A stretch of DNA of 64,000 bases from contig VYCF01000072.1 of the NCBI GenBank assembly GCA_009844085.1, positions 186,001 through 250,000 on the forward strand, given 5' to 3'. The notes beneath the pieces were generated by a model. The model did no database searches and had not been told where the DNA came from. It was given only the letters and a program-made list of their open reading frames with translations. The stretch is from Gammaproteobacteria bacterium (lineage in GTDB: Bacteria > Pseudomonadota > Gammaproteobacteria > Pseudomonadales > Pseudohongiellaceae). Both the position numbers and the translations under genes were made by a program. The first letter of the stretch is position 1. Each line of letters starts with the position of its first letter. This document shows, one piece after another, positions 1 to 64,000 of this stretch.

Positions 1-1
1 A

Positions 2-811
2 GTTGCCGGTTACGCCGACGCCATGAACCTCGTTTTCGACTCATGGACGGAAATCGACCTGACGGAAAACCACATCAAGCAATTGCACCAGGTGCTGTTG
101 CAGCACTCGTCGAAAGACTTGCGCCATCGGGGCGATTACAAGACGCACGACAATCACCTGGAAGCCTTCGCCCCGGATGGAACCAGTCTGGGCGTGGTGT
201 TCAGGACGGCCACTCCGTTCGATACCCCTCGATTGACGCGGGAACTGGTCGATTGGACGCGTGCGCAATTCGAGGCCGACGATCATCACCGACTCGTTGT
301 GATCGCGGTTTTCGTCGTGACTTTTTTGCAAATCCATCCTTTTCAGGACGGTAACGGCCGTCTGTCCCGCATTCTCACCACCCTGCTGTTGCTGCGGGCC
401 GGTTACGCATATGCGCCTTTCAGTTCGCTCGAAAGCGTGATCGAACAATCCAAGGAGGAATATTATTCGGCCCTGCGGCAGACCCAGCGAACCATTCGCG
501 GCGATACTCCGGACTGGCAGCCGTGGCTTGGCTACTTCCTGCGTTCGCTGACCACGCAAAAAGATCGGCTGGAAGCGAAAATCGACCGCGAACGCCTGCT
601 GTTCGAAAGTCTGCCCGAGTTGTCCCGGCAACTGCTCGAACTGTGCCGGGAACACGGCAGATTGACGGTGGCGATGGCCGTATCCGCCACCGGCGGGAAC
701 CGGAATACAATCAAGGGCCACATCAAGTCCCTTTGTGGCGCCAATCACTTGCGGCGGCACGGCGCCGGCCGCGGAGCATGGTATTCACTGCGCCAGGGCG
801 CGACCCCCTGA
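2..811 (+). CDS. Fic family protein with C-terminal winged-helix region (5' partial)
   Basis: Fic-domain proteins transfer AMP or another nucleotide part to hydroxyl side chains of target proteins. The core motif HxFxDGNGRxxR is intact as HPFQDGNGRLSR at nt 335-370, so the catalytic His and the phosphate-binding loop are both present. The last ~70 residues look like a helix-turn-helix or winged-helix domain, as in Fic proteins that also bind DNA. The frame stays open to base 2 with family-like residues (VAGYADA) before the first Met at nt 23, so the true N-terminus, which would carry the Fic_N region and any inhibitory helix, lies outside the window. The visible part is 262 residues from that Met; full relatives are roughly 370. 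The target cannot be told from the sequence. Confidence 0.88.
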   Translation, partial: VAGYADAMNLVFDSWTEIDLTENHIKQLHQVLLQHSSKDLRHRGDYKTHDNHLEAFAPDGTSLGVVFRTATPFDTPRLTRELVDWTRAQFEADDHHRLVVIAVFVVTFLQIHPFQDGNGRLSRILTTLLLLRAGYAYAPFSSLESVIEQSKEEYYSALRQTQRTIRGDTPDWQPWLGYFLRSLTTQKDRLEAKIDRERLLFESLPELSRQLLELCREHGRLTVAMAVSATGGNRNTIKGHIKSLCGANHLRRHGAGRGAWYSLRQGATP

Positions 812-864
812 TCGCTTGCCTATGCCCTGCGGCGAAAATAAAGTATGCTCCGGTCAAGAAAAAT

Positions 865-891
865 GCGGCCCCGGCAATACCGGGGCGGCAT
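865..891. repeat. GC-rich inverted repeat between Fic and KAS III genes
   Basis: Arms GCCCCGG (869-875) and CCGGGGC (881-887) flank the loop CAATA. Outer TGC/GCA pairs extend the stem across one G-G mismatch. No T-run follows on the plus strand. On the minus strand the hairpin is followed by CATTTTTC, so it looks more like a minus-strand terminator or a leader hairpin than a terminator for the Fic gene. Confidence 0.4.
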
Positions 892-966
892 GAGGCGCCG
901 GCCGGAAGCGAATTCAGCCGCAGGGAAGCCGGGCCGACAGTTGGGATTAGGGATGGGAGCGAATTG

Positions 967-2082
967 ATGTATCACGCCGAGATAACCGGCTGGGGCATGT
1001 GCGTGCCTCCGGCGCGTCTCACCAATCACGATCTGGCCACTTTTCTCGATACATCGGACGAATGGATCGTTTCGAGATCCGGCATCCGCGAAAGGCGCGT
1101 CAGCCATGTCAATTTCTCCGAACTCGGGCTGGTTTCCGCCCGGCGGGCGCTGGCCGCGGCGGACGTGGATCCGGCGGACCTCGACCTGATCATGCTGGCC
1201 AGCCTGACCAACGACAGCTATTGCCCGAATACCGCCTCGATCATTCAGGACGAACTCGGCGCGCCCAGGGCCGGGGCGCTCGACATCAACACCGCCTGCA
1301 CCGGTTTCCTCTATGGCATGCATCTGTGCCGCGGCCTGATCGCGACCGGCCAGCACAAGAAGATCCTGCTGATCGGCGGCGAATTCATCACGCACTACCT
1401 GAACTGGAGTCAGCGCAGTTCGGCGATCCTGTTCGGCGATGCCTGCGGCGCGGTAGTCCTTGAGCCGAGCGAGAAACCGGTCGGCCTGCTCGCCTCGCGC
1501 ATCGGCTGCGAAGCCGACGCCAAGGAAGCGATCCAGATCACCAATTTCGGTTCGGCCTACGAACGCCTGACCGACGACTTTCTCTATGTGAAATGGAATT
1601 TCGACGGCCGCGAAGTCTTCAAGCGCGCCGTCAAGAGCATGGCCCAGGCCTGTGTCGACGTGCTCGACGAAGCAGGCGTAGACATAAGCGAAGTCGCCGT
1701 CGTCGTGCCGCACCAGGCCAACAAGCGGATTCTCGACGCGCTAGCGGCGCGTATCGGCGTACCCGAAGAAAAAGTCATCATCAACGTGGACAGGTACGGC
1801 AACACTTCGGCGGGCACGATTCCCGTCGCCCTGGTCGAAGCGCTGGAGGAAGGCCGCATCAAGCCGGGCGACTACGTATTGTCGGCCGCGTTCGGCGGGG
1901 GACTCACCTGGGCCGCCGGCCTGTTCCGGTGGGGCGATCGCGTGACCCCCCTGAAAACGAGCGACGCGGAACTGCCGCCCTGCGACAAGACCGCCCTCGA
2001 ACTCCTTGCGCCCCACATCAAGCGCTACCAGGAATACGCCGAGCGAGAAAAAGCAACAGAAATCAGGGAACAGTCATGCTGA
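967..2082 (+). CDS. 3-oxoacyl-ACP synthase III (FabH-like)
   Basis: KAS III enzymes condense an acyl-CoA with malonyl-ACP. The protein has 371 residues from the ATG at 967. The Cys-His-Asn triad is visible: C111 in NTACTGF, H249 in VPHQANKR and N279 in NTSAGTIP. The C-terminal GGGLTW glycine loop is also typical. The ATG at 967 fits family N-termini (MYHAEITGWG); the frame is open further upstream but without homology-like sequence. It overlaps the next gene by 7 bases and is not beside other fab genes. It could therefore be a specialised KAS III for an alternative starter or a secondary lipid rather than the housekeeping fabH. Substrate is not predictable here. Confidence 0.9.
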   Translation: MYHAEITGWGMCVPPARLTNHDLATFLDTSDEWIVSRSGIRERRVSHVNFSELGLVSARRALAAADVDPADLDLIMLASLTNDSYCPNTASIIQDELGAPRAGALDINTACTGFLYGMHLCRGLIATGQHKKILLIGGEFITHYLNWSQRSSAILFGDACGAVVLEPSEKPVGLLASRIGCEADAKEAIQITNFGSAYERLTDDFLYVKWNFDGREVFKRAVKSMAQACVDVLDEAGVDISEVAVVVPHQANKRILDALAARIGVPEEKVIINVDRYGNTSAGTIPVALVEALEEGRIKPGDYVLSAAFGGGLTWAAGLFRWGDRVTPLKTSDAELPPCDKTALELLAPHIKRYQEYAEREKATEIREQSC

Positions 2083-2399
2083 GCCTGAGCGTCGTTATCT
2101 TGCTGGCCATAGCGGCCTTCGTCTTTGCCTTCTGGTGGCACAGCGACAAGATCAAGCGCATGACCGTCGCCTACGTCAGACGATATTGCCGTCATCATGG
2201 CCTGCAATTGCTCGATCAGACGACGGTGTTGCGAAAAATCTGGCTGGGCCGCGACGAAGACGGCTTCCTCCAGATCGGACGCCGCTACCAGTTCGAATTC
2301 TCCACCACCGGCGAGCAGCGATACAGCGGCGGCATTTCCCTGCTCGGCACCAAGTTGCTTTCGGTGGAGACCGAAGCCTACGCGATACCTTCCGATTGA
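2076..2399 (+). CDS. DUF3301 family membrane-anchored protein
   Basis: A 107-residue protein starts at the ATG at 2076, inside the end of the KAS III gene, so the two are translationally coupled. Residues 1-20 are a hydrophobic anchor followed by WW and basic residues. The body carries the family pattern HGLQLLDQT, then a basic stretch, YQFEFSTTG and GGISLLG. DUF3301 proteins are found mainly in gamma- and betaproteobacteria and have no known role. The 3' end overlaps the convergent MATE gene by 22 bases. Confidence 0.8.
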   Translation: MLSLSVVILLAIAAFVFAFWWHSDKIKRMTVAYVRRYCRHHGLQLLDQTTVLRKIWLGRDEDGFLQIGRRYQFEFSTTGEQRYSGGISLLGTKLLSVETEAYAIPSD

Positions 2400-3733
2400 T
2401 CCGGCGGCGCGAACGACGCGCGCAGGCCCGGCAGATAGCGCAACAGCGCTACCGCTCTCGCAACCACGTAAATGATCATCGCCCACCACAGGCCGTCGAT
2501 GCCGAAGCGTTCTGTCAGCAGCCACCAGGCCAGCAAATAAACCACCGCCGACTGAAACGCTGCGTTGCGCATCTGCCGGGTGCGGGAAACGCCGATGTAG
2601 ATTCCGTCCAACTGAAAGGCGGCGAAGGAAAGCAGCACATAAAGCGCGGCGAAATTAAGCATGTCGTTAGCGGCGATTCGCACTTCCGGGATGTCGGTGA
2701 GCAAGGCGATGACCTGCCGGCCCGCCAGCGCCAGCAACAGGGCGAGCGCGGCGGCGGTGAAAAAGGAAATCGTGGTCGACTTTCGCACCGTGAGATCGAA
2801 GACGTCACGCCGGCCCGCTCCATGCGCCCTGCCGGCCAGCGACTCCACGACGAAGGCGTAACCGTCGAGAAAGAAAGCCGCGAAGGAGATAAATTGCACG
2901 AGCACGTGATTCGCGGCCAGAATCACATCGCCGAAGCGGGCGCTCTGGCTGGTAAAGAAAGCGAAAGACAGTACCAGCACGAGGGTGCGTAGCAAGATAT
3001 CGGTATTGGCGGACACCGTGTTCCGCAAGGAAGCGCTGTCGAGAATGCGGGCAACCGGCCAGAACTTCTCGTCATGCGCCTTGTTGACCGTCAATTCGCG
3101 ATAAAGCAGCCAGCCGCCGAACAGAAAAGTGGACCATTCCGCGATCAAGGTTCCCGCCGCGATGCCCGCGACGCCCATTCCCAGAACGCCGGCGAACAGC
3201 AGATCGAGCAGGATATTGAGCCCGTTGAGGAACACTTGCAGCGCGAGCAGCAATCGCCCCTTGCCGAGTCCTATCAGAATTCCGGAAAGGACGAACACGG
3301 AAAGCGCCGCGGGCGCGCCCCAGATGCGAATCCGGAAATAGACCTGCGCCGCGTTCTCGACGGCCGGACTGCCTTCGAGCAGGTAGAACGCGATGGCTTC
3401 CAGCGGCAACTGCAAGAACAGCAGCAAAAGACCGATAACCAGGGCGAGCAATAGCGCGCGGCCCATGATGGCGCGCACTTCGGAATGGTCGCCGGCTCCC
3501 GCCGCCCGTGCGGTGAAGCCGGTAGTTCCCATGCGCAGAAAACCGAAACTCAGGTAAACAAAAGACAGGATCAGCGCGCCGAAAGCAATGGCGCCGAGCG
3601 CGGCGGCGTCGCCCAGATTGCCGATGATCGCGGTATCGGCCAATCCGAGCAGCGGCGGCGCCATGTTCGCGAGAATGATGGGCCATGCCCTGAACAAAAG
3701 GCCGCGATGGGTAATTTCTTCCGGAACTGCCAT
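2378..3733 (-). CDS. MATE family efflux transporter (DinF-like)
   Basis: A 451-residue polytopic inner-membrane protein with about 12 hydrophobic helices. Two MatE halves are recognisable: residues ~15-175 (WPIILANMAPPLLGLADTAIIG, then GFTARAAGAGD) and ~245-400. MATE pumps export cationic drugs or metabolites by Na+ or H+ antiport. The DinF subfamily is suggested by the N-terminal LADTAIIG pattern and the length. It is monocistronic, convergent with the DUF3301 gene and divergent from the Yip1 gene. The start ATG at 3733 directly precedes the first helix. Confidence 0.9.
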   Translation of the reverse strand: MAVPEEITHRGLLFRAWPIILANMAPPLLGLADTAIIGNLGDAAALGAIAFGALILSFVYLSFGFLRMGTTGFTARAAGAGDHSEVRAIMGRALLLALVIGLLLLFLQLPLEAIAFYLLEGSPAVENAAQVYFRIRIWGAPAALSVFVLSGILIGLGKGRLLLALQVFLNGLNILLDLLFAGVLGMGVAGIAAGTLIAEWSTFLFGGWLLYRELTVNKAHDEKFWPVARILDSASLRNTVSANTDILLRTLVLVLSFAFFTSQSARFGDVILAANHVLVQFISFAAFFLDGYAFVVESLAGRAHGAGRRDVFDLTVRKSTTISFFTAAALALLLALAGRQVIALLTDIPEVRIAANDMLNFAALYVLLSFAAFQLDGIYIGVSRTRQMRNAAFQSAVVYLLAWWLLTERFGIDGLWWAMIIYVVARAVALLRYLPGLRASFAPPDQSEGIA

Positions 3734-3867
3734 GCCGGCGGATGGTCTGTAACTGAGTGGCTCAATGTAGTCGAATTCGGCGTTGGCGGCGAATCGGCAT
3801 GGCGGCCGCTGTCTCGCTCACGAGTTTCATGGTAGCTTTGCCGATTCGGAATTGAAGGACTGTTTCA

Positions 3868-4662
3868 ATGTCGACCTCCACAATGCAATCGGAGGGCGGT
3901 TTCCGCACCGTGCTCAATATCCTGCTGGAGCCGGCAACGGCGTTCGCCGGCTTGCGCGAGCGGCCGACCTGGCTGCTGCCGACATTGCTGGTGGCCGGCG
4001 GCACTGCCCTGGTCATGCTCTGGTATTTCAGCATTCTCGACATTCCCTGGTTTCTGGAAAACCTGCTCTACCAGGGCGGCGCCGACCCCACGCAGGACCA
4101 GATCGACGCGTTCCGGGAGGGCACGGAAGACCTGTCGCCGATGGTTTTCATGATTTCGGGTTTTCTCGGCGCAATTTTCGGATTGATCGTGATCTGGATT
4201 CTGCAAGCGGGCTATCTGACGCTCGTGTCCGCGCTGACGGGAGACGGTTTTCGCTTCGCAAACTGGTTCTGCCTTGCCACCTGGACTTCGATCCCATCGC
4301 TGCTGACCATTGTCGGCATGGCGATCACGCTGGCGCTCAATCCAAACGGCCAGATCAGCCAGATGGACCTCGATCCCCTGTCACTCGGCAATCTAGGCCT
4401 GCAATTCGGCGACTCGGGGATCAACAACGCGATCGGTCAATTCAGTCTGACGCAGCTCTGGACGATGGGGCTGCTCGTATACGGTTACCGGTTGTGGCTC
4501 AAAGGGCCCTGGCTGAAATCCGCGATTATCGTGCTGTTGCCACAATTGCTGCTGATCGGCGTCATGATTTTCCTGTTTTCCGGCGGCATGGATTTCAGCG
4601 TTTCCTTCATCGACGCCGAAGGCGGCGGCGATGGCGGCATAGCCGTAAGTGTGTCCCTGTAA
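3868..4662 (+). CDS. Yip1 domain membrane protein
   Basis: A 264-residue integral membrane protein with about five hydrophobic segments. It starts with the Yip1-type opening (F.TVLNILLEPATAFAGLRERP.WLLPTLLV), in which a short cytosolic segment containing a Pro- and Arg-rich turn precedes the first helix. An AAGGA ribosome site sits 8 bases before the ATG at 3868. Yip1-like bacterial proteins often lie next to HlyD/MacB export genes, as here, where the adaptor gene begins 63 bases downstream. Function is unknown; a helper role for the adjacent exporter is inference. Confidence 0.8.
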   Translation: MSTSTMQSEGGFRTVLNILLEPATAFAGLRERPTWLLPTLLVAGGTALVMLWYFSILDIPWFLENLLYQGGADPTQDQIDAFREGTEDLSPMVFMISGFLGAIFGLIVIWILQAGYLTLVSALTGDGFRFANWFCLATWTSIPSLLTIVGMAITLALNPNGQISQMDLDPLSLGNLGLQFGDSGINNAIGQFSLTQLWTMGLLVYGYRLWLKGPWLKSAIIVLLPQLLLIGVMIFLFSGGMDFSVSFIDAEGGGDGGIAVSVSL

Positions 4663-4675
4663 CTTTTTTCACCTT

Positions 4676-4681
4676 TATAAT
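4676..4681 (+). promoter_or_regulatory. Candidate -10 element (TATAAT) for the MacAB-like operon
   Basis: A perfect TATAAT lies 44 bases before the adaptor start, in an otherwise GC-rich region. No convincing -35 box is seen at 16-18 bases upstream, so the site is tentative. Confidence 0.4.
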
Positions 4682-4725
4682 GTCAGGTTGTTGACGAATA
4701 TAGGGAAAGGCGTCGGATTTTTGCC

Positions 4726-5907
4726 ATGAAGGATCTCCGCAAACTATTGCTGATTCTGCTCCTGATCTCCGGAGTAGTCGCCCTGCCGTTCGTAAATCGC
4801 TATTTCATCGGCGTCGACGCCAAGGAAGTAGAAGTCTCGATGGTGAGCGAGCGCGTAATCAGCCCTTCCATACTCGCTTCCGGCTTCCTCGCTCACGAGG
4901 AAGAAGTCATGTTGAGCAGCGAAGTCATCGGCAAGGTGGCCGAGATCTTCGTCGAGGAAGGCGACCGGGTGAAGGCAGGTCAACTCGTGTTGCGCGTCGA
5001 CGACATCAATTTCCTGGCCGGTCTCGAACAGGCAGAGGCTTCAGTGCGCCTGAACACCATCGATATCGAACGCCAGGAGGTCCGTATAGAAAATCTCGAG
5101 CGGCAGTTCGCGCGCACGAGCAGTCTCTACGAGCGCAGCCTGGTGGGCGAGGAGGAGTTCGATATCATGCGCAACCAGTTGGAACTGGCGAGGATCGATC
5201 TCAAATCCTCCCGCGAACGGCTGGCCCAGGCCCAGGCGCAACTCGAACAGGTCAACGATCAATTGAGCAAGACGCGGATTGTTTCCCCCATCGACGGCGT
5301 CGTCACCAGCCTCGACATCAAGGTCGGCGAAACCGCCATCGCCAGTTCGACCAATATTCCCGGTTCTTCGCTGATGACCATAGCCAATCCACAAAGCATC
5401 TATACCGAAGTGCTCGTGGACGAGGCCGATATCGCCAACCTCGCGGTCGGCCAGCGCGCCGAAATCGTCGCCATCGCCTATCCCGACGAACCGATCCACG
5501 GAATCGTGCGCTACATCGCCAACACGGCGAAGACCGAACCGAACCGGCAGGGACTCAGTTTTACCGTGGAAATCGATATTCTCGAAGCGGGCGGCGTAGT
5601 GCTGCGTCCGGGCATGTCCTGCCGCGCGGAGATCTTCACCGCCCAGGACCTCGCGGTTCCCGCAGTGCCGATCCAGGCGCTGATCTTCGAGGAAGACCGC
5701 TCGCAGTTGCTCAGCGAGTATTTCCTCTTCGTCAATGACGATGGCGTCGCGCGCAAGACTTCGGTTCAGGTGGGCGCTTCCGACGACGAATTCCAGGAGT
5801 TGACCAGCGGCATAGACGGCGACGTGGAGATCGTCGTCGGACCGGATCGGGAACTGCGCCACCTGCTCGACGGCGACCGGCTCGACGCAACCCGGGTGGA
5901 GTTGTAA
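4726..5907 (+). CDS. Periplasmic adaptor (HlyD/MacA-like membrane fusion protein)
   Basis: The 393-residue product is an adaptor for a tripartite MacB-type exporter. An N-terminal anchor (residues ~5-25) precedes a biotinyl-lipoyl half (VIGKVAEIFVEEGDRVKAGQL). A coiled-coil hairpin follows, ~100-185, rich in Glu, Arg and Gln. Then come the second lipoyl half (SPIDGVVTSLDIKVGETA), a beta-barrel and a membrane-proximal domain. It heads an operon with an ATPase and a permease, the classical MacA-MacB arrangement but with MacB split into two proteins. No TolC-like channel gene is in the window. The cargo is unknown. Confidence 0.9.
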   Translation: MKDLRKLLLILLLISGVVALPFVNRYFIGVDAKEVEVSMVSERVISPSILASGFLAHEEEVMLSSEVIGKVAEIFVEEGDRVKAGQLVLRVDDINFLAGLEQAEASVRLNTIDIERQEVRIENLERQFARTSSLYERSLVGEEEFDIMRNQLELARIDLKSSRERLAQAQAQLEQVNDQLSKTRIVSPIDGVVTSLDIKVGETAIASSTNIPGSSLMTIANPQSIYTEVLVDEADIANLAVGQRAEIVAIAYPDEPIHGIVRYIANTAKTEPNRQGLSFTVEIDILEAGGVVLRPGMSCRAEIFTAQDLAVPAVPIQALIFEEDRSQLLSEYFLFVNDDGVARKTSVQVGASDDEFQELTSGIDGDVEIVVGPDRELRHLLDGDRLDATRVEL

Positions 5908-5913
5908 CCCGTC

Positions 5914-5945
5914 ATTCCGCGCGCAGCGAAGCGAAGGCGCGGAAT
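5914..5945. repeat. REP-like hairpin in the exporter operon
   Basis: The arms ATTCCGCGC (5914-5922) and GCGCGGAAT (5937-5945) are exact inverted copies around a 14-base loop rich in GCGAAG. The element lies in the 72-base gap between adaptor and ATPase genes. This type of GTCATTCC...GGAATC element is common as a dispersed palindromic repeat in proteobacterial genomes. In transcribed form it could stabilise or attenuate the mRNA between the two genes. Confidence 0.6.
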
Positions 5946-5979
5946 CTCGCCGGACCATGCCGGAGTGAGGACCGACCCA

Positions 5980-6693
5980 ATGACGCCTGATGACAACTCG
6001 GCCCTGATTCGCCTCAACGGCATCAGCAAGCACTACCAGATGGGCTCGCAACTCGTACGAGCCCTGGACGGCATCAGCGTCGAGATCGGCAACGGCGACT
6101 GGGTTTCATTCATTGGCTCATCGGGTTCCGGCAAGTCCACCATCCTCAACATACTCGGTTGCCTTGACCGCCCCACCGACGGCGAGTACTACCTCAACGG
6201 AGTCTACGTGGAAGACCTCGGGCCGAATCAGCTTGCCGAGATCCGCAACCGGGAAATCGGCTTCATCTTCCAGAGTTTCAACTTGCTGCCGCGCGCGACC
6301 GCGCTCGGCAATGTCATGCAGCCGCTGGTATACAGCCGGATCGGCTACCGCCGGCGCAAGGACATGGCCAGGGAAGCGCTGCGCCGGGTAGGACTCGACG
6401 ACCGCGTCGACCATCTGCCCAACCAGCTTTCCGGGGGGCAGCGGCAGCGAGTCGCGATCGCGCGGGCGCTGGTCACCGAGCCGTCGATCCTGCTTGCCGA
6501 CGAGCCTACCGGCAATCTCGATTCACGCACTTCGGCGGATATCATGCAGTTGTTCGATCAACTGCACCGCGAAGGCCAGACCCTCGTTCTCGTGACGCAC
6601 GAAGAAGACGTCGCCGGACTCGGCGATCGCGTCATCGAACTGCTCGACGGCAAGATCATCCGCGACCGCCGCGCCGGGGAGCCGCTGCACTGA
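5980..6693 (+). CDS. ABC transporter ATP-binding protein (MacB/LolD type)
   Basis: This 237-residue ATPase powers the exporter. Visible motifs are Walker [10 protein letters not shown], the Q-loop ([16 protein letters not shown]), signature LSGGQRQR, Walker [13 protein letters not shown] and the switch His in VTHE. The FNLLP.LT.NV-like Q-loop is characteristic of the MacB/LolD/FtsE group. A GTG at 5965 is possible. The ATG at 5980 was preferred because GGAGTGAGGA at 5961-5970 then acts as its ribosome site. The stop overlaps the permease start (TGATG). Confidence 0.92.
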
Positions 6694-7919
6694 TGTTGTA
6701 CGTGATCTTCGAAAGCACCCGCTCGGCGCTGATATCGATCTTCGCCCACGGGCTACGCAGTTTCCTGACCACCCTGGGCATCGTCATCGGCGTCGCCAGC
6801 GTGATCGCCGTGGTTTCCCTGACCCAGGGCATGAGCGCCTTCATCGGCGAGAGTTTTTCCTCGCTCGGCTCGAACAGCCTGACGATCCAGTCCTACACGC
6901 CGATTTCCGAAGCCATGCGGGGAGTGCGGGCGCGAGTAACCCCGGCAGACCTCGAACTCATCGAGCGGCGGGCGGAAGGCGTCGCCTCGATTACGCCGAT
7001 TCTCTACGCCTCGCGCACCAGCCAGGTCAGATACGAGGCGCAAACGACGTTCAGCCAGATCATGGGCACCACATACGCCTACGGCGACGTGTCCCAGTCC
7101 TACATGCTGCTCGGCCGCTTCATCGCCGAAAGCGACAATCTCACCCGGCGCCGGGTCGCCGTAATCGGCGAGAAAGTCCGGGAGGATCTGGCCTTGCCGG
7201 AAAATCCGGTCAACGAATACGTGGAACTGGGCGGCGAATGGTTCAAGATCATCGGCCTGCTTGAACCCAAGGGCGACATCATGGGTTTCAACCAGGACGA
7301 CATCGTGCTCGTGCCCTATGCCACCATGGTGAGTCTGCAGGGAAATCAGGCGCGCACGGATATCCAGATCCAGTTGAGCCTCAGCGAGGAAGCCGACGTG
7401 GAAGACGTGACGCGCCAGTTGACCGCCCTGTTGCGAAACGCCCACGACCTGGGTCCCGAAGACGACGACGATTTCGTCATCAACACCGCGGAACAGTTGA
7501 TGGAAACCTTCGACACCATCATCAACATGGTGACCCTGGTGATCGGCGGCATCGTCTCGATTTCGCTGCTCGTAGGCGGCATCGGCATCATGAACATCAT
7601 GCTCGTGTCGGTGACCGAACGCACCCGGGAGATCGGCATCTGCAAGGCGATCGGCGCCAAGCGCCACCACATCCTCGCCCAGTTCCTGATCGAAGCCATG
7701 CTGCTGTCCCTGCTCGGCGGCCTGGTCGGACTCGCTCTCGGCTACGGTCTCGGCACCGCCATTTCAAGCAGCATCGATTCCTTTCCTCCCGCCAGCATTC
7801 CCTTGTGGGCGGTCGGCCTGGCGCTCGGATTCTCCGGCTTCGTCGGCGTACTGTTCGGCATCCTCCCCGCGGCCAAGGCGGCCAACCTCGACCCGATCGA
7901 CGCGCTACGCTACGAATAG
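6693..7919 (+). CDS. ABC transporter permease (MacB/FtsX type)
   Basis: The permease partner of the preceding ATPase has 408 residues. It shows one N-terminal helix (~20-42), a large periplasmic MacB_PCD domain (~45-265) and three C-terminal helices of the FtsX domain. The hallmark GGIGIMNIMLVSVTERTREIGICKAIGA covers the coupling region, and LDPIDALRYE is the usual C-terminus. These permeases work by mechanotransmission, pushing periplasmic substrates such as peptides, siderophores, lipoproteins or antibiotics into an outer-membrane duct. It is the last gene of the operon. Confidence 0.92.
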   Translation: MLYVIFESTRSALISIFAHGLRSFLTTLGIVIGVASVIAVVSLTQGMSAFIGESFSSLGSNSLTIQSYTPISEAMRGVRARVTPADLELIERRAEGVASITPILYASRTSQVRYEAQTTFSQIMGTTYAYGDVSQSYMLLGRFIAESDNLTRRRVAVIGEKVREDLALPENPVNEYVELGGEWFKIIGLLEPKGDIMGFNQDDIVLVPYATMVSLQGNQARTDIQIQLSLSEEADVEDVTRQLTALLRNAHDLGPEDDDDFVINTAEQLMETFDTIINMVTLVIGGIVSISLLVGGIGIMNIMLVSVTERTREIGICKAIGAKRHHILAQFLIEAMLLSLLGGLVGLALGYGLGTAISSSIDSFPPASIPLWAVGLALGFSGFVGVLFGILPAAKAANLDPIDALRYE

Positions 7920-7986
7920 TGCGACGCCGGTTGACTTTGACCGGGCGGGAAGTGTCTCATTCGCCGGGAGAAACGGAGAATCCGGT

Positions 7987-8853
7987 ATGAAAAAGAAACT
8001 CCCTGGAATCGTCTTTGTATTGGGTTTTGCGCTGGCTGCATTGAATCAGGCCTGGGCGCAGCCCGAGGGCTGGATCCGGCCGTATCCCGGCTTCCAGGTC
8101 ATCGGCAATCTCTATGGCGTCGGAACCTACGATCTTTCCGTGTTCCTGATCGCTACCGATGAAGGACATATTCTCATCAACACCGGTCTTGAGGATTCCA
8201 CGGCGTTGATCCGCGAGAACATGGCGTCGCTCGGATTCCGGCTCGAAGACGTTCGCATCCTGCTGACTCAGCAGGCCCACTGGGATCACACCGCCGCGCT
8301 GGCCGAGATCAAGGAGATCGCCGGCGCCGAAATGTGGGCTACGGAAGACGACGCCAGGGTGCTCGAAGACGGCGGCTTCAGCGATCCGCATTTCGGCGGG
8401 CGAGTCTCATTCCCGCCCGTGACCGTGGACAGGATCGTCAGCGAAGGTGACGTCATCGAGCTGGGCGGCGTCCGCCTCACCGTGTATGAACATCCCGGCC
8501 ATACCGAAGGCAGTTCGAGCTATCGAATGACGGTAAACGAGAACGGCCGCGACTATCGCGTGCTGATCGCCAACATGGGCACAATCAATGAGGGCAAACA
8601 GCTCCTGGTCGATCCCACCTACCCCGGAGTCGCCGATGATTTCGCCTCAACCTACCGCCGCCAGAAAGCCATGGAAATCGACGTCTGGGTAGCCGCCCAC
8701 GGCGGGCAATACGGCCTTCACGACAAGTACGAACCCGGCCAGCCGTACAGTCCCGACGCTTTCGTCGACCCCGAAGGATTCATGGCGGCCGTGGAACGCC
8801 TCGAACAAATCTACCTGCAACAAATGGAACAGGAACGAGCGCAACAACAATAG
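7987..8853 (+). CDS. Subclass B3 (GOB-like) metallo-beta-lactamase-fold protein
   Basis: A 288-residue exported protein with a signal peptide (~1-24, cut near AWA-Q) and a metallo-beta-lactamase fold. The zinc motif is QAHWDH (Q96, H98, D100, H101), followed by H172 in HPGHTEGSSS and H238 in AAHGGQYGLHDK. B3 enzymes normally have H-x-H-x-D-H. A Gln at the first position is the known signature of the GOB group, and the AxHxxQxxLHxK context around H238 also fits that group. The enzyme may hydrolyse beta-lactams, but non-lactamase hydrolases share this fold. It precedes the TonB receptor by 46 bases, so they may be co-transcribed. Confidence 0.85.
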   Translation: MKKKLPGIVFVLGFALAALNQAWAQPEGWIRPYPGFQVIGNLYGVGTYDLSVFLIATDEGHILINTGLEDSTALIRENMASLGFRLEDVRILLTQQAHWDHTAALAEIKEIAGAEMWATEDDARVLEDGGFSDPHFGGRVSFPPVTVDRIVSEGDVIELGGVRLTVYEHPGHTEGSSSYRMTVNENGRDYRVLIANMGTINEGKQLLVDPTYPGVADDFASTYRRQKAMEIDVWVAAHGGQYGLHDKYEPGQPYSPDAFVDPEGFMAAVERLEQIYLQQMEQERAQQQ

Positions 8854-8899
8854 AGAAGTTGGGACTGCAAACGGATTAACTGCAACCAGGGAGTCAACC

Positions 8900-11800
8900 A
8901 TGCTTTCAGTTTCCAGGGCGAATCGCTCCGCCCTTTTCACGGCTTTACTCGCCATCGGCCTTTCCACCCAGGCAGCGGCCCAGGACACGACCTCCGCCAT
9001 TCGCGGCTTCGTGTCCGACGCCGGCGGCTTGCCTGTCGCGGACGCCTCCGTGGAGGTGGTCGACCTGCGCACCGGCGCCACCCGCACGCTTGAATCCAAT
9101 TCCGCCGGCGCCTTCTATGCCTCCAATCTTCCCGTCGGCGGTCCGTATCGCGTCACCGTGGACGACAACCGCAGCGTCACCATCGAAACGATTTCCCTGG
9201 GCGAGGTTTATAACCTCTCGATCGATCTCGGGGGATCCGGCCCGGCCGAGGAAATTCTCGTCATCGGACAGAGCGACGCGCTGGCCGACATGGCGCCGGG
9301 CCCGTCGGCGACTTTCGGCGGATTCGAACTCGAAACTTCCGTCGCTTACGACCGCGACATCAAGGATGTCTACAGCCTCGACCCGCGCATGAACCTCGAC
9401 GGCGGCACGGCGGTGAATTGCATCGGCAAGCACCCGCGCTACAACAGCATCAGCCTCGATGGTGTCGCCCAGAACGACCGCTTCGGACTCAATTCGAACG
9501 GTTACGCCACCGGTATGCCCTTCCCGTACGAATCCATCGCCCAGGTGGCGGCTGAACTCGCGCCCTTCGACGTCAATTACGGCGGCTTCACCGCATGTAA
9601 CATCAATGCCGTCACCAAATCCGGCACCAATGAATGGACCGGAACCGGATTCTACGAACTGACCGGCGACCGATGGCGCGGCGACTCGCTGACCGAAGAC
9701 GGCAGAACGAGCACATTTTCCACTGTCGATTACGAAGAGGAGAAATACGGCTTCAGCGTCGGCGGGCCGATCGTCGAAGACCGACTGTTCTTCTTTGCCG
9801 CCTACGAGGAAACCGAGGAACCCCGCTTTCTTTCCATGGGTTACGCGGGCTCTGGTAACGGGGTTGAGCGCCCCTGGCTGAGCGAAGCCGACTATGACCG
9901 CATCCGCCGGACCGCCGTCGATCTCTACGATTACGACCCCGGCGGCCAGCCGGTCGACGGCGCCCAGACCGAACAGAAATACATGATCCGGCTCGACTGG
10001 AACATCAACGACGCCCACAGTCTGGCCGGCATCTACAATTTCTACGACGGCATCCAGGACCGGGCTTCGGACGGCGACAACAACGAGTTCGAATTCTCCA
10101 ACCACTTCTACCGGAAGGGCGCCGAACTCGAAACGGTCATCGTCAAGCTGTTTTCGCAATGGACCGACGCTTTCTCAACCGAGATCTTCGTCAACACCAA
10201 CACCATGATCGACACCCAGGTCACGACCGGCCCGGGCGATTTCGCCGACTTCCAGGTCAACATAGCGAGAAATACCGTCTATCTCGGCGCCGACGATTCA
10301 CGCCAGGCGAACCGCCTCAATTGGGAATCTTCGTTCTTGAAGTTCAGCGGCGAATATCTCGCTGGCAATCATCTGCTGACGTTCGGCTTTGAGCGCGACG
10401 ACCTCTCGGTATTCAACCTGTTCGTGCAACATTCCCGCGGCGGAGAATACGACTTCTTCGACGATTCCGCCGGCAACCCGGCGCATTGCGACACCCTGAC
10501 CGCCCAGGGCCGTTTCGACGACCCGGCCTGCGCCCTGTCCGGCATCGACCGCTTCGAACTCGGCCGGCCCAGCCGCGTCTACTATGGCAGCGGCGGCGGC
10601 ACCAACAACGCGCAGGACGCGGCGGCCAATTTCGGCAACGTGTTGAATACGTTGTATTTCCAGGACGAATGGTATCTGTCCGATTACGCCCTGACCCTGA
10701 CCGCCGGGCTTCGTTACGAATGGTTCACCAGCGACGACCGGCCGCGTTTCAACCAGACTTTCACCAGCGCCAACAATGATCTGCGCAACGACGGCAACGT
10801 CGACGGCCTTGATCTGCTGATGCCGCGCCTCGGCTTCACCTGGGAGGCGCTCGACGACCTGACCGTGCGCGGAGGGCTGGGCCTGTATTCCGGCGGCAAC
10901 CCCAACGTGTGGCTGTCCAACGCCTGGAGCAATGACGGCATCACCAATGTGCAACTGCAATGGCGCAATTTCAGCGGCGCCGAGTCGATCTTCGGCGATG
11001 TGCCGCTGGCGGGCGGCGGGCGGCCCGGCTACGACGTTCCCGCGGCTCTCGTCGACCAGGTCCTGGCCACTACGGAAGCCAACGCCAACGACAGCCGCCT
11101 CGTGCTGATCGATCCGGGTTACGAGCAACCCGCGGAATGGAAACTGGCCCTTGGCGGAACGTATTACTTCGCCAACGGCATCAATATCGACGCGGACTAC
11201 ATCTTCTCGCGGCAACATAACCCCGCCTACTATCTTGACGTGTCCCAGCAACAGGTCGGCATCACCGCGGCCGGCCAGCCGATCTACGACTTCGTCACCG
11301 GCTCGGAGAACTTCATGCTGACCAACTCGGGGCAGAAGCCGGAAGCGCACAGCCTGTCGCTGGTAGCGCGCCAGCGCCATGACTGGGGACTGGACTGGAT
11401 GCTGGGCTATGCCTGGACCGACGCCGAAGACGTGAGTCCGATGACTTCCTTTGTGGCGGCTTCCAATTTCGACAATCTCGCCCTGGTCGATCTGGTCGAG
11501 CCGATGCCGGGCACTTCCAACTACGTGTCGCCGCATCGCTTCACGGCAAGGCTGAGCTACGGCCGCGACTTCATCGCCGGTCACGAGACCCGGATCACGG
11601 CGCTGTTCTACGGCAAGGAAGGGCACCCGCAAAGCCACGTCATGAGTTCGGCCGATCTTGAAGGCGACGGTTTCTATGGCCGCCACCTGCTCTATGTGCC
11701 GGGAGCGAACGACCCGAACGTCGTAGCGGGCCCGGACTTCGACCTTGCCGCCTTCTCCGCCTTTGTCGAACGCGAGGGCTATGGCGCCGGCTTCGTCGGC

Positions 11801-12100
11801 CGCAACGCCAATCACGCCGACTGGTCCTCACGCCTCGACCTGCGCATCGATCAGCAACTGCCCCTGCTTTTCGGCGCAAGAGCTCGTGGCTGGATCAAGA
11901 TCTACAACCTGCTGAACATGATCGACGACGAACTCGGCCTGCAGTACGACGGCCAGTTCTTCTCCCAGCAGGTGGTCACTTCCTCGCTCAACGACCGCGG
12001 TCAATACGTGTTCGAACGCTTCCGGGACCGTAACATCACCGACCTGCTCGAACAGCGCAGCCTGTGGGAATTGCGCCTTGGAATCCAGTTCGAGTTCTGA
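8900..12100 (+). CDS. TonB-dependent receptor with carboxypeptidase-regulatory-like domain (Oar-like)
   Basis: A 1066-residue outer-membrane receptor. After a signal peptide (~1-28, ...TQAAAQ) comes a CarboxypepD_reg-like beta-sandwich (~32-110, IRGFVSDAGGLPVADASVEV). A plug domain follows (~125-260) and then a long beta-barrel ending in the aromatic-terminated strand LRLGIQFEF. The pattern NAVTKSGTNEWTGTGFYELTGD is typical of Oar/CirA-like receptors. Such receptors take up large or scarce substrates with TonB-ExbBD energy. Its position just before the molybdenum hydroxylase genes suggests, by inference, substrate uptake for that enzyme. Confidence 0.93.
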   Translation: MLSVSRANRSALFTALLAIGLSTQAAAQDTTSAIRGFVSDAGGLPVADASVEVVDLRTGATRTLESNSAGAFYASNLPVGGPYRVTVDDNRSVTIETISLGEVYNLSIDLGGSGPAEEILVIGQSDALADMAPGPSATFGGFELETSVAYDRDIKDVYSLDPRMNLDGGTAVNCIGKHPRYNSISLDGVAQNDRFGLNSNGYATGMPFPYESIAQVAAELAPFDVNYGGFTACNINAVTKSGTNEWTGTGFYELTGDRWRGDSLTEDGRTSTFSTVDYEEEKYGFSVGGPIVEDRLFFFAAYEETEEPRFLSMGYAGSGNGVERPWLSEADYDRIRRTAVDLYDYDPGGQPVDGAQTEQKYMIRLDWNINDAHSLAGIYNFYDGIQDRASDGDNNEFEFSNHFYRKGAELETVIVKLFSQWTDAFSTEIFVNTNTMIDTQVTTGPGDFADFQVNIARNTVYLGADDSRQANRLNWESSFLKFSGEYLAGNHLLTFGFERDDLSVFNLFVQHSRGGEYDFFDDSAGNPAHCDTLTAQGRFDDPACALSGIDRFELGRPSRVYYGSGGGTNNAQDAAANFGNVLNTLYFQDEWYLSDYALTLTAGLRYEWFTSDDRPRFNQTFTSANNDLRNDGNVDGLDLLMPRLGFTWEALDDLTVRGGLGLYSGGNPNVWLSNAWSNDGITNVQLQWRNFSGAESIFGDVPLAGGGRPGYDVPAALVDQVLATTEANANDSRLVLIDPGYEQPAEWKLALGGTYYFANGINIDADYIFSRQHNPAYYLDVSQQQVGITAAGQPIYDFVTGSENFMLTNSGQKPEAHSLSLVARQRHDWGLDWMLGYAWTDAEDVSPMTSFVAASNFDNLALVDLVEPMPGTSNYVSPHRFTARLSYGRDFIAGHETRITALFYGKEGHPQSHVMSSADLEGDGFYGRHLLYVPGANDPNVVAGPDFDLAAFSAFVEREGYGAGFVGRNANHADWSSRLDLRIDQQLPLLFGARARGWIKIYNLLNMIDDELGLQYDGQFFSQQVVTSSLNDRGQYVFERFRDRNITDLLEQRSLWELRLGIQFEF

Positions 12101-12123
12101 GCCCTCTTCCGGGTTCCCGGCTG

Positions 12124-12152
12124 TTGCAATCGGGCGGCAAAAAGTCTAGCCT
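12124..12152 (+). promoter_or_regulatory. Candidate sigma70-like promoter for the first molybdenum hydroxylase operon
   Basis: TTGCAA (12124-12129) and TAGCCT (12147-12152) are separated by 17 bases and lie 72 bases before the GTG start. The match to consensus is moderate and was found by eye. Confidence 0.3.
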
Positions 12153-12223
12153 CAACGGATCGTCCGCACCCGCTGCCGATGGCGGGCGCGGGCTCCCTTT
12201 GCATAAGAAACGGAGCTAACCCA

Positions 12224-12811
12224 GTGAATGCAAAACTGACGCGCAGACGTTTTATCAAGGGGGTGATCTTCTCCGGCGCGGCCGCGACGACCGGCGCCGC
12301 GGGAGTCTACCTCGCCCAGGCGCAGTCCGGGCTGTCCGCCGCGGAGCGTCTGATCACCCTGAACGTCAACGGCCGCGACCGGCCGGTAGACGTTCTGCCC
12401 CAGGAGACCCTGGCCCATACATTGCGTTACCGGCTCGATCTGACCGGCACCAAGATCGGCTGCAATCGAGGCGAATGCGGCGCCTGCACCGTGCTCATCG
12501 ACGGTGTGCCGAATTACTCGTGCTCGGTGCTGACGCATAACGTGAAGAACCGCACGGTGACTTCGATCGAGGGCCTCAAGGCCGCCGACGGCACGCTGCA
12601 TCCGGTGCAACAGGCCTTCATCGACGAAATCTCGCCGCAATGCGGTTTTTGCACGCCGGGACAGATCATGTCCGCGGTGGCGCTGCTGAATGACAACCCG
12701 GCGCCCGACCGGCAGCAGGTGCGAATGGCCCTTTCGGGCAACCTGTGCCGTTGCGGCGCATACGAACATTACATAAACGGCGTCTTGCGCGCCTCGGGGC
12801 AACTGGCATGA
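12224..12811 (+). CDS. Tat-exported [2Fe-2S] subunit of a xanthine dehydrogenase-family oxidoreductase
   Basis: The 195-residue small subunit of a molybdenum hydroxylase carries two [2Fe-2S] clusters that pass electrons from the Mo site. A Tat signal (TRRRFIKGVIF) begins at residue 6. The ferredoxin-type cluster uses C80, C85, C88 and C100; the C-terminal cluster uses C140, C143, C175 and C177 (QCGFCTPGQ and CRCG). The GTG at 12224 was chosen because GGAG lies 8 bases before it and it places the twin arginines near the N-terminus. The stop overlaps the next start (ATGA). The holoenzyme is probably assembled in the cytoplasm and exported by this one signal, as for PaoABC-type enzymes. Confidence 0.92.
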   Translation: MNAKLTRRRFIKGVIFSGAAATTGAAGVYLAQAQSGLSAAERLITLNVNGRDRPVDVLPQETLAHTLRYRLDLTGTKIGCNRGECGACTVLIDGVPNYSCSVLTHNVKNRTVTSIEGLKAADGTLHPVQQAFIDEISPQCGFCTPGQIMSAVALLNDNPAPDRQQVRMALSGNLCRCGAYEHYINGVLRASGQLA

Positions 12812-15243
12812 CTACGCATATAGGATTCGATTTCGTTCCGCCGGACGTTCCTGGCAAGGTCACCGGCGAGATCAAGTACGCTGAAGACTATCGCCGCGAA
12901 GGCATGGTCTTCGCGCGGCTGCTGACCAGTCCCCTGCCCGCGGGCAGGGTCGTCGGCATCGACGCCACCGAAGCGCTGCGCATGGACGGAGTGGTCGGCA
13001 TCTTCACCGCCGCCGACCTGCCGCCGGTGGCGCCCCCGGCCAATCCGGCGCTCGCAGCCGACTACATCACTTACGTCGGCCAGCCGATCCTCGCCGTAGC
13101 GGCGACTACCGAAGAGATCGCGGAAACCGCCATTGAGCGAATCCGGGTGGAGTACGAACGCCGCCCCTTCGTCGTGGACCCGCTTAAAAGCCTTGCTCCG
13201 GGCGGCGCTACCGCCTACCCGGAAGGCAATGCCCTGGTTCCCGTCCAGGAAGCGGGACCGGACGGCACGACCATCAATACCGCCCGGGTCATGGACGTCA
13301 AGTGGCCCCAGGAAGCCATCGACGCCATGCGCGCCGGAAGCGAACCAGTCGGCGCCGAGTTCACGAGGGAATGGGAATTCGGCGATCTTGAAGCGGGCTT
13401 CGCCGAGGCGGCCGCCATCGTCGAGGAGCCCTTCGTCACCATCGGCTACCCGCACCACTCGCTGGAATCCCGGACCTGCATGGCTTACTGGGAAAACGGC
13501 AGGTGCTACTTCCACGGTTCCTCCCAGAGCCAAAGCGCCAACAACGCCGGACTGGCGCGCATGCTCAACATCGATCTCGCCGACCTGGTCTTCATCAATG
13601 AGGCCACCGGCGGCGGCTTCGGCTCCAAGATCGGTCCCTATCCCTACATGGCGATTACCGGCCAGTTCTCGCGTCAATTGAACCGGCCGGTGCAGTTGCG
13701 AATCACCCGGGAACAGGAGTTCTACATCGGCTCGGCCCGTTCCGGCATGCAAGGCTGGATCAAGGTGGGCGTCAAGGAGGACGGCAAGGTGTCCGCGGTG
13801 GATCTCGTCATCGTCAATGACGGCGGCATGACCGGCGGCGGCAGCGGCAATTCGTCGGCGCAGCACGTCACCGTTGCCTACCAGCCCGAGGCGATGCGAT
13901 TCCGCCACATCTCGGTCTACACCAACACCACGCCGCGGGGCGCCCAGCGCGGTCCCGGCCAGAACGAAATGTCGGCCATTCTCGGTCCGGTCACCGACAA
14001 GGCGGCGGCTGCCGCCGGCATTGACCGGGTGGAGTTCCGCAAGGTCAACGCCCTCAACAGCGATGGCTTCCAGGGCGGCAGCCAGGGGCCCGTGACCAGC
14101 GCCTTCGTGCGTGAAGCCATCGACCAGGGCGAGCGGATGTTCGGCTGGCGCGAAAGGCTTGAGCAACCCAGGCGTAACGGCAGCAAGGTGCGCGGCCTCG
14201 GAGTCGGCATCGGCTATCACGGCGCCGGCGGCCGCGGCTACGACGGCCTGTTGCGAATGGACACCGACGGCATGCTGCACATCCATTGCGGCGTGGGCAA
14301 TCTCGGCACGTATTCCTATGCGGCGACCTGCCGCGCCGCGGCCGAAGTGATGCAGATTCCCTGGGAGCGCTGCCAGATTCATCGCGGCCGCAGCGACCGG
14401 CATCTGCCGCACAGTTCGGGCCAGGGCGGCTCCAATACGGTGTTCACTCATAGCCGTGCGAACTGGGTTGCCGGTCAGGACATGATCGCCAAGATGAAGG
14501 AAATCGCCGCCACGGACCTCGGCGGCAGCGCGGACGATTACGAGATCGGAGGCGAGCGCGTGTTCGCAAGCGCCGACCCCGATACCGGACTCAGCTACGC
14601 GCAATGCGCCCAGCGCGCGATGGAACTCGGCGGAGCCTTCAGCGGGGAGGAATATCCCGACGACATCAATCCGCTGACCCAACTCGCGGTGCAGGGACTT
14701 GCCGGAAGCGGCCTGATCGGCGTCGCCAGGGACAACATTCCGGGCGTCGGACAGCCGCCGGGAGTCGTCGTCGGCTTCATCGAGATCGAACTCGATACCG
14801 ACACCGGCAAGTACGATATTCTCGACTACGCCGCGGTCGCCGATTGCGGCACCGTGGTGCATCCGAAGAACTTCGACAACGCCATGCGCGGCGGCGCGGT
14901 CTGGGGCGTCGGGCTGGCCGCTCTCGAGCGCCATGTATACGATCCGCAGAACGGACTGCCCGCCAACGTCGGCCTGTATCAGAGCAAGCCGCCGACCATT
15001 CTCGACGTGCCGGTGGACACCCAGGCAGCCGCGGTGAACATTCCGGACCCGCAGAACCCGGCCGGCGGCCGCGGTATCGGCGAGCCGACCCAGGGCGCCG
15101 CCTGCGCCGCGTTGGCTTCCGCCATAACCGATGCCCTCGATGGACATTTGTTCAATTCCGCGCCGATCACGACGGACATGATCGTCAATCATCTGGCGGG
15201 GAATTCCTACAGCACCCAATCCCTGAAAACCAACACATTCTGA
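12808..15243 (+). CDS. Molybdopterin-binding large subunit, xanthine dehydrogenase family
   Basis: The 811-residue catalytic subunit starts with the family motif FVPPDVPGKVTGEIKYAED. An aldehyde oxidase/xanthine dehydrogenase a/b-hammerhead domain spans ~15-130, and Mo-cofactor-binding domains fill the rest. GGGFGSK binds the cofactor, and the catalytic Glu equivalent is E759 in GIGEPTQG. It has no export signal of its own and depends on the small subunit. It is clearly paralogous to the large subunit at 49693-52131. The substrate may be an aldehyde or N-heterocycle; the sequence does not decide. Confidence 0.92.
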   Translation: MTTHIGFDFVPPDVPGKVTGEIKYAEDYRREGMVFARLLTSPLPAGRVVGIDATEALRMDGVVGIFTAADLPPVAPPANPALAADYITYVGQPILAVAATTEEIAETAIERIRVEYERRPFVVDPLKSLAPGGATAYPEGNALVPVQEAGPDGTTINTARVMDVKWPQEAIDAMRAGSEPVGAEFTREWEFGDLEAGFAEAAAIVEEPFVTIGYPHHSLESRTCMAYWENGRCYFHGSSQSQSANNAGLARMLNIDLADLVFINEATGGGFGSKIGPYPYMAITGQFSRQLNRPVQLRITREQEFYIGSARSGMQGWIKVGVKEDGKVSAVDLVIVNDGGMTGGGSGNSSAQHVTVAYQPEAMRFRHISVYTNTTPRGAQRGPGQNEMSAILGPVTDKAAAAAGIDRVEFRKVNALNSDGFQGGSQGPVTSAFVREAIDQGERMFGWRERLEQPRRNGSKVRGLGVGIGYHGAGGRGYDGLLRMDTDGMLHIHCGVGNLGTYSYAATCRAAAEVMQIPWERCQIHRGRSDRHLPHSSGQGGSNTVFTHSRANWVAGQDMIAKMKEIAATDLGGSADDYEIGGERVFASADPDTGLSYAQCAQRAMELGGAFSGEEYPDDINPLTQLAVQGLAGSGLIGVARDNIPGVGQPPGVVVGFIEIELDTDTGKYDILDYAAVADCGTVVHPKNFDNAMRGGAVWGVGLAALERHVYDPQNGLPANVGLYQSKPPTILDVPVDTQAAAVNIPDPQNPAGGRGIGEPTQGAACAALASAITDALDGHLFNSAPITTDMIVNHLAGNSYSTQSLKTNTF

Positions 15244-15252
15244 GGTCTCGAT

Positions 15253-16242
15253 ATGCCATCACATGACGTAATGCCGAATATGGAGCTGTACCAGCCGGTA
15301 ATGCTGGAAGACGCTCTTGAGATCGCCGACCGCCTCGGAGAACGGGGCTGGCTGGTAGGCGGAGGTCAGGATACCTACGGTTGGTTGAAGGATCGCGCCA
15401 AATCCGTCGATGCGCTCATCGACCTGAGCGCCATCGAATCTCTGCGCGGCGTACGCCAGGACGGCGATACGCTGGAAATCGGCGCGATGACCACTTTGAC
15501 CGAAGTGACCAACGACCCGCTGATCCGCGAACATTTCTCACTGCTCGCCGATGCCGCGGCGATCGTCGCGAGTCCGCAGATCCGCAACATCGGCACGATC
15601 GGAGGCAATGTTTCCCAGGATGTGCGGTGCTGGTATTACCGCCGCGGTCTGTCGTGCTATCGGGCCGGAGGCAACTTGTGCTACGCCGACACGCCCCAGG
15701 CCATGAACCGCGAACATTCGCTGTTCGAAGGCAGCCGCTGCGTCGCAGCCGGCGCTTCCGACACGGCGCCGGCGCTGGTCGCGCTCAACGCCTCGATGGT
15801 GATCCGCAACAGCGGCGGCGAACGCGAGGTCTCGGCGGAAGACTTTTTCGTCGGTCCCGCGCGGGACATCCTCAACACGACGATCATGCGTCCCGGCGAT
15901 ATCCTCACGGCGATCCGGCTGCCGGCCGACTGGCGCGACGCCACTTTCTACTTCGAGAAAGTCGCCGACCGCAACGTGTGGGATTTCTCGCTGGTCAGCA
16001 TCGCGGCGGCTTTTCGCGTCGAAGGCGGCAGCATAGCCGGGGCCAGCATCGTCTGCGGCGCGGTGCAGACCACGCCGCGCCGCCTGCGCAACGTGGAAAA
16101 CGCCGTGACCGGGATGAGCAAGGACATGGCTACGGCGGAAGCGGTCGCGCCGATGTCCACGGCGGGCGCGCGAGCGCTGGCCCACAACGGGTTCAAGATT
16201 CCTTTGATGCAGAACCTGGTGAAACGGGCTATCGCCGCCTGA
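15253..16242 (+). CDS. FAD-binding medium subunit, xanthine dehydrogenase family
   Basis: A 329-residue FAD subunit completes the three-subunit hydroxylase. The FAD_binding_5 domain has VGGGQDTYG near residue 35 and IRNIGTIGGN near residue 110; a CO dehydrogenase flavoprotein C-terminal domain follows (~200-320). Four cysteines, C126, C135, C143 and C163, cluster right after the GTIGGN loop. In PaoB and 4-hydroxybenzoyl-CoA reductase beta subunits an insert at this place binds a [4Fe-4S] cluster, so one is possible here. The gene starts 10 bases after the large subunit and its 3' end overlaps convergent hemH by 14 bases. Confidence 0.9.
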   Translation: MPSHDVMPNMELYQPVMLEDALEIADRLGERGWLVGGGQDTYGWLKDRAKSVDALIDLSAIESLRGVRQDGDTLEIGAMTTLTEVTNDPLIREHFSLLADAAAIVASPQIRNIGTIGGNVSQDVRCWYYRRGLSCYRAGGNLCYADTPQAMNREHSLFEGSRCVAAGASDTAPALVALNASMVIRNSGGEREVSAEDFFVGPARDILNTTIMRPGDILTAIRLPADWRDATFYFEKVADRNVWDFSLVSIAAAFRVEGGSIAGASIVCGAVQTTPRRLRNVENAVTGMSKDMATAEAVAPMSTAGARALAHNGFKIPLMQNLVKRAIAA

Positions 16243-17275
16243 GGTTTGGCGGCTTCGATCCGTCGGCGGCGATTTCGTAGACTGCTTCGATCCAGGCGGG
16301 GGAGTCGTTCAGGTTTGGCAGGAGGATCAGTTCTTCGCCTCCTGCCTCGATGAATTGTTCGCGGTATTCGCGTCCGATTTCGTGCAAGGTTTCCAGGCAG
16401 TCGGTCACGAACGAAGGCGTGGCCACCGCTACGCGCTTCTTGCCACTGGCGAGCAATTCCAGTAAATGCGCGTCCAGATAGGGCTTGATCCACTCGGAAG
16501 GCCCGAATCGCGACTGGAAGGCCGAGGACCAGAAGTCTGTCCGCCAGCCGAGCGCCTCCGCCAGGTTTCGGGAAGTCGCCATGCACTGGGCGCGGTAGCA
16601 GCCCCGATTTTTCTCTCCGATAGCGTCGCAGCAGGCGCCGAAGTCGCAGCATCCACCCGTATCCGCCTTGCGGATTTGCGCTTCGGGAAGCCCGTGGTAG
16701 CTGAAAACCACATGGTCTGCTTCCGCATCGGCCAAATTCGCGTCGATGACCTCGGACCAGGCGCGGACAAAAGCCGGCGTTTCGAAAAAATCTTCGATAA
16801 AGCGAATTTTCGGCGCCTTGCGCCACTGTCTCGCCGCCGCGTTCACCGCGTGAATCGCCGAAGCCGTCGTTGCCCTCGCGTATTGCGGATACATGGGCAG
16901 CACCAGGATTTCATCGCGGCCTTCACGCTCGAGTTCGGACAAAGCGTCGGCGATAAACGGCCTGCTATAGGCCATGCCGATGCGCACCGCCACGTCGGAA
17001 CCGGCCGCATCGAACCTTTCCTGTACGCCGCGTCTGACCCGCTCGGAATAAACCTGCAAAGGCGACCCCTCGTCCATCCAGATTCCGGCGTAATCTCGGG
17101 CGGTGCGCGGCGCCCGCAACGGCAGGATGACCAGGTTTCGCAATAGCCACAGACCGATCGGATTGATGTCGAAAACGAACCGGTCGGCGAAGAAACAACG
17201 GTAGAACTTGCGCAGTCCCCTGGCCGTGGGCTCCGCCGGCGTTCCCAGATTGATCAGCAATACGGCTTTGGACAT
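16229..17275 (-). CDS. hemH: Ferrochelatase
   Basis: Inserts Fe2+ into protoporphyrin IX, the last step of protoheme synthesis. At 348 residues it has normal bacterial length. The opening VLLINLGTP, the middle MYPQYA and the metal-binding H194 in FSYHGLP are diagnostic. Just after this motif is an unusual cysteine group, C209, C210, C215, C216, C226 and C231. Some bacterial ferrochelatases bind a [2Fe-2S] cluster, and this group could supply ligands. Heme is needed by the cytochrome c domains encoded nearby. It is divergently placed from the SMP-30 gene. Confidence 0.95.
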   Translation of the reverse strand: MSKAVLLINLGTPAEPTARGLRKFYRCFFADRFVFDINPIGLWLLRNLVILPLRAPRTARDYAGIWMDEGSPLQVYSERVRRGVQERFDAAGSDVAVRIGMAYSRPFIADALSELEREGRDEILVLPMYPQYARATTASAIHAVNAAARQWRKAPKIRFIEDFFETPAFVRAWSEVIDANLADAEADHVVFSYHGLPEAQIRKADTGGCCDFGACCDAIGEKNRGCYRAQCMATSRNLAEALGWRTDFWSSAFQSRFGPSEWIKPYLDAHLLELLASGKKRVAVATPSFVTDCLETLHEIGREYREQFIEAGGEELILLPNLNDSPAWIEAVYEIAADGSKPPNLRRR

Positions 17276-17390
17276 GACTCGGCTGGACTAAAGGATACCG
17301 GCGAAAAAGTCCTGCGCATTTTAGCCTCAATCCGGTAATCTTGCGTTGTTCTTGATTGGCTTTTCAACAGTCCCGCCAAGGAGACATTTC

Positions 17391-18278
17391 ATGTTACGCA
17401 CAGCTTACCTGTTTGGTTTGGCTATATCGCTGTTTTCCTTCTATCCGGCGCACGCTCAGGACAGCGGCCTGGTCGCCGACGGCGCCGAGGTCGTCGAGGT
17501 TCGTGGCGGTTTCGGTTTTCTCGAGGGACCGGTGACCGACCGCACCGGCGATCTGTATTTCACCGATATCAATGCGAATCAGATCTGGCGTTATAGCGCC
17601 GGCGGCGATTTCGAGGTCGCCATCGAGCCGAGCAACCACGCCAACGGACTGACGCTGGATCTTGACGGCGCGCTGTTGATCTGCGAACAGTCCGCCCAGC
17701 GAATCACTCGCAGGGAGGCCGACGGCAACCTGAGCGTGGTTGCCGAAAGCTACGATGGGGCGCCTTTCAACAGCCCGAACGATCTCTGGGTCCACCCGGA
17801 CGGCTCGATCTATTTCACCGACCCGCGATACCGCTTCCCGGAAGGGCCGCCTTCGCAGCCCGGCGAGTATGTCTATCGCATCTCTCCCGACCGCCAGAGC
17901 GTAACCGCTCTGGTCACCGATATTCCGAAACCAAACGGCATACTGGGAACCGAAGACGGCCGCGTTCTGTATCTGGCGAGCACCGAAACTCGCAAGATCT
18001 ACCGTTTCGACATTGCGGCCGATGGCGCGCTCGAAAACCGAACCGAGTTCGCCGATCAGGGTTCGGACGGCATGACGCTCGACGAGTTCGGCAACGTCTA
18101 TCTGACCTGGGGCGGCGGCGTCAGCATCCGCAATCCCGACGGCGAGGAAATCGAGTTCATCGAGACCCCGCAGAATCCGGCCAATGTCGGCTTCGGCGGC
18201 GCGGACGGCCGCACCTTGTACATGACCGCTCGCACCAGCCTTTATTCATTGCGAATGAACGTCACGGCAAGCCGTTAG
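17391..18278 (+). CDS. SMP-30/gluconolactonase-like exported beta-propeller protein
   Basis: A 295-residue periplasmic protein with a signal peptide (~1-21, ending AHAQ) and an SMP-30/LRE-like six-bladed propeller. Repeating motifs include FLEGPVTDRTGDLYFTDI, NGLTLDLDG, SPNDLWVHPDGSIYFTDP and GMTLDEFGNVY, which supply the usual metal-site Glu, Asn and Asp. The ATG at 17391 was chosen because AAGGAG sits 7 bases upstream and it gives a clean signal peptide. Relatives are lactonases or metallohydrolases on sugar lactones. The substrate is unknown. Confidence 0.88.
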   Translation: MLRTAYLFGLAISLFSFYPAHAQDSGLVADGAEVVEVRGGFGFLEGPVTDRTGDLYFTDINANQIWRYSAGGDFEVAIEPSNHANGLTLDLDGALLICEQSAQRITRREADGNLSVVAESYDGAPFNSPNDLWVHPDGSIYFTDPRYRFPEGPPSQPGEYVYRISPDRQSVTALVTDIPKPNGILGTEDGRVLYLASTETRKIYRFDIAADGALENRTEFADQGSDGMTLDEFGNVYLTWGGGVSIRNPDGEEIEFIETPQNPANVGFGGADGRTLYMTARTSLYSLRMNVTASR

Positions 18279-18396
18279 TTTTCTGGCTAAATCCGAAATT
18301 ATGGGTACTTTGGTAACAGAAACCGTGATAGACTCGTCTCACTTTGAAATACCTGAACGAATCAAGCAAACAGCATCATTCAACGAGGACCAGAAC

Positions 18397-20250
18397 GTGA
18401 AAAAAATCATGTTTACGGCCATTTGCGCCTTGCTCGCAGGTTCGCCCGTGTTCGCCGGCGAGCGCGTAGGCGATTTCTCCCTGATCGATCATCAGGGCGT
18501 ATACCACCATATGGCCTGGTACGACGATCAGGAAGCCATCGTATTGCTGCCTCACGCCAATGACGCGACCGATTCCTCGGCGCTGGCGTCCTTGCAGGAA
18601 CTGCGTTCCCGATATGAAGTGCAAGGCGTGGTATTCATGCTGCTCAACCCCGGCCTCGACGCCAGTCGCGACGCGGTGCGGGCTGAAGCCGAACAGGCGG
18701 GCATCGATCTGCCCATCCTGATGGACGACACGCAACTCGTCGCGGACATGCTCGGCATGACTCGCCTCGACGAGGCCGTCGTTTACGATCCCGCAACCTT
18801 TGAAGTGCTGTATCGCGGTGAAGCGGATTCGTCCCTCGCGCAAGTCCTCGATCGGGTTCTGGACGGCGAAAGCATCGAATTGACCGTTGCCGCCACCGAC
18901 GGTGCGGCGATTTCCTATGGCAACCTCGAAGCTCACGGCGAGCTTTCCTACGAGCACGACATCGCTCCGATCATCGCGGAGAACTGCGCCGAATGTCACC
19001 GCCAGGGCGGCATCGCGCCGTTCGCCATGGACAGCAAGCTGGCGGTCCAGGGCTGGTCGCCGATGATCCGCGAAGTCGTGTTGACGCGCCGCATGCCTCC
19101 AGGCCAGATCGACAACAAGGTCGGGCACAAGATGCGCAACGAAATGAATCTGGCCGACGGGGACATGCAAAAACTCGTTAGCTGGATCGACGCCGGCGCG
19201 AATACCGAAAGCGAGACCGACCCGCTGACTCAACTGGAATGGCCCGACACCAAGTGGACGCTGGCCGCAATGCTCGGCGAGCCCGATCTGGTAATCGAAG
19301 TACCGCCGCAGAGCATTCCGGCAACCGGAGTGGTCGATTACATGAACATTCCCATCGACCTCGGTCTGACCGAAGACCGCTGGGTACGCGGCTCCGAGGT
19401 CGCGCCGGGCGCGCCGGAAGTGCTGCACCACATCATCACCACCGTGATTCCGCCTGAAGGCCGCAGGAACGGATTCGACCTGTTCATCGAAGCTATCAAC
19501 AGCCTGCCCGAGGAACGCGCGGTTGCGATTCGCACCGAAATATTCGCGGCCATGGCGGCCGGCGAGGAACCGGACATCGACGAAATTTTCGCGCGCAACC
19601 CGGACATCGACGTCGGTTCGCTGCTCGGCGGCGGCGACCCCGATCAGGGCTCTGTCGCGGGCTACGCTCCGGGCAACAGCTTCTCGCTGAATCCCGAAGG
19701 CGTCGGCGGCTTGCTCAAGGCGGGCTCGAGACTCAACCTGCAGATGCATTACACCACCTCAGGCAGGGAAACCGTCGACGCTACGGAAATCGGCGTGTAC
19801 TTCTACGATGAAGGCTATGTGCCCAACGAGCGCATGTCCGGCGGAGTCGGCAATGCCTTCACCATCGACATTCCGGCTCAGGCCAAGGACCACGAAATGC
19901 AGCTCGTGACCTATGTGCCGGAAGAAGCCGAAATCTACTCGCTGATGCCGCACATGCACTTCCGCGGCAAGCGCATGGCGTTCACGGCGCGTTATCCGGA
20001 CGGATCCGAAGAACTGATCCTGTCGGTTCCGGCCTACTCCTTCAACTGGCAGTTGAGCCACGAACTCGAAACGCCGTTGCGGGTACCGGCCGGCACCCGG
20101 ATCGTCGCCACCGGCGCCTTCGACAACTCCTCCCAGAACGACTTCAACCCGGACCCGAACATCGAGGTCCACTGGGGCGAACAAAGCTGGGAAGAGATGT
20201 TCATGGGCTTCTATAGCTGGAAAAACATCGACCAGACCGGCTCCGAATAA
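18397..20250 (+). CDS. Redoxin-like / cytochrome c / PHM-type copper monooxygenase fusion
   Basis: A 617-residue exported protein with three parts. Residues ~20-190 have a thioredoxin/redoxin fold but no catalytic cysteine. A heme c motif follows at C197-AE-C200-H201. The C-terminal ~300 residues resemble copper type II monooxygenases of the PHM/dopamine hydroxylase kind. All positions expected for copper ligands are visible: H344-H345 and H451 for CuH; H519, H521 (HMH) and M601 for CuM. The fused heme could deliver electrons, replacing ascorbate; this is inference. The GTG at 18397 gives a normal signal peptide with GAGG 9 bases upstream. A strong terminator follows. Confidence 0.85.
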   Translation: MKKIMFTAICALLAGSPVFAGERVGDFSLIDHQGVYHHMAWYDDQEAIVLLPHANDATDSSALASLQELRSRYEVQGVVFMLLNPGLDASRDAVRAEAEQAGIDLPILMDDTQLVADMLGMTRLDEAVVYDPATFEVLYRGEADSSLAQVLDRVLDGESIELTVAATDGAAISYGNLEAHGELSYEHDIAPIIAENCAECHRQGGIAPFAMDSKLAVQGWSPMIREVVLTRRMPPGQIDNKVGHKMRNEMNLADGDMQKLVSWIDAGANTESETDPLTQLEWPDTKWTLAAMLGEPDLVIEVPPQSIPATGVVDYMNIPIDLGLTEDRWVRGSEVAPGAPEVLHHIITTVIPPEGRRNGFDLFIEAINSLPEERAVAIRTEIFAAMAAGEEPDIDEIFARNPDIDVGSLLGGGDPDQGSVAGYAPGNSFSLNPEGVGGLLKAGSRLNLQMHYTTSGRETVDATEIGVYFYDEGYVPNERMSGGVGNAFTIDIPAQAKDHEMQLVTYVPEEAEIYSLMPHMHFRGKRMAFTARYPDGSEELILSVPAYSFNWQLSHELETPLRVPAGTRIVATGAFDNSSQNDFNPDPNIEVHWGEQSWEEMFMGFYSWKNIDQTGSE

Positions 20251-20273
20251 GTCCGCCGCAAACCTGGCAAGAC

Positions 20274-20306
20274 AAGAAAGGCGAGCATTGCTCGCCTTTC
20301 TTTTTG
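20274..20306. terminator. Rho-independent terminator, probably bidirectional
   Basis: An 11-base-pair stem (GAAAGGCGAGC, 20276-20286; GCTCGCCTTTC, 20290-20300) with an ATT loop is followed by TTTTT on the plus strand. In the opposite direction it is followed by TTTCTTGTCTT-like sequence. It sits between two convergent transcription units. Confidence 0.92.
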
Positions 20307-20318
20307 GGCCTGATTTGA

Positions 20319-20891
20319 TTACTGCCGCGGCGGGGGTGGGGTCCAGTCGCAGCCTGGGCAGTCGGGGTTTACGCCGTTTTCTTCGAGGACTTCGAAGATG
20401 AAGTCGCGCCAGGTTTCGTTGGGTTGCCAGACGGTGTTCATGTCGGCCTTGGCCTGGTCTACGGGTATGTCTTCGTTGATCACGCGATAGAGGAAACTGA
20501 ACGCCGTGGCGCGGGCGTTGACCTGGCAATGGAGCAAGGTCTTGCGGCCCTCGTTTCGCACCATGGAGTCGGCGAAAGCGTAATACTCGCTCGGGCGCGG
20601 ATTCGAGAAGTCCACCGGAATCTGCATGTATTCCATGCCCAGGCCTTTCACGACGAGATCCGCATCGGGCAAGGCGTTGGGATTGTTGGTGAAGGCGATG
20701 TAGACCACCCGCTCGAAGCCGTTGTCGGCGATCGCCTGGAACTGTTCCCGGGTGGGCTGCCCCGCGCTGGCGAAACTCGCGCTGTATTGCCGGAAGTTGG
20801 TGATCTCGGTAAGCGCGGGATCGACTTCTTCAAGCGCCATGCCGGAATTCCAAAAAAGTGTGCTAGCGAGCAGTGCAAATAGTTTCTTCAT
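20319..20891 (-). CDS. Exported protein-tyrosine-phosphatase-like protein (DUF442 family)
   Basis: The 190-residue product has a signal peptide (~1-19) and a dual-specificity-phosphatase-like core related to the DUF442 or beta-lactamase-hydrolase-like family. The P-loop is H121-C122-QVNA-R127, matching HCxxxxR with an intact Cys nucleophile and Arg. A Pro-rich tail with CPGC follows. It is the last gene of a long minus-strand run, 10 bases after the amidohydrolase gene. A periplasmic phosphatase role is plausible, but the substrate is not known. Confidence 0.82.
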   Translation of the reverse strand: MKKLFALLASTLFWNSGMALEEVDPALTEITNFRQYSASFASAGQPTREQFQAIADNGFERVVYIAFTNNPNALPDADLVVKGLGMEYMQIPVDFSNPRPSEYYAFADSMVRNEGRKTLLHCQVNARATAFSFLYRVINEDIPVDQAKADMNTVWQPNETWRDFIFEVLEENGVNPDCPGCDWTPPPPRQ

Positions 20892-20900
20892 AGTGGTTTC

Positions 20901-22364
20901 TCACCCTCCCAGCGCCAGGAAGTTAAGGAATTCGCGGCGATTCTTGGGGCCGTAGGTCAGGAAGCTGGGTTGGGGATCTTCCAGATAGGCAAGCTTTTCC
21001 GTCGCCACGCGGTCGTTGGCCGTCAGGCCGCGGATTTCGTCCTCTTCGATGCCGTAAGGCCCAGCCGCGTTCAGCCCGAATATCTTGCGCCGGATTTCAT
21101 CGGTGATTGCCGGATAACCGTAGCGCTCCTGGTATTCCTCGCTGATCTGGAAGGTGCGGAATGCCTGGATCTGATCCTGGGGCGAGCCGTACCAGATCGA
21201 ATCGGTGCCCCAGAGCACGTTATTCTCGCCGCAATAACGCAACAACTTGCCCATGGCGTGTGCCGCGTTGTCCGGGTCGCGCATCAGATAACGCCAGGTG
21301 CTGCCAAGCTCGGCGTAAACGTTTGAGTTTTGTCCGACCTCATTGTCGATCAGCGACTGGACCAGGGTGTCTATGCCGTCCCGGCCGGCGCCTTCGACGA
21401 ATTCCTCTTCGCGTACGCCGGTCACGAAGCCCGAGTGATAGATCAGGAAGTTCATGTCGGGATACATCTTCGCGACGACGCCGATGTCCGAACATTGGCT
21501 ATGCTCGTAGGACTGCGGCCCGAAGGGCAGGCCCTTGTGAATACAGATATTGCGCACGCCGAGCCGCTGCGCGCGTTCGATCATCGCCATGCCGACGTCA
21601 TCGTGCAGGAAATAGCCGTTGCCGCCGGGGCCGTATTGGGTATAGGTCTTGAACGCGGAGATGTTCCAGTTCTCGGCCAGTTCGTCCATGGCTTCCAGGT
21701 CGCCGTCCTGGTTCGGATTCACCCGGCCATGGATCATCAGTCGCTTGCTGCCTTCGAGTTCGGAGACGATGCGGCGGGTCTGATCGGCGTCCTCGATCGT
21801 GACCGGCTCGTTTTCGCGGGTGGAAGGGACGAAGGACAGCACCATGATGTCGGTGTCGCTGTCGAGAAACACGTCCTTGATGAACTCGCTTTCGCTCAGG
21901 CAATTGAGATAGGACCGGTCGCCGGGTTCATCGGCGAGTTCACAGGAGGCTTTCGCGAAACCCGAATAAGGCCGTGCGTTCGGCGGCTGGCGCCGCAGCC
22001 AGTCGCCTTCGGGATTCACGTAATGTCCCTGCACGTCGAAAATGAACTCGTCGCCGCCGACTTCGGCCAACGCCGAGGCTTCATCCAGGGCGCTTTCGTC
22101 GCGCAATTCGAAGAATCCGCCGCGCTTGCCGGCAAAGGCATTGGCGGTGTTCATGGCCATCAGCGTACTCGCCGCGCCACATGCCGAAACGAGGAACTTG
22201 CGGCGGGTCTGCCTCTTGTGCCTGGACAACTCGCCCGCCCTTTCCAGCGCCAGGCGATTCGCCTTTTCATTGGTGGGGGAAAGGGGAACCGGCTCGAACT
22301 CGCCGTTCGAGGTGGAATCGATCTTGATCGGTAGTCTTACGCCATCTCTATCCAGTTTGTCCAT
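20901..22364 (-). CDS. Tat-exported amidohydrolase family protein
   Basis: A 487-residue amidohydrolase-2-type TIM barrel. The N-terminus is unusual: 53 residues (MDKLDRDGVRLPIKIDSTSN...) precede the twin-arginine motif TRRKFLVSAC. Metal or active-site candidates include the FDVQGHY opening, IHGRVNPNQ, CIHKGLPFG, YHSGF and a late WGTDSIWYG Asp. The ATG at 22364 has GAGG 9 bases upstream. An ATG 15 bases further upstream (22379) overlaps the penicillin acylase stop and is an alternative start. Related enzymes decarboxylate or hydrolyse ring compounds. Confidence 0.85.
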   Translation of the reverse strand: MDKLDRDGVRLPIKIDSTSNGEFEPVPLSPTNEKANRLALERAGELSRHKRQTRRKFLVSACGAASTLMAMNTANAFAGKRGGFFELRDESALDEASALAEVGGDEFIFDVQGHYVNPEGDWLRRQPPNARPYSGFAKASCELADEPGDRSYLNCLSESEFIKDVFLDSDTDIMVLSFVPSTRENEPVTIEDADQTRRIVSELEGSKRLMIHGRVNPNQDGDLEAMDELAENWNISAFKTYTQYGPGGNGYFLHDDVGMAMIERAQRLGVRNICIHKGLPFGPQSYEHSQCSDIGVVAKMYPDMNFLIYHSGFVTGVREEEFVEGAGRDGIDTLVQSLIDNEVGQNSNVYAELGSTWRYLMRDPDNAAHAMGKLLRYCGENNVLWGTDSIWYGSPQDQIQAFRTFQISEEYQERYGYPAITDEIRRKIFGLNAAGPYGIEEDEIRGLTANDRVATEKLAYLEDPQPSFLTYGPKNRREFLNFLALGG

Positions 22365-22378
22365 TTGCGGGGACCTCA

Positions 22379-24796
22379 TCAGTTCGGGGGTTGCAGCACC
22401 AGTTTCTCGTACAGGACAGTTTCGATCTTATCGCGGGAATAGAACGCGGGGAATACCTTGTCGTTCGCCCACAATTCGAAAAGATTATCGTACAGCGGAC
22501 TGTCGGGATCGCCAACCTGTCCCGGCGTATTCATGCCGAGCGTGTTGTCCCAGTCGCGCGTGTCGACGAATATGCGGAAGGAGGCGCCGCTCGTCTGATT
22601 GTCGCCGCTGCCGGTATTGCCGAGGGTGTAGCTGTTGCCGCCGCGCGGCAAGGGGCCGACGTTGAGTCTTGCGCGCATTTCCTCGTTCACCGCCGGGGCC
22701 AGCGGATGACGAATCAGGGCGTGCTTGTAGTTCTCCTGTCCGTAGACCCAGTCTTCCATGTCCGCGCCAAGCTTGACCGTGAGCGTGTCCACCGCCTGGG
22801 CCAGGGTGTCGAGCAGAAATGCGTCTCTTCCGGCGATGGGATCGTCGCCGAAATCGCCGTCGGGGGCGAGCAGCATGTCGATCGCCGTCTTCATGCCGAC
22901 GCGTAACAGGGGCCGGGCTTCTTCCGGCACCTTGAGCAGATCGATGTTGTCGAGCAGTTGCCGCTCGAACGCCACGTAGATGCCGGCCTCGACGGAATCC
23001 GCGTCGAGCGTGAAATTCCAGTCGAGCAGCCGGCGGCGAGCCTGTTCCACGCGCTCGTCTCCGGCGCGCAAGGATTGCAGCATCGGTACCAGGCTGCGGG
23101 CCGGAATCGACAGGTAGTCGTGCTGCAGCCGGATCATGTCCATCATGTTGAACTTGCGTCCGGAAGCGAGCACTTCCGACCCGCGCGCCCAGCGATAGGG
23201 ATCGGTCCAGGTGTAGGAGATGGCGTCGAGATAGGGATAGTCCGGCGGCGTGTAATTGCTGTTGGAAGTCTCGATATAGCCTCGGTCGGGATTGTATTCA
23301 TTGGGCTTCGCCTTGATCGGCAAATAGCCGTCCCATTCATAGCGCCCGTCGCCGGGCACAGGCACCAGGCCGCTGAAATTGCGGCGGATCGGCGCGATGC
23401 CTACCGCCTGCCAACCGATATTACCGTCGCGGTCGGCCCAGACCATGTTTTCGCCGGGGATATTGCTGTAGTTGGAAGCTTCGCGAAACTCTTCCCAGTT
23501 GCGCGACTGGTTCATGCGCAAGGAGGCGAGATAGGGCGCGCCGCCGAATTCCATCCAGGCCGGGCGCACGGCATAGGCCAGATTGCGTTCGGCGTCTGCA
23601 AAGGTAACCGGGCCGTGGCGGGTGTATTTCAGTTCGACGGTAGCCGGATCGCCGCCCTTGACCTCGATGGTCTCCTCTATGACCCGCATCGTTTCCCATT
23701 GGCCCTGGAAGCGATATTGATCGGGATTTTCGGGATTGGTTTCGTAGACCAGCAGATCCTCGCCATCGGTGTTGAACACGGTCAGACCCCAGGCGCCGTA
23801 TCCGTTGTGGCCGATGGAAATGCCGGGAATCTCCGGCTCGCCGCCGCCGATCACGTTCCAGCCCGGCCCGATCAGATGCGCCCAATAGCGCAGCGAAGGC
23901 ACCGACTGCGCACGATGGGGATCGTTGATCATCATCGGCCAGCCGTCCTGGGTGAGATCGCCGCTGACGACCCAGTTGTTGCTGCCGATGTCGTCGATCG
24001 AGCGTTCGGCCAATTCGCGCTCTTCGTCGAGAATCACCTCGGCGAGTTGATTGAACGCGTCGTCGTCGGCCCTGTGCTCGGCAAGCGCGATGTCTTCGGG
24101 CTCGAAGCGGATCGAATCCCGATAGGCGTTGTACAGGCCGAGAATGTCGTTTTCCAGCAAGGAATCGCAATCGATCAGCGGGTCCAGCGACAGGTCCGGC
24201 TCATGGGGGTGGAAATATTGCAATTCCTTTACCCGCTCTTCCCCGATCAGGCATACCGCGCGGCCGATTCGCAGTTCCGTGCCGATATTGCCGAGCAGGC
24301 CCTGGTGACGCGAAATCACCACTTCCTCGGTCCAATGCCGAGGCTGGATTCCAAGCAGATGGAAAGGGAGCGACAATGCGTCGGGGTCCTCAAGCGCTTC
24401 GTCGATATAGGCGTTCACGCCATGAACGAAGGAGGTGATGATGTCGACTCCGCGGGGGTGGTAGTGGCTCATCTCGGAACCCATGTCACCGCGAAACTTG
24501 AACAGACGCGTACCATGATCGCGGGCGATGGCGCGGGGGCCGAGAATTTCCGCCGTCGTACCGGTAGCCTGGGCGCGCCAGATTTCGAACTGGAACAGCC
24601 GGTCCCGCGCGGCGTTGTAGCCCTGGGCAAAGAACAGGTCGTGTTCGGTTTCGGCATAAATGTGGGAAATGCCCCATTTGTCCTTGAGAATCTCCACCGG
24701 CCGGTCGAGGCCGTCGACGGTGAGAGTCTCCTGGGCATGCAGCACGGAAGCGCCCAGCATGAGCGGCGCGAGTATTGGAAACAGCAATTTCTTCAT
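22379..24796 (-). CDS. Penicillin acylase family N-terminal nucleophile hydrolase
   Basis: An 805-residue periplasmic pre-pro-enzyme with a signal peptide (~1-21). The alpha part begins VDGLDRPVEILKDKWGISHIYAET. The predicted autocleavage site is Gly-S272 in DIGSNNWVVSG, giving a beta chain with an N-terminal Ser nucleophile. The beta chain has the expected INDPHRAQSVPS and the Asn/Arg regions of the family. Such enzymes hydrolyse amide bonds in penicillins, acyl-homoserine lactones or cyclic lipopeptides. GGAG 10 bases before the ATG at 24796 fixes the start; the longer open frame upstream overlaps the ACT gene and is not used. Confidence 0.92.
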   Translation of the reverse strand: MKKLLFPILAPLMLGASVLHAQETLTVDGLDRPVEILKDKWGISHIYAETEHDLFFAQGYNAARDRLFQFEIWRAQATGTTAEILGPRAIARDHGTRLFKFRGDMGSEMSHYHPRGVDIITSFVHGVNAYIDEALEDPDALSLPFHLLGIQPRHWTEEVVISRHQGLLGNIGTELRIGRAVCLIGEERVKELQYFHPHEPDLSLDPLIDCDSLLENDILGLYNAYRDSIRFEPEDIALAEHRADDDAFNQLAEVILDEERELAERSIDDIGSNNWVVSGDLTQDGWPMMINDPHRAQSVPSLRYWAHLIGPGWNVIGGGEPEIPGISIGHNGYGAWGLTVFNTDGEDLLVYETNPENPDQYRFQGQWETMRVIEETIEVKGGDPATVELKYTRHGPVTFADAERNLAYAVRPAWMEFGGAPYLASLRMNQSRNWEEFREASNYSNIPGENMVWADRDGNIGWQAVGIAPIRRNFSGLVPVPGDGRYEWDGYLPIKAKPNEYNPDRGYIETSNSNYTPPDYPYLDAISYTWTDPYRWARGSEVLASGRKFNMMDMIRLQHDYLSIPARSLVPMLQSLRAGDERVEQARRRLLDWNFTLDADSVEAGIYVAFERQLLDNIDLLKVPEEARPLLRVGMKTAIDMLLAPDGDFGDDPIAGRDAFLLDTLAQAVDTLTVKLGADMEDWVYGQENYKHALIRHPLAPAVNEEMRARLNVGPLPRGGNSYTLGNTGSGDNQTSGASFRIFVDTRDWDNTLGMNTPGQVGDPDSPLYDNLFELWANDKVFPAFYSRDKIETVLYEKLVLQPPN

Positions 24797-24798
24797 CG

Positions 24799-25212
24799 TT
24801 ACTTTCTCCGGTTTTGCAGTTCGCGCAGCGCCATCAGCGCCTCTTCCGCCCGCGCCGCCGGCACGAACACATGATCGTGGAAGTACGCGGCGACGACATT
24901 GGCGCTGATGCCTTGCCGAGCCAGGCAATCGGTGATCGCCGCGGTCAATCCGACCGAGTCCAATGCCGAATGAACCGTCAGGCTGATGCAACGCATTACC
25001 GGACCATAGCGGAAGCCATGGCTCTCCGCCAGAGAGCGTTCCAGCACCAGGCTCAGGCCCTCTTCCTCCCTGAAAGTCGCCAGCACGGGCAAGTCGGCGA
25101 CCGCTTCTTCCTGTTCATGGGCTACGGAGCAGAAAACGAATTCATCGGGCAACAGCCGCGGTTCCATCGCGGCGAGCAATTGCCGCAAGTCCCTGCCGCC
25201 GTTTGCCTTCAC
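24799..25212 (-). CDS. ACT domain-containing protein
   Basis: A 137-residue soluble protein. The N-terminal half contains EFVFCSV and ATFREEEGLSLVL. The C-terminal half is an ACT-like ligand-binding fold (MRCISLTVHSALDSVGLTAAITDCLARQGISANVVAAYFHDHVFVP). This two-part arrangement is a recognised ACT subfamily, possibly an amino-acid sensor; ligand and partner are not evident. It lies 2 bases before the penicillin acylase gene and 6 bases after the GST gene, so all three are probably co-transcribed. Confidence 0.85.
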   Translation of the reverse strand: MKANGGRDLRQLLAAMEPRLLPDEFVFCSVAHEQEEAVADLPVLATFREEEGLSLVLERSLAESHGFRYGPVMRCISLTVHSALDSVGLTAAITDCLARQGISANVVAAYFHDHVFVPAARAEEALMALRELQNRRK

Positions 25213-25218
25213 CGGGTC

Positions 25219-25857
25219 TTACTCCGGCGGCTGTTGCTGCGTTTCGGCAATTCGCTTGTTGTTGATCTCATTCGCCCGCTGCCAGGCTTCGCGTTGCATG
25301 CAGCGGTCCGCGTATTCCCGGAAAGTCGGCCGCTCTTCAAGGGTGCCGAACTGGATGCCCCAACTCAGATGAGAACCGAGATACACATCCACTGCCGTGA
25401 ATCGATCTCCACATACCCAGGAACCGTTGCCCAATGCCAGTTCGACTGCGTTCAAGGTGTCCTCAAGGCTTCCGTATCCCAGCGACATGCTGCTTTCGGG
25501 CGCGGATTCCCACTTCATGGACTTTGCCACGAGCGCCTGCTCTACCGGCCCGGCGGCAAAGAACATCCAGCGATAGAAGTTCGCCAGAGCCGCGGACCCT
25601 TCCGGCATCAGGCCGCTATCGGGATACTCGGCCGCCAGGAAAGTACATATTGCCGGGCATTCGGTAATCACTGCGCCGTCATGAACGAGTGCGGGAACCT
25701 TGCCCATCGGGTTTATTCGCAGATACTCGGCCGATTTCATGGGTTCGCCGTAGTCCACCCAATGCGTTTCATAGGGCTCGCCCAGTTCTTCCATCATCCA
25801 GTGCGCGATCCGGCCGCGTGACATGGCATTGGTGTAAAAATCGATCTTTGCCGTCAT
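25219..25857 (-). CDS. Glutathione S-transferase family protein
   Basis: A 212-residue cytosolic GST-like protein. The N-terminal thioredoxin fold (3-78) has a Ser-Arg-Gly turn (AMSRGRIAHWMMEELG) where catalytic Ser or Tyr usually lie, then NPMGKVPALVHDG with the cis-Pro and ITECPAIC with the gamma-Glu-binding residues. An all-helical C-terminal domain follows. AAGGAG just upstream supports the ATG at 25857, which overlaps the previous stop (ATGA). It may detoxify electrophiles or open rings in a catabolic route encoded by the operon; this is inference. Confidence 0.88.
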   Translation of the reverse strand: MTAKIDFYTNAMSRGRIAHWMMEELGEPYETHWVDYGEPMKSAEYLRINPMGKVPALVHDGAVITECPAICTFLAAEYPDSGLMPEGSAALANFYRWMFFAAGPVEQALVAKSMKWESAPESSMSLGYGSLEDTLNAVELALGNGSWVCGDRFTAVDVYLGSHLSWGIQFGTLEERPTFREYADRCMQREAWQRANEINNKRIAETQQQPPE

Positions 25858-26288
25858 TGAGAACTCCTTGCCTCCGTTAGCAATCGTTGATGAATCCATA
25901 GCGCCAGCAGCGCCATGGGAATGTACGCCAGGCCGAGGTCCAGCACCAGGAACCAGACCGGCGCGGGAATCATGAAGGCGTTGGCAATGCCGCCAAGCAG
26001 AAAAAGACAGCCGACGGGCAACGCCGCCATTCGCGGCTGCCGAACCGCCACCAGGCAGGCGATGAGGCAACCGGCGAGCGTTCCGCCCGCGTGGGCGACG
26101 AACGGGAAAATGAAATGTTGCGGACCGAACAGGTCTGCTGCGGCGCTGATGCTGTCGGGATCGGTGACGTCAACGCCGGCCGGCGCAGGAATGATTTCGC
26201 TGCCGACAATAATCAGTCCCAGGTTTACGATCGAGCCCCCGGCCGCTCCGGCGACTATCGCCAAAAACAGCCTCAGGAACGATTTCAT
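25854..26288 (-). CDS. Small four-helix membrane protein of unknown function
   Basis: A 144-residue protein with four hydrophobic segments at about 5-30, 57-82, 88-108 and 111-133. Gly-rich helix stretches (AIVAGAAGGSIVNLG and FVAHAGGTLAGCLIA) suggest tight packing. I do not recognise the family beyond general resemblance to small uncharacterised inner-membrane proteins. It overlaps both neighbours by ATGA junctions, the PhoD-like gene before it and the GST gene after it, so it is translated from the same message. Confidence 0.75.
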   Translation of the reverse strand: MKSFLRLFLAIVAGAAGGSIVNLGLIIVGSEIIPAPAGVDVTDPDSISAAADLFGPQHFIFPFVAHAGGTLAGCLIACLVAVRQPRMAALPVGCLFLLGGIANAFMIPAPVWFLVLDLGLAYIPMALLALWIHQRLLTEARSSQ

Positions 26289-27868
26289 CCGCTGCGGCTC
26301 AGCGTGAAACTCGAGAAGGGCTGCAAGTCGTCGATGACGTCGAGGCCCATTTCCGGCAGCCACGCGAACTGCCTGATCCCGATGCTGTCCGGCTCCACAT
26401 CGACGATGGTAAAACCGTTCTGCTCCAGCGGCTTGACGCGCTCTTCGACTTCGAGGTCGACAGGTACCCGGGGCTCGATGCCCCGCGCTCCGCTCGGCCA
26501 GCCGGTTCCTGTGCTGATCGGGCCGGCGAGAATCGTTTGAATGGGGTTTTCGAACACTGCGCCGCCGCTGCGATGAATCAGGCCCGAGCCGATCGCGTGC
26601 AGGTCGCCGGAAATCATCAGCGCGATACGTTCGTCCTGTGCGGAGATGGAGGAAAGAATGCGCTGATGCTGGGAAAACCAGCCGCTTTGCCAATAAGGCT
26701 TGGGATTTTCGAGGCCAAGCGTGCCGTCGGGCTGGAGAAAGTCCGGGTACCACTCGCCCCATTTGCCGGCGGTCCAGCCCATGGGCGTAGACGGAATGTG
26801 GATCAGGTGGCGGGCGGCCGATTCGTCGGCAGTGCGGCCCGCCATCCAGCGTTCGGCCTGCTGTTCGACGAAAACGCTTGTCGGCCCGGCGACGGAAATG
26901 AATCTGCGGCAGTCGTAGAGCAGCAATTCGAGCAGATTTCCCCAGCGATACGAGCCATAGGATTCGCTTAGGCCATCGCTCCGGGAGCCGGCCAGATGAG
27001 CGGGCCGATTCGATTCCGGCAGATATTCGGGAAAGTAGAGCGATTGCTGCGCCCGGCCGAGCTGGGCGGTGAAATTGCGCGGCGGAAAGGTGAAGACTTC
27101 GTCGGTGCCTTCGTCGTTCTCGAAATAATCGTGGTCGTCCTGGGTCAGGATCAGCGGCACCGAGCGGAAGTCAGTCGCGTACAAGGCGCCGAGTTGCTCG
27201 TCGAGGCAGCCGGTCAACGTGGTTTCGTTGGGCGAGCCGAACACGGGCAGGTCTTCGTCGAAACTGCCGTACTTGCCCCAGATGAATTCACGGGATCGTC
27301 GGGCGGCTTCGCTGTTCCAGCGCCGGGCGATGGTCTGGTCCCAATACACCTGGTCGCCGATGCCGACGGCGAGGTCCGGATTGAAGCTTAATGCGCGCAG
27401 CAACATGCGGCGGCGCGTGCTGACCGGCAGATAGCGCCAGACTCCGTTTTCGGTTACCGCGTCGTCCGGCCCGCCGGCACAGGTATAGACCAGCATGCGG
27501 AAACTCTCGGCGGGCGCATTCGGCGCGGGCGTGGTGCGCAGCGGCCAGGATTCGGCCAGCGCGGCGCCTCCTTCGCGCAACTGCAACTCGTATTCCCGGG
27601 CGCTTTCGAGCCCGTCGGCGGTAAACGACCAGAAGCGCCCGATCGTGTCGCCGGGGCGGCCGGGAATTTCCCGCGAGCCGATGCGCAACACCGGATTTTG
27701 CCTCGTATCGGCAAAGGAGACCTTGAGCAGGATGGTGTCGTGACTGGCGAGTGGAATGAGATGGCTGATGTCGCCGCCGCCCCAGTTTTCGGCCGCCGCG
27801 AGGCGTCCGCCCATCAGCGCCGAGGCCGATACGACGCCGCCGTACTGAAGGAATTTCCTGCGGTGCAT
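26285..27868 (-). CDS. PhoD-like metallophosphatase
   Basis: A 527-residue exported phosphatase. The N-terminus MHRRKFLQYGG is a Tat-type twin-arginine signal. A PhoD N-terminal beta-sandwich (~45-120) leads to a catalytic domain with LAVGIGDQVYWD, LTQDDHDYFEND and SGDLHAIGSG, the expected metal-ligand motifs. Fe- and Ca-dependent PhoD enzymes release phosphate from mono- and diesters. It is the first gene of the coupled minus-strand run. The ATG at 27868 directly precedes the signal. Confidence 0.88.
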   Translation of the reverse strand: MHRRKFLQYGGVVSASALMGGRLAAAENWGGGDISHLIPLASHDTILLKVSFADTRQNPVLRIGSREIPGRPGDTIGRFWSFTADGLESAREYELQLREGGAALAESWPLRTTPAPNAPAESFRMLVYTCAGGPDDAVTENGVWRYLPVSTRRRMLLRALSFNPDLAVGIGDQVYWDQTIARRWNSEAARRSREFIWGKYGSFDEDLPVFGSPNETTLTGCLDEQLGALYATDFRSVPLILTQDDHDYFENDEGTDEVFTFPPRNFTAQLGRAQQSLYFPEYLPESNRPAHLAGSRSDGLSESYGSYRWGNLLELLLYDCRRFISVAGPTSVFVEQQAERWMAGRTADESAARHLIHIPSTPMGWTAGKWGEWYPDFLQPDGTLGLENPKPYWQSGWFSQHQRILSSISAQDERIALMISGDLHAIGSGLIHRSGGAVFENPIQTILAGPISTGTGWPSGARGIEPRVPVDLEVEERVKPLEQNGFTIVDVEPDSIGIRQFAWLPEMGLDVIDDLQPFSSFTLSRSG

Positions 27869-27964
27869 GTTTCGCCTCCGTCGTTCGCCGGGCCAGTCCG
27901 GGCATTCGGGGCAATCCTAACATAACGAATGGCGCTGACCAGCGGTCGGAAAATCGCTACAAAA

Positions 27965-28981
27965 TTACTTGCTGTAATGATTCGCGTAGCCGTTAATTGC
28001 GGGGGCACCGCCCAAGTGCGCGTAGAGGATTCTGGCGCCGGCCGGGAAGTAATCCTTGCCGACCAGATCGATCAATCCCTGCATGGATTTTCCTTCGTAA
28101 ACGGGGTCGGTAATCATGCCTTCGGTGCGGGCCGCGAGCCGCATGGCGGCGCTGGTTTCCTCGCTGGGCACGCCATAGGCCGGGTAGGCATAGTCGGGAT
28201 TGATATGGATGTCCTCATCGAGAATTTCCCGATCGAGTTCGATCAGCGCGGCGGTGTTGCGGGCGATACGCGTAACTTGCGCGCGCGTCTGGTCGACAGT
28301 GGCCGAAGCATCGATGCCGATCACGCGGCCTGCGCGGCCGTCGACCTTGAAGCCGACGATCATGCCGGCCTGGGTCGAACCGGTTACCACGCAAACGATG
28401 ACGTAATCGAAACTGAAGCCAAGCTCGGCTTCCTGGGCGCGCAACTCCTCGGCGAAACCGACGTAGCCGAGGCCGCCGAGCTTGTGTTCCGAAGCGCCCG
28501 CCGGAATCCCGTAGGGAACGCCGCCGGCGTCGCGCACCTCCTGCATCGCTTCCTGCCAGGAATTGCGGATACCGATGTCGAAGCCGTCGTCGACGATGCG
28601 CGAATCTGCGCCCATCAGCCTTGAGAGCAGAATGTTTCCCACGCGGTCGTAAACGGCGTCTTCAACGGGGACCCAACTTTCCTGCACCAGCCGGCAGCGC
28701 ATGCCGAGCCTGGCCGCGGTGGCCGCCACCAGCCGCGTATGGTTCGACTGCACACCGCCGATCGAAACCAGGGTGTCGGCGCCGCTGGCGATCGCATCGG
28801 GCACGATGTATTCGAGCTTGCGCAACTTGTTACCACCGAGGGCCAGGCCGGAATTGCAGTCTTCGCGCTTGGCCCAGATCTCGACCTTGCCGCCGAGAGC
28901 TTCCGAGAGCCGCGGCAGGGGTTCGACGGGAGTCGGGCCGAAGGTCAGGGGGTAGCGTTCAAAGTTCTCAAGCAGCGACAT
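27965..28981 (-). CDS. acdS: 1-aminocyclopropane-1-carboxylate deaminase
   Basis: A PLP enzyme that cleaves ACC, the plant ethylene precursor, to 2-oxobutyrate and ammonia. The length of 338 residues is exactly typical. PLP Lys is K52 in [10 protein letters not shown], and S79 follows in QSNHTR. The residues that separate true ACC deaminases from D-cysteine desulfhydrases are of the deaminase kind: Y295 and E296 in DPVYEGKS and L323 in AHLGG. The opening [11 protein letters not shown] and KREDCNSGL are diagnostic. It is divergent from the beta-propeller lipoprotein gene and 96 bases upstream of the PhoD-like gene. Confidence 0.93.
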
Positions 28982-29009
28982 GTTTCGACAATCCGCAAAA
29001 TGTTGGGGA

Positions 29010-29018
29010 TGCTATGAT
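29010..29018 (+). promoter_or_regulatory. Candidate extended -10 promoter element
   Basis: TGC-TATGAT at 29010-29018 matches an extended -10 (TGnTATAAT-like). It lies 37 bases before the lipoprotein gene at 29056, in the acdS divergent gap. No strong -35 box is seen, which extended -10 promoters can do without. Confidence 0.4.
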
Positions 29019-29055
29019 CCTGCAAGAGATTCACCACGGCAACTGAGGAGCAGGA

Positions 29056-30732
29056 ATGTTTTCACGATTGGCAATCGGCATTCAAACTCGCGTACGACTG
29101 GCTTTCAACACCGCATGTCTTGGCGCCCTGACCTTGCTGGCCGGGTGCGATCCTCAAGACGCCGATGTGGTCGAATCCGGCGCCGAAAGAGTCCGCACGA
29201 TCGGTGAAAGCGCCAGTTTCCGCGGCATCAACGGCATTCTCTTCGGGCCCGGCGGCGACCTCTACCTGACCTCCGTAGTTACGCCGGCCGTGGCGCGGGT
29301 CGACCCGGAAAGCGGCGAAATCCTCGACAACTGGGGCCTCGACGACGGCGCACAGTCGCCCGACGACCTGGCCTTCGGCCCCGACGGCTCGGTGTACTGG
29401 ACCGACATCAGCCACGGCGACGTATCGATGCGGACGCCCGCCGGCGAGAACCGGGTGATCGCCTCGCCAGGGGTCGGCGTCAACCCGATTACCTTCTCGG
29501 ACGACGGCCGGCTATTCGTCTCCCAGTGCTTCATGGACACGAACCTGTTCGAGCTCGACCCCGCCGGCGAGCAAGAGCCGCGGCTTATCCGCGACGACCT
29601 CGGGCCCGGCTGCGGCCTGAACGGCATGGACTGGGGTTCGGTCGACGGCAGGCTCTACGGGCCGAGGTGGTTCCGCGGCGAAGTCGTCAGCGTCGATGTC
29701 GATAGCGGGGAGATTGAGACAGTCGCCAGCGGCTTCGGGGTGCCGGCCGCTGTCAAGTTCAACAGCGAAGGCGTGCTGCACGTGCTCGATTCGCTTCGGG
29801 GAGAAGTGGTGCGCATCGGCGAGAGCGGGAGCAAGGAAGTCGTCGCCCGTGTACAGCCCGGGCTCGACAACTTTGCCTTCGACACGGACGACCGCCTCTT
29901 CATCTCGAGCTTCGCCGACGGCTTCATCGTCGAGGCCCTGTCGCCTGAAGAAAACCGCGTGGTGCTCGAGGGCGGCCTGAACATGCCCGGCGGCCTCGCG
30001 CTCATCGGTACCGGCGACGCGGCCAGGCTCGTGGTGGCGGACTTTTTCGCACTGCGCCGACTCGACCCGGAAACCGGCGATGTAACAGGGGTCGTGCGCG
30101 ACGTGATCGGCTTTTCGGAAATCGGCACGTCGATGTCGGTCCACGCCACGGACGAAGGCCAACTTGTGCTGTCGAGCTGGTTCGACAACGCCGTCCGACT
30201 TTGGGACCCGGCCACGGACTCACTGGTTCAAATCTTCGGAGAGCTGGCGGCTCCCATTGACGCCGTCCAGTTCGAGGGCAACATCGTCGTCAGTCAGTGG
30301 GGCGCCGGCAACGTGATCTCCTTCTCGCCCGACAATCCCGAGGAGAGACGGGTGCTGGCGGAAGGTCTCTCGGGCCCGGCAGGATTGAGCGTTGCGAACG
30401 GCGTCCTTTATGTCGCCGACAATCTCGCGGGCGCTTTGCTCCGCATCGGCGACAGCGGCGCCGAGCCTGTAGCTGAGGGCCTCGACCAACCGGAAGGCCT
30501 CGCGGCCGCCAACGGTTCGATCTACGTCGTCGAGGCCGGCGCCGGCCGGGTGGTCGAAATCGATCCGGCGAGCGGCGAGTCGACGACAGTCACCGAGGGC
30601 CTCGAATTGCAGGTGCCGCCCAGCGGCGCCTTCCCGAACACGATGCTGTTCAACGGCATTGCGACCGACGGCGAGACCGCCTGGGTCGCGGGCGATGCCG
30701 CGAACACGGTCTATGTCATCGACCTCGACTGA
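29056..30732 (+). CDS. NHL/SMP-30-like beta-propeller lipoprotein
   Basis: A 558-residue lipoprotein. The lipobox LLAGC places the mature N-terminal Cys near residue 31. The rest is a long series of propeller blades with recurring GxxFGPDG, DNFAFDTDDRLFISSF, NGVLYVADN and GSIYVVEAGAGRVVEID elements. There may be two propellers, since 500 residues exceed a single six-blade unit. Propellers of this kind bind or hydrolyse sugar lactones or serve as interaction scaffolds. GAGGAG upstream of the ATG supports the start. Function is not assignable. Confidence 0.82.
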   Translation: MFSRLAIGIQTRVRLAFNTACLGALTLLAGCDPQDADVVESGAERVRTIGESASFRGINGILFGPGGDLYLTSVVTPAVARVDPESGEILDNWGLDDGAQSPDDLAFGPDGSVYWTDISHGDVSMRTPAGENRVIASPGVGVNPITFSDDGRLFVSQCFMDTNLFELDPAGEQEPRLIRDDLGPGCGLNGMDWGSVDGRLYGPRWFRGEVVSVDVDSGEIETVASGFGVPAAVKFNSEGVLHVLDSLRGEVVRIGESGSKEVVARVQPGLDNFAFDTDDRLFISSFADGFIVEALSPEENRVVLEGGLNMPGGLALIGTGDAARLVVADFFALRRLDPETGDVTGVVRDVIGFSEIGTSMSVHATDEGQLVLSSWFDNAVRLWDPATDSLVQIFGELAAPIDAVQFEGNIVVSQWGAGNVISFSPDNPEERRVLAEGLSGPAGLSVANGVLYVADNLAGALLRIGDSGAEPVAEGLDQPEGLAAANGSIYVVEAGAGRVVEIDPASGESTTVTEGLELQVPPSGAFPNTMLFNGIATDGETAWVAGDAANTVYVIDLD

Positions 30733-30762
30733 GAATCCTCTGGAAACTTCATGGGAGGATGA

Positions 30763-32937
30763 TCAACCGCCGATTTTTCCGCCATCGTCCCTGGTAATCA
30801 TCACGGTGGCGGAGCGTGGGCGGGCAAGATCGCCTCCGGGCCCATATCCCATGTTGCCGGGCCAGTGGCTCGTGTAGCGCTCGGGCCGCCCGGCGCTGTC
30901 GGCCGGCGTGCCGGATCCGGGATGTTGAAAATTGACGAACAGCACACGACCGTCCGGAGTTTCCGCAAGACCGGTTATTTCCTGATCGACCGGTCCCACC
31001 AGGAAGCGTTTCAATTCGTTCGCCTGGGGTCGGGCGCCAAGATGCGTCACGACCTGCGTCTCGCCGTGGTCGAGTTCCAGAGACTCTCCGTCTCCGAGCC
31101 GTCCCGGCGCGGCGGCAAGCACCATCGCGTTTGACCGATCGGTCATTGCAGCGTCGTCGGTCCGGATCCAGCAGATATCGGTGCCGCTTCCGAATCCGAT
31201 GCCGTCGGGGCTGGAAAAGTCCTGGTCCGCGGTGAGATCGGACAGGTTGATCAGGCTGGCGTCTGCATCGGACTCGGCGCCAAACAGGTAGATATCCCAG
31301 CGAAAGCCTGTCGCATCCGCGCCGTCCTCTGCCATGCGGAGGATGTGCCCGTTCACGTTGCCGCGTTGTACAGTCGAATCCTGTCGGCGATCCTCATAGG
31401 CGCGCGGATTCGCGGAATCGACGCCGAGGACGCCATCCCCATCGCTTAGCCGGCGGCCGCTGTTATTCGTGAGCGTGATGTACACGTCGCCATTGACCGG
31501 GTTGACCGTGCTCCATTCAGGACGATCCATACGAGTGGCGCCGGCGGCGTCCGCCGCAATCCGTGCATGCAACAGCGCATCGCCGTCGTCGGCGAACGGG
31601 TAACGGTCGTAGCCGGCAACGGCCGGGTTGTCCAGGTTCAACAGCAGCCATTCACCCGTGCCATCCTCGCTGAAACGGGCTGCATACAAGCGGCCGCTAT
31701 CGAGGTACTTGGCGCCGGTTGCCATACGGTTCCCCGCCTCGGCATCCGCCGGATCCCAGTGCGCATCGGAAACGAACTTGAAGATGTACTCGCCCTGGGC
31801 GTCATCGCCCATGTACACGGCAAGCGGTTCCCCGCTTCGCGGCAGGGAAAACGCTGCCCCTTCATGGGCGAAGCGTCCCAGCGCGGTGCGTTTCCGGACG
31901 GTCGAATCAGGATCGTAAGGATCGATTTCAGTCATGTATCCCTGGCCGTTGATCTCGTGGCGGTAGTCGTCGCTGCCGTCGGAAGAGTCGCCCGTGACGC
32001 TCGTGTTCCAACGCCTGTGACGATCCGCATTTCCCGCTGCCGAATCCCACTGGTATGTCTGCGATGACCCCGGACGCCTGCCGTATCGCGCAAGCGCATA
32101 GTTTTCCGACTCCGTGCGGCGATCCGAATCCTCAGCGTCCCTGGCGAAAAACTCCGCCCAGTTCTCCTCGCCGGTAAGCAAGGTGCCCCAGGGCGTCTTG
32201 CCGGTCCCGCAATTGTTCACCGTTCCCCGGGTTTGGACGCCATCCGGTGAGAAAAGCGTTCTGAGCTTGGGGTGGCCGCGCAGTGGCCCGGCCAACTCAA
32301 CGGGGGTGAGCGTGGTGATGCGACGGTTGAAGGGAGAATCCTGCACATAAGCAAAATGCCCCTGCTCGTCCTTCGAAATTTCCACCACAGTCACACCCAT
32401 GGCTGCGATTTCAGTGTCAACCTCGCTCGCCGGGCGCGGCGCTGCGGAGGCGCCATCGGGATGCAGGAATTCCTGCGACACCCATTCATTATTGATGGCC
32501 AGCAGAGCACGATCGCCGGCACTGGATGCCGGCCTGCCGTTCGCGGACAAACCAAAATACTCCATGCCGTCGTGCCAATCGCCGCAGCGCCGGTCGTAGT
32601 CGGAATTGTCGCCATCGTCGCGATAACTCCCGACGCCGGCGAACAGCGGATCGCCGACCGCGATCAAGACCCGCGCGGTATAACCCGGCGGCACAACCAG
32701 CGCGTCGGCAACAGATTTGGAAACCGGTTCGAACTCAAGCGCCGGAACGCCGACACTGTCGAGCTCTGACCGGCGCGTCCCGTCAGCCGCGCATCCGGCA
32801 AACGGCAAAGGCCCGAGACCGGCTGCAGCAATGGCGCCGGCCGATGCCATCAAGAACTGCCGGCGCCGCAGTCGGGCATTTACTACATCGTCGATGGTGG
32901 GGTTGTCGCTATCGTTGGAATCTTCTTCGTAATGCAT
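30763..32937 (-). CDS. PhoX-like alkaline phosphatase (DUF839)
   Basis: A 724-residue Tat-exported protein (RLRRRQFLMASAG at ~23-35). The body is the PhoX/DUF839 propeller. Landmarks are YGARV-type VPPGYTARVLIAVGDPLF, WHDGMEYFGL, LLAINNEWV, NNCGTGKTPWGTLLTGEENW, GRFAHEGAAF, VYMGDD, MDRPEWSTVNPVNGDVYITLTNN and a late SSPDGIGFGSGTDICWI. PhoX enzymes are Ca/Fe-dependent phosphatases that release phosphate from organic esters. With the PhoD-like gene nearby, the organism appears able to mine organic phosphate. Convergent with the propeller lipoprotein gene. Confidence 0.9.
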   Translation of the reverse strand: MHYEEDSNDSDNPTIDDVVNARLRRRQFLMASAGAIAAAGLGPLPFAGCAADGTRRSELDSVGVPALEFEPVSKSVADALVVPPGYTARVLIAVGDPLFAGVGSYRDDGDNSDYDRRCGDWHDGMEYFGLSANGRPASSAGDRALLAINNEWVSQEFLHPDGASAAPRPASEVDTEIAAMGVTVVEISKDEQGHFAYVQDSPFNRRITTLTPVELAGPLRGHPKLRTLFSPDGVQTRGTVNNCGTGKTPWGTLLTGEENWAEFFARDAEDSDRRTESENYALARYGRRPGSSQTYQWDSAAGNADRHRRWNTSVTGDSSDGSDDYRHEINGQGYMTEIDPYDPDSTVRKRTALGRFAHEGAAFSLPRSGEPLAVYMGDDAQGEYIFKFVSDAHWDPADAEAGNRMATGAKYLDSGRLYAARFSEDGTGEWLLLNLDNPAVAGYDRYPFADDGDALLHARIAADAAGATRMDRPEWSTVNPVNGDVYITLTNNSGRRLSDGDGVLGVDSANPRAYEDRRQDSTVQRGNVNGHILRMAEDGADATGFRWDIYLFGAESDADASLINLSDLTADQDFSSPDGIGFGSGTDICWIRTDDAAMTDRSNAMVLAAAPGRLGDGESLELDHGETQVVTHLGARPQANELKRFLVGPVDQEITGLAETPDGRVLFVNFQHPGSGTPADSAGRPERYTSHWPGNMGYGPGGDLARPRSATVMITRDDGGKIGG

Positions 32938-32967
32938 CTTGGTTCATCTCCATGCACTCGCCGGAAC

Positions 32968-33315
32968 TTACGCGAGCCGGGATCCATTCGGTACGGGACT
33001 GTCGGGTCTGGCCAGCACGACCGCTCCGTCGGGGCGATAGAAACCCGTTACCAGGCATTCGGACATGATGGGCCCGATCTGTTTCGGCGGGAAATTGGTA
33101 ACCGCCACCACCTGGCGTCCCACCAGTTCCTCGCTGGTGTAAAGATCGGTGATCTGCGCGCTCGATTTGAGAATGCCGACTTCGGGTCCGAAATCGACTT
33201 GCAGAATGTAAGCGGGTTTGCGCGCTGTGGGAAACTCGTCGGCCTTCAATACCGTGCCGATGCGTATTTCAACTTTTTCGAAGTCACTCCAACTGATCGT
33301 GTTTCCTTTCGACAT
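32968..33315 (-). CDS. csaA: CsaA-like tRNA-binding protein
   Basis: A 115-residue single-domain protein with the EMAP-II/Trbp111 OB-fold. Motifs are [35 protein letters not shown] and [21 protein letters not shown], matching CsaA in order and length. CsaA dimers bind tRNA and have chaperone-like, export-linked activity in other bacteria. It follows the PQQ-type dehydrogenase gene by 14 bases and precedes the PhoX gene by 30, so co-transcription is likely though functional linkage is not obvious. Confidence 0.92.
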
Positions 33316-33329
33316 CTGACTTTCCTCAC

Positions 33330-34748
33330 TTATCTCCCCGGTACAATCTTGCGCACCCAGCCGTCGCCCTTGGTCAGGGCGTACAATTCTCCTTCCGAGT
33401 CGATTCCCAGCCGCAGATCGGCGCGCATGCCGCTGCTATAGGTATTCGGGTGTCCTAGCGTCTCAGCGATATTGTGCTCCTCGCCATCGATAAAGACGCG
33501 CAGTTCCCGGATCGGCGCGGGGTCGCCGGGGGTCAGACCCTCGCTTTCAATGTGGAAAATCCTGCCGTTGACCAGATCGGCGAACACGTACTTGCCGTAC
33601 AGTTCGGGTATGGACTCGCCACGATAAACATAACCGCTGCCGATGGCCCTGCCTTCATCGTGGTCGTATTGCGCCACCGGATATTCAAAGGTCCCCTCGT
33701 CTTCGGGCCTGGGATAAACCGGATTGGGCCGAACGCCGCCGATCCCGAATGCCGTGGCAAAAGTGCCTTCGCGCAGCCGCCAGCCGTAATTGGCGCCGGG
33801 TACGCCGATATTCACTTCCTCGATCTGGGTTTGCCCGATGTCGTTGATGTATAGCGTTCCGTCGTTGTCGAAGGAGAAATGTTGCGGATGGCGCAGCCCC
33901 CAGACCCAGATTTCGGGCGCGAATCCTTCCGTGTCCACGAAAGGATTGTCCGGCGGAATGCGATATCGCGCACTACCGCCGAGAGGATTGATGCGCATGA
34001 TCGAAGACAGCGGCTCGCTCATTGACTGGCCGTATTCGCCTGGATCGTTGGCCCCGCCGCCGTCTCCGAGGCTGGCGTACAACATGCCGTAATCGTCATC
34101 GCCGGGCGCCGCCGCGGGATTGAAGGCGAGATTGCCTATATTGTGATTCTCGGCGAACTGACCGATGCGGAATACTTCCCGCGAAGCGCCGCTGAACGCA
34201 TTGGCGCCCGGATCGTCCACGATCCATTCGCGGATCACGCTTTCGTGGTTATCGGAATCTTCCTCGAGATAGTCGGCGACGCCACTAACGGACGTGGCGC
34301 TATAGGCGGTATAGAACCTGCCATGGCCGGGAGCGCCGGTGCGGCCGAAGTCGGGATGGAAGGCGAATCCCAGCAGACCCGTCTCATTGGGAAACATCGA
34401 ATCGTCGAAGGCCACGTCCTGTTCGCGCATGTCCAGAAATACATGCGGGCCGCCCCCATCGGCATCGATAAGGTAAAGAACCCCGCGCAGGTCGTTGACC
34501 GCCAGGCGGCCGGATCCGTCTGGAAGGGGCTGGAGATATTGAATTCGGGCGTGGGCGTCGGAAGTTCGCGGCGCCGCGGAAGAATCCGCCAGACGCGGCA
34601 ATTGAACGAAGTCTTCCAGCGCGACCGCGATGTCGCTTTTTTCGATCCGCCCGGGAATCGGGTCCGCCAGCGGCTCGGGCGGAGGCTGCTGGGCCAGGAC
34701 CGGCATGCACAGGCAAGCCGTGATGCACGGCAATCGGAAAAATTTCAT
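33330..34748 (-). CDS. PQQ-dependent sugar dehydrogenase-like protein (Gdh/Hhip propeller)
   Basis: A 472-residue exported protein with a signal peptide (~1-19). The six-bladed glucose/sorbosone dehydrogenase fold shows [74 protein letters not shown] and [11 protein letters not shown]. These cover the usual catalytic His and the PQQ- and Ca-contacting positions. Members oxidise aldose sugars in the periplasm, but many Hhip-like members have no shown activity. It is divergent from the lectin-like lipoprotein gene. Confidence 0.88.
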
Positions 34749-34826
34749 GGCTGGATCCTCGGCGCCTTCCCGGGCGCGAGGATAACTTAACGAAAAAGAC
34801 CGGATGATTTCAATCTCGGGCGGGGC

Positions 34827-34854
34827 TTGACGACATGATCGCTCGGGTTAGACT
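34827..34854 (+). promoter_or_regulatory. Sigma70-type promoter for the lectin-like lipoprotein gene
   Basis: TTGACG (34827-34832) and TAGACT (34849-34854) are spaced by 16 bases. They lie 42 bases before the GTG start at 34897. This is the best consensus match seen in the window. Confidence 0.55.
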
Positions 34855-34896
34855 GAACGCCTCACGCTGCTGTTCGTGTTCTGAGGGAGTTAACCA

Positions 34897-35454
34897 GTGC
34901 GCCGATCCACGATTCTGACGATTGCCGGCATTTCCGCGGCAAGCATTCTGTTACTGGCCGCCTGCCAGACGCCGCGGTTGAATCTGTTCCGCTATGGCGA
35001 ACCGGGGACGCCGCTGGCGGTAGGCGACGAAGTAAAAATCGATTTTTTCACCAACGAGATGAACTTCAATACCGGCGTCGCGCTCGATGCCGGCGCGGGC
35101 TATGCGCTCGACATCACCATCCTGAGCGCATGGATCGACCGCGATATCGATACCAACGAGGCCGGCGAAGAACTCGACGAGCTGGGTTTCGATAACAGCC
35201 TGATGCCTTATGACTGGGTCGGTTACCTGCGCCGGTCGCGGGATCACAACTGGTTCGAACTCATGTTGCATCAGCCTTCCTGCCCGCGGGAAAGCCTGAC
35301 CGGAGTTTCCGACCTCGAATTCGACGAGGAGGGCGGCAGTTACAATTTCATTGCCGCCTGCGACGGCAATCTCGCATTGTTCGTCAATGACAGCGTAGGT
35401 TTTTACGGCAACAACGTGGGTTATGCGAATATTTCCCTGACCAGGTTGAACTAG
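34897..35454 (+). CDS. Putative lipoprotein with PA-IL lectin-like C-terminus
   Basis: A 185-residue lipoprotein with lipobox LLAAC (Cys 22). The mature part begins with an EVKIDFFTNEMNFNTGVAL-like strand region and ends LALFVNDSVGFYGNNVGYANISLTRL. The VNDsvGfYgNN pattern resembles the Ca- and sugar-binding end of PA-IL (LecA)-type galactose lectins. The N-terminal half does not clearly match that family, so the lectin call is tentative. GAGGGAG lies 7 bases before the GTG, which follows a good promoter. The CBS gene starts 29 bases downstream. Confidence 0.62.
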   Translation: MRRSTILTIAGISAASILLLAACQTPRLNLFRYGEPGTPLAVGDEVKIDFFTNEMNFNTGVALDAGAGYALDITILSAWIDRDIDTNEAGEELDELGFDNSLMPYDWVGYLRRSRDHNWFELMLHQPSCPRESLTGVSDLEFDEEGGSYNFIAACDGNLALFVNDSVGFYGNNVGYANISLTRLN

Positions 35455-35483
35455 GGCGCCCGCAGGAAAGTTGGAGAAGCGCG

Positions 35484-35915
35484 ATGCATACCATGCGACA
35501 AATTCTGGACCGCAAACAAAACAAGCAGATCTGCTCGATTCGCCCGGACGCGAGCGTCTATGACGCGATCAAGCTGATGGCCGACCGGCGCGTGGGCGCG
35601 CTGCTGGTAATGACCGGCCCCGAGTTGCAGGGAGTCATTTCCGAACGCGACTATGCCCGGGAAGTGATCCTCAAGGGCCGCGCCTCCCGGGACACCCGGG
35701 TCGATGAAATCATGACCGTCAAAGTCATATCCGTGCCTTCGTCCCATGCGGTGGACGCCGCGCTCAATCTGATGACTGACAACCACATCCGCCACCTGCC
35801 CGTGGTCGACGACGGACTCGTGGTCGGCATCGTCTCCCTGGGCGACCTGGTCAAGGACATAATGAGCGACCAGCGCGCCACCATCGAGCAATTGCAGAAC
35901 TATATCCGCAGTTAG
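35484..35915 (+). CDS. CBS domain pair protein
   Basis: A 143-residue soluble protein made almost wholly of two CBS motifs. CBS1 (~8-68) ends GVISERDYAREVILKG; CBS2 (~75-135) contains VDEIMTVKVISVP, HIRHLPVVDDGLVVGIVSLGDLVK. CBS pairs bind adenosyl ligands such as AMP, ATP or SAM and regulate a partner. A stand-alone CBS protein has no catalytic role of its own. The 3' end overlaps the convergent ModF-like gene by 4 bases. Confidence 0.92.
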   Translation: MHTMRQILDRKQNKQICSIRPDASVYDAIKLMADRRVGALLVMTGPELQGVISERDYAREVILKGRASRDTRVDEIMTVKVISVPSSHAVDAALNLMTDNHIRHLPVVDDGLVVGIVSLGDLVKDIMSDQRATIEQLQNYIRS

Positions 35916-37411
35916 ATCTCGGATTGTTGTAGCCGGTAGCCACCGTCGGAGGCGGATTCGAACCGCAGCCGGTAATTGATGCAGGCAGGACTCTCGCCGG
36001 GAACGTGACTGACATAGATCAGCCGGGTCGACGTTTGCCCCGCAATCGCATCCAGCGTTCCCAGAATGAAATCGCGATGATAGTCGTCCAGCCCGACGCA
36101 AGGTTCGTCGAGGATCAGGATATCCGGCTGCTTCACCATCGCCCGCGCCAGCAACGCGAGCCGCTGCTGGCCGAAGGAAATCTGGTGATACCAGGCTCCG
36201 GACAGATCCGCGATATGCAAAGTCTCGAGCCAGGCGAGCGCATGATCCCGTTCGCTCGCGCCGCTGTCGTCGTATAGTCCTACCGAATCGAAGAATCCGG
36301 ACACTACGACATCGAGCACCTTCCAGCCTTTCACGTAACGGTTGTGCAATTCGTTGGAAACGACGCCGAAGCGGCGCTTGACGTCCCAGACCGTTTCGCC
36401 GCTGCCCTTGCGCCGGCCGAACAAATACACTTCCTGCCCATAACCCTTGTGATTCTCACCGTCGATCAGGCTCAGCAAGGTGGACTTGCCACTCCCGTTG
36501 GGCCCTTCGACGAGAACGTGATGCCGCCCTGCCATGGTCCAGTCCAGGTCGCGCAGGACCTGCAAGTCGCCATAGCCAGCATTGACCTTCCGCAGTTCGA
36601 TGAGTTTTGCATCCGGTTCGGGAGCTTCCCGCGCAACTCCCGGCAATCGGGGAATCCGGTCGGGAATGGCGCCGCGCCGATGCCTGAAACGCGCGGCCGC
36701 CCGCTCCCAGGCGGCATCGCTCATGGCGCCCTGCTCCACTACTCGCAGACTTTCCATGACCAGCAAGTGAGTCGCTCCGGGGAAACCGTCCCGCGCACGC
36801 CGGCACAAATGCAGGCTTGCGCAGTCCGGCCCCAGATGCGCCGCGATGGTTTCACCGATAAGGGCGCGGGAATCCCGGTCCACGGCTTCCAGCGGCTCAT
36901 CGAAAATGAGCAGCCTGGAGCAGGCGCCGTGTTGCCCATATAGTGCGCGGGCGATCAGCGCGCGCCGAATCTGCCCGGATGACAGGAAACGGATGCCCTT
37001 GGCGAGCAAGGCGGTCAGGTCCAGATCCGAGCATAAAGACTCAAGCAGCTTGTCGTTCTGTTCCCGGGCGGGCAACGCGGCGCGGATCAGGTCCGCCACC
37101 AGCGTTCCCTGATCTTGGGCGTCCTCGCTGTAGTCGCTGATGTCCAGTCTTTCGTCCCGCCGCCAGAGGCGCTGCTGCTCTTCGAAGGAAACCAGCAGAA
37201 TGTCGCTCGCGGGATCGAAGCCCGCGGCATACGTCACATAGCTGCCGGTTTCCGGGCGGCGGCCCATGATCAGCGCCGTCAGCAGGGATTTGCCAGCGCC
37301 ATTCGGTCCGTAGACACACCAATGCTCGCCGGTTTCGACCTCGAAACGGTCGATCTCAAGCAAGTCCCGGCGGCTGATGCGGCAGCGGGCGTTTTCAATT
37401 CGGAAAAGCAT
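35912..37411 (-). CDS. Tandem ABC ATPase, ModF/PhrA-like
   Basis: A 499-residue protein with two fused ABC ATPase domains and no membrane segment. Domain 1 (~1-240) has Walker A GPNGAGKS, signature-like LSSGQIRR and LLIFDEPLEAVD. Domain 2 (~265-499) has EGPNGSGKST, the Q-loop region FGVVSNELHNRYV, a divergent signature ISFGQQRL and ILILDEPCVGLD. The FGxVSxxLH and DEPCxGLD motifs are typical of ModF. In E. coli modF lies beside the molybdate genes. A molybdenum link would fit the two molybdenum hydroxylases in this window, but no modABC genes are present. Confidence 0.85.
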   Translation of the reverse strand: MLFRIENARCRISRRDLLEIDRFEVETGEHWCVYGPNGAGKSLLTALIMGRRPETGSYVTYAAGFDPASDILLVSFEEQQRLWRRDERLDISDYSEDAQDQGTLVADLIRAALPAREQNDKLLESLCSDLDLTALLAKGIRFLSSGQIRRALIARALYGQHGACSRLLIFDEPLEAVDRDSRALIGETIAAHLGPDCASLHLCRRARDGFPGATHLLVMESLRVVEQGAMSDAAWERAAARFRHRRGAIPDRIPRLPGVAREAPEPDAKLIELRKVNAGYGDLQVLRDLDWTMAGRHHVLVEGPNGSGKSTLLSLIDGENHKGYGQEVYLFGRRKGSGETVWDVKRRFGVVSNELHNRYVKGWKVLDVVVSGFFDSVGLYDDSGASERDHALAWLETLHIADLSGAWYHQISFGQQRLALLARAMVKQPDILILDEPCVGLDDYHRDFILGTLDAIAGQTSTRLIYVSHVPGESPACINYRLRFESASDGGYRLQQSEI

Positions 37412-37505
37412 CGGCGGACTATCTTCCCATTTTTACGGTTTCGGTGAGTGGCGCCCAACTGTGTGATACTTGCGTCCGGAGATTTCGTCAACCGGGTTTT
37501 CCACC

Positions 37506-37853
37506 GTGTCGCGCTTGTGCCTGTTGCTGAACGCCACATTTCTTGCCGCCTGCGCAAGCCCCGACCCGCTCGCCGGACTCGACGGCCAGCGCCTTTTCTT
37601 CGATAACTGCGCCGAATGTCATCAAGTCAACGGCCGGGGCATTCCCAATGTCTATCCGGCGCTCGACGGCAACGAAACAGTGACGGGCTCCGGCGCGGAC
37701 GTGGCGCTCGTGCTCATTATCGGCCGGGGCGAAATGCCTTCGTTCCGCGGCGCTCTCAACTCCGCCGAAATGGCGGCGATCATCAACTACGTGCGTAACG
37801 CCTGGAACAATACCGGCGCTCCCATCAGCGCCGCCGAAGTCGAAGCGCTATAG
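37506..37853 (+). CDS. Cytochrome c-type lipoprotein
   Basis: A small c-type cytochrome of 115 residues from the GTG at 37506, with a lipobox FLAAC and mature Cys at residue 16. The heme site is NCAECH, and the distal Met is in GRGEMPSFRGALN. The fold is a single class I cytochrome c domain. A TTG at 37470 is an alternative start that would lengthen the signal; no strong ribosome site separates the two. It is divergent from the ModF-like gene and convergent with the SDR gene. The redox partner is not evident. Confidence 0.85.
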   Translation: MSRLCLLLNATFLAACASPDPLAGLDGQRLFFDNCAECHQVNGRGIPNVYPALDGNETVTGSGADVALVLIIGRGEMPSFRGALNSAEMAAIINYVRNAWNNTGAPISAAEVEAL

Positions 37854-37865
37854 CGGGATCTTCGA

Positions 37866-38624
37866 TCAGGTGCGCAGATAGGACGCGCCGTTTACATCAA
37901 TAATGGTTCCGGTTGAAAACTCGGCGCCTTCGGAGGCGAGGAACAGCACGGCGTGAGCGACTTCTTCGGGTTCGGCAACGCGTTGGAACGGGCTTTGGGC
38001 GCGGATTTCCTCGCCTTCCGGGCTGTTGAGACGGTCAGCGGTCAATTCCGTGTTGACGAATCCGGGCGCCACCGCGCCGACAAAGATATCGTGCGGTGCG
38101 AGCGCGACGGCGAGGGACTGGCTGAGGGAGTTGAGCGCGGCCTTGCTGGCGCCGTAGGCGGGTTTCAGCGGTTCGCCGCGAAAAGCGCCTCTTGAGGTGA
38201 CGTTGACTATTCTCCCGCCACCGTTCGGAATCATGTGGCGGGCGACACAGAAGCACAAATTGGCCGGCCCCAGCAGATTGGCGTCCAGGGTCCTGCGCCA
38301 GGCTTCCTGCCAGTCCCGATAGGAAACCTCGGCAATGCGGTGATAGATGCCGATACCCGCATTGTTCACCAGGATGTCGATTCCGCCCAGGCCGTCGAGC
38401 GCCTCTTTTACGCACGCTTCGACCGCGGCTGCGTCCGCGACATCCGCCGCAATGGCCAGATGACCGCTGCCCGGCAACAGCGATAACGTGGATTCGGCAG
38501 CCTCCCTGTTTTCGCGATAAATAATCGCGACTCTTGCTCCCGCCCGCGCGAATGCAAGGGATACGGCCTTGCCGATGCCCCGCGAGCCGCCGGTTACCAA
38601 GACCTTTCGATCATTGAAGTTCAT
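37866..38624 (-). CDS. Short-chain dehydrogenase/reductase (FabG-like)
   Basis: A 252-residue classical SDR. The NAD(P)-binding TGGSRGIG starts at T11, the structural NNAG is at ~87-90, and the catalytic S144, Y157 and K161 are in place. The C-terminal region SFxP-type APGFVNTELT and the closing FSTGTIIDVNGA are also typical. Arg37 after the second strand suggests NADP preference. It follows the thiolase-like gene by 40 bases on the same strand, suggesting a shared route on CoA or ACP thioesters. Confidence 0.92.
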   Translation of the reverse strand: MNFNDRKVLVTGGSRGIGKAVSLAFARAGARVAIIYRENREAAESTLSLLPGSGHLAIAADVADAAAVEACVKEALDGLGGIDILVNNAGIGIYHRIAEVSYRDWQEAWRRTLDANLLGPANLCFCVARHMIPNGGGRIVNVTSRGAFRGEPLKPAYGASKAALNSLSQSLAVALAPHDIFVGAVAPGFVNTELTADRLNSPEGEEIRAQSPFQRVAEPEEVAHAVLFLASEGAEFSTGTIIDVNGASYLRT

Positions 38625-38664
38625 ACTTTCTTCCGATTCTCAATCGCTTTTCGGGCGGCGGCGC

Positions 38665-40260
38665 TCAGCCGGGTACAAAGACATTGCCCTGCGATGTCGC
38701 CTCGACCGTGCCGGCCCGCCCCATCTGCTCCTCCACGGTCAAACGCGCAAGTGTCGTTTCGTCATCGGGAGTGTTGGCGACAAAGCGCCGTCCATCGGCA
38801 TTCAGCCGTCCGATGACAATTCCCCTTTCAGGAACGCCGCGCCTGAAGCATACGGTATAGGTCTCCACCGTCGCCTCGCCATCGGGCCGTTCCGTAAATC
38901 CGGGGCCGGCCAGAGAATCTACCGCGGCCTGATCCGCAGCCGGGTTCGGCCTGGTCCAATTACCGGAATATGGCGTCGTCGAGTAGATCCCTGTCGCATG
39001 CTTGGAAAGCAATCCGCCATTGGCGGTTACCAGGCCATGGCTGCCCGGCCTGGCCCGCAGCAAGGATACCATTGTGGCGATGGCGTGCATGCTGTAGTTG
39101 TTGCCGGGACCGCCGAAAAAAGGCAGCCCGCCGGTTACCGTCAACCCTCTCGGATCGTCCGGCGCAAGGCCCAGTTCGGCGCAGGCGATCTCGACCGCCG
39201 AAGGAAAACAGGAATACAGATCGATGTAGTCCATGTCCGCCACGGACTTGCCGGCCATGGCGAAAGCGGTTGCGGCGTTGGCGCGAATCGCCGGCGAGGA
39301 ATGGTAGTCCGCGCGTTCGCTTACCAGCTTTTCCCGCGCTTCGGCGCAGCCATGCAGATAGACCCATTTGGCAGGGTCAATGCCGAGTTCCCTTGCCTTG
39401 CCGACCGAAGTCATCACCAGGGCGGCGCCCTGATTGACGCTGTCCCTGGCGTTCATCAACTTCGGATACGGCAGGCAGATATATCGATTGTCTTCATTGA
39501 CTGCAGCCAATTCGTCCGCGTTCCGTCGATCACCGTAAAATGCGAACGGATTCGCGCTCGCCGTGCGCGTAAACGGCGCCATCAATTCGCCCATGGACCG
39601 CAAGTGCGCGTCAATGCGGTTGCCGAGCCGCGCCCGGATGGCGTTTTCAAACAAGGGGTAGGTCTGTACGGGAATGCCGATCCCATGCGTCATTTCATGC
39701 TCGCTCGACAACCTGGTTCCCATGCCGCGGTCGTCGAGGGAACCGCTGTCTTCCTCCTGCCAGTCCGGACTGACGCCGGCGCGCCAGGCGGCGCGAGCGG
39801 TATGAATTGCCTCGCCGCCCGCCAGCAGCGCCATGCCGATTTCGCCGTCGGCGATTGACTGGGCGATTTCAATGACGAGCGTCTGCGGAGTATCGCCGCC
39901 GATGCAACCGTAAATGGCATGCGCAGGGTCGGCGCCGATGCGCCGCGCGACGGCGCGAGGCGGGTTTTCAGCCCGGCCGGATGAGATATCGTCGCGCGGC
40001 CGGTTACGGGAATCCTGAACGATGCGCACAATGGCGATCGTATCGATCAGGCTCGCCAGGCGATCTCCGTGACCGGCATCGTCCAAAGCGGCCGCGGCGG
40101 CTCTTGCCGCTATACCCATCGGCGGCTGCGCCCGGGGAAGGGGAACATCCCGTTCCATGTACTGTCCGGCTCCGACGATCACCGGAGTGTTATCTTCAGG
40201 CAAACCCTGCTTTCCTTTTTCGTTAAAAGCCACGATAAAGTGGACTCTAATCCTTGCCAT
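38665..40260 (-). CDS. Thiolase-like acetyl-CoA acetyltransferase (SCP-x type)
   Basis: A 531-residue thiolase-superfamily protein. It opens NTPVIVGAGQY and has the nucleophile-region motif YGCIGGDTPQTL in place of the classical NxCxSG, as in SCP-x-like thiolases. Further landmarks are GGEAIHTARAAW, YSCFPSAVEIAC, TGGLPFFGGPGNNYSMHAIATMV and a C-terminal OB-like tail of ~80 residues. Members act on branched or steroid acyl-CoAs. The ATG at 40260 has no clear ribosome site. A GTG at 40233 would start closer to the conserved region and is a fair alternative. Confidence 0.85.
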   Translation of the reverse strand: MARIRVHFIVAFNEKGKQGLPEDNTPVIVGAGQYMERDVPLPRAQPPMGIAARAAAAALDDAGHGDRLASLIDTIAIVRIVQDSRNRPRDDISSGRAENPPRAVARRIGADPAHAIYGCIGGDTPQTLVIEIAQSIADGEIGMALLAGGEAIHTARAAWRAGVSPDWQEEDSGSLDDRGMGTRLSSEHEMTHGIGIPVQTYPLFENAIRARLGNRIDAHLRSMGELMAPFTRTASANPFAFYGDRRNADELAAVNEDNRYICLPYPKLMNARDSVNQGAALVMTSVGKARELGIDPAKWVYLHGCAEAREKLVSERADYHSSPAIRANAATAFAMAGKSVADMDYIDLYSCFPSAVEIACAELGLAPDDPRGLTVTGGLPFFGGPGNNYSMHAIATMVSLLRARPGSHGLVTANGGLLSKHATGIYSTTPYSGNWTRPNPAADQAAVDSLAGPGFTERPDGEATVETYTVCFRRGVPERGIVIGRLNADGRRFVANTPDDETTLARLTVEEQMGRAGTVEATSQGNVFVPG

Positions 40261-40268
40261 GCCACTGC

Positions 40269-40283
40269 CGGACTTATATAGTC
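40269..40283. repeat. Short dyad in the thiolase/cupin divergent gap
   Basis: GGACT and AGTCC flank TATAT at 40269-40283. The AT core could serve as a -10 region for the minus-strand thiolase gene and the arms as an operator. It is short, so chance is possible. Confidence 0.3.
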
Positions 40284-40346
40284 CAGCGAATGACGCCGCG
40301 TTTACAGCGGCCTCCGGACCATAACGACTGAAACAGGATCAGACCA

Positions 40347-40787
40347 ATGTCAAAGATTCGCTATTTCGTCGCCGCGCTGGCGCTGCTCGTGCCGGCCGGA
40401 TTCGCCGCCGAATGGGATGACTTCGTCATCGTGCAACTGGATGATATCGAATGGGACGAAAGCCTCAACCGCACCCAGTCGCATATTCTCTATGGCAATC
40501 CCCAGGAAGAGGGCCTTTACATCATGCGGATTCGCTTCCCCGCTGGCGGCACCAGCAACCCGCATTATCATGACCAGGACCGTTTCATCACCGTCATCGA
40601 GGGAACCTGGCATGCGGGAGTAGACGCCAGTCACGACATGACGCGAACAACGCCGATCCCCGCAGGAGGATTCATGTTTCATCCGGCCGGCGCCGTGCAT
40701 TACGACGGTTCCCGGGGAGAACCCGTGGTAGTGGAGATTCGCGGCTTCGGTCCCGTTCAGACGATCGGCGTGGAAACTATCCGGTAG
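40347..40787 (+). CDS. Exported cupin domain protein
   Basis: A 146-residue protein with a signal peptide (~1-20, ending GFAA). A single cupin barrel follows, with motif 1 PHYHDQDRFITVIEGTW and motif 2 region FHPAGAVHYDG. The His residues HYH and the late HYD His plus a Glu/Asp are consistent with a bound metal ion. Periplasmic cupins of this type are mostly uncharacterised and may be dioxygenases or metal-binding proteins. The gene stands alone, 63 bases before amtB on the same strand. Confidence 0.85.
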   Translation: MSKIRYFVAALALLVPAGFAAEWDDFVIVQLDDIEWDESLNRTQSHILYGNPQEEGLYIMRIRFPAGGTSNPHYHDQDRFITVIEGTWHAGVDASHDMTRTTPIPAGGFMFHPAGAVHYDGSRGEPVVVEIRGFGPVQTIGVETIR

Positions 40788-40850
40788 GACGGTCCGACCG
40801 GAGACTGTCCCAGGGAAACCGGCAGGAATAACAATCGGGGGGAAACAATC

Positions 40851-42116
40851 ATGGCGCAGGAAACCCAGTTTGTCCTGAACAGCTTTTCTTTTCTCATCTG
40901 GGGCGTACTGATCATGTGGATGTGCGCCGGATTCACCATGCTGGAATCCGGTTCGGTGCGCACCAAGAACGCCTCGGTCATCTGTCTGAAGAACGTGGGG
41001 CTGTATGCGATCGCCGGCCTGATGTTCTACTTGATCGGCTATAACCTGATGTATACCGGAGTGGACGACCTGATCGGAAGTTTCCGCTTGACCTACGGCA
41101 CATCGGAAGCGGAAAAGGCATTGCTTGACGGAGACAGTGGGTTGGCAGCCGAAGTAGTCGGGAATGGCAATTCGGTGATGTCCGACTGGTTTTTCCAGAT
41201 GGTCTTTGTCGCGACGACCGCATCGATCGTTTCCGGCACGCTTGCCGAGCGGGTGCGGCTTTGGTCCTTTTTCCTGTTTGTGGCGGTGTTGACGGCTTTC
41301 ATCTATCCGGTGGTCGGCGCGTGGACCTGGGGCGGAGGCTGGCTGAGCCAGATGGGTTTTCAGGATTTCGCCGGCTCCACCATCGTGCATTCGACCGGCG
41401 GCTGGGCGGCTTTGGCCGGCGCCATGGTCGTCGGCGCGCGCCAGGGCAAGTATCGTGAAGACGGTTCCGTAAAATTCACGCCGCCATCGAATGTGCCCGT
41501 CGTAACGCTGGGCGTCTTTATCCTCTGGATGGGCTGGTTCGCGTTCAACGGCGGTTCGCAATTGGCCTTGAGCGGCGTTGTCGACGCCGTGGCCATCAGC
41601 AACATACTGGTGAATACGAATCTGGCGGCCTGTGGCGGATTTATCGCCGCGGTTGCCCTGTCCAGGCCGATTTTCGGCCGGGTCGATCTGATGGCGAGCC
41701 TGAACGGCGCCATAGCGGGATTGGTGTCAATTACGGCGGGCCCCGATATTGTCGCCCATTATTGGGCTATAATCATCGGTGCGGTCGGCGGCGTAGTTTG
41801 CTCGCTCGGCATGAAGATGCTGGATCAAATCCGGGTCGATGATGTGGTTGGAGCGGTTTCCGCTCACCTTTTTGCCGGGATTTGGGGTACTCTTGCGGTT
41901 TGTATCGCGGCTGGCGGAAACTTGCTGGTTCAGATCGTCGGAATATTGGCCATAGGCGCGTTTGTCTTTTCCGCATCGATGCTTGTCTGGCTGGCGATCA
42001 AGCAAATTATGGGAGTTAGGGTTACACTGGACGTCGAACGCCACGGTCAGGACGTGGCGGAGTTGGGAATTGAAGCATATCCGGAGTTCGTGGTATTGCA
42101 GGATCCGGATCTTTAG
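40851..42116 (+). CDS. amtB: Ammonium transporter
   Basis: A 421-residue Amt/MEP/Rh channel with about 11 membrane helices. The twin histidines that line the pore are visible as H180 (STIVHSTGG) and H339 (VSAHLFAG). The Trp- and Phe-rich gate FQMVFVATTASIVSGTLAERV and GGWAALAGA are standard. There is no obvious cleavable signal before the first helix. GGGGGAAACAATC upstream gives a weak ribosome site. No glnK is beside it, which is unusual for amtB; instead a STAS gene follows 50 bases downstream. Confidence 0.95.
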   Translation: MAQETQFVLNSFSFLIWGVLIMWMCAGFTMLESGSVRTKNASVICLKNVGLYAIAGLMFYLIGYNLMYTGVDDLIGSFRLTYGTSEAEKALLDGDSGLAAEVVGNGNSVMSDWFFQMVFVATTASIVSGTLAERVRLWSFFLFVAVLTAFIYPVVGAWTWGGGWLSQMGFQDFAGSTIVHSTGGWAALAGAMVVGARQGKYREDGSVKFTPPSNVPVVTLGVFILWMGWFAFNGGSQLALSGVVDAVAISNILVNTNLAACGGFIAAVALSRPIFGRVDLMASLNGAIAGLVSITAGPDIVAHYWAIIIGAVGGVVCSLGMKMLDQIRVDDVVGAVSAHLFAGIWGTLAVCIAAGGNLLVQIVGILAIGAFVFSASMLVWLAIKQIMGVRVTLDVERHGQDVAELGIEAYPEFVVLQDPDL

Positions 42117-42166
42117 CGGATGATTTGTCCGGCCGGTTTTCGGCAAGCCTGAATTGGAGCAAAAGA

Positions 42167-42511
42167 ATGATCGAGGTTAATGTAGAAAGGCAGGATGGTG
42201 TCTTGTCGGCCATGGTAACCGGGCGGATCGACGGCTCGAACGTTATGCAGTTCGAGGAGTCCGTGAAAGGGGCCATTGAGGATGGAGATCGTGCGGTTGT
42301 ACTCGATATGGAAAACCTCACCTATATCAGTTCAGCGGGATTGCGTGCGATTCTGATGACGGCCAAGCTGTTGCAGAACCGGAATGCGAAGTTCATGCTT
42401 TGCTCCCTGTCAAAATCCATCCGTGAAGTCTTCGAAGTCAGCGGCTTCGACAAAATCATCAATATCCAGCCGGACAGAACCCAGGCGCTGGCCACCATCG
42501 GCAGCGAATAA
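42167..42511 (+). CDS. STAS domain anti-anti-sigma factor (RsbV/SpoIIAA-like)
   Basis: A 114-residue single STAS domain. The phosphorylatable Ser is in LTYISSAGLRAIL (Ser55 or Ser56). Opening VTGRIDGSNVMQFEESV and the final SGFDKIINI are typical. In partner switching the unphosphorylated form binds and inhibits an RsbW-like kinase, and a PP2C phosphatase reactivates it. Both partners are encoded nearby at 42551-42982 and 47696-48868. The ATG at 42167 follows GGAG at 42156-42159 with proper spacing; it may be co-transcribed with amtB. Confidence 0.92.
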   Translation: MIEVNVERQDGVLSAMVTGRIDGSNVMQFEESVKGAIEDGDRAVVLDMENLTYISSAGLRAILMTAKLLQNRNAKFMLCSLSKSIREVFEVSGFDKIINIQPDRTQALATIGSE

Positions 42512-42530
42512 TCAATTTCAATTCAGGGAC

Positions 42531-42550
42531 GGGCCAGGCATGCCTGGCCC
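42531..42550. repeat. Perfect 20-base palindrome between convergent signalling genes
   Basis: GGGCCAGGCA followed by its exact reverse complement lies between the STAS stop and the kinase stop. It abuts the kinase stop codon at 42551. No T-run follows on either strand, so it is not a standard intrinsic terminator. It may be a dispersed palindromic repeat or a transcript-end hairpin. Confidence 0.7.
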
Positions 42551-42982
42551 CTACTCGGTTTCGAACTTCTTGCCCAGCAACACCACGTTCTTGTTGTTCT
42601 CGCGGCGGTAACTGACGGTGTCCATCATCTGGTGGACGAAAAAGATACCAAGTCCGCCGGGCATCCGATCATCGAGGCCGGAGTCCGTATCCGCCTTGTT
42701 CGGGTCGCTGTCGGTGAGATCGAATTGCCTGGCGTCGTCTTCAATGCGGATCATCAGCCGGTCGCCGTCAATACTCAGGTCTATCCGGATCTCATGCCGG
42801 GCGCCCTCCTCGTAACCATAGCTTATGGTGTTGGTCAGCAATTCATCGAGTGAAAGATTGACTTGATAGGCAATGGTCGGGGCGATTTCCCGCTGGCCGC
42901 AAAACTCATCGACCTGCTCGGCAATTACCGCCAGTTCCTTGAGATCATTCGCAACACGGATGCTCAGGTCGGGTTCGCTCAC
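42551..42982 (-). CDS. RsbW-like serine kinase / anti-sigma (HATPase)
   Basis: A 143-residue GHKL ATPase domain protein. The N-box is NLSLDELLTNTISYGY; the G1 region is RIEDDARQFDLTD and the G2 region GGLGIFFVHQMMDTVSY. This is the RsbW/SpoIIAB pattern. Such kinases phosphorylate a cognate STAS protein and sequester a sigma factor or another effector. No sigma factor gene is in the window, so the final output is unknown. It is transcribed toward the STAS gene. Confidence 0.9.
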   Translation of the reverse strand: MSEPDLSIRVANDLKELAVIAEQVDEFCGQREIAPTIAYQVNLSLDELLTNTISYGYEEGARHEIRIDLSIDGDRLMIRIEDDARQFDLTDSDPNKADTDSGLDDRMPGGLGIFFVHQMMDTVSYRRENNKNVVLLGKKFETE

Positions 42983-43051
42983 AATTCCATTCTCCTCCGG
43001 CTTGTTTTAGTTTGCCTGATTCCAAGCGAAATTACATTACAGTGCATCACT

Positions 43052-44281
43052 CTAGAAAGTCGCCGTAAATTGTATCCACGCCTTGTCGATGTCGGCGGCG
43101 TAGGTATCCGGGTCGTAGGTCGCATATTTCAGCAGCAAAGTGTAATTGTCGCCGATCGCGTATTGCCAGGAGACGTCCCACTCGCTGCCGTAATGCGCTG
43201 AACCGGCTTCCGAATTGAAGTCGTGCCAGGTGAGCGTCAATCCTCCGGTCGTAAAGGTGACGTAAGTGTCCTTGACGCCCGCTTGCGGGATGGTCAGGAA
43301 GCGGTCGGTCCAGCCCTGGAACTTGTGCAAGGTCGCCATCGGCATGCGGAACATCTTTTGCGGTTCGCTTACGTCGCCCCCGAATGTCTCGTATCCGAGT
43401 AAAACCCGCATGTCTCCCGTGTCGACTCCGCCTTCGAGCAGAAGATAGTCGGATTCGTAAGGCACGGGGTTGTCGGCATAGTCGCTCTGCCTGGCGTATT
43501 CCAGATTGAATGGGAAACTCAGTTCTTCGCCTTCGACGGTCTGGCTGAATCGCACGCCGGTGGATTGATTGGAAAGCGCGGCGCCGTTTTCCAGGTCCAT
43601 GGCGTAGTGGTAGAGAACAACCCTGCCTCCCATCGCCAGATCGATACCCGCGTTGAGCAGATGCGTGTTGCTGTCGAAGTAATCCGTCGGAATACCGTTT
43701 TCCGGCCCCCAGATCCGCGAAACGCCATGCACGTAGCTGTAACTCAGACTGACGTTGGGCAAGGCGTTGCTGACCACGGTGAGGGCGTCCATGGTCTGTT
43801 CGTTCTGCCGCCAGGCCACGCCGCCGACGAAGCGCTGCTCGTCGAGATTGATCCGCTGCCTGCCGAGCCGGATATAGCCACTTTCGTTCTTGAAATCCAC
43901 ATAGGCCTGGTTGACATGCGTTCCGTCGGGATCTCCGATCAAGGGAAAATCGGTCTTGCCGTTCCTTGTGTTGTTGAACTCGTCATCGCCGATATAGGAC
44001 ACATTGTCGAGTTCGATGAAGAATCCGAGATTGCCAATATCCAGGGGGCGAAAGCTGACTCGGGATTTCAGTACGGACGCCATGGCGTCTTCGTCGAAAC
44101 CGGCCTGATCGACGGTTTCGATGCGATAGCGGAATTCAAAGTCGAAATCGCCGCCGGCGATCGCCTCCTGCAGATTCGCAGCCGACTCCTGCCCGTTCGC
44201 GCCCGCACCGATAACGGCGCAGGCAAGTAGCAAGATCGTCCTCTTTGCACACCTCGCCGGGTATGTAATTACTTCGGCCAT
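43052..44281 (-). CDS. Alginate-export-type outer-membrane porin-like protein
   Basis: A 409-residue protein with a signal peptide (~1-30) and beta-barrel strand patterns throughout. It resembles the alginate_exp/porin group: FRYRIETVDQ, VSFRPLDIGNLGFFIELDNV, NQAYVDFKNESGYIRLGRQRINLDEQRFVGGVAWRQNEQTMDAL and the closing Phe in WIQFTATF. GAGGAG 7 bases before the ATG at 44281 sets the start. It lies 38 bases after the histidine kinase gene on the same strand. Barrels of this group admit or export small solutes. The solute is unknown. Confidence 0.82.
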   Translation of the reverse strand: MAEVITYPARCAKRTILLLACAVIGAGANGQESAANLQEAIAGGDFDFEFRYRIETVDQAGFDEDAMASVLKSRVSFRPLDIGNLGFFIELDNVSYIGDDEFNNTRNGKTDFPLIGDPDGTHVNQAYVDFKNESGYIRLGRQRINLDEQRFVGGVAWRQNEQTMDALTVVSNALPNVSLSYSYVHGVSRIWGPENGIPTDYFDSNTHLLNAGIDLAMGGRVVLYHYAMDLENGAALSNQSTGVRFSQTVEGEELSFPFNLEYARQSDYADNPVPYESDYLLLEGGVDTGDMRVLLGYETFGGDVSEPQKMFRMPMATLHKFQGWTDRFLTIPQAGVKDTYVTFTTGGLTLTWHDFNSEAGSAHYGSEWDVSWQYAIGDNYTLLLKYATYDPDTYAADIDKAWIQFTATF

Positions 44282-44319
44282 TGCGCGACTCCTCTGTTCC
44301 GGATTGACAATCATCTGTT

Positions 44320-46530
44320 TCAGGTTTCCTCTTGCGCGGCTTCCTCTTCCTTGCGCACGGATTCAAGCGGCAAACGAATCCTCATTTCGGTGAAATTCCC
44401 TTCTTCCGAATCCACGCTGATCGAACCGCCGTGCCGCACCAGAATATCGGTCGTCAGGGAAAGGCCGAGGCCGGTACCCTTGGTGCCTTCCTTGGTGGTG
44501 AAGAACGGTTCGAATATTCTGTCGCGAATATCCTTCGGTATGCCGGGCCCATTGTCGCGCAACACGAATTCGGCGTCCTTTTCGAGCCGCTTGCTGCCGA
44601 TGGCGATCACCGGCTCGAAGTCTTCCTCCTTTTTGCGCTTTTCGTCCAACGCCTGGCAAGCATTGGTCGCCAGGTTGAGAAATACCCTCGAGATGTCTTG
44701 GGGAACCACCTCCAGCGGCCCGATATCGGGATCGAGTTCGGTAACCAGATCCATATTGAAGCCGGTATTGAGCGCCCGCATCGAATGATAGGCCAGTTCC
44801 ACATATTGCTTTAGAGTGGCGTTCAGGTCGGTTTCGCGCCATTCGCCTTCGCCGCCCCGGGAATGTTCCAGCATGCTGCGCACGATATTGTCGGCGCGCT
44901 TGCTGTGATCGCGGATCTTGTTCAGGCTCTTGCCCAGATCTTCCGTGATTTCGCGGATATCTTCCCGGGCGTCCGATTCCTCGATTTCCTCGAGCAACTC
45001 CTCGATTTCCTTGCCGAACTCCATGGCTATCTCGGAAAAGTTGCCGATGAAATTGAGCGGATTCTTGATCTCGTGGGCGATGCCCGCCGCCAATTGCCCC
45101 AGCGACGCAAGTTTCTCTTCGGCGATGATCTGCTGTTGCGCCTTTTCCAGTTCCTTCAATGTCGCTTCCAGACTTTCGTTCTTGGCGTCCAGTTCCTGCG
45201 CGAGTTTTTCCACCAGGTTGAGTCGTTGCACTTCCAGCGCGTACTCGCGGAATTTCTCCAGCGCTTCGGCCATGTCGGTGACTTCGTCGTTGCCGCCGAT
45301 ATCCACTGCGACTTCAAGGTCGCCCCGGGACATCTCGCGCATCGCGCCGGAAAGTGCCGTCAGACGCCGCGCCAGCGACTTCCAGACGAAGAAATAACCA
45401 AAGACAAGGGCGCCGGCGGCGGCGGTCAGATTGATAATGAACAGCAGCACGATGCCATTGGCGGCGGATTCCCGCGCTGCGTCGCTGGAAGCCAGGGCAT
45501 TGCCGCTGATCAAGGCGCCCAGATTGCCGATTTCCGCGTCGAGCAGCGCCGAAGCGTCCCTCGCCATGACCAGCGAGTCCTGTTCCTGTTCCTGCCGCAA
45601 CAGCGCTTCGCGGCGAAGTTCGACGATGCCCTGGTCGCCGGCGCCGACGCGCTCAAGTCGTTGCAGGCTGGCGCCGAGCGATACAAGCTGGGCGAATGCG
45701 GGCAGATTGGAGTACGCCCTTTGCGCATTGCCCAGTGCGCTGACGAAGCGCTCCTCGATCGGCGGCAGAAACTGCCGGTCGTTCAGCACCAGCATCTCGT
45801 CGAGCAGCAGCACCGCCAGGTTAGCCTGCTGATTGACCACCGTCAGATTGCGGTAAACGGTAAATTCTCCCTCCGACGCCCGCACTTCCAGCGGAACCGG
45901 AGACTCGTCCAGATTTCGCAGACCTTCCACGAGATAGAATCCCTGGTCGTCGATCGCCTGGGCCAGGTCGGATTCGATTCCGCGATTGATTTCCGCAAGT
46001 TCCGCCGTCAGCAGGGACAGGGTTTCCCCGATCTGCAGACGCCTGAAGGCCGAATCCTGGATCGACGCGAGATGGGCGCTCAAGTCAGCAAGGAGCATCC
46101 TGATCTGTTGCGTGTATTCGTCAAGTTCGGAGCGGGAATCCAGTTCCTCGATGATGCCTTCAAGCGCGCTCCGCTCCTGCTCCACCGCCTCGACTTCGGC
46201 CTGATGTTCCTGCCGTGTCTGGGCGGAAATGATGCGGAAGGCGCCATTCACCAGATTGGTGCTCTGGCGCGCGATCTGGACCGAATCGACGATGTTGGGC
46301 ATGTCGACGTCCGCCATTCGGGACTGGTAGTTGAGCGTGACCTGCAATGCGAAATAGGCCACCAGACTTGCCGTGGCGATCAGCATCACGCTGCCGAGCA
46401 GGATCAGCGACAGGCGGGCGGCGATCGTTCCCAGAAAACTGCGCTGCTGCGCATCCGGTCCGTCGTTCGCAGGAATTTCAGGCACCTCTAACGACGCCGA
46501 GCCCGCGTTTTCTTTTTCCGATTCACTCAT
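44320..46530 (-). CDS. Membrane sensor histidine kinase with HAMP domain
   Basis: A 736-residue kinase. TM1 is ~39-62 and TM2 ~358-383, enclosing a ~295-residue helical periplasmic sensor. HAMP (~384-435) and a coiled coil lead to HisKA with H486 in GIAHEIKNPLNF. The ATPase has NLATNACQAL, DNGPGIP, FEPFFTTKEGTKGTGLGLS. The sensor domain resembles TorS-like helical bundles. Its start overlaps the stop of an orphan solute-binding protein gene by 4 bases; such proteins can act as ligand sensors for kinases, as TorT does for TorS. The nearby receiver-PP2C protein is a likely phosphate acceptor. Confidence 0.9.
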   Translation of the reverse strand: MSESEKENAGSASLEVPEIPANDGPDAQQRSFLGTIAARLSLILLGSVMLIATASLVAYFALQVTLNYQSRMADVDMPNIVDSVQIARQSTNLVNGAFRIISAQTRQEHQAEVEAVEQERSALEGIIEELDSRSELDEYTQQIRMLLADLSAHLASIQDSAFRRLQIGETLSLLTAELAEINRGIESDLAQAIDDQGFYLVEGLRNLDESPVPLEVRASEGEFTVYRNLTVVNQQANLAVLLLDEMLVLNDRQFLPPIEERFVSALGNAQRAYSNLPAFAQLVSLGASLQRLERVGAGDQGIVELRREALLRQEQEQDSLVMARDASALLDAEIGNLGALISGNALASSDAARESAANGIVLLFIINLTAAAGALVFGYFFVWKSLARRLTALSGAMREMSRGDLEVAVDIGGNDEVTDMAEALEKFREYALEVQRLNLVEKLAQELDAKNESLEATLKELEKAQQQIIAEEKLASLGQLAAGIAHEIKNPLNFIGNFSEIAMEFGKEIEELLEEIEESDAREDIREITEDLGKSLNKIRDHSKRADNIVRSMLEHSRGGEGEWRETDLNATLKQYVELAYHSMRALNTGFNMDLVTELDPDIGPLEVVPQDISRVFLNLATNACQALDEKRKKEEDFEPVIAIGSKRLEKDAEFVLRDNGPGIPKDIRDRIFEPFFTTKEGTKGTGLGLSLTTDILVRHGGSISVDSEEGNFTEMRIRLPLESVRKEEEAAQEET

Positions 46531-47699
46531 CTGGGCTCGATAGCATTCACCGAGGCGAAATCTCCGTTCTCGTCGATCACAGTCAGATAGACCTGGTCCG
46601 ATCCCTGGTTGTCGTTCATCCCGTAGGAAAGACTGAATCCGGACAGGTCTATCTCCCCCGAGGTCTTCAACGACCGCAGAAATCCTTCCCGGGTCGGTTC
46701 GGGCCCGGCCAGCCGCAGGCCTTCAGCCGCCAGGCGGCCGGCAAGATACCCTTCGAGACTTACGAAACTTGGCGTCGCGCTTGAATCGATCCGGCGCAGG
46801 GCGGCCTGGTATTCAGCCACGACCGGCAGACTGGCGTCTTCGGGGAAAGGCACCACCTGGGTGACGTAGACGCCTGCTCCATCCTCGCCCAATGTGCGTG
46901 CGAGCGCTTCGCTGCCGATGAAGGAGATATTGACGAAATAAGGGGAATAGTCGAGCTTGCGCGCCCAGCGGATCATCGTCGATGCCGGCTGGTAGGCGCC
47001 GATGATCACTACGGCCTCGGCGCCGGCCCGGCGCAGATCGAGCAACGCCAGCTTCACCGCCTCGGTATTGCGCGGATAGGAAACCTCCGCACCGATCTCC
47101 ATGCCGTAGATATCGACAGCCCGGCGCAGCCCGGCCAGGCCCGCGCGGCCGTAGGAATCGTCCTGGTAAAAGATGCTTACCGTATCGAAGCCCAGATCCT
47201 CGCTCAGCCGGGCGGCCATCTCCTCGGTTTCCTGGAAATACGAAGCGCGCACATTGATCACGTTGGGCAGGGCTTCGGCGTCGCGCAGGAACTCGGCGCC
47301 GGTGAAAGCGCCGATATAGGGCACGCCCGCCTCCGTGGCGATCGGCTGGGCCGCCGTCGAAGTCGGCGTGCCCACCGGCCCGATCAAGGCAAATACCTGT
47401 TCTTCCTCGATCAGTCTGCGCGTATTGACGATGGCGGCTTCAGGTTCGTAGCCGTCGTCGAGCGAAGTCAGCCGAAGCTGATAGCCGTGGATGCCGCCAT
47501 TGGCGTTGATCTCGTTGAAGGCGGCATCGAGTCCCAGTTTCATCCCTGTCCCGAGTTCGCTCGTGGGGCCCGTGAGCGCCGCGGACTGTCCGAACAGGAT
47601 CACGGGATCGTCGGCGGCCGGAAGTGCAGCCGGAAAGCAAAGCAAGGCGGCAAGAAACAGGAAGCGGGTCGGAGCCGCGCGCTGTTTGCGTCTGCTCAT
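46527..47699 (-). CDS. Periplasmic solute-binding protein (Leu/Ile/Val-type)
   Basis: A 390-residue periplasmic binding protein with a signal peptide (~1-27, ALPAAD). The type I fold of the branched-chain amino-acid or urea class is shown by ILFGQSAALTGPTSELGTGMKLGLDAAFNEINANGGIHG and FALIGPVGTPTSTAAQPIA. No permease or ATPase gene is present. The gene is coupled by ATGA overlaps on both sides, to the receiver-PP2C gene before it and the histidine kinase after it. A sensory rather than transport role is inferred. The ATG at 47699 gives a normal signal length. Confidence 0.9.
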   Translation of the reverse strand: MSRRKQRAAPTRFLFLAALLCFPAALPAADDPVILFGQSAALTGPTSELGTGMKLGLDAAFNEINANGGIHGYQLRLTSLDDGYEPEAAIVNTRRLIEEEQVFALIGPVGTPTSTAAQPIATEAGVPYIGAFTGAEFLRDAEALPNVINVRASYFQETEEMAARLSEDLGFDTVSIFYQDDSYGRAGLAGLRRAVDIYGMEIGAEVSYPRNTEAVKLALLDLRRAGAEAVVIIGAYQPASTMIRWARKLDYSPYFVNISFIGSEALARTLGEDGAGVYVTQVVPFPEDASLPVVAEYQAALRRIDSSATPSFVSLEGYLAGRLAAEGLRLAGPEPTREGFLRSLKTSGEIDLSGFSLSYGMNDNQGSDQVYLTVIDENGDFASVNAIEPR

Positions 47700-48868
47700 G
47701 GATTCTGTCTCGCCAGGAAACGCGACACCACGCAAGTGATGTCATCGGACTGCTCGGCTTCTCCGGCGTAATCCCTGACCGACGCGACTATGCCGTCGAC
47801 GATCTCCCTGGAACCGTCGGAAGCCATGCCGGGAAGCAACTCATCGAGCCGCGGTTCGCCGTATTCCTCCTCCTGTACGTTCTCCGCTTCGGTGACGCCG
47901 TCGGTATAGAGAACGAGCGTATCGCCGGGGTAGAGCTGGACCTCGGCATTGCCGTACTTCTGTTCGGGGTCGATCCCGAGTACCAGGTTGCCGGTCGGCG
48001 CCACTACTTCCAGTCCGCCGCCATTGCGCATGACCCGCGGCGGATTATGACCGGCGTTGGAATAGAGGAAGCCGCCGGAACGCGTATCGAGCACGCCGAA
48101 AAACATGGTGATGAACACGCAACTGTCGTTGCCGTCGCATAATTGTTCATTGACGGCGTTTAGCGCCGTCGCGGGACTCTCGTAATTGCTGACCATGGAT
48201 TTGAGCAATGCCCGCGTAACCATGGCGAACAACGCGGCGGGAATCCCCTTGCCGGCCACGTCGGCGATCGCCAGCGCCAGCCGGTATTCGTCGATCTGGA
48301 AATAGTCGTAAAAATCGCCGCCGACTTCCTTGGCGGGATGAACTACCGCCTTGACGTCGTAATGCGGATTCTCCGGCAATTCGTCAGGCAGCGCCGACAT
48401 CTGCACCTGGCTGGCCACTTCGAGTTCCCGCTTGATCGAAACGAGCTTGTCCCGCGTCTCCAGCGAGGCCTGCAATTCCCGCACATGGGCGATGCCTTTC
48501 TCGAGCGTGATCTCAAGATCCGCGAAATCGATCGGCTTGGTCAGGAAATCGAAGGCTCCGCGATTCATGGCGGTGCGGATGTTCCCCATGTCGCCGTACG
48601 CCGAAACGATGACCGCCTGCACGTCGAGGTCGGCCTCCGCGAGTTGGTGCAACATCGTCAGTCCGTCCATGACCGGCATGTTGATGTCGGAAAAAACCAG
48701 ATGAATATCCCGGTTCTGCGCCAACTTCAACAGCCCTTCCCTGCCATTGTGGGCAAACATGAATTCCAGTTCGCCGCTGCGGATGCGGCGGCGGAATTTC
48801 TGCTTGATCAATAACTCCAGGTCTTCTTCATCATCGACTACGAGAACTTTGACGGTGGTTTCCTTCAT
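47696..48868 (-). CDS. Response regulator with PP2C (SpoIIE/RsbU) phosphatase output
   Basis: A 390-residue protein with a receiver domain (~5-125; D61 in LVFSDINMPVMDG, TKP Lys at ~112) joined by a coiled-coil linker to a PP2C domain (~165-388). PP2C metal motifs are EVGGDFYDYF, IADVAGKGIPAALF, and SDDITCVV. RsbU-type phosphatases dephosphorylate STAS proteins, here probably the product at 42167. The ATG at 48868 is close to the receiver start. Longer forms from 48904 or 48961 add 12 to 31 residues without domain features. Confidence 0.92.
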   Translation of the reverse strand: MKETTVKVLVVDDEEDLELLIKQKFRRRIRSGELEFMFAHNGREGLLKLAQNRDIHLVFSDINMPVMDGLTMLHQLAEADLDVQAVIVSAYGDMGNIRTAMNRGAFDFLTKPIDFADLEITLEKGIAHVRELQASLETRDKLVSIKRELEVASQVQMSALPDELPENPHYDVKAVVHPAKEVGGDFYDYFQIDEYRLALAIADVAGKGIPAALFAMVTRALLKSMVSNYESPATALNAVNEQLCDGNDSCVFITMFFGVLDTRSGGFLYSNAGHNPPRVMRNGGGLEVVAPTGNLVLGIDPEQKYGNAEVQLYPGDTLVLYTDGVTEAENVQEEEYGEPRLDELLPGMASDGSREIVDGIVASVRDYAGEAEQSDDITCVVSRFLARQNP

Positions 48869-48988
48869 GGTTTTTGTCCACAACTCCACTCGGTTCAGTG
48901 GCATTTCCGGTTTCATGGACCGCCCAGGGTGGCAGTCCGAACGCTGTGAATGGTACTCCACCCGTCAATTCTTTAACAACAAGGGGTG

Positions 48989-49017
48989 ATTGCTTTTGGT
49001 ATCGGCGAAAGGTAGCT
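48989..49017 (+). promoter_or_regulatory. Divergent intergenic region with weak candidate promoter
   Basis: The 243-base gap between the receiver-PP2C gene and the second hydroxylase operon must hold promoters for both. TTGCTT and TAGCTT with a 17-base spacer face the hydroxylase genes, giving a leader of about 95 bases. Only a modest consensus match. Confidence 0.25.
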
Positions 49018-49111
49018 TATGTACATCTCAATCTCGCCGGATTGTTCGTCGGCAACCGCCGTTTCCATGGGTCCGACGCGCTTCCGGCTGATCCCGCGGA
49101 GGAATCTTACG

Positions 49112-49696
49112 GTGGATATCCGGCTTTCCCGAAGACGATTCATCAAGGGAGTCATTTTCTCGAGCGCCGCGGCGGCCTCGGGCGCCTATATCGCTGGCGC
49201 CCAGCAATTGCGCCCCGGCGCGGCCATGGATCGGCTGCTGACCCTGAACATCAACGGCAGGCCGCGTCCGGTGGAGGTGGGGCCGTCCGAGACCCTGGCG
49301 TTCACCTTGCGCACCAAGCTCGGACTGACCGGAACCAAGGTCGCCTGCAATCGCGGCGAATGCGGCGCCTGTACGGTCCTGCTTGACGACGTCGCCTACT
49401 ATAGCTGCTCACTGCTGACTCACACCGTCAAGCAACGCGCCATCACCACGGTGGAAGGACTGCGCCTGCCCGACGGCAGTCTCAGCGCGGTGCAACGGGG
49501 ATTCATCGAGGAACTCGCGCCCCAGTGCGGCTTCTGCACGCCGGGGCAAGTGATGTCGGCGGAGGGCCTGTTGCGGGCCAATCCCTCGCCTGACCGGGAG
49601 CAGGCAAGACAGGCGCTGGCCGGTAATCTGTGCCGCTGCGGCGCGTACGACCATTATCTGAACGGCGTCATGCGCGCCGCGGAGTTGCTGTCATGA
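49112..49696 (+). CDS. Tat-exported [2Fe-2S] subunit of second molybdenum hydroxylase
   Basis: A 194-residue paralogue of the protein at 12224-12811. The Tat signal RRRFIKGVIFS is nearly identical to the first copy. Cluster ligands are C79, C84, C87 and C99, then C139, C142, C174 and C176. GGAGG 9 bases before the GTG at 49112 settles the start and keeps the twin arginines at residues 7-9. The stop overlaps the large-subunit start (ATGA). In contrast to the first locus, no FAD subunit gene follows. Confidence 0.92.
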   Translation: MDIRLSRRRFIKGVIFSSAAAASGAYIAGAQQLRPGAAMDRLLTLNINGRPRPVEVGPSETLAFTLRTKLGLTGTKVACNRGECGACTVLLDDVAYYSCSLLTHTVKQRAITTVEGLRLPDGSLSAVQRGFIEELAPQCGFCTPGQVMSAEGLLRANPSPDREQARQALAGNLCRCGAYDHYLNGVMRAAELLS

Positions 49697-52131
49697 CTTT
49701 CAAGCATATTGGCCAGGATTTCACTCCTCCCGATGTCGAAGGCAAGGTGACCGGCGCCGCAAGATACGTGGAAGACTTTCAGCCCGAAGGCCTGGTTTAC
49801 GCCAGGCTCTACACCAGCCCCATGCCAAGCGGCCGGGTGGTCAATATCGACGCCGGCGAGGCCTTGCGCATGGATGGCGTGCTCGGCGTCATTACCGCCG
49901 CCGACCTGCCGCCTTCCAATGCGCCGGACAACCCGATGCTGGCTTCCGAAGACGTGACCTACATCGGTCAGCCGATCCTGGCCGTAGCCGCGACAACCGA
50001 CGCCATCGCGGAAGAGGCCCTGGGCAGGATCCGGGTGGATTTCGAGCGCCGCCCCTTCGTCACCGACCCGCTGGAATCACTCGCCGAAGGTGGCCCGGAC
50101 GCCTACCCGGACGGCAACGTGTTGCGGCAGGCGGCGCCGCTGGCGGATGAAAATGCAACCATCCGCGGCGGTATTTCCCGCATCAAGTGGCCCGTGGCCG
50201 AAGTGGAGAAATTCCGCCGCGGCGTGGAGCCCGACGGCGTGGAGTTCGCCGACGGCTGGACCTATGGAGAAATCGACGCCGGATTCGCCGAAAGCGAGGT
50301 CATCGTCGAGGAATCCTTCGTCACCGCCGGCACGCCGCACCACTGTCTCGAACCGCGCAGCAGCATGGCGTACTGGGAAAACGGCAAATGCTATTTCCAT
50401 GGCAGCCTGCAAAGCCAGAGCGCGGTCAACGAAGGCCTGGCGGAAATGCTCGGCATCGAACCGGAAAACCTCTGCGTCATCGCCGAGAACGCCGGCGGCG
50501 GCTTCGGCTCCAAGGCCCGGGCTTATCCCACGATGGGCGTTTGCGGCCATTTCGCCCGTATGCTCAACCGCCCGGTTCAATTGCGCATTACCCGCGAGGA
50601 AGAGTTCTATGTCGGCGTCGGCCGGCCGGGCATGCAAGGCTGGGTCAAGGCCGGATTGCGCGCCGACGGCACTGTCGCCGCCATGGACGTGATCATCATC
50701 AGCGATGGAGGTCCGACCGGCCGCAACAGCGCTTCGGCCTCGGCCCAGCATCTGTCGGTGGTATACACCCCTACCGCCATGCGCCTGCGCAATATTCCCG
50801 TTTTCACCAATACCGCGCCGCGAGGCGCGCAACGCGGTCCCGGGCAGAATGAGATGTCGGCGGCGATCGCACCGATCATGGACAAGGCTGCGCGCGACCT
50901 GGGCATTGACCGTGTCGCCATGCGAAGAATCAATGCGCCCCATAGCGAATCGCCGGTATACGAAAATCGGGGGCCGGTAACGAGCGCCTTCCTTGGCGAG
51001 GCGCTGGATATGGCCGCCGAAATGTTCGACTGGGAAGGCCGCCAATCCCGCTCGGGGCAGCGCAACGGCAGCAAGGTGCGCGGCGTCGGCGTCGGGCTCG
51101 GCTATCATTCCGCGGGCAGCAACGGCTACGATGGCCTGGTCCGGATTGCCCCCGATGGCAGAGTCTACCTGCATAGCGGCGTGGGCAATCTGGGCACCTA
51201 CTCCTACGCGGCCACAACGCGCGCCGCGGCGGAAGTGCTCCAGGTTCCCTGGGAGAATTGCGAGGTCGTGTGCGGGAATACCGACCTGCATTTGCCGAAC
51301 AGCTCGGTCCAGGGCGGCAGCAACACGATATTCACCCATACCCGGGCCAACTGGGTCGCGGCGGAAGACGCGGTAACCAAGTTGAAGGAAATCGCCGCCA
51401 TGCAATTCGGCGGAGAAGTCGCGGATTACGAAATCGACGGCGCGAGAGTGTTTCGGGCGGACAATTCCGACCAGGGTTTGACCTACGGCGACGCAGCCGC
51501 GCTGGCCATCGAAACAGGCGGGAAATACAGCGGCGAAGTATTTCCGGAAGACATTCATCCGATCACCCGGCGCGCCGTACAGGGACTTGCCGGCAGCGGT
51601 CTGATCGGCGTCGCCCGGGACAATTTGCCCAAACGGGGCATCGCGCCGGGACTATGCGTCGGCATGGTCGAGATCGACGTGGACCTGGAAACCGGCAAGA
51701 TCGATCTGCTTGATTTCGCCGCGGTTGCCGATTGCGGCACGATCGTGCATCCGAAGGGATTGTCGCAGCAGATCAACGGCGGCGCCGTCTGGGGATTCGG
51801 CATGGCCGCCAGCGAACGCCATGTCTACGATCCGCAAAACGCGCTGCCGGCCGGAGTCGGCTTCTACCAGGCCAAGCTGCCGACGATCCTCGATGTGCCC
51901 GCGGTAATGTACAACGCCGCGGTGGACATCCCCGATCCGTACAATCCGGCGGGCGCCAGGGGCGTCGGCGAACCCTCCCAGGGCTGTGCGGTGGCCGCGG
52001 TCGCCAGCGCGATCTCCGACGCGCTTGGCGGGCACCTGTTCAATCGCGTGCCGGTCACTCCCGACATGATCGTCAATCACGCAAACGGCAGGGAGCAGGA
52101 AGCGCGTCAACTGGCGCTCAACACGTTCTGA
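49693..52131 (+). CDS. Molybdopterin-binding large subunit of second molybdenum hydroxylase
   Basis: An 812-residue catalytic subunit, paralogous over its full length to the one at 12808-15243. It has FTPPDVEGKVTGAARYVED at the N-terminus, GGGFGSKA at the cofactor, the long PRGAQRGPGQNEMSA stretch, and the catalytic Glu equivalent E760 in GVGEPSQG. It lacks its own export signal. With only two subunits it resembles isoquinoline oxidoreductase (IorAB)-type enzymes, which pass electrons to a cytochrome rather than FAD. It may alternatively borrow the FAD subunit encoded at 15253. Substrate unknown. Confidence 0.92.
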   Translation: MTFKHIGQDFTPPDVEGKVTGAARYVEDFQPEGLVYARLYTSPMPSGRVVNIDAGEALRMDGVLGVITAADLPPSNAPDNPMLASEDVTYIGQPILAVAATTDAIAEEALGRIRVDFERRPFVTDPLESLAEGGPDAYPDGNVLRQAAPLADENATIRGGISRIKWPVAEVEKFRRGVEPDGVEFADGWTYGEIDAGFAESEVIVEESFVTAGTPHHCLEPRSSMAYWENGKCYFHGSLQSQSAVNEGLAEMLGIEPENLCVIAENAGGGFGSKARAYPTMGVCGHFARMLNRPVQLRITREEEFYVGVGRPGMQGWVKAGLRADGTVAAMDVIIISDGGPTGRNSASASAQHLSVVYTPTAMRLRNIPVFTNTAPRGAQRGPGQNEMSAAIAPIMDKAARDLGIDRVAMRRINAPHSESPVYENRGPVTSAFLGEALDMAAEMFDWEGRQSRSGQRNGSKVRGVGVGLGYHSAGSNGYDGLVRIAPDGRVYLHSGVGNLGTYSYAATTRAAAEVLQVPWENCEVVCGNTDLHLPNSSVQGGSNTIFTHTRANWVAAEDAVTKLKEIAAMQFGGEVADYEIDGARVFRADNSDQGLTYGDAAALAIETGGKYSGEVFPEDIHPITRRAVQGLAGSGLIGVARDNLPKRGIAPGLCVGMVEIDVDLETGKIDLLDFAAVADCGTIVHPKGLSQQINGGAVWGFGMAASERHVYDPQNALPAGVGFYQAKLPTILDVPAVMYNAAVDIPDPYNPAGARGVGEPSQGCAVAAVASAISDALGGHLFNRVPVTPDMIVNHANGREQEARQLALNTF

Positions 52132-52204
52132 GCAAATGGCCGGCGCGGTCTTGTCGCGCCGGTCCATTCGCCCGATAATGCCCCTGTCGCAAAGGAGCAT
52201 TGAC

Positions 52205-52645
52205 ATGCCCTACTGGCTCTGGATGTCCGCCGGCGTCGCGTTGATGACGGTCGAAATCTTCATCGGCAGTTTTTTCGTATTCTGGTTCGGCCTCGCCGCG
52301 GTGCTCGTCGGCTTCGTTGTACTGTTCGTTCCCCAACTTGCGGTCGCCGCGCAGATCACGATCTGGGCATTGTTGTCCGGCGTACTGGCGCTGAGCTGGT
52401 TCAGGTACGTCAAACCGCTCTCGAGGGACAGGACCAAGGCGGGCCTGTCGCGCGAGGCACTGATCGGGCAGGTCGGCCAGGTATTGAAGCCACCCACCGG
52501 CGCGGGCCGCGGCACGATCCGCTTTCCGGCGCCGGTGCTCGGCTCGGACGAATGGCAGATCCTGTCCGAAGACCCCCTCGCCATCGGCGATCGGGCGCAT
52601 GTCACCGACCTGTCGGGCAATGCGCTCATCGTAAGGAAAATGTAA
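52205..52645 (+). CDS. NfeD family membrane protein
   Basis: A 146-residue protein of the short NfeD type. Two or three hydrophobic helices fill residues ~3-70, with an OB-fold after ~85 (LIGQVGQVL, TIRFPAPVLGSDEW, GDRAHVTDLSGNALIVRK). NfeD proteins pair with SPFH proteins, whose gene starts 13 bases downstream. AAAGGAG just upstream of the ATG at 52205 marks the start. Likely a scaffold for a membrane microdomain. Confidence 0.9.
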   Translation: MPYWLWMSAGVALMTVEIFIGSFFVFWFGLAAVLVGFVVLFVPQLAVAAQITIWALLSGVLALSWFRYVKPLSRDRTKAGLSREALIGQVGQVLKPPTGAGRGTIRFPAPVLGSDEWQILSEDPLAIGDRAHVTDLSGNALIVRKM

Positions 52646-52658
52646 GGAGATTCAGCAC

Positions 52659-53531
52659 GTGAACATTTCACCGGGATTGATTCTTTCGGTAGTCGTACTC
52701 TTATTCCTGCTGGTTACGCTCGCCCAGGGCGTACGGCAGGTGCCCCAGGGCTACAAATGGGTCGTGCAGCGGCTCGGCAAGTACCACAGTTCGCTCATGC
52801 CGGGCCTGAACTTCATCATCCCGTATATCGACGCCGTCGCTTTCCGGGTCACCACCAAGGACATCGTGCTCGACATTCCCTCCCAGGAAGTCATCACCAA
52901 GGACAACGCGGTGCTCATTACCAACGCCGTGGCGTACATAAACATCGTCAATCCGGAAAAAGCCGTATATGGCGTCGAAAACTACGAAATCGCCATCCAG
53001 ACCCTGGTGCAGACTTCGCTGCGTTCGATCATCGGCGAGATGAGCCTCGACGACGCACTGTCGTCGCGCGATCACATCAAGGCAAAACTCAAGGCGGCGA
53101 TTTCCGACGACATCTCCGACTGGGGCATCACGCTCAAGACCGTCGAGATCCAGGACATCAATCCCTCCCCTACCATGCAACAGGCCATGGAAGAACAGGC
53201 CGCGGCCGAGCGCGCCCGGCGCGCCACGGTAACCCGCGCCGACGGTGAGAAGCAGGCGGCAATCCTGCAGGCCGAAGGCGAACTCGAAGCGTCCAAGCGC
53301 GAGGCGGAAGCCCAGGTGATCCTCGCGGAAGCGAGCAAGAAAGCGATCACGCTGGTTACCGAGGCCATCGGCGACAAGGAAATGCCCGTGGTCTACCTGC
53401 TCGGCGAACGTTATATCAATTCGCTGCAGCAACTTTCCGGGTCCGAGAACGCCAAGTTCCTCGTCTTCCCGGCGGATGTGCCGAACGCCTTGCGCGGCCT
53501 GATGGGAAGCGGCAAGCAAGGCGGGGCCTGA
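52659..53531 (+). CDS. SPFH domain/paraslipin protein (QmcA-like)
   Basis: A 290-residue SPFH protein. One N-terminal helix (~6-26) is followed by the SPFH fold (VPQGYKWVVQRLGKYHSSLMPGLNFIIPYID) and an Ala- and Glu-rich coiled coil (~180-235). The C-terminus KFLVFPADVPNALRGLMG is typical of paraslipins. These proteins form ring assemblies at the inner membrane and associate with NfeD, encoded just upstream. TAAGGAG lies 11 bases before the GTG start at 52659. Confidence 0.93.
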   Translation: MNISPGLILSVVVLLFLLVTLAQGVRQVPQGYKWVVQRLGKYHSSLMPGLNFIIPYIDAVAFRVTTKDIVLDIPSQEVITKDNAVLITNAVAYINIVNPEKAVYGVENYEIAIQTLVQTSLRSIIGEMSLDDALSSRDHIKAKLKAAISDDISDWGITLKTVEIQDINPSPTMQQAMEEQAAAERARRATVTRADGEKQAAILQAEGELEASKREAEAQVILAEASKKAITLVTEAIGDKEMPVVYLLGERYINSLQQLSGSENAKFLVFPADVPNALRGLMGSGKQGGA

Positions 53532-53533
53532 TC

Positions 53534-53857
53534 CTGGCGCAGGCAAGCATAGAAGACAGATCGTTCGTCTCCCGGCTGCTGGCCGGGGAATACGGTCTCG
53601 CGGTCACCTACTGGGCCTTGTATTTTCTCGGCGCGGGACTATTCTTCGTGTTCGGCAGCCGCGCCGTGAATCGGGACGAGTGGCTGTTCTATTTCATCGA
53701 ACTGTTCGCCCAACTGGGATATACCGCCGTGCTCATCGTGGCGATCCGCGCGGCGTACAAGGGTCCGCAATTGTGGAAGGTAGTTTCGCGCACCTCGTCG
53801 GTGTTCATGATCATCAACATCCTGGTCGGCATTTGCACCCTGGGCTTCATCTACTGA
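53534..53857 (+). CDS. Small two- or three-helix membrane protein with uncertain start
   Basis: An up to 107-residue protein with hydrophobic helices at ~28-48, ~56-76 and ~88-107. No ATG, GTG or TTG precedes the conserved-looking segment RLLAGEYGLAVTYWALYFLG. The first usual start is a TTG at 53618, which would begin inside the first helix. The frame is open upstream to a CTG at 53534 directly after the SPFH stop, so a CTG start with translational coupling is possible. Function unknown; position suggests an accessory of the SPFH/NfeD pair. Confidence 0.55.
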   Translation: MAQASIEDRSFVSRLLAGEYGLAVTYWALYFLGAGLFFVFGSRAVNRDEWLFYFIELFAQLGYTAVLIVAIRAAYKGPQLWKVVSRTSSVFMIINILVGICTLGFIY

Positions 53858-53897
53858 ACAATCCCGCCATCGAAAGGCTTCCGATACGGAGAGAGTT

Positions 53898-55316
53898 TTG
53901 ACCACACGTTACGCGCTGGTAGTCAAGAAGGACTGCCCCACCTGCGCCCTGATCGAGCCGCTCATTCCGCTGCTTGCGGAACAGGTCGACGGCGGCCTGT
54001 CGGTTTACGTCCAGGACGATCCGGCTTTTCCGGGCAACTTCGACGCGATCGATGACAGCGAGCTGGAATTTTCCTGGCGCAACGAGATCGAGATTGTCCC
54101 GACCCTGCTGCGCGGCGATGGCGCCAATTGTGAACGCGTCGTCGGCTGGGACCGCGCGGAATGGCGCAAATTTTCCGGCATCGGAGACCTCGGCGAAGAC
54201 CTGGCGCCACACCGGCCCGGCTGCGGTTCGCGCACACTCGAGCCCGGTATGCCGGAGAAGCTGGCAGCCCGGCACATGGGCTTCGGCGCACGCAAGGTCG
54301 AACTCGCGGCAGCCGAAGACGATATGGAAACCTGCTTCGAACGCGGCTGGACCGACGGTCTTCCCGTCGTGCCGCCCACTCCGGAACGCGTCCTGCGCAT
54401 GCTCGGCGGCACGGATCGCGAAGCCGGCGAAATCATCGGCGAAGTGCCGCCGGACCGGGTACCCTGCACGATCGAGAAACTCGCGATCAACGCGGTCATG
54501 GCAGGTTGCAAGCCGGAGTATTTTCCGCTCGTCATCGCTGCCGTGAAGGCCGCTCTCGACGACCGTTTCTGCATGCATGGACTGCTATGCACCACCTATT
54601 TTTCATCGCCCGTGGTCATCGTCAACGGGCCCGCGGCGACTCAATCCAACATGAATTCCGGCGTCAACGCCCTCGGCCAGGGCAATCGCGCCAACGCCAC
54701 CATCGGCCGTGCGCTGCAATTGATCGTCCGCAATGTCGGCGGCGGCCTTCCCGGCGGTATCGACCGCGCGGCGATGGGCAATCCCGGCAAGTACACTTAT
54801 TGTTTCGCCGAAGACGAATCCGACCCGGACTGGCCGAGCCTGGCCATGGACAGGGGCTTCGAACGGGAAGACTCGGTCGTCACCCTGTTCGCCGGCGAAG
54901 GCTTGCAGGCGATCGTCGACCAGCAATCCCGCACGCCCGAATCGCTCGCCGGCAGCTTTGCCGCGAGTCTGCGCACGGTGGCGCATTACAAGCTGTTCGG
55001 CTTGGCGGACGCGATCCTGGTGATCAGCCCCGAACATCGCCGGGTGCTGCGCGAAGGCGGCTGGTCCAAGACCGATCTGCGCGAAGCGCTATACGACCGG
55101 CTGCGCGTCCCCGGGCAACAGATCCTGCGCGGCGCCGACGGCGTCGCCGAAGGCATGCCCGAGCGCTTGCGCAACAAACTCCTGCACAAGTTTCGCGACG
55201 ACGGCCTGCATATCGTCAGCCTCGGCGGCGGCGCGGGCATGTTTTCGGCCATAATCGGCGGCTGGATAGCCGCCGGCGAAAGGGGAAGCCAACCGGTCTC
55301 CCAAAGAATAGAATGA
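53898..55316 (+). CDS. Thioredoxin-like domain fused to a large domain of unknown function, partner of the UGSC selenoprotein
   Basis: A 472-residue cytosolic protein. Residues 1-85 form a thioredoxin/glutaredoxin-like domain with CPTC (C13, C16). The remaining ~350 residues are a separate domain containing ERGWTDGLPVVPPTPERV, a Cys-containing stretch MAGCKPEYFPLVI, GPAATQSNMNSGVNALGQGNRANATIGRA and NPGKYTYCFAED. I recognise this domain only by its company with UGSC-family genes. The TTG start at 53898 follows GGAGAGAG. The downstream gene, 26 bases away, encodes the selenoprotein. A role in giving or receiving electrons at its U-x-x-C site is inferred. Confidence 0.72.
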   Translation: MTTRYALVVKKDCPTCALIEPLIPLLAEQVDGGLSVYVQDDPAFPGNFDAIDDSELEFSWRNEIEIVPTLLRGDGANCERVVGWDRAEWRKFSGIGDLGEDLAPHRPGCGSRTLEPGMPEKLAARHMGFGARKVELAAAEDDMETCFERGWTDGLPVVPPTPERVLRMLGGTDREAGEIIGEVPPDRVPCTIEKLAINAVMAGCKPEYFPLVIAAVKAALDDRFCMHGLLCTTYFSSPVVIVNGPAATQSNMNSGVNALGQGNRANATIGRALQLIVRNVGGGLPGGIDRAAMGNPGKYTYCFAEDESDPDWPSLAMDRGFEREDSVVTLFAGEGLQAIVDQQSRTPESLAGSFAASLRTVAHYKLFGLADAILVISPEHRRVLREGGWSKTDLREALYDRLRVPGQQILRGADGVAEGMPERLRNKLLHKFRDDGLHIVSLGGGAGMFSAIIGGWIAAGERGSQPVSQRIE

Positions 55317-55342
55317 CAACTCCCTGAAACGGAGAGGCAATC

Positions 55343-55864
55343 ATGACAAATGCGACATTGCTCGACCCCACGGCTGAATTGCAGTCGGCGGAGCGTCAGT
55401 TGACGCCGAGGCTGGCAAGTCTGTCGGGCGCCACGGTCGGCCTGCTCGATATTTCCAAGCCGCGGGGCAAGGAATTTCTCGACGAAGTAGAATCCCTGCT
55501 CGAAGAACAGGGAGCGCAGGTAAAACGCTATAGCAAGCCGACGTTTACCCGGGTCGCGCCGACCGCCCTGCTGCAGCAGATCGGCGCCGAATGCGACGCG
55601 GTAGTCGAAGCATTAGCCGACTGAGGCTCCTGCACGTCGTGCAGTTTGCATGACATGCTCGACCTCGAAAGCCGGGGCTTGCCGGCCGGATTCGTCGCCT
55701 CCTGCGAATTCGAAGACGCCGCGGCGGCCCAGGGCAAATCGCTCGGCATCGCGCCGAAAAGCGTATTCGTGCCGCATCCGATCCAGGATCGGACCGATGC
55801 GGAAATGGCCGATCTCGCCCGCGAGGCGATCGACAATATCAAGGCGCTGATCGCCGATTCGTAA
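55343..55864 (+). CDS. UGSC family selenoprotein (in-frame UGA read as selenocysteine)
   Basis: Read straight through, the frame from the ATG at 55343 encodes 173 residues with one TGA at 55622-55624 and a true TAA stop at 55862. The TGA is followed by codons for Gly-Ser-Cys, giving U94-G-S-C97-TSC. This is the defining motif of UGSC-family (seleno)proteins; Cys homologues have CGSCTSxxxHD. Both halves look conserved: [16 protein letters not shown] before, and [17 protein letters not shown], then VFVPHPI after. A good ribosome site (GGAGAGG) precedes the ATG, and a hairpin follows the UGA. The redox U-x-x-C site may work with the thioredoxin-like domain encoded upstream. Standard gene calling would give fragments 55343-55624 and 55646-55864. 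Confidence 0.87.
55630..55644 (+). promoter_or_regulatory. Candidate bacterial SECIS hairpin
   Basis: CTGCAC (55630-55635) and GTGCAG (55639-55644) form a 6-base-pair stem around the loop GTC, starting 5 bases after the UGA. A G at the start of a small apical loop fits bacterial SECIS rules. The loop lies only about 11 bases from the UGA, nearer than the spacing usually described, so the element may be atypical. Confidence 0.6.
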
Positions 55865-55917
55865 GGAACGGGGCTCAGGCAAGATTTCATTCAACCACAA
55901 TCCAGACGGAGCAAGGC

Positions 55918-57102
55918 ATGACAACCGAGGCAGTAATCGTATCCACCGCCAGAACCCCCATCGGCAAGGCCTACCGGGGCGCATTCAACGACACCGACGG
56001 ACCTTCCATGGCCGCCCACGCCATCGCGGCAGCGGTGGAACGGGCCGGAATCGAACCCGGCGAAGTGGATGACGTAATCATGGGCTGCGCCATGCAGCAG
56101 GGATCCACCGGACAGAATATCGGCCGCACAGCGGGAGTGGCCGCCGGCCTGCCTTCCTCCGTCGCGGGAATGAGCATTGACCGCCAATGCGCTTCCGGCA
56201 TGATGGCCATCGCCACCGCCGCGAAGCAGATCGTGCACGACGGCATGCCCGTCGTCGTCGGCGGCGGCGTCGAATCGATCAGCCTGGTGCAAAACGATCA
56301 TCGCAACGGATACCGGGCCCAGGATCCGAACGTGATCGCCCGTTCGCAACATGCCTACATGTCGATGCTGGAAACCGCCGAAGTCGTCTCCAAGCGTTAC
56401 AACGTCAGCCGCGAACAGCAGGACGAGTTCGCCCTGCAAAGCCAGCAGCGCACCGCCGCCGCCCAGCAGGCGGGCAGGTTCGACGACGAAATCGTGCCGT
56501 TGCCTTCCACGATGTTGTTCACCGACAAGGAAACCGGGCAGCAAAGCAAGCACGAAGTCACGCTGGAAAAGGACGAGGGCAACCGGCCCACGACGACAGG
56601 CGAAGGACTCGCCGGCCTGCGCACGGTCTTCGAAGGCGGCGTCATTACCGCCGGCAACGCCAGCCAGTTGTCCGACGGCGCCTCCGCCTCGGTCTTGATG
56701 GACGCGAAAGTCGCCGAACGCAAGGGCCTTGAACCGCTTGGCGCCTATCGAGGCATGGCCGCCGCCGGACTCGATCCCGATGAAATGGGCATCGGGCCGA
56801 TCTACGCCGTGCCGAAATTGCTCGAGCGTTTCAACCTGACGATGGACGACATCGACCTGTGGGAACTGAATGAGGCTTTCGCCGTGCAGGTCGTCTATTG
56901 CCGCGACCACCTCGGCATTCCCAATGAGAAACTCAACGTCAACGGCGGCGCCATTTCCGTCGGCCACCCCTATGGCATGAGCGGCGCCCGCCTGGTCGGC
57001 CACGCCCTGCTCGAAGGCAAGCGCCGCGGCGCCCGCTACGTCGTCTGCACCATGTGCGTCGGCGGCGGCATGGGGGCCGCGGGGCTATTCGAGGTGTACT
57101 AG
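55918..57102 (+). CDS. Acetyl-CoA acetyltransferase (thiolase)
   Basis: A 394-residue classical thiolase. The nucleophile is C91 in [11 protein letters not shown]. The remaining catalytic residues are H350 in [11 protein letters not shown] and C380 in [10 protein letters not shown]. The opening [19 protein letters not shown] and NEAFAVQ are typical. It may be degradative (beta-oxidation) or biosynthetic (acetoacetyl-CoA); no acyl-CoA dehydrogenase or hydratase gene is beside it. It lies 53 bases after the selenoprotein gene on the same strand. Confidence 0.95.
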
Positions 57103-57131
57103 AAACCAGGCCGGCAGCAGCTTACGACTGC

Positions 57132-58163
57132 CTACCGCCATTCGCTGGCCGGCCGGTCGGGGTCGGACTCCAGGAATCGAATCAGGTCGCCGTGGAACCG
57201 CTCGGAAATCTCGATGTGGGGATTGTGGCCCACATCGGGATACAGCAGCAGCGCGGAGTTCTGCAACTCATTGTGCACATGGGTGGCGCGGGCGGCGAAG
57301 TCGTCTGACAGCCGGTCGTCTTCGCCGCCGATGACCAGCGCCTTCGCTCCGATGTGTTGCCAGTCGTAAACCACCGGATCGTTGTACATCATGGCCCCTA
57401 CCATGCGGCGCACCCTGGCGTAGTGGGGATAGCCGCCGGAAAGAGTCTGGCCATAGGACCGTCTCACGAACTCCAACTGTTGAGGTGGCCAATAGTCGGT
57501 GTAGTAACGTTGGTGGCCGCGCAATATTGACTGATAGGTGGGCACGCCGGGCTCGCCGGCCATCGGGTCGCTCCATGGCCGGGATTGGCGGGAATCGACC
57601 AGGCCGATCTGATTCGCCATGACGACATGGCTGACGCTGTCCGGATATTGCATCGAGAATCTGCTTACCACCATTCCGCCCATCGAGTGGCCGACAGCCG
57701 CCACCGTGTCGATGCCCAACTCGTCCAGCAGCGCCTGCATGTTGGCCGCCACGAAATTGAAGTTGTAGGGAATCATGGCCTTGGATGATTTGCCGTAGCC
57801 GATGCGATCCACGGCGATGACGCGAAACCCCGCTTCAGACAAAATCCGGAACGATGGCGAGTAGGCTTCCGAGTAGAAATTGCCGCCGTGCTGCCAGAAT
57901 ACCGTTCGGCCATTCGCCCGGCCGGCCGGCGGAATATCCATGTAGGCCATGCGCATTTTCTCGCCGTAGCGATCGAATTCCAGGAACCGGACCGGCCAGG
58001 GGTAGTCGATCTCTTCAAAGTTGATCGACACTGGGCCCCAATGGTCGGGGGCCTCGGCCGGCGGCTGCGCGGGCCATTCATCCTCGGCGAAAACCTGGGG
58101 AATGGCGAGTATCACGCCGGCGGCAGAAATCACTGCCAGCAGTTGGTGTCTGATCTTGTTCAT
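57132..58163 (-). CDS. Exported alpha/beta hydrolase
   Basis: A 343-residue periplasmic hydrolase with a signal peptide (~1-26, VFAED). The alpha/beta fold has the oxyanion-type HGGNFYSE, the nucleophile S160 in GHSMGG, the acid in GGEDDRLS and His in DVGHNPHIE. IAVDRIGYGKSSK is the usual strand-4/5 segment. Related enzymes include haloalkane dehalogenase-like and epoxide- or ester-hydrolysing proteins. The substrate cannot be fixed. It is convergent with the thiolase gene. Confidence 0.88.
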   Translation of the reverse strand: MNKIRHQLLAVISAAGVILAIPQVFAEDEWPAQPPAEAPDHWGPVSINFEEIDYPWPVRFLEFDRYGEKMRMAYMDIPPAGRANGRTVFWQHGGNFYSEAYSPSFRILSEAGFRVIAVDRIGYGKSSKAMIPYNFNFVAANMQALLDELGIDTVAAVGHSMGGMVVSRFSMQYPDSVSHVVMANQIGLVDSRQSRPWSDPMAGEPGVPTYQSILRGHQRYYTDYWPPQQLEFVRRSYGQTLSGGYPHYARVRRMVGAMMYNDPVVYDWQHIGAKALVIGGEDDRLSDDFAARATHVHNELQNSALLLYPDVGHNPHIEISERFHGDLIRFLESDPDRPASEWR

Positions 58164-58252
58164 GGTGATTCCCTGTAAGCTCTTGTAACCTTGGCGTCGC
58201 CGCCGACGTATTGAAATGCGATACTTCGATTATAGCCGCAAAGAGGCACCGC

Positions 58253-58717
58253 ATGGATTTACCCCACCGCCCGAAACGCATCGTCATTCCACCGATCTGG
58301 TTTGCCCTCGGTCTGACAGCGATTTTCCTGTTCGATCGATTTTTTCCGCCATCGAATTTTTCGGGACCGGTGGCAGTTGGCCTCGGCGTGGTCCTCATCC
58401 TGCTCGGTCTGGCCTCGGCAATTTCCGCCGCCGGACTGTTCCGCAAGGCCGATACCGGGATTGTTCCCTTCTCTGAAGCAACCACACTGGTTACTTCCGG
58501 CGCCTTTCGTTTCAGCCGCAACCCCATGTACCTGGGCATGGTGTTTGTGTTGTTGGGAACGGCCCTGATCGTTGGCTCCGCCGCCGGCTTGCTGGTGGCG
58601 CCGATTTTCTTGCTGATCATCCAGTATCGCTTCATCCTGGATGAGGAACGCATGATGCATGACGTATTCGGTAAAGAGTTCGAGGAGTATCGCAGCCGGG
58701 TCAGACGCTGGCTTTGA
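58253..58717 (+). CDS. Isoprenylcysteine carboxyl methyltransferase (ICMT)-like membrane protein
   Basis: A 154-residue membrane protein with four hydrophobic helices. The C-terminal catalytic pattern is SRNPMYLGMVFVLLG, then EERMMHDVFGKEFEEYRSRVRRWL, as in bacterial ICMT/PEMT-like methyltransferases. The ATG at 58253 has GAGG 6 bases upstream; an in-frame TTG at 58211 is less likely. Bacterial members methylate unknown acceptors using SAM. It is divergent from the hydrolase gene and convergent with the MpaB gene. Confidence 0.85.
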   Translation: MDLPHRPKRIVIPPIWFALGLTAIFLFDRFFPPSNFSGPVAVGLGVVLILLGLASAISAAGLFRKADTGIVPFSEATTLVTSGAFRFSRNPMYLGMVFVLLGTALIVGSAAGLLVAPIFLLIIQYRFILDEERMMHDVFGKEFEEYRSRVRRWL

Positions 58718-58777
58718 ACGGCGGCGGCCGGGGCGCCAACATCGTGCGGCGGAGCAGGCGAGCGAAGGTTTCCGCGG

Positions 58778-59965
58778 CTACCAGTCCGAGGATTCTTCGT
58801 CATGCGTCGCGGTGGGAAGCGCGTAGGAAAGCTCAGTCCGGCCGAGATCGACGAAATCCATCAACTGGTTGGTTCGATTAAGGTCCCTGTTCTTGCGAAT
58901 TGCGGGAATCACTCCGAAGACGGCGCGGGCCAGTCGGTTCCTGAAGGCGAAGCCCTGCACGGCCAGCCCGTCGCCTTTGCCCGGATATCTGAGGGCGTCC
59001 GCCAGCGAACCACCGATCAGGCCCCTTGAAATCCGATAGGCCAGCGCCGCGATCTTGCGCCGCTCCGCGGATTCGGTAACGCCGATCACAATCGGAGCGC
59101 TGTTGATGATGCTGTTGGCCATGATGATGGCGTCGTCGCCCGGAGGCGGCTCGCACAGCTTTGCGACATCAAAGATGTTCAAGGCGCCGGCCTCGTCGCG
59201 AAAGGTCACTTCTTGCGGGATTCCCAGGAGGATTGCCGAATAGCGCCACACATGCACGTAGGCTTCGCGCTCTTCGCGGGAAAAATCGCCGCCGAGCCGC
59301 GCCACGTGGCGCATGAGGCGGCCCGAAAACGCGGCTGCGGCCAGAGAGAGGGTCGCGGCGCTGACCGGTAAGCCGTAGCGCTCCTCTTCCCATTCCTCCG
59401 ATTGCCCGATCAACAGCCTCGACCGGGCGTGAACCAGCCGGATGCGCAGGGAAAGCCGCCAGCCGTCGCTGAGCGGGAGGACGCCGCCGGGCAGGTAACT
59501 CTCAAGCAGGTGCAAGCCGTTCTGCTTGAGGCGGCGAACACCCATCGACATGACCCGGCCCCTGATGCGGAACGACGTGCTGATCAGCGTCGCGAAGCCT
59601 TCGACGATGCTGCCCGCGACCAGGCCCGCCAGGACGACGTCGGAATTACGCAGGAACGCCCTCGAAGAGATCCGCGTCGCCTCTTCGTCGAACCAGGCCG
59701 GAACTTCCATGGATTCTTCCATGAACCGCCCGAGCGACGCGGGGGCCTCGGGCGGCAGCTTCGCGGGGTTCGCCATGGCCCTGGTGAGAATTTCGTGAAC
59801 TCGATCCGCGGGAAACTCGGCGAGATCCGCCGCCGTCTCGTCCCCGATGGGATCTCCGATCGTCGTGTGACGGACATAGGCCTCGGCGAATTCGGCGTCC
59901 CGGGCATGGGCCCGGTCGTAGCCTGCCAGGTATTCTTCAGGAATTTTGATGGTCCCTGCTTTCAT
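58778..59965 (-). CDS. MpaB-family oxygenase (DUF2236)
   Basis: A 395-residue protein of the MpaB/latex-clearing-protein family, which holds heme-dependent oxygenases cleaving polyprenyl double bonds. Family marks are LVHARSRLL, a VHVWRYSAILLGIP stretch with a candidate heme His, and helical regions rich in Arg. There is no signal peptide. Its start overlaps the RND pump stop by 4 bases (ATGA), so the two are co-translated. A shared hydrophobic substrate, for example an isoprenoid, is possible but is inference. Confidence 0.82.
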   Translation of the reverse strand: MKAGTIKIPEEYLAGYDRAHARDAEFAEAYVRHTTIGDPIGDETAADLAEFPADRVHEILTRAMANPAKLPPEAPASLGRFMEESMEVPAWFDEEATRISSRAFLRNSDVVLAGLVAGSIVEGFATLISTSFRIRGRVMSMGVRRLKQNGLHLLESYLPGGVLPLSDGWRLSLRIRLVHARSRLLIGQSEEWEEERYGLPVSAATLSLAAAAFSGRLMRHVARLGGDFSREEREAYVHVWRYSAILLGIPQEVTFRDEAGALNIFDVAKLCEPPPGDDAIIMANSIINSAPIVIGVTESAERRKIAALAYRISRGLIGGSLADALRYPGKGDGLAVQGFAFRNRLARAVFGVIPAIRKNRDLNRTNQLMDFVDLGRTELSYALPTATHDEESSDW

Positions 59966-62900
59966 GCGGTGCGCGTCTTCAGCACGGAAACCAGATTATA
60001 TTGCAGCATGACGAGTGCTGGAACGACCAGCATCAGCAAGGCGGTCGCGACGACCACTCCAAAGCCCACGGAGGCGGCGAGCGGCACCAGGTGCTGAGTC
60101 TGGATGCTCTGCTCGAACATCAGCGGCGCCACGCCCAGGAAGGTGGTTATCGAAGTCAGCAGAATCGCGCGAAAGCGCGCCTTGGCGCCGACGATGATGG
60201 CGTCTCTCGGATCCAGGCCGCGTTCCCGGGCGTTGTTGATGAACTTGATCATCATCAGGGAATCGTTGACGACCACGCCGCTCACGCCGATGATTCCCTG
60301 GAGCGACGTGAAACCGAGACTGAGGTCCAGCAGGATGTGCCCGATCAAGGCGCCCACCAGCCCGAGCGGAATCGCGGTCATCACGATGAGCGGCTGGGTG
60401 TAGGAGCCGAAGGGAATCGCCATCAGCGCATACATCACGAGAAAAGCGAAAAAGACCGTCATCGGCAGCGTTTCGTACACCTCCTGCTGCTGGCGCTGCT
60501 CGCCGCCGTAAAAGTAGAGAAAATCCGGATACTCGGCGCTCAGGCCGGCCAGCAGGTTCCGTTGCAGATTGCCGTTCACTTGCTGGCCGGTGATCACGGC
60601 GCTGTCCACGTTTGCCGTGACCGTGATGACCCGGCGTTCGTCGAGGCGATGGATGGTGGTGGGCGAGCGCGCCAGCGCGACATCGGCGATCTGCCCGAGC
60701 GGCAAAACTCCGCCATGTGGCGTTCGCACCGCGTAGTTCTCGATGTCCGCGGGTGAATTGCGTTCGGTCTCCGGCAGGCGCACGAAGACGCGCATCTCCT
60801 CGCGGCCGCGCTGTACGCGCAGGGCCTCGGTCCCGAAAAACGCGGCGCGAACCTGACGGGCGAAATCGTCGAGGGTGACGTCCAGCGAACGGCCCGCCGG
60901 CTTCAACTCGATTTGCAGTTCCTGTACGCCTTCGTCGTGGTTGGTGCTGACGTCGAACACTCCGCTCGTCGACTCCAGGTTGGCGGCCACTTCGTCCGCG
61001 ATCAGCGCCAGGCGCTCGGGATCGGGATGGGAAAGCTCAAGATGAACCGGAAGGCCAAGTCCCAGCGCCCCGGCCGAGAAGGCCAGGGATCTGACTCCCG
61101 GAAACTCTCCCGCCTCTTCACGCCACAGATTCTGGAAATCGGTCGAACTGAAATCGCGCAGGTCCGACGGCGGCAGCCTGAACTCCACCGTGCCGATGTG
61201 CCCCCGCGGCAACTCGACGGCGTTGCCGCCGAGCGGATCGAAGAGTTGCGCGGTCTGGCCCACGGTAACGCTCACGTCCGCGGAAATCGGCTCGGCGCCG
61301 CCGGAAAGCGCCTGCAGCACGCGCTGCCCCGCCGCTTCGAGTTGCAAGGCCACGTCCGAGGTACGGTCGCTCGGCGTCCCGACCGGCATCTCGATGTTGG
61401 CGGAGACGATATCGCCTTCGATTTGCGGAAGAAACTCGTACCTGACCATACCCGTAACCACGATCGTCACCGACAGCAGCATCAGTGAAAGCGTGGCGGC
61501 GAGCACGACCGACGGCGCGGCGGTGGCGAAGCGGAGTGCGCGATCGAGCGGCCCGTCGATGAAGCGCTTCACCGAGGCGTCGACAGACGCCTGGGTCCGC
61601 CTCACGGCGCGACCGAGGCCGGTGCCTGGCTCTCCCGGTTTGGGCAGGTGCGCCAGGTGATTGGGCAGAACGAGCAGGGATTCCACCAGCGAAAGCATGA
61701 GCACGGCGATGACGACGATGGGGATGCTCAGACCGATCCTGCCGATGGGTCCCGGCACGGTGAGCAATACCGAAAACGCCGTCACCGTCGTCAGGATCGA
61801 GAAAATTACGGGGCCGGCGATCCGCTGTGTTCCCTGCACGGCCGCGGCCAGCCCCTCGGCCCCCTTCTCGCGCTCCGCGTAAATGTTCTCGCCCACGACG
61901 ATCGCGTCGTCCACCACGATGCCGAGCGCGAGCACCATCGCCATCAGCGAGAACATGCTGATCGAGACGCCCAGCACCTGCATCACCACGAACGTTCCCG
62001 TGAACGAAACCGCCAGCCCGAGCGCCACCCACATCGCGAGCCTGATCTGCAGGAAAAGGCCGAGCGCCAGGAACACGAGGAAGAGTCCGAGCGCGGCGTT
62101 CTCGATGAGCAGGTTGACCCGGCCCCGGAGATCGACCGAGTCGTCCTGCCAGATCGAGACGGCGACGCCTTCGGGCAAGAAGGGCGTCACTTCGGTATCG
62201 ATGTAGTCGCGCACGGCCTGCGCGATGTCGAGCACGTCCTCGCCGGCAGTGCGGAATACGTTGATGCGCGCCGCCGGTTGGCCGTTGAAGCGCGTCGACA
62301 GATCGCTGTCGGCAAAGGCGTCGTGTACGGTCGCGATCTCGCCCAGCCGCACGGCGGCGCCGTTGGGCCCTGTCATGACGACGATGTCCTCGAAGTCGAA
62401 CTGGCCGTAATTCTGGCCGAGCGTGCGGATGCGGATTTCCTCCTCGCCGGTGGAAATCTTGCCCGCGGAAAGCTCCAGCGAACCCAGGCGAACGGCCAGC
62501 GCAACGTCCTCCAGGGTCAGCCCGAGCGCCCGCAGGCGGTCTCGCGGAACCTCGATGGAAATTTCGTAGTCGCGCACTCCGCTCGATTCCGCAAAGGAAA
62601 CCTCGGGCAGGGCCAGGATTCCGTCTTCGATGCGGGAGGTCAGTTCCTTGATCGTGCGTTCCGATACGGCGCCGTACACGACCAGGCGAAAAATGCTTTG
62701 GCGGCTCGTGATCTCGCGGACTTCCGGGCGCTCGGCGCCCGCGGGAAACGTCAGGATACTGTCCACCTGCGCCTTCATGTCCGCGAGGGCGCGGTTCATA
62801 TCCGTTCCCTGCCTGAATTCGGCAATTACCGAACCCAGCCCCTCGGCCGCCGACGATTCGATCCGCTTCACTCCTTCGACGGACTGGATCTGCTCCTCAA

Positions 62901-63117
62901 TCTTGCGGACGATCAACTCTTCCACTTCCGAGGGCGCGGCGCCGGGATAGGGCACGACCACCTGAATGCGGTCGAGCGAAGCTTCCGGGAGAAACTCCTG
63001 TGGCAGCCCGACAGCCGAGATAAGCCCGACTACCAGCAGGAAGCCCATCAACAGATTCGCGGCGACGGGATTCGCCGCCATGTAAGCGATGGGGCCGCGG
63101 AACTCGCCTGCTGTCAC
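59962..63117 (-). CDS. RND family efflux transporter permease
   Basis: A 1051-residue inner-membrane RND pump with 12 helices and two large periplasmic loops. TM4 has the proton-relay pair VVDDAIVVGENIYAERE. PYPGAAPSEVEELIVRKIEEQIQSVEGV and the final GVVVNDSLMMIKFINNARE are typical. It resembles the group with hydrophobic amphiphile substrates. The GTG at 63117 with GGAG 6 bases upstream was chosen over longer forms because the sequence from GEFRGPIAYMAANPVAANLL is the normal start. No adaptor or TolC gene lies adjacent, unusual for such pumps. Confidence 0.92.
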   Translation of the reverse strand: MTAGEFRGPIAYMAANPVAANLLMGFLLVVGLISAVGLPQEFLPEASLDRIQVVVPYPGAAPSEVEELIVRKIEEQIQSVEGVKRIESSAAEGLGSVIAEFRQGTDMNRALADMKAQVDSILTFPAGAERPEVREITSRQSIFRLVVYGAVSERTIKELTSRIEDGILALPEVSFAESSGVRDYEISIEVPRDRLRALGLTLEDVALAVRLGSLELSAGKISTGEEEIRIRTLGQNYGQFDFEDIVVMTGPNGAAVRLGEIATVHDAFADSDLSTRFNGQPAARINVFRTAGEDVLDIAQAVRDYIDTEVTPFLPEGVAVSIWQDDSVDLRGRVNLLIENAALGLFLVFLALGLFLQIRLAMWVALGLAVSFTGTFVVMQVLGVSISMFSLMAMVLALGIVVDDAIVVGENIYAEREKGAEGLAAAVQGTQRIAGPVIFSILTTVTAFSVLLTVPGPIGRIGLSIPIVVIAVLMLSLVESLLVLPNHLAHLPKPGEPGTGLGRAVRRTQASVDASVKRFIDGPLDRALRFATAAPSVVLAATLSLMLLSVTIVVTGMVRYEFLPQIEGDIVSANIEMPVGTPSDRTSDVALQLEAAGQRVLQALSGGAEPISADVSVTVGQTAQLFDPLGGNAVELPRGHIGTVEFRLPPSDLRDFSSTDFQNLWREEAGEFPGVRSLAFSAGALGLGLPVHLELSHPDPERLALIADEVAANLESTSGVFDVSTNHDEGVQELQIELKPAGRSLDVTLDDFARQVRAAFFGTEALRVQRGREEMRVFVRLPETERNSPADIENYAVRTPHGGVLPLGQIADVALARSPTTIHRLDERRVITVTANVDSAVITGQQVNGNLQRNLLAGLSAEYPDFLYFYGGEQRQQQEVYETLPMTVFFAFLVMYALMAIPFGSYTQPLIVMTAIPLGLVGALIGHILLDLSLGFTSLQGIIGVSGVVVNDSLMMIKFINNARERGLDPRDAIIVGAKARFRAILLTSITTFLGVAPLMFEQSIQTQHLVPLAASVGFGVVVATALLMLVVPALVMLQYNLVSVLKTRTA

Positions 63118-63285
63118 ATTACGCTCCTGAAATGAGATAGACTGTTCGGGGCCGAAGATTGAATGCGAAATCTCGCACCGTAGCCAAAGCATGTCAACAC
63201 GCCGCCATTCACTTGCAACCCAATTGCCCGCTGCGGTAATGTCAGGCTTTTCGCGGCTTCGGCCGCCAAGCCTGGTGAGACCAAC

Positions 63286-64000
63286 GTGCAGTCGAAACTT
63301 TCCGTACGCTTTCTGACACGCCTGTTGTCAGCCCTGTTGATTTTCATTGCCGTTTTCGCCACGGCCCAGGAGCGCGATCCGGTGCGGATCGGGTTCATGG
63401 ATCCGCTGTCCGGCCCCTTCGCCTCGATCGGCACCAGCGGGCTGACGGTGCTCCAGTTCTCCGCCGACTATCTGTTCAATTCCAGGGGAGGAATCCTTGA
63501 CGGACGCATGATCGAGATCGTGCCGCTCGACAACATGCAAAGCCCCACGGAAACGCAGATCCAGTTCCGCCGCGCCGTAAGCGAGGGATTGCAGATCGTC
63601 TTTCAGGGCAACAGCTCGGCGGTGGCGAACGCGCTCAACACCGCCGTGGAGCGGCACAACCGGCGCAATCCCGGCCAGGAAGTGCTCCAGATCAACTATT
63701 CCGCCGTGGATCCGATCCTGACCGAAGAGAATTGCAGCTTCTGGCATTTCCGCTTCGACGCCCACGCGGTAATGAAACTCAACGTGCTGACCGATTTCAT
63801 CGCCCGGAACGAAGACATCGAGCAGATCTACATCATCGGGCAGGACTACTCTTTCGGCCACGTCGTCGCCGAAACTTCCGAACGCCTGCTGCGCGAGAAG
63901 CGGCCCGACATCGAGATTGTCGGCAACGAATTTCACCCTATCGGCCAGGTCAAGGACTTCACGCCCTACGTGACCAAGATCGTCGCTTCAGGCGCCGACG
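63286..64000 (+). CDS. Periplasmic solute-binding protein, Leu/Ile/Val-type (3' partial)
   Basis: At least 238 residues run off the window end. The N-terminus is a signal peptide (RFLTRLLSALLIFIAVFATAQ), then a type I binding fold VRIGFMDPLSGPFASIGTSGL, NSRGGILDGRMIEIVPLDN, ETQIQFRRAVSEGLQIVFQGNSS and IYIIGQDYSFGHVVAE. These match amide/branched-chain amino-acid ABC binding proteins. The GTG at 63286 has GGTGAG 7 bases upstream. It is divergent from the RND gene. Whether a permease follows cannot be seen. Confidence 0.88.
   Translation, partial: MQSKLSVRFLTRLLSALLIFIAVFATAQERDPVRIGFMDPLSGPFASIGTSGLTVLQFSADYLFNSRGGILDGRMIEIVPLDNMQSPTETQIQFRRAVSEGLQIVFQGNSSAVANALNTAVERHNRRNPGQEVLQINYSAVDPILTEENCSFWHFRFDAHAVMKLNVLTDFIARNEDIEQIYIIGQDYSFGHVVAETSERLLREKRPDIEIVGNEFHPIGQVKDFTPYVTKIVASGAD

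Follow-up and report, generated by a model that had tools for sequence, protein, structure and literature searches.

Does the in-frame TGA at 55622-55624 of the window (the whole stretch of DNA analysed, 64,000 nucleotides) end a gene or encode selenocysteine (Sec), and, if it encodes Sec, in which reaction might the product take part? The two features at the centre of this question are the following.

55343-55864, plus strand: UGSC family selenoprotein as judged from sequence, 173 aa, Sec94; matched over its whole length by NF041046 and PF24696, and a TGA-containing gene across the genus.
55622-55624, plus strand: UGA codon, probably read as Sec; TGA in 114 of 116 loci and TGC in 2, among loci with a readable site, some of which overlap.

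Under translation table 11 the region is divided into a 93-aa frame (55343-55624) and a TTG-started 72-aa frame (55646-55864). When the TGA is read as U, retranslation gives one frame open to the TAA at 55862-55864, exactly as the preliminary description had it, and a 173-aa product in which Sec is residue 94 and the first residue of U94-G-S-C97, the [U/C]-G-S-C motif required in the UGSC family. Alignment to the family with UGA as U had been proposed as a check, and the whole protein, with the TGA read through, scored above the curated cut-offs of both models, at 144.7 bits for NF041046 (cut-off 125, E 2e-42) and 143.1 bits for PF24696 (cut-off 25, E 1.2e-41). The halves before and after the TGA were also compared separately with NF041046 (E 5.6e-15 and 4.4e-14) and with PF24696, and each matched at the expected model positions. 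Since the two halves match the UGSC models independently and in the right places, the agreement is far beyond chance, and the view that both flanks belong to one conserved protein holds. Weak matches to 3HCDH_N and DUF116 as possible relatives of UGSC were dropped as inconsistent.

Compared with two close relatives, the coding part 3' of the TGA has a dN/dS of about 0.23 in each case, which indicates purifying selection. Homologues run on past the UGA, as a selenoprotein would require: the gene is present in 58 of the 61 genomes of the genus, where every near-full-length match contains exactly one in-frame TGA. Among named sequences, the closest come from metagenome assemblies placed in Pseudomonadales, including a chromosome assigned to Pseudohongiella (OX638341, L055) whose UGSC is 90% identical, so the window derives from a Pseudohongiella-like member of that order. 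With regard to automated calling, the standard code does produce two small ORFs, as had been expected, but the loss of the gene is not inevitable, because 'UGSC family (seleno)protein' is the name of an existing NCBI model. As a kind the gene was already known: the family was described in 2008 and has curated models, and the ocean survey of that year counts 255 forms with Sec and 21 with Cys of a 'UGSC-containing protein' and notes some reads in which it is fused to an unknown domain (PMC2398784).

Downstream of the UGA, a hairpin is found in the coding sequence.

55637-55643 (arm), 55644-55646 (loop, GTT) and 55647-55653 (arm), plus strand: putative SECIS hairpin with a 7-bp stem, compared in 93 distinct sequences.

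In its sequence, TCGTGCA-GTT-TGCATGA, the stem begins 12 nt after the UGA and the loop 19 nt after it. Pairs 1-6 of the 7 are formed in 98-100% of the 93 distinct sequences, and the seventh, beside the loop, in 84%, the remainder having T-T there and a 5-nt loop. Within the same set the stem shows compensatory changes (C-G to T-A and C-G to G-C) as well as one-sided ones (G-T to A-T and G-T to G-C); in the divergent protein L053 the pair change is accompanied by amino-acid changes. Codon choice is constrained as well, Ser codon 7 at the loop being AGT in 77 of 77 and Ser codon 5 in the 5' arm TCG in 86 of 91, although both codons serve only a minority of Ser residues in the rest of these genes, and the folding energy of the hairpin has a mean z of -1.9 (s.d.) relative to synonymous recodings. 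The loop begins with G in most sequences, and this G, together with the distance of the hairpin from the UGA, fits bacterial SECIS elements. No Rfam family matched the hairpin, even at E 10. The conserved pairing, the compensatory changes and the synonymous constraint identify it, at the level of sequence, as a SelB-type SECIS element.

The organism had been predicted to have selA, selB, selC and selD, and all four were located in the source genome (3.43 Mb, 97% complete, in which the window is C11:186001-250000).

C11:156112-157497: selA, on the same contig as the window, up to 30 kb before it.
C11:172113-174020: selB, on the same contig, before the window.
C11:182549-182640: tRNA-Sec (selC), at 66.7 bits against a gathering threshold of 47 and called by ARAGORN as well; 3.4 kb before the window.
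C56:14726-15622: selD (L045), on another contig than the window.

The tRNA-Sec was the sole match in an Rfam scan of the window and the preceding 18 kb. The selD gene is one long frame with a fused NADH-dehydrogenase-like domain, and Ndh-SelD fusions are described in the 2008 survey (PMC2398784). The locus and its genome have the characters of a bacterial SelB-dependent selenoprotein, namely an in-frame UGA with conserved flanks, a SECIS hairpin and selA/selB/selC/selD, and we strongly infer that SelB would insert Sec at the UGA under the guidance of the hairpin at 55637-55653. Among five other UGSC-carrying genomes of the phylum, the Sec/Cys state follows the presence of selA, which scores above the cut-off in the three with TGA and in neither of the two with TGC. 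Cys members, of which the preliminary description had also spoken, do exist, as in L049, where TGC takes the place of TGA and the genome has no selA match. Taken together, these sequence data make it nearly certain that 55343-55864 encodes a UGSC family selenoprotein.

The genomic context of UGSC is of more interest than the gene itself, and its immediate neighbours are these.

53898-55316, plus strand: partner, 472 aa, with a thioredoxin domain and a conserved large domain, directly upstream of UGSC.
55918-57102, plus strand: acetyl-CoA acetyltransferase (thiolase; PF00108/PF02803), directly downstream of UGSC.

Residues ~1-95 of the partner form a thioredoxin domain with the motif CPTC. Thioredoxin fold matches reach Z 8-9 over model residues 1-95, several members of the partner family give weak Pfam thioredoxin matches, and the Foldseek matches of the whole-partner model were confined to this domain. 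Residues ~130-472 make up a conserved domain in which many positions are invariant. Searches of Pfam and NCBIfam returned no family for the partner at E up to 10 and no GrdE/PrdA (pyruvoyl-type) family for its large domain, which is a conserved family without an entry in either collection.

A partner-profile search of one genome per species (84,980 species), with a profile blind to the Sec/Cys state of UGSC, gave at least 564 relatives. In the best 80 of these, which are the closest relatives only, UGSC lies directly downstream of the partner in 80 of 80 loci, and the codon at the Sec site is TGA in all 79 that are readable; as named in the sequence records, these 80 span Proteobacteria, Myxococcota, SAR324, Chloroflexi, Hydrogenedentota and others. 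The partner occurs in the same genus genomes as UGSC, and some distant pairs have the reverse gene order (L146). At L141 UGSC is a Cys form and the partner is still adjacent; the pairing thus persists where Sec has been lost. The thiolase follows the pair in 29 of the best 80 loci, in the genus and near relatives only, and is probably not a core member of the unit. Elsewhere in the window there are two large look-alike ORFs, 49630-52131, which Pfam places as a molybdopterin-binding subunit of the xanthine dehydrogenase type, and 12745-15243, similar to it by eye only; a protein of the MpaB/rubber-oxygenase type (PF09995) is encoded at 58781-59965 on the minus strand.

The genus has a second UGSC paralogue, ~32% identical and also with UGA, whose neighbour is usually a shorter partner without the thioredoxin domain; at one such locus (L038, genome G057) the second partner is ~10 kb away and not adjacent. 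The source genome also has a second UGSC gene, C71:703-1245 (L021), with one in-frame TGA and 31% identity. Its contig begins ~700 bases upstream of the gene, and a second partner gene for it was not found in this assembly.

In 11 of the best 80 partner loci (of at least 564 relatives), mainly from Burkholderiales, selA and/or selB stand directly after UGSC (L096, L097, L099, L103, L105, L108, L120, L121, L123, L126 and L132), and tRNA-Sec follows selB in two of them (L099 and L105). In these cassettes the selenoprotein travels together with its own decoding machinery.

The relation of UGSC to known selenoenzymes was seen in the profile matches of 64 UGSC members. TIGR01917 (glycine reductase selenoprotein B) was matched by 45 of them (best E 1.4e-4), the sarcosine GrdF model by 35 (best E 2.5e-5) and two further models of the same selenoprotein B family by 13-18; no other family recurs likewise. 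L148 is a genuine UGA-containing GrdB (E 4e-135) with the motif UGSCNRC, its genome also carries UGSC, and BLASTP between this GrdB and UGSC aligned UGSC on UGSC (E 8e-4). Profile comparison by hhalign became convincing only once UGA-containing GrdB-type proteins were used: a first comparison, against five Cys-type GRDB proteins, gave a weak 2.4%, whereas the UGA-containing profiles gave 86% (E 5e-6), with an alignment reaching the C-terminal HP motif. When the 7-residue UGSCxxC motif was masked on both sides, the score fell from 47.7 to 29.0 (P 0.0035) and the alignment stayed the same; 20 column-shuffled profiles scored at most 20.5, with a probability of at most 1%, and a reversed profile 15.1. 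As the masked score exceeds all controls, common ancestry is likely, although much of the signal lies in the motif, and UGSC and the Sec region of GrdB selenoprotein B are likely to be distantly related. That UGSC is itself a GrdB is ruled out, for it falls below the GrdB cut-offs (14.7 bits against 602.2 for TIGR01917), has no PF07355 match and is without the N-terminal part of GrdB. PDB sequence searches gave no relative for any of the three profiles, UGSC, partner or GRDB. UGSC-carrying genomes often hold additional PrdB/GrdB-like genes with one in-frame TGA (L149, L150, L151 and L153-L158), below the TIGR01918 cut-off, and Cys-type GRDB-like proteins of ~300 aa with NCPVCHQ or NCPICHQ (L134-L138) occur in Pseudomonadota-type genomes of the phylum of the window.

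The partner pairing, the selA/selB cassettes and the GrdB relation were found here; the accessible literature on the UGSC protein, of which coverage is incomplete, names none of the three. Reviews of 2022 and 2026 still list the protein without a function.

To what computation shows, namely the gene, its SECIS element, the Sec machinery, the partner pairing, the thioredoxin domain and the distant GrdB similarity, we add a proposal on function. UGSC and its partner would form a two-protein reductase driven by thioredoxin, in which UGSC would most likely be the small Sec subunit, and we hold this to be fairly probable; for the selenoprotein and the two-protein reductase taken as one reading, a single compromise figure would be about 0.7. 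A small substrate would be bound by the large domain of the partner and attacked by the selenolate of Sec94, the resulting intermediate on selenium would be resolved by Cys97 of UGSC to give a selenenylsulfide, and the thioredoxin domain of the partner (CPTC) would return the electrons. The homology of UGSC with GrdB around the Sec residue suggests the selenolate attack, and substrate binding is a guess, because the large domain has no recognised relative. From the analysis of the pair we infer a physical complex, a reductase activity and this electron path.

The role of such a reductase can be conceived differently. Sec enzymes often have detoxification roles and the pair is found in surface-water bacteria, so that it might reduce metals, metalloids or reactive electrophiles rather than take part in carbon-substrate metabolism; the recurrent neighbours of the pair, however, included no recognised metal or arsenic gene, and its kinship is to a substrate-cleaving selenoprotein B. 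We regard detoxification as unlikely, though still to be reckoned with.

The fold of UGSC bears on another explanation. In the predicted model (pLDDT 94.7) five strands alternate with helices and Sec stands just before the third helix; Foldseek found for it only common flavodoxin-like and Rossmann folds. The 2008 study suggests a thioredoxin-like fold (PMC2398784), and UGSC would accordingly be a general thioredoxin-type thiol oxidoreductase, the partner being a regulator or another redox protein. The UxxC motif is in agreement with that explanation, but the strand order of the confident model is flavodoxin-like and the thioredoxin order (beta-alpha-beta-alpha-beta-beta-alpha) is absent from it, no UGSC member matched any thioredoxin family, and the thioredoxin domain is found in the partner instead. 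The predicted fold, flavodoxin-like and not thioredoxin-like, disagrees with the earlier proposal, and a thiol oxidoreductase appears improbable. That the UGA is a true stop, a pseudogene or a sequencing error having split a Cys-type gene, would explain the frame broken under the standard code but can practically be dismissed in view of the TGA at the same codon in nearly all loci from several phyla, the conserved hairpin and purifying selection downstream of it and the full Sec machinery of the genome.

In aquatic bacteria the UGSC proteins rank with the most abundant selenoproteins, yet they have been without a function since 2008. The near-obligate partner, the link to glycine-reductase-type enzymes and the existence of carriers among named strains (Rubrivivax, Noviherbaspirillum and Reyranella) make this function testable.

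In comparison with known systems, the product of 55343-55864 agrees with the UGSC family (NF041046/PF24696) over its whole length, with Sec at UxxC and rare Cys homologues, and no difference separates it from that family. The top structural match of the model (Z 12.6 over 129 residues, 2.7 A, 12% identity; next Z 10.4) is to what we take to be an iron-sulphur protein of methanogens; this is a match of a common fold only, which shows no function for UGSC. With GrdB, GrdF and GrdH (TIGR01917, NF040794, NF040795 and PF07355) UGSC shares a UGSCxxC-like motif, Sec on Sec, and a similar stretch after it with a conserved 'HP' region, but GrdB has ~430 aa against 173 aa, including an N-terminal part that UGSC lacks, and no GrdA-like or pyruvoyl-type subunit of the Grd systems was recognised next to UGSC. 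From D-proline reductase PrdB and the marine PrdB-like selenoproteins UGSC differs in that the sequence similarity is distant only and a PrdA-type partner was not seen, whereas the UxxC Sec site and the combination of a small Sec subunit with a larger partner are alike. According to PMC10298544, glycine reductase takes its electrons from thioredoxin, and a selenium-carbon bond is believed to be made and broken at its Sec; the partner of UGSC has a thioredoxin domain of its own. Whether the pair represents a new class of two-protein selenoenzyme appears to us evenly balanced: it would be a miniature relative of the glycine/proline-type reductases, with the thioredoxin built into the partner, distributed over several phyla and in mainly Burkholderiales joined in a cassette with the Sec machinery.
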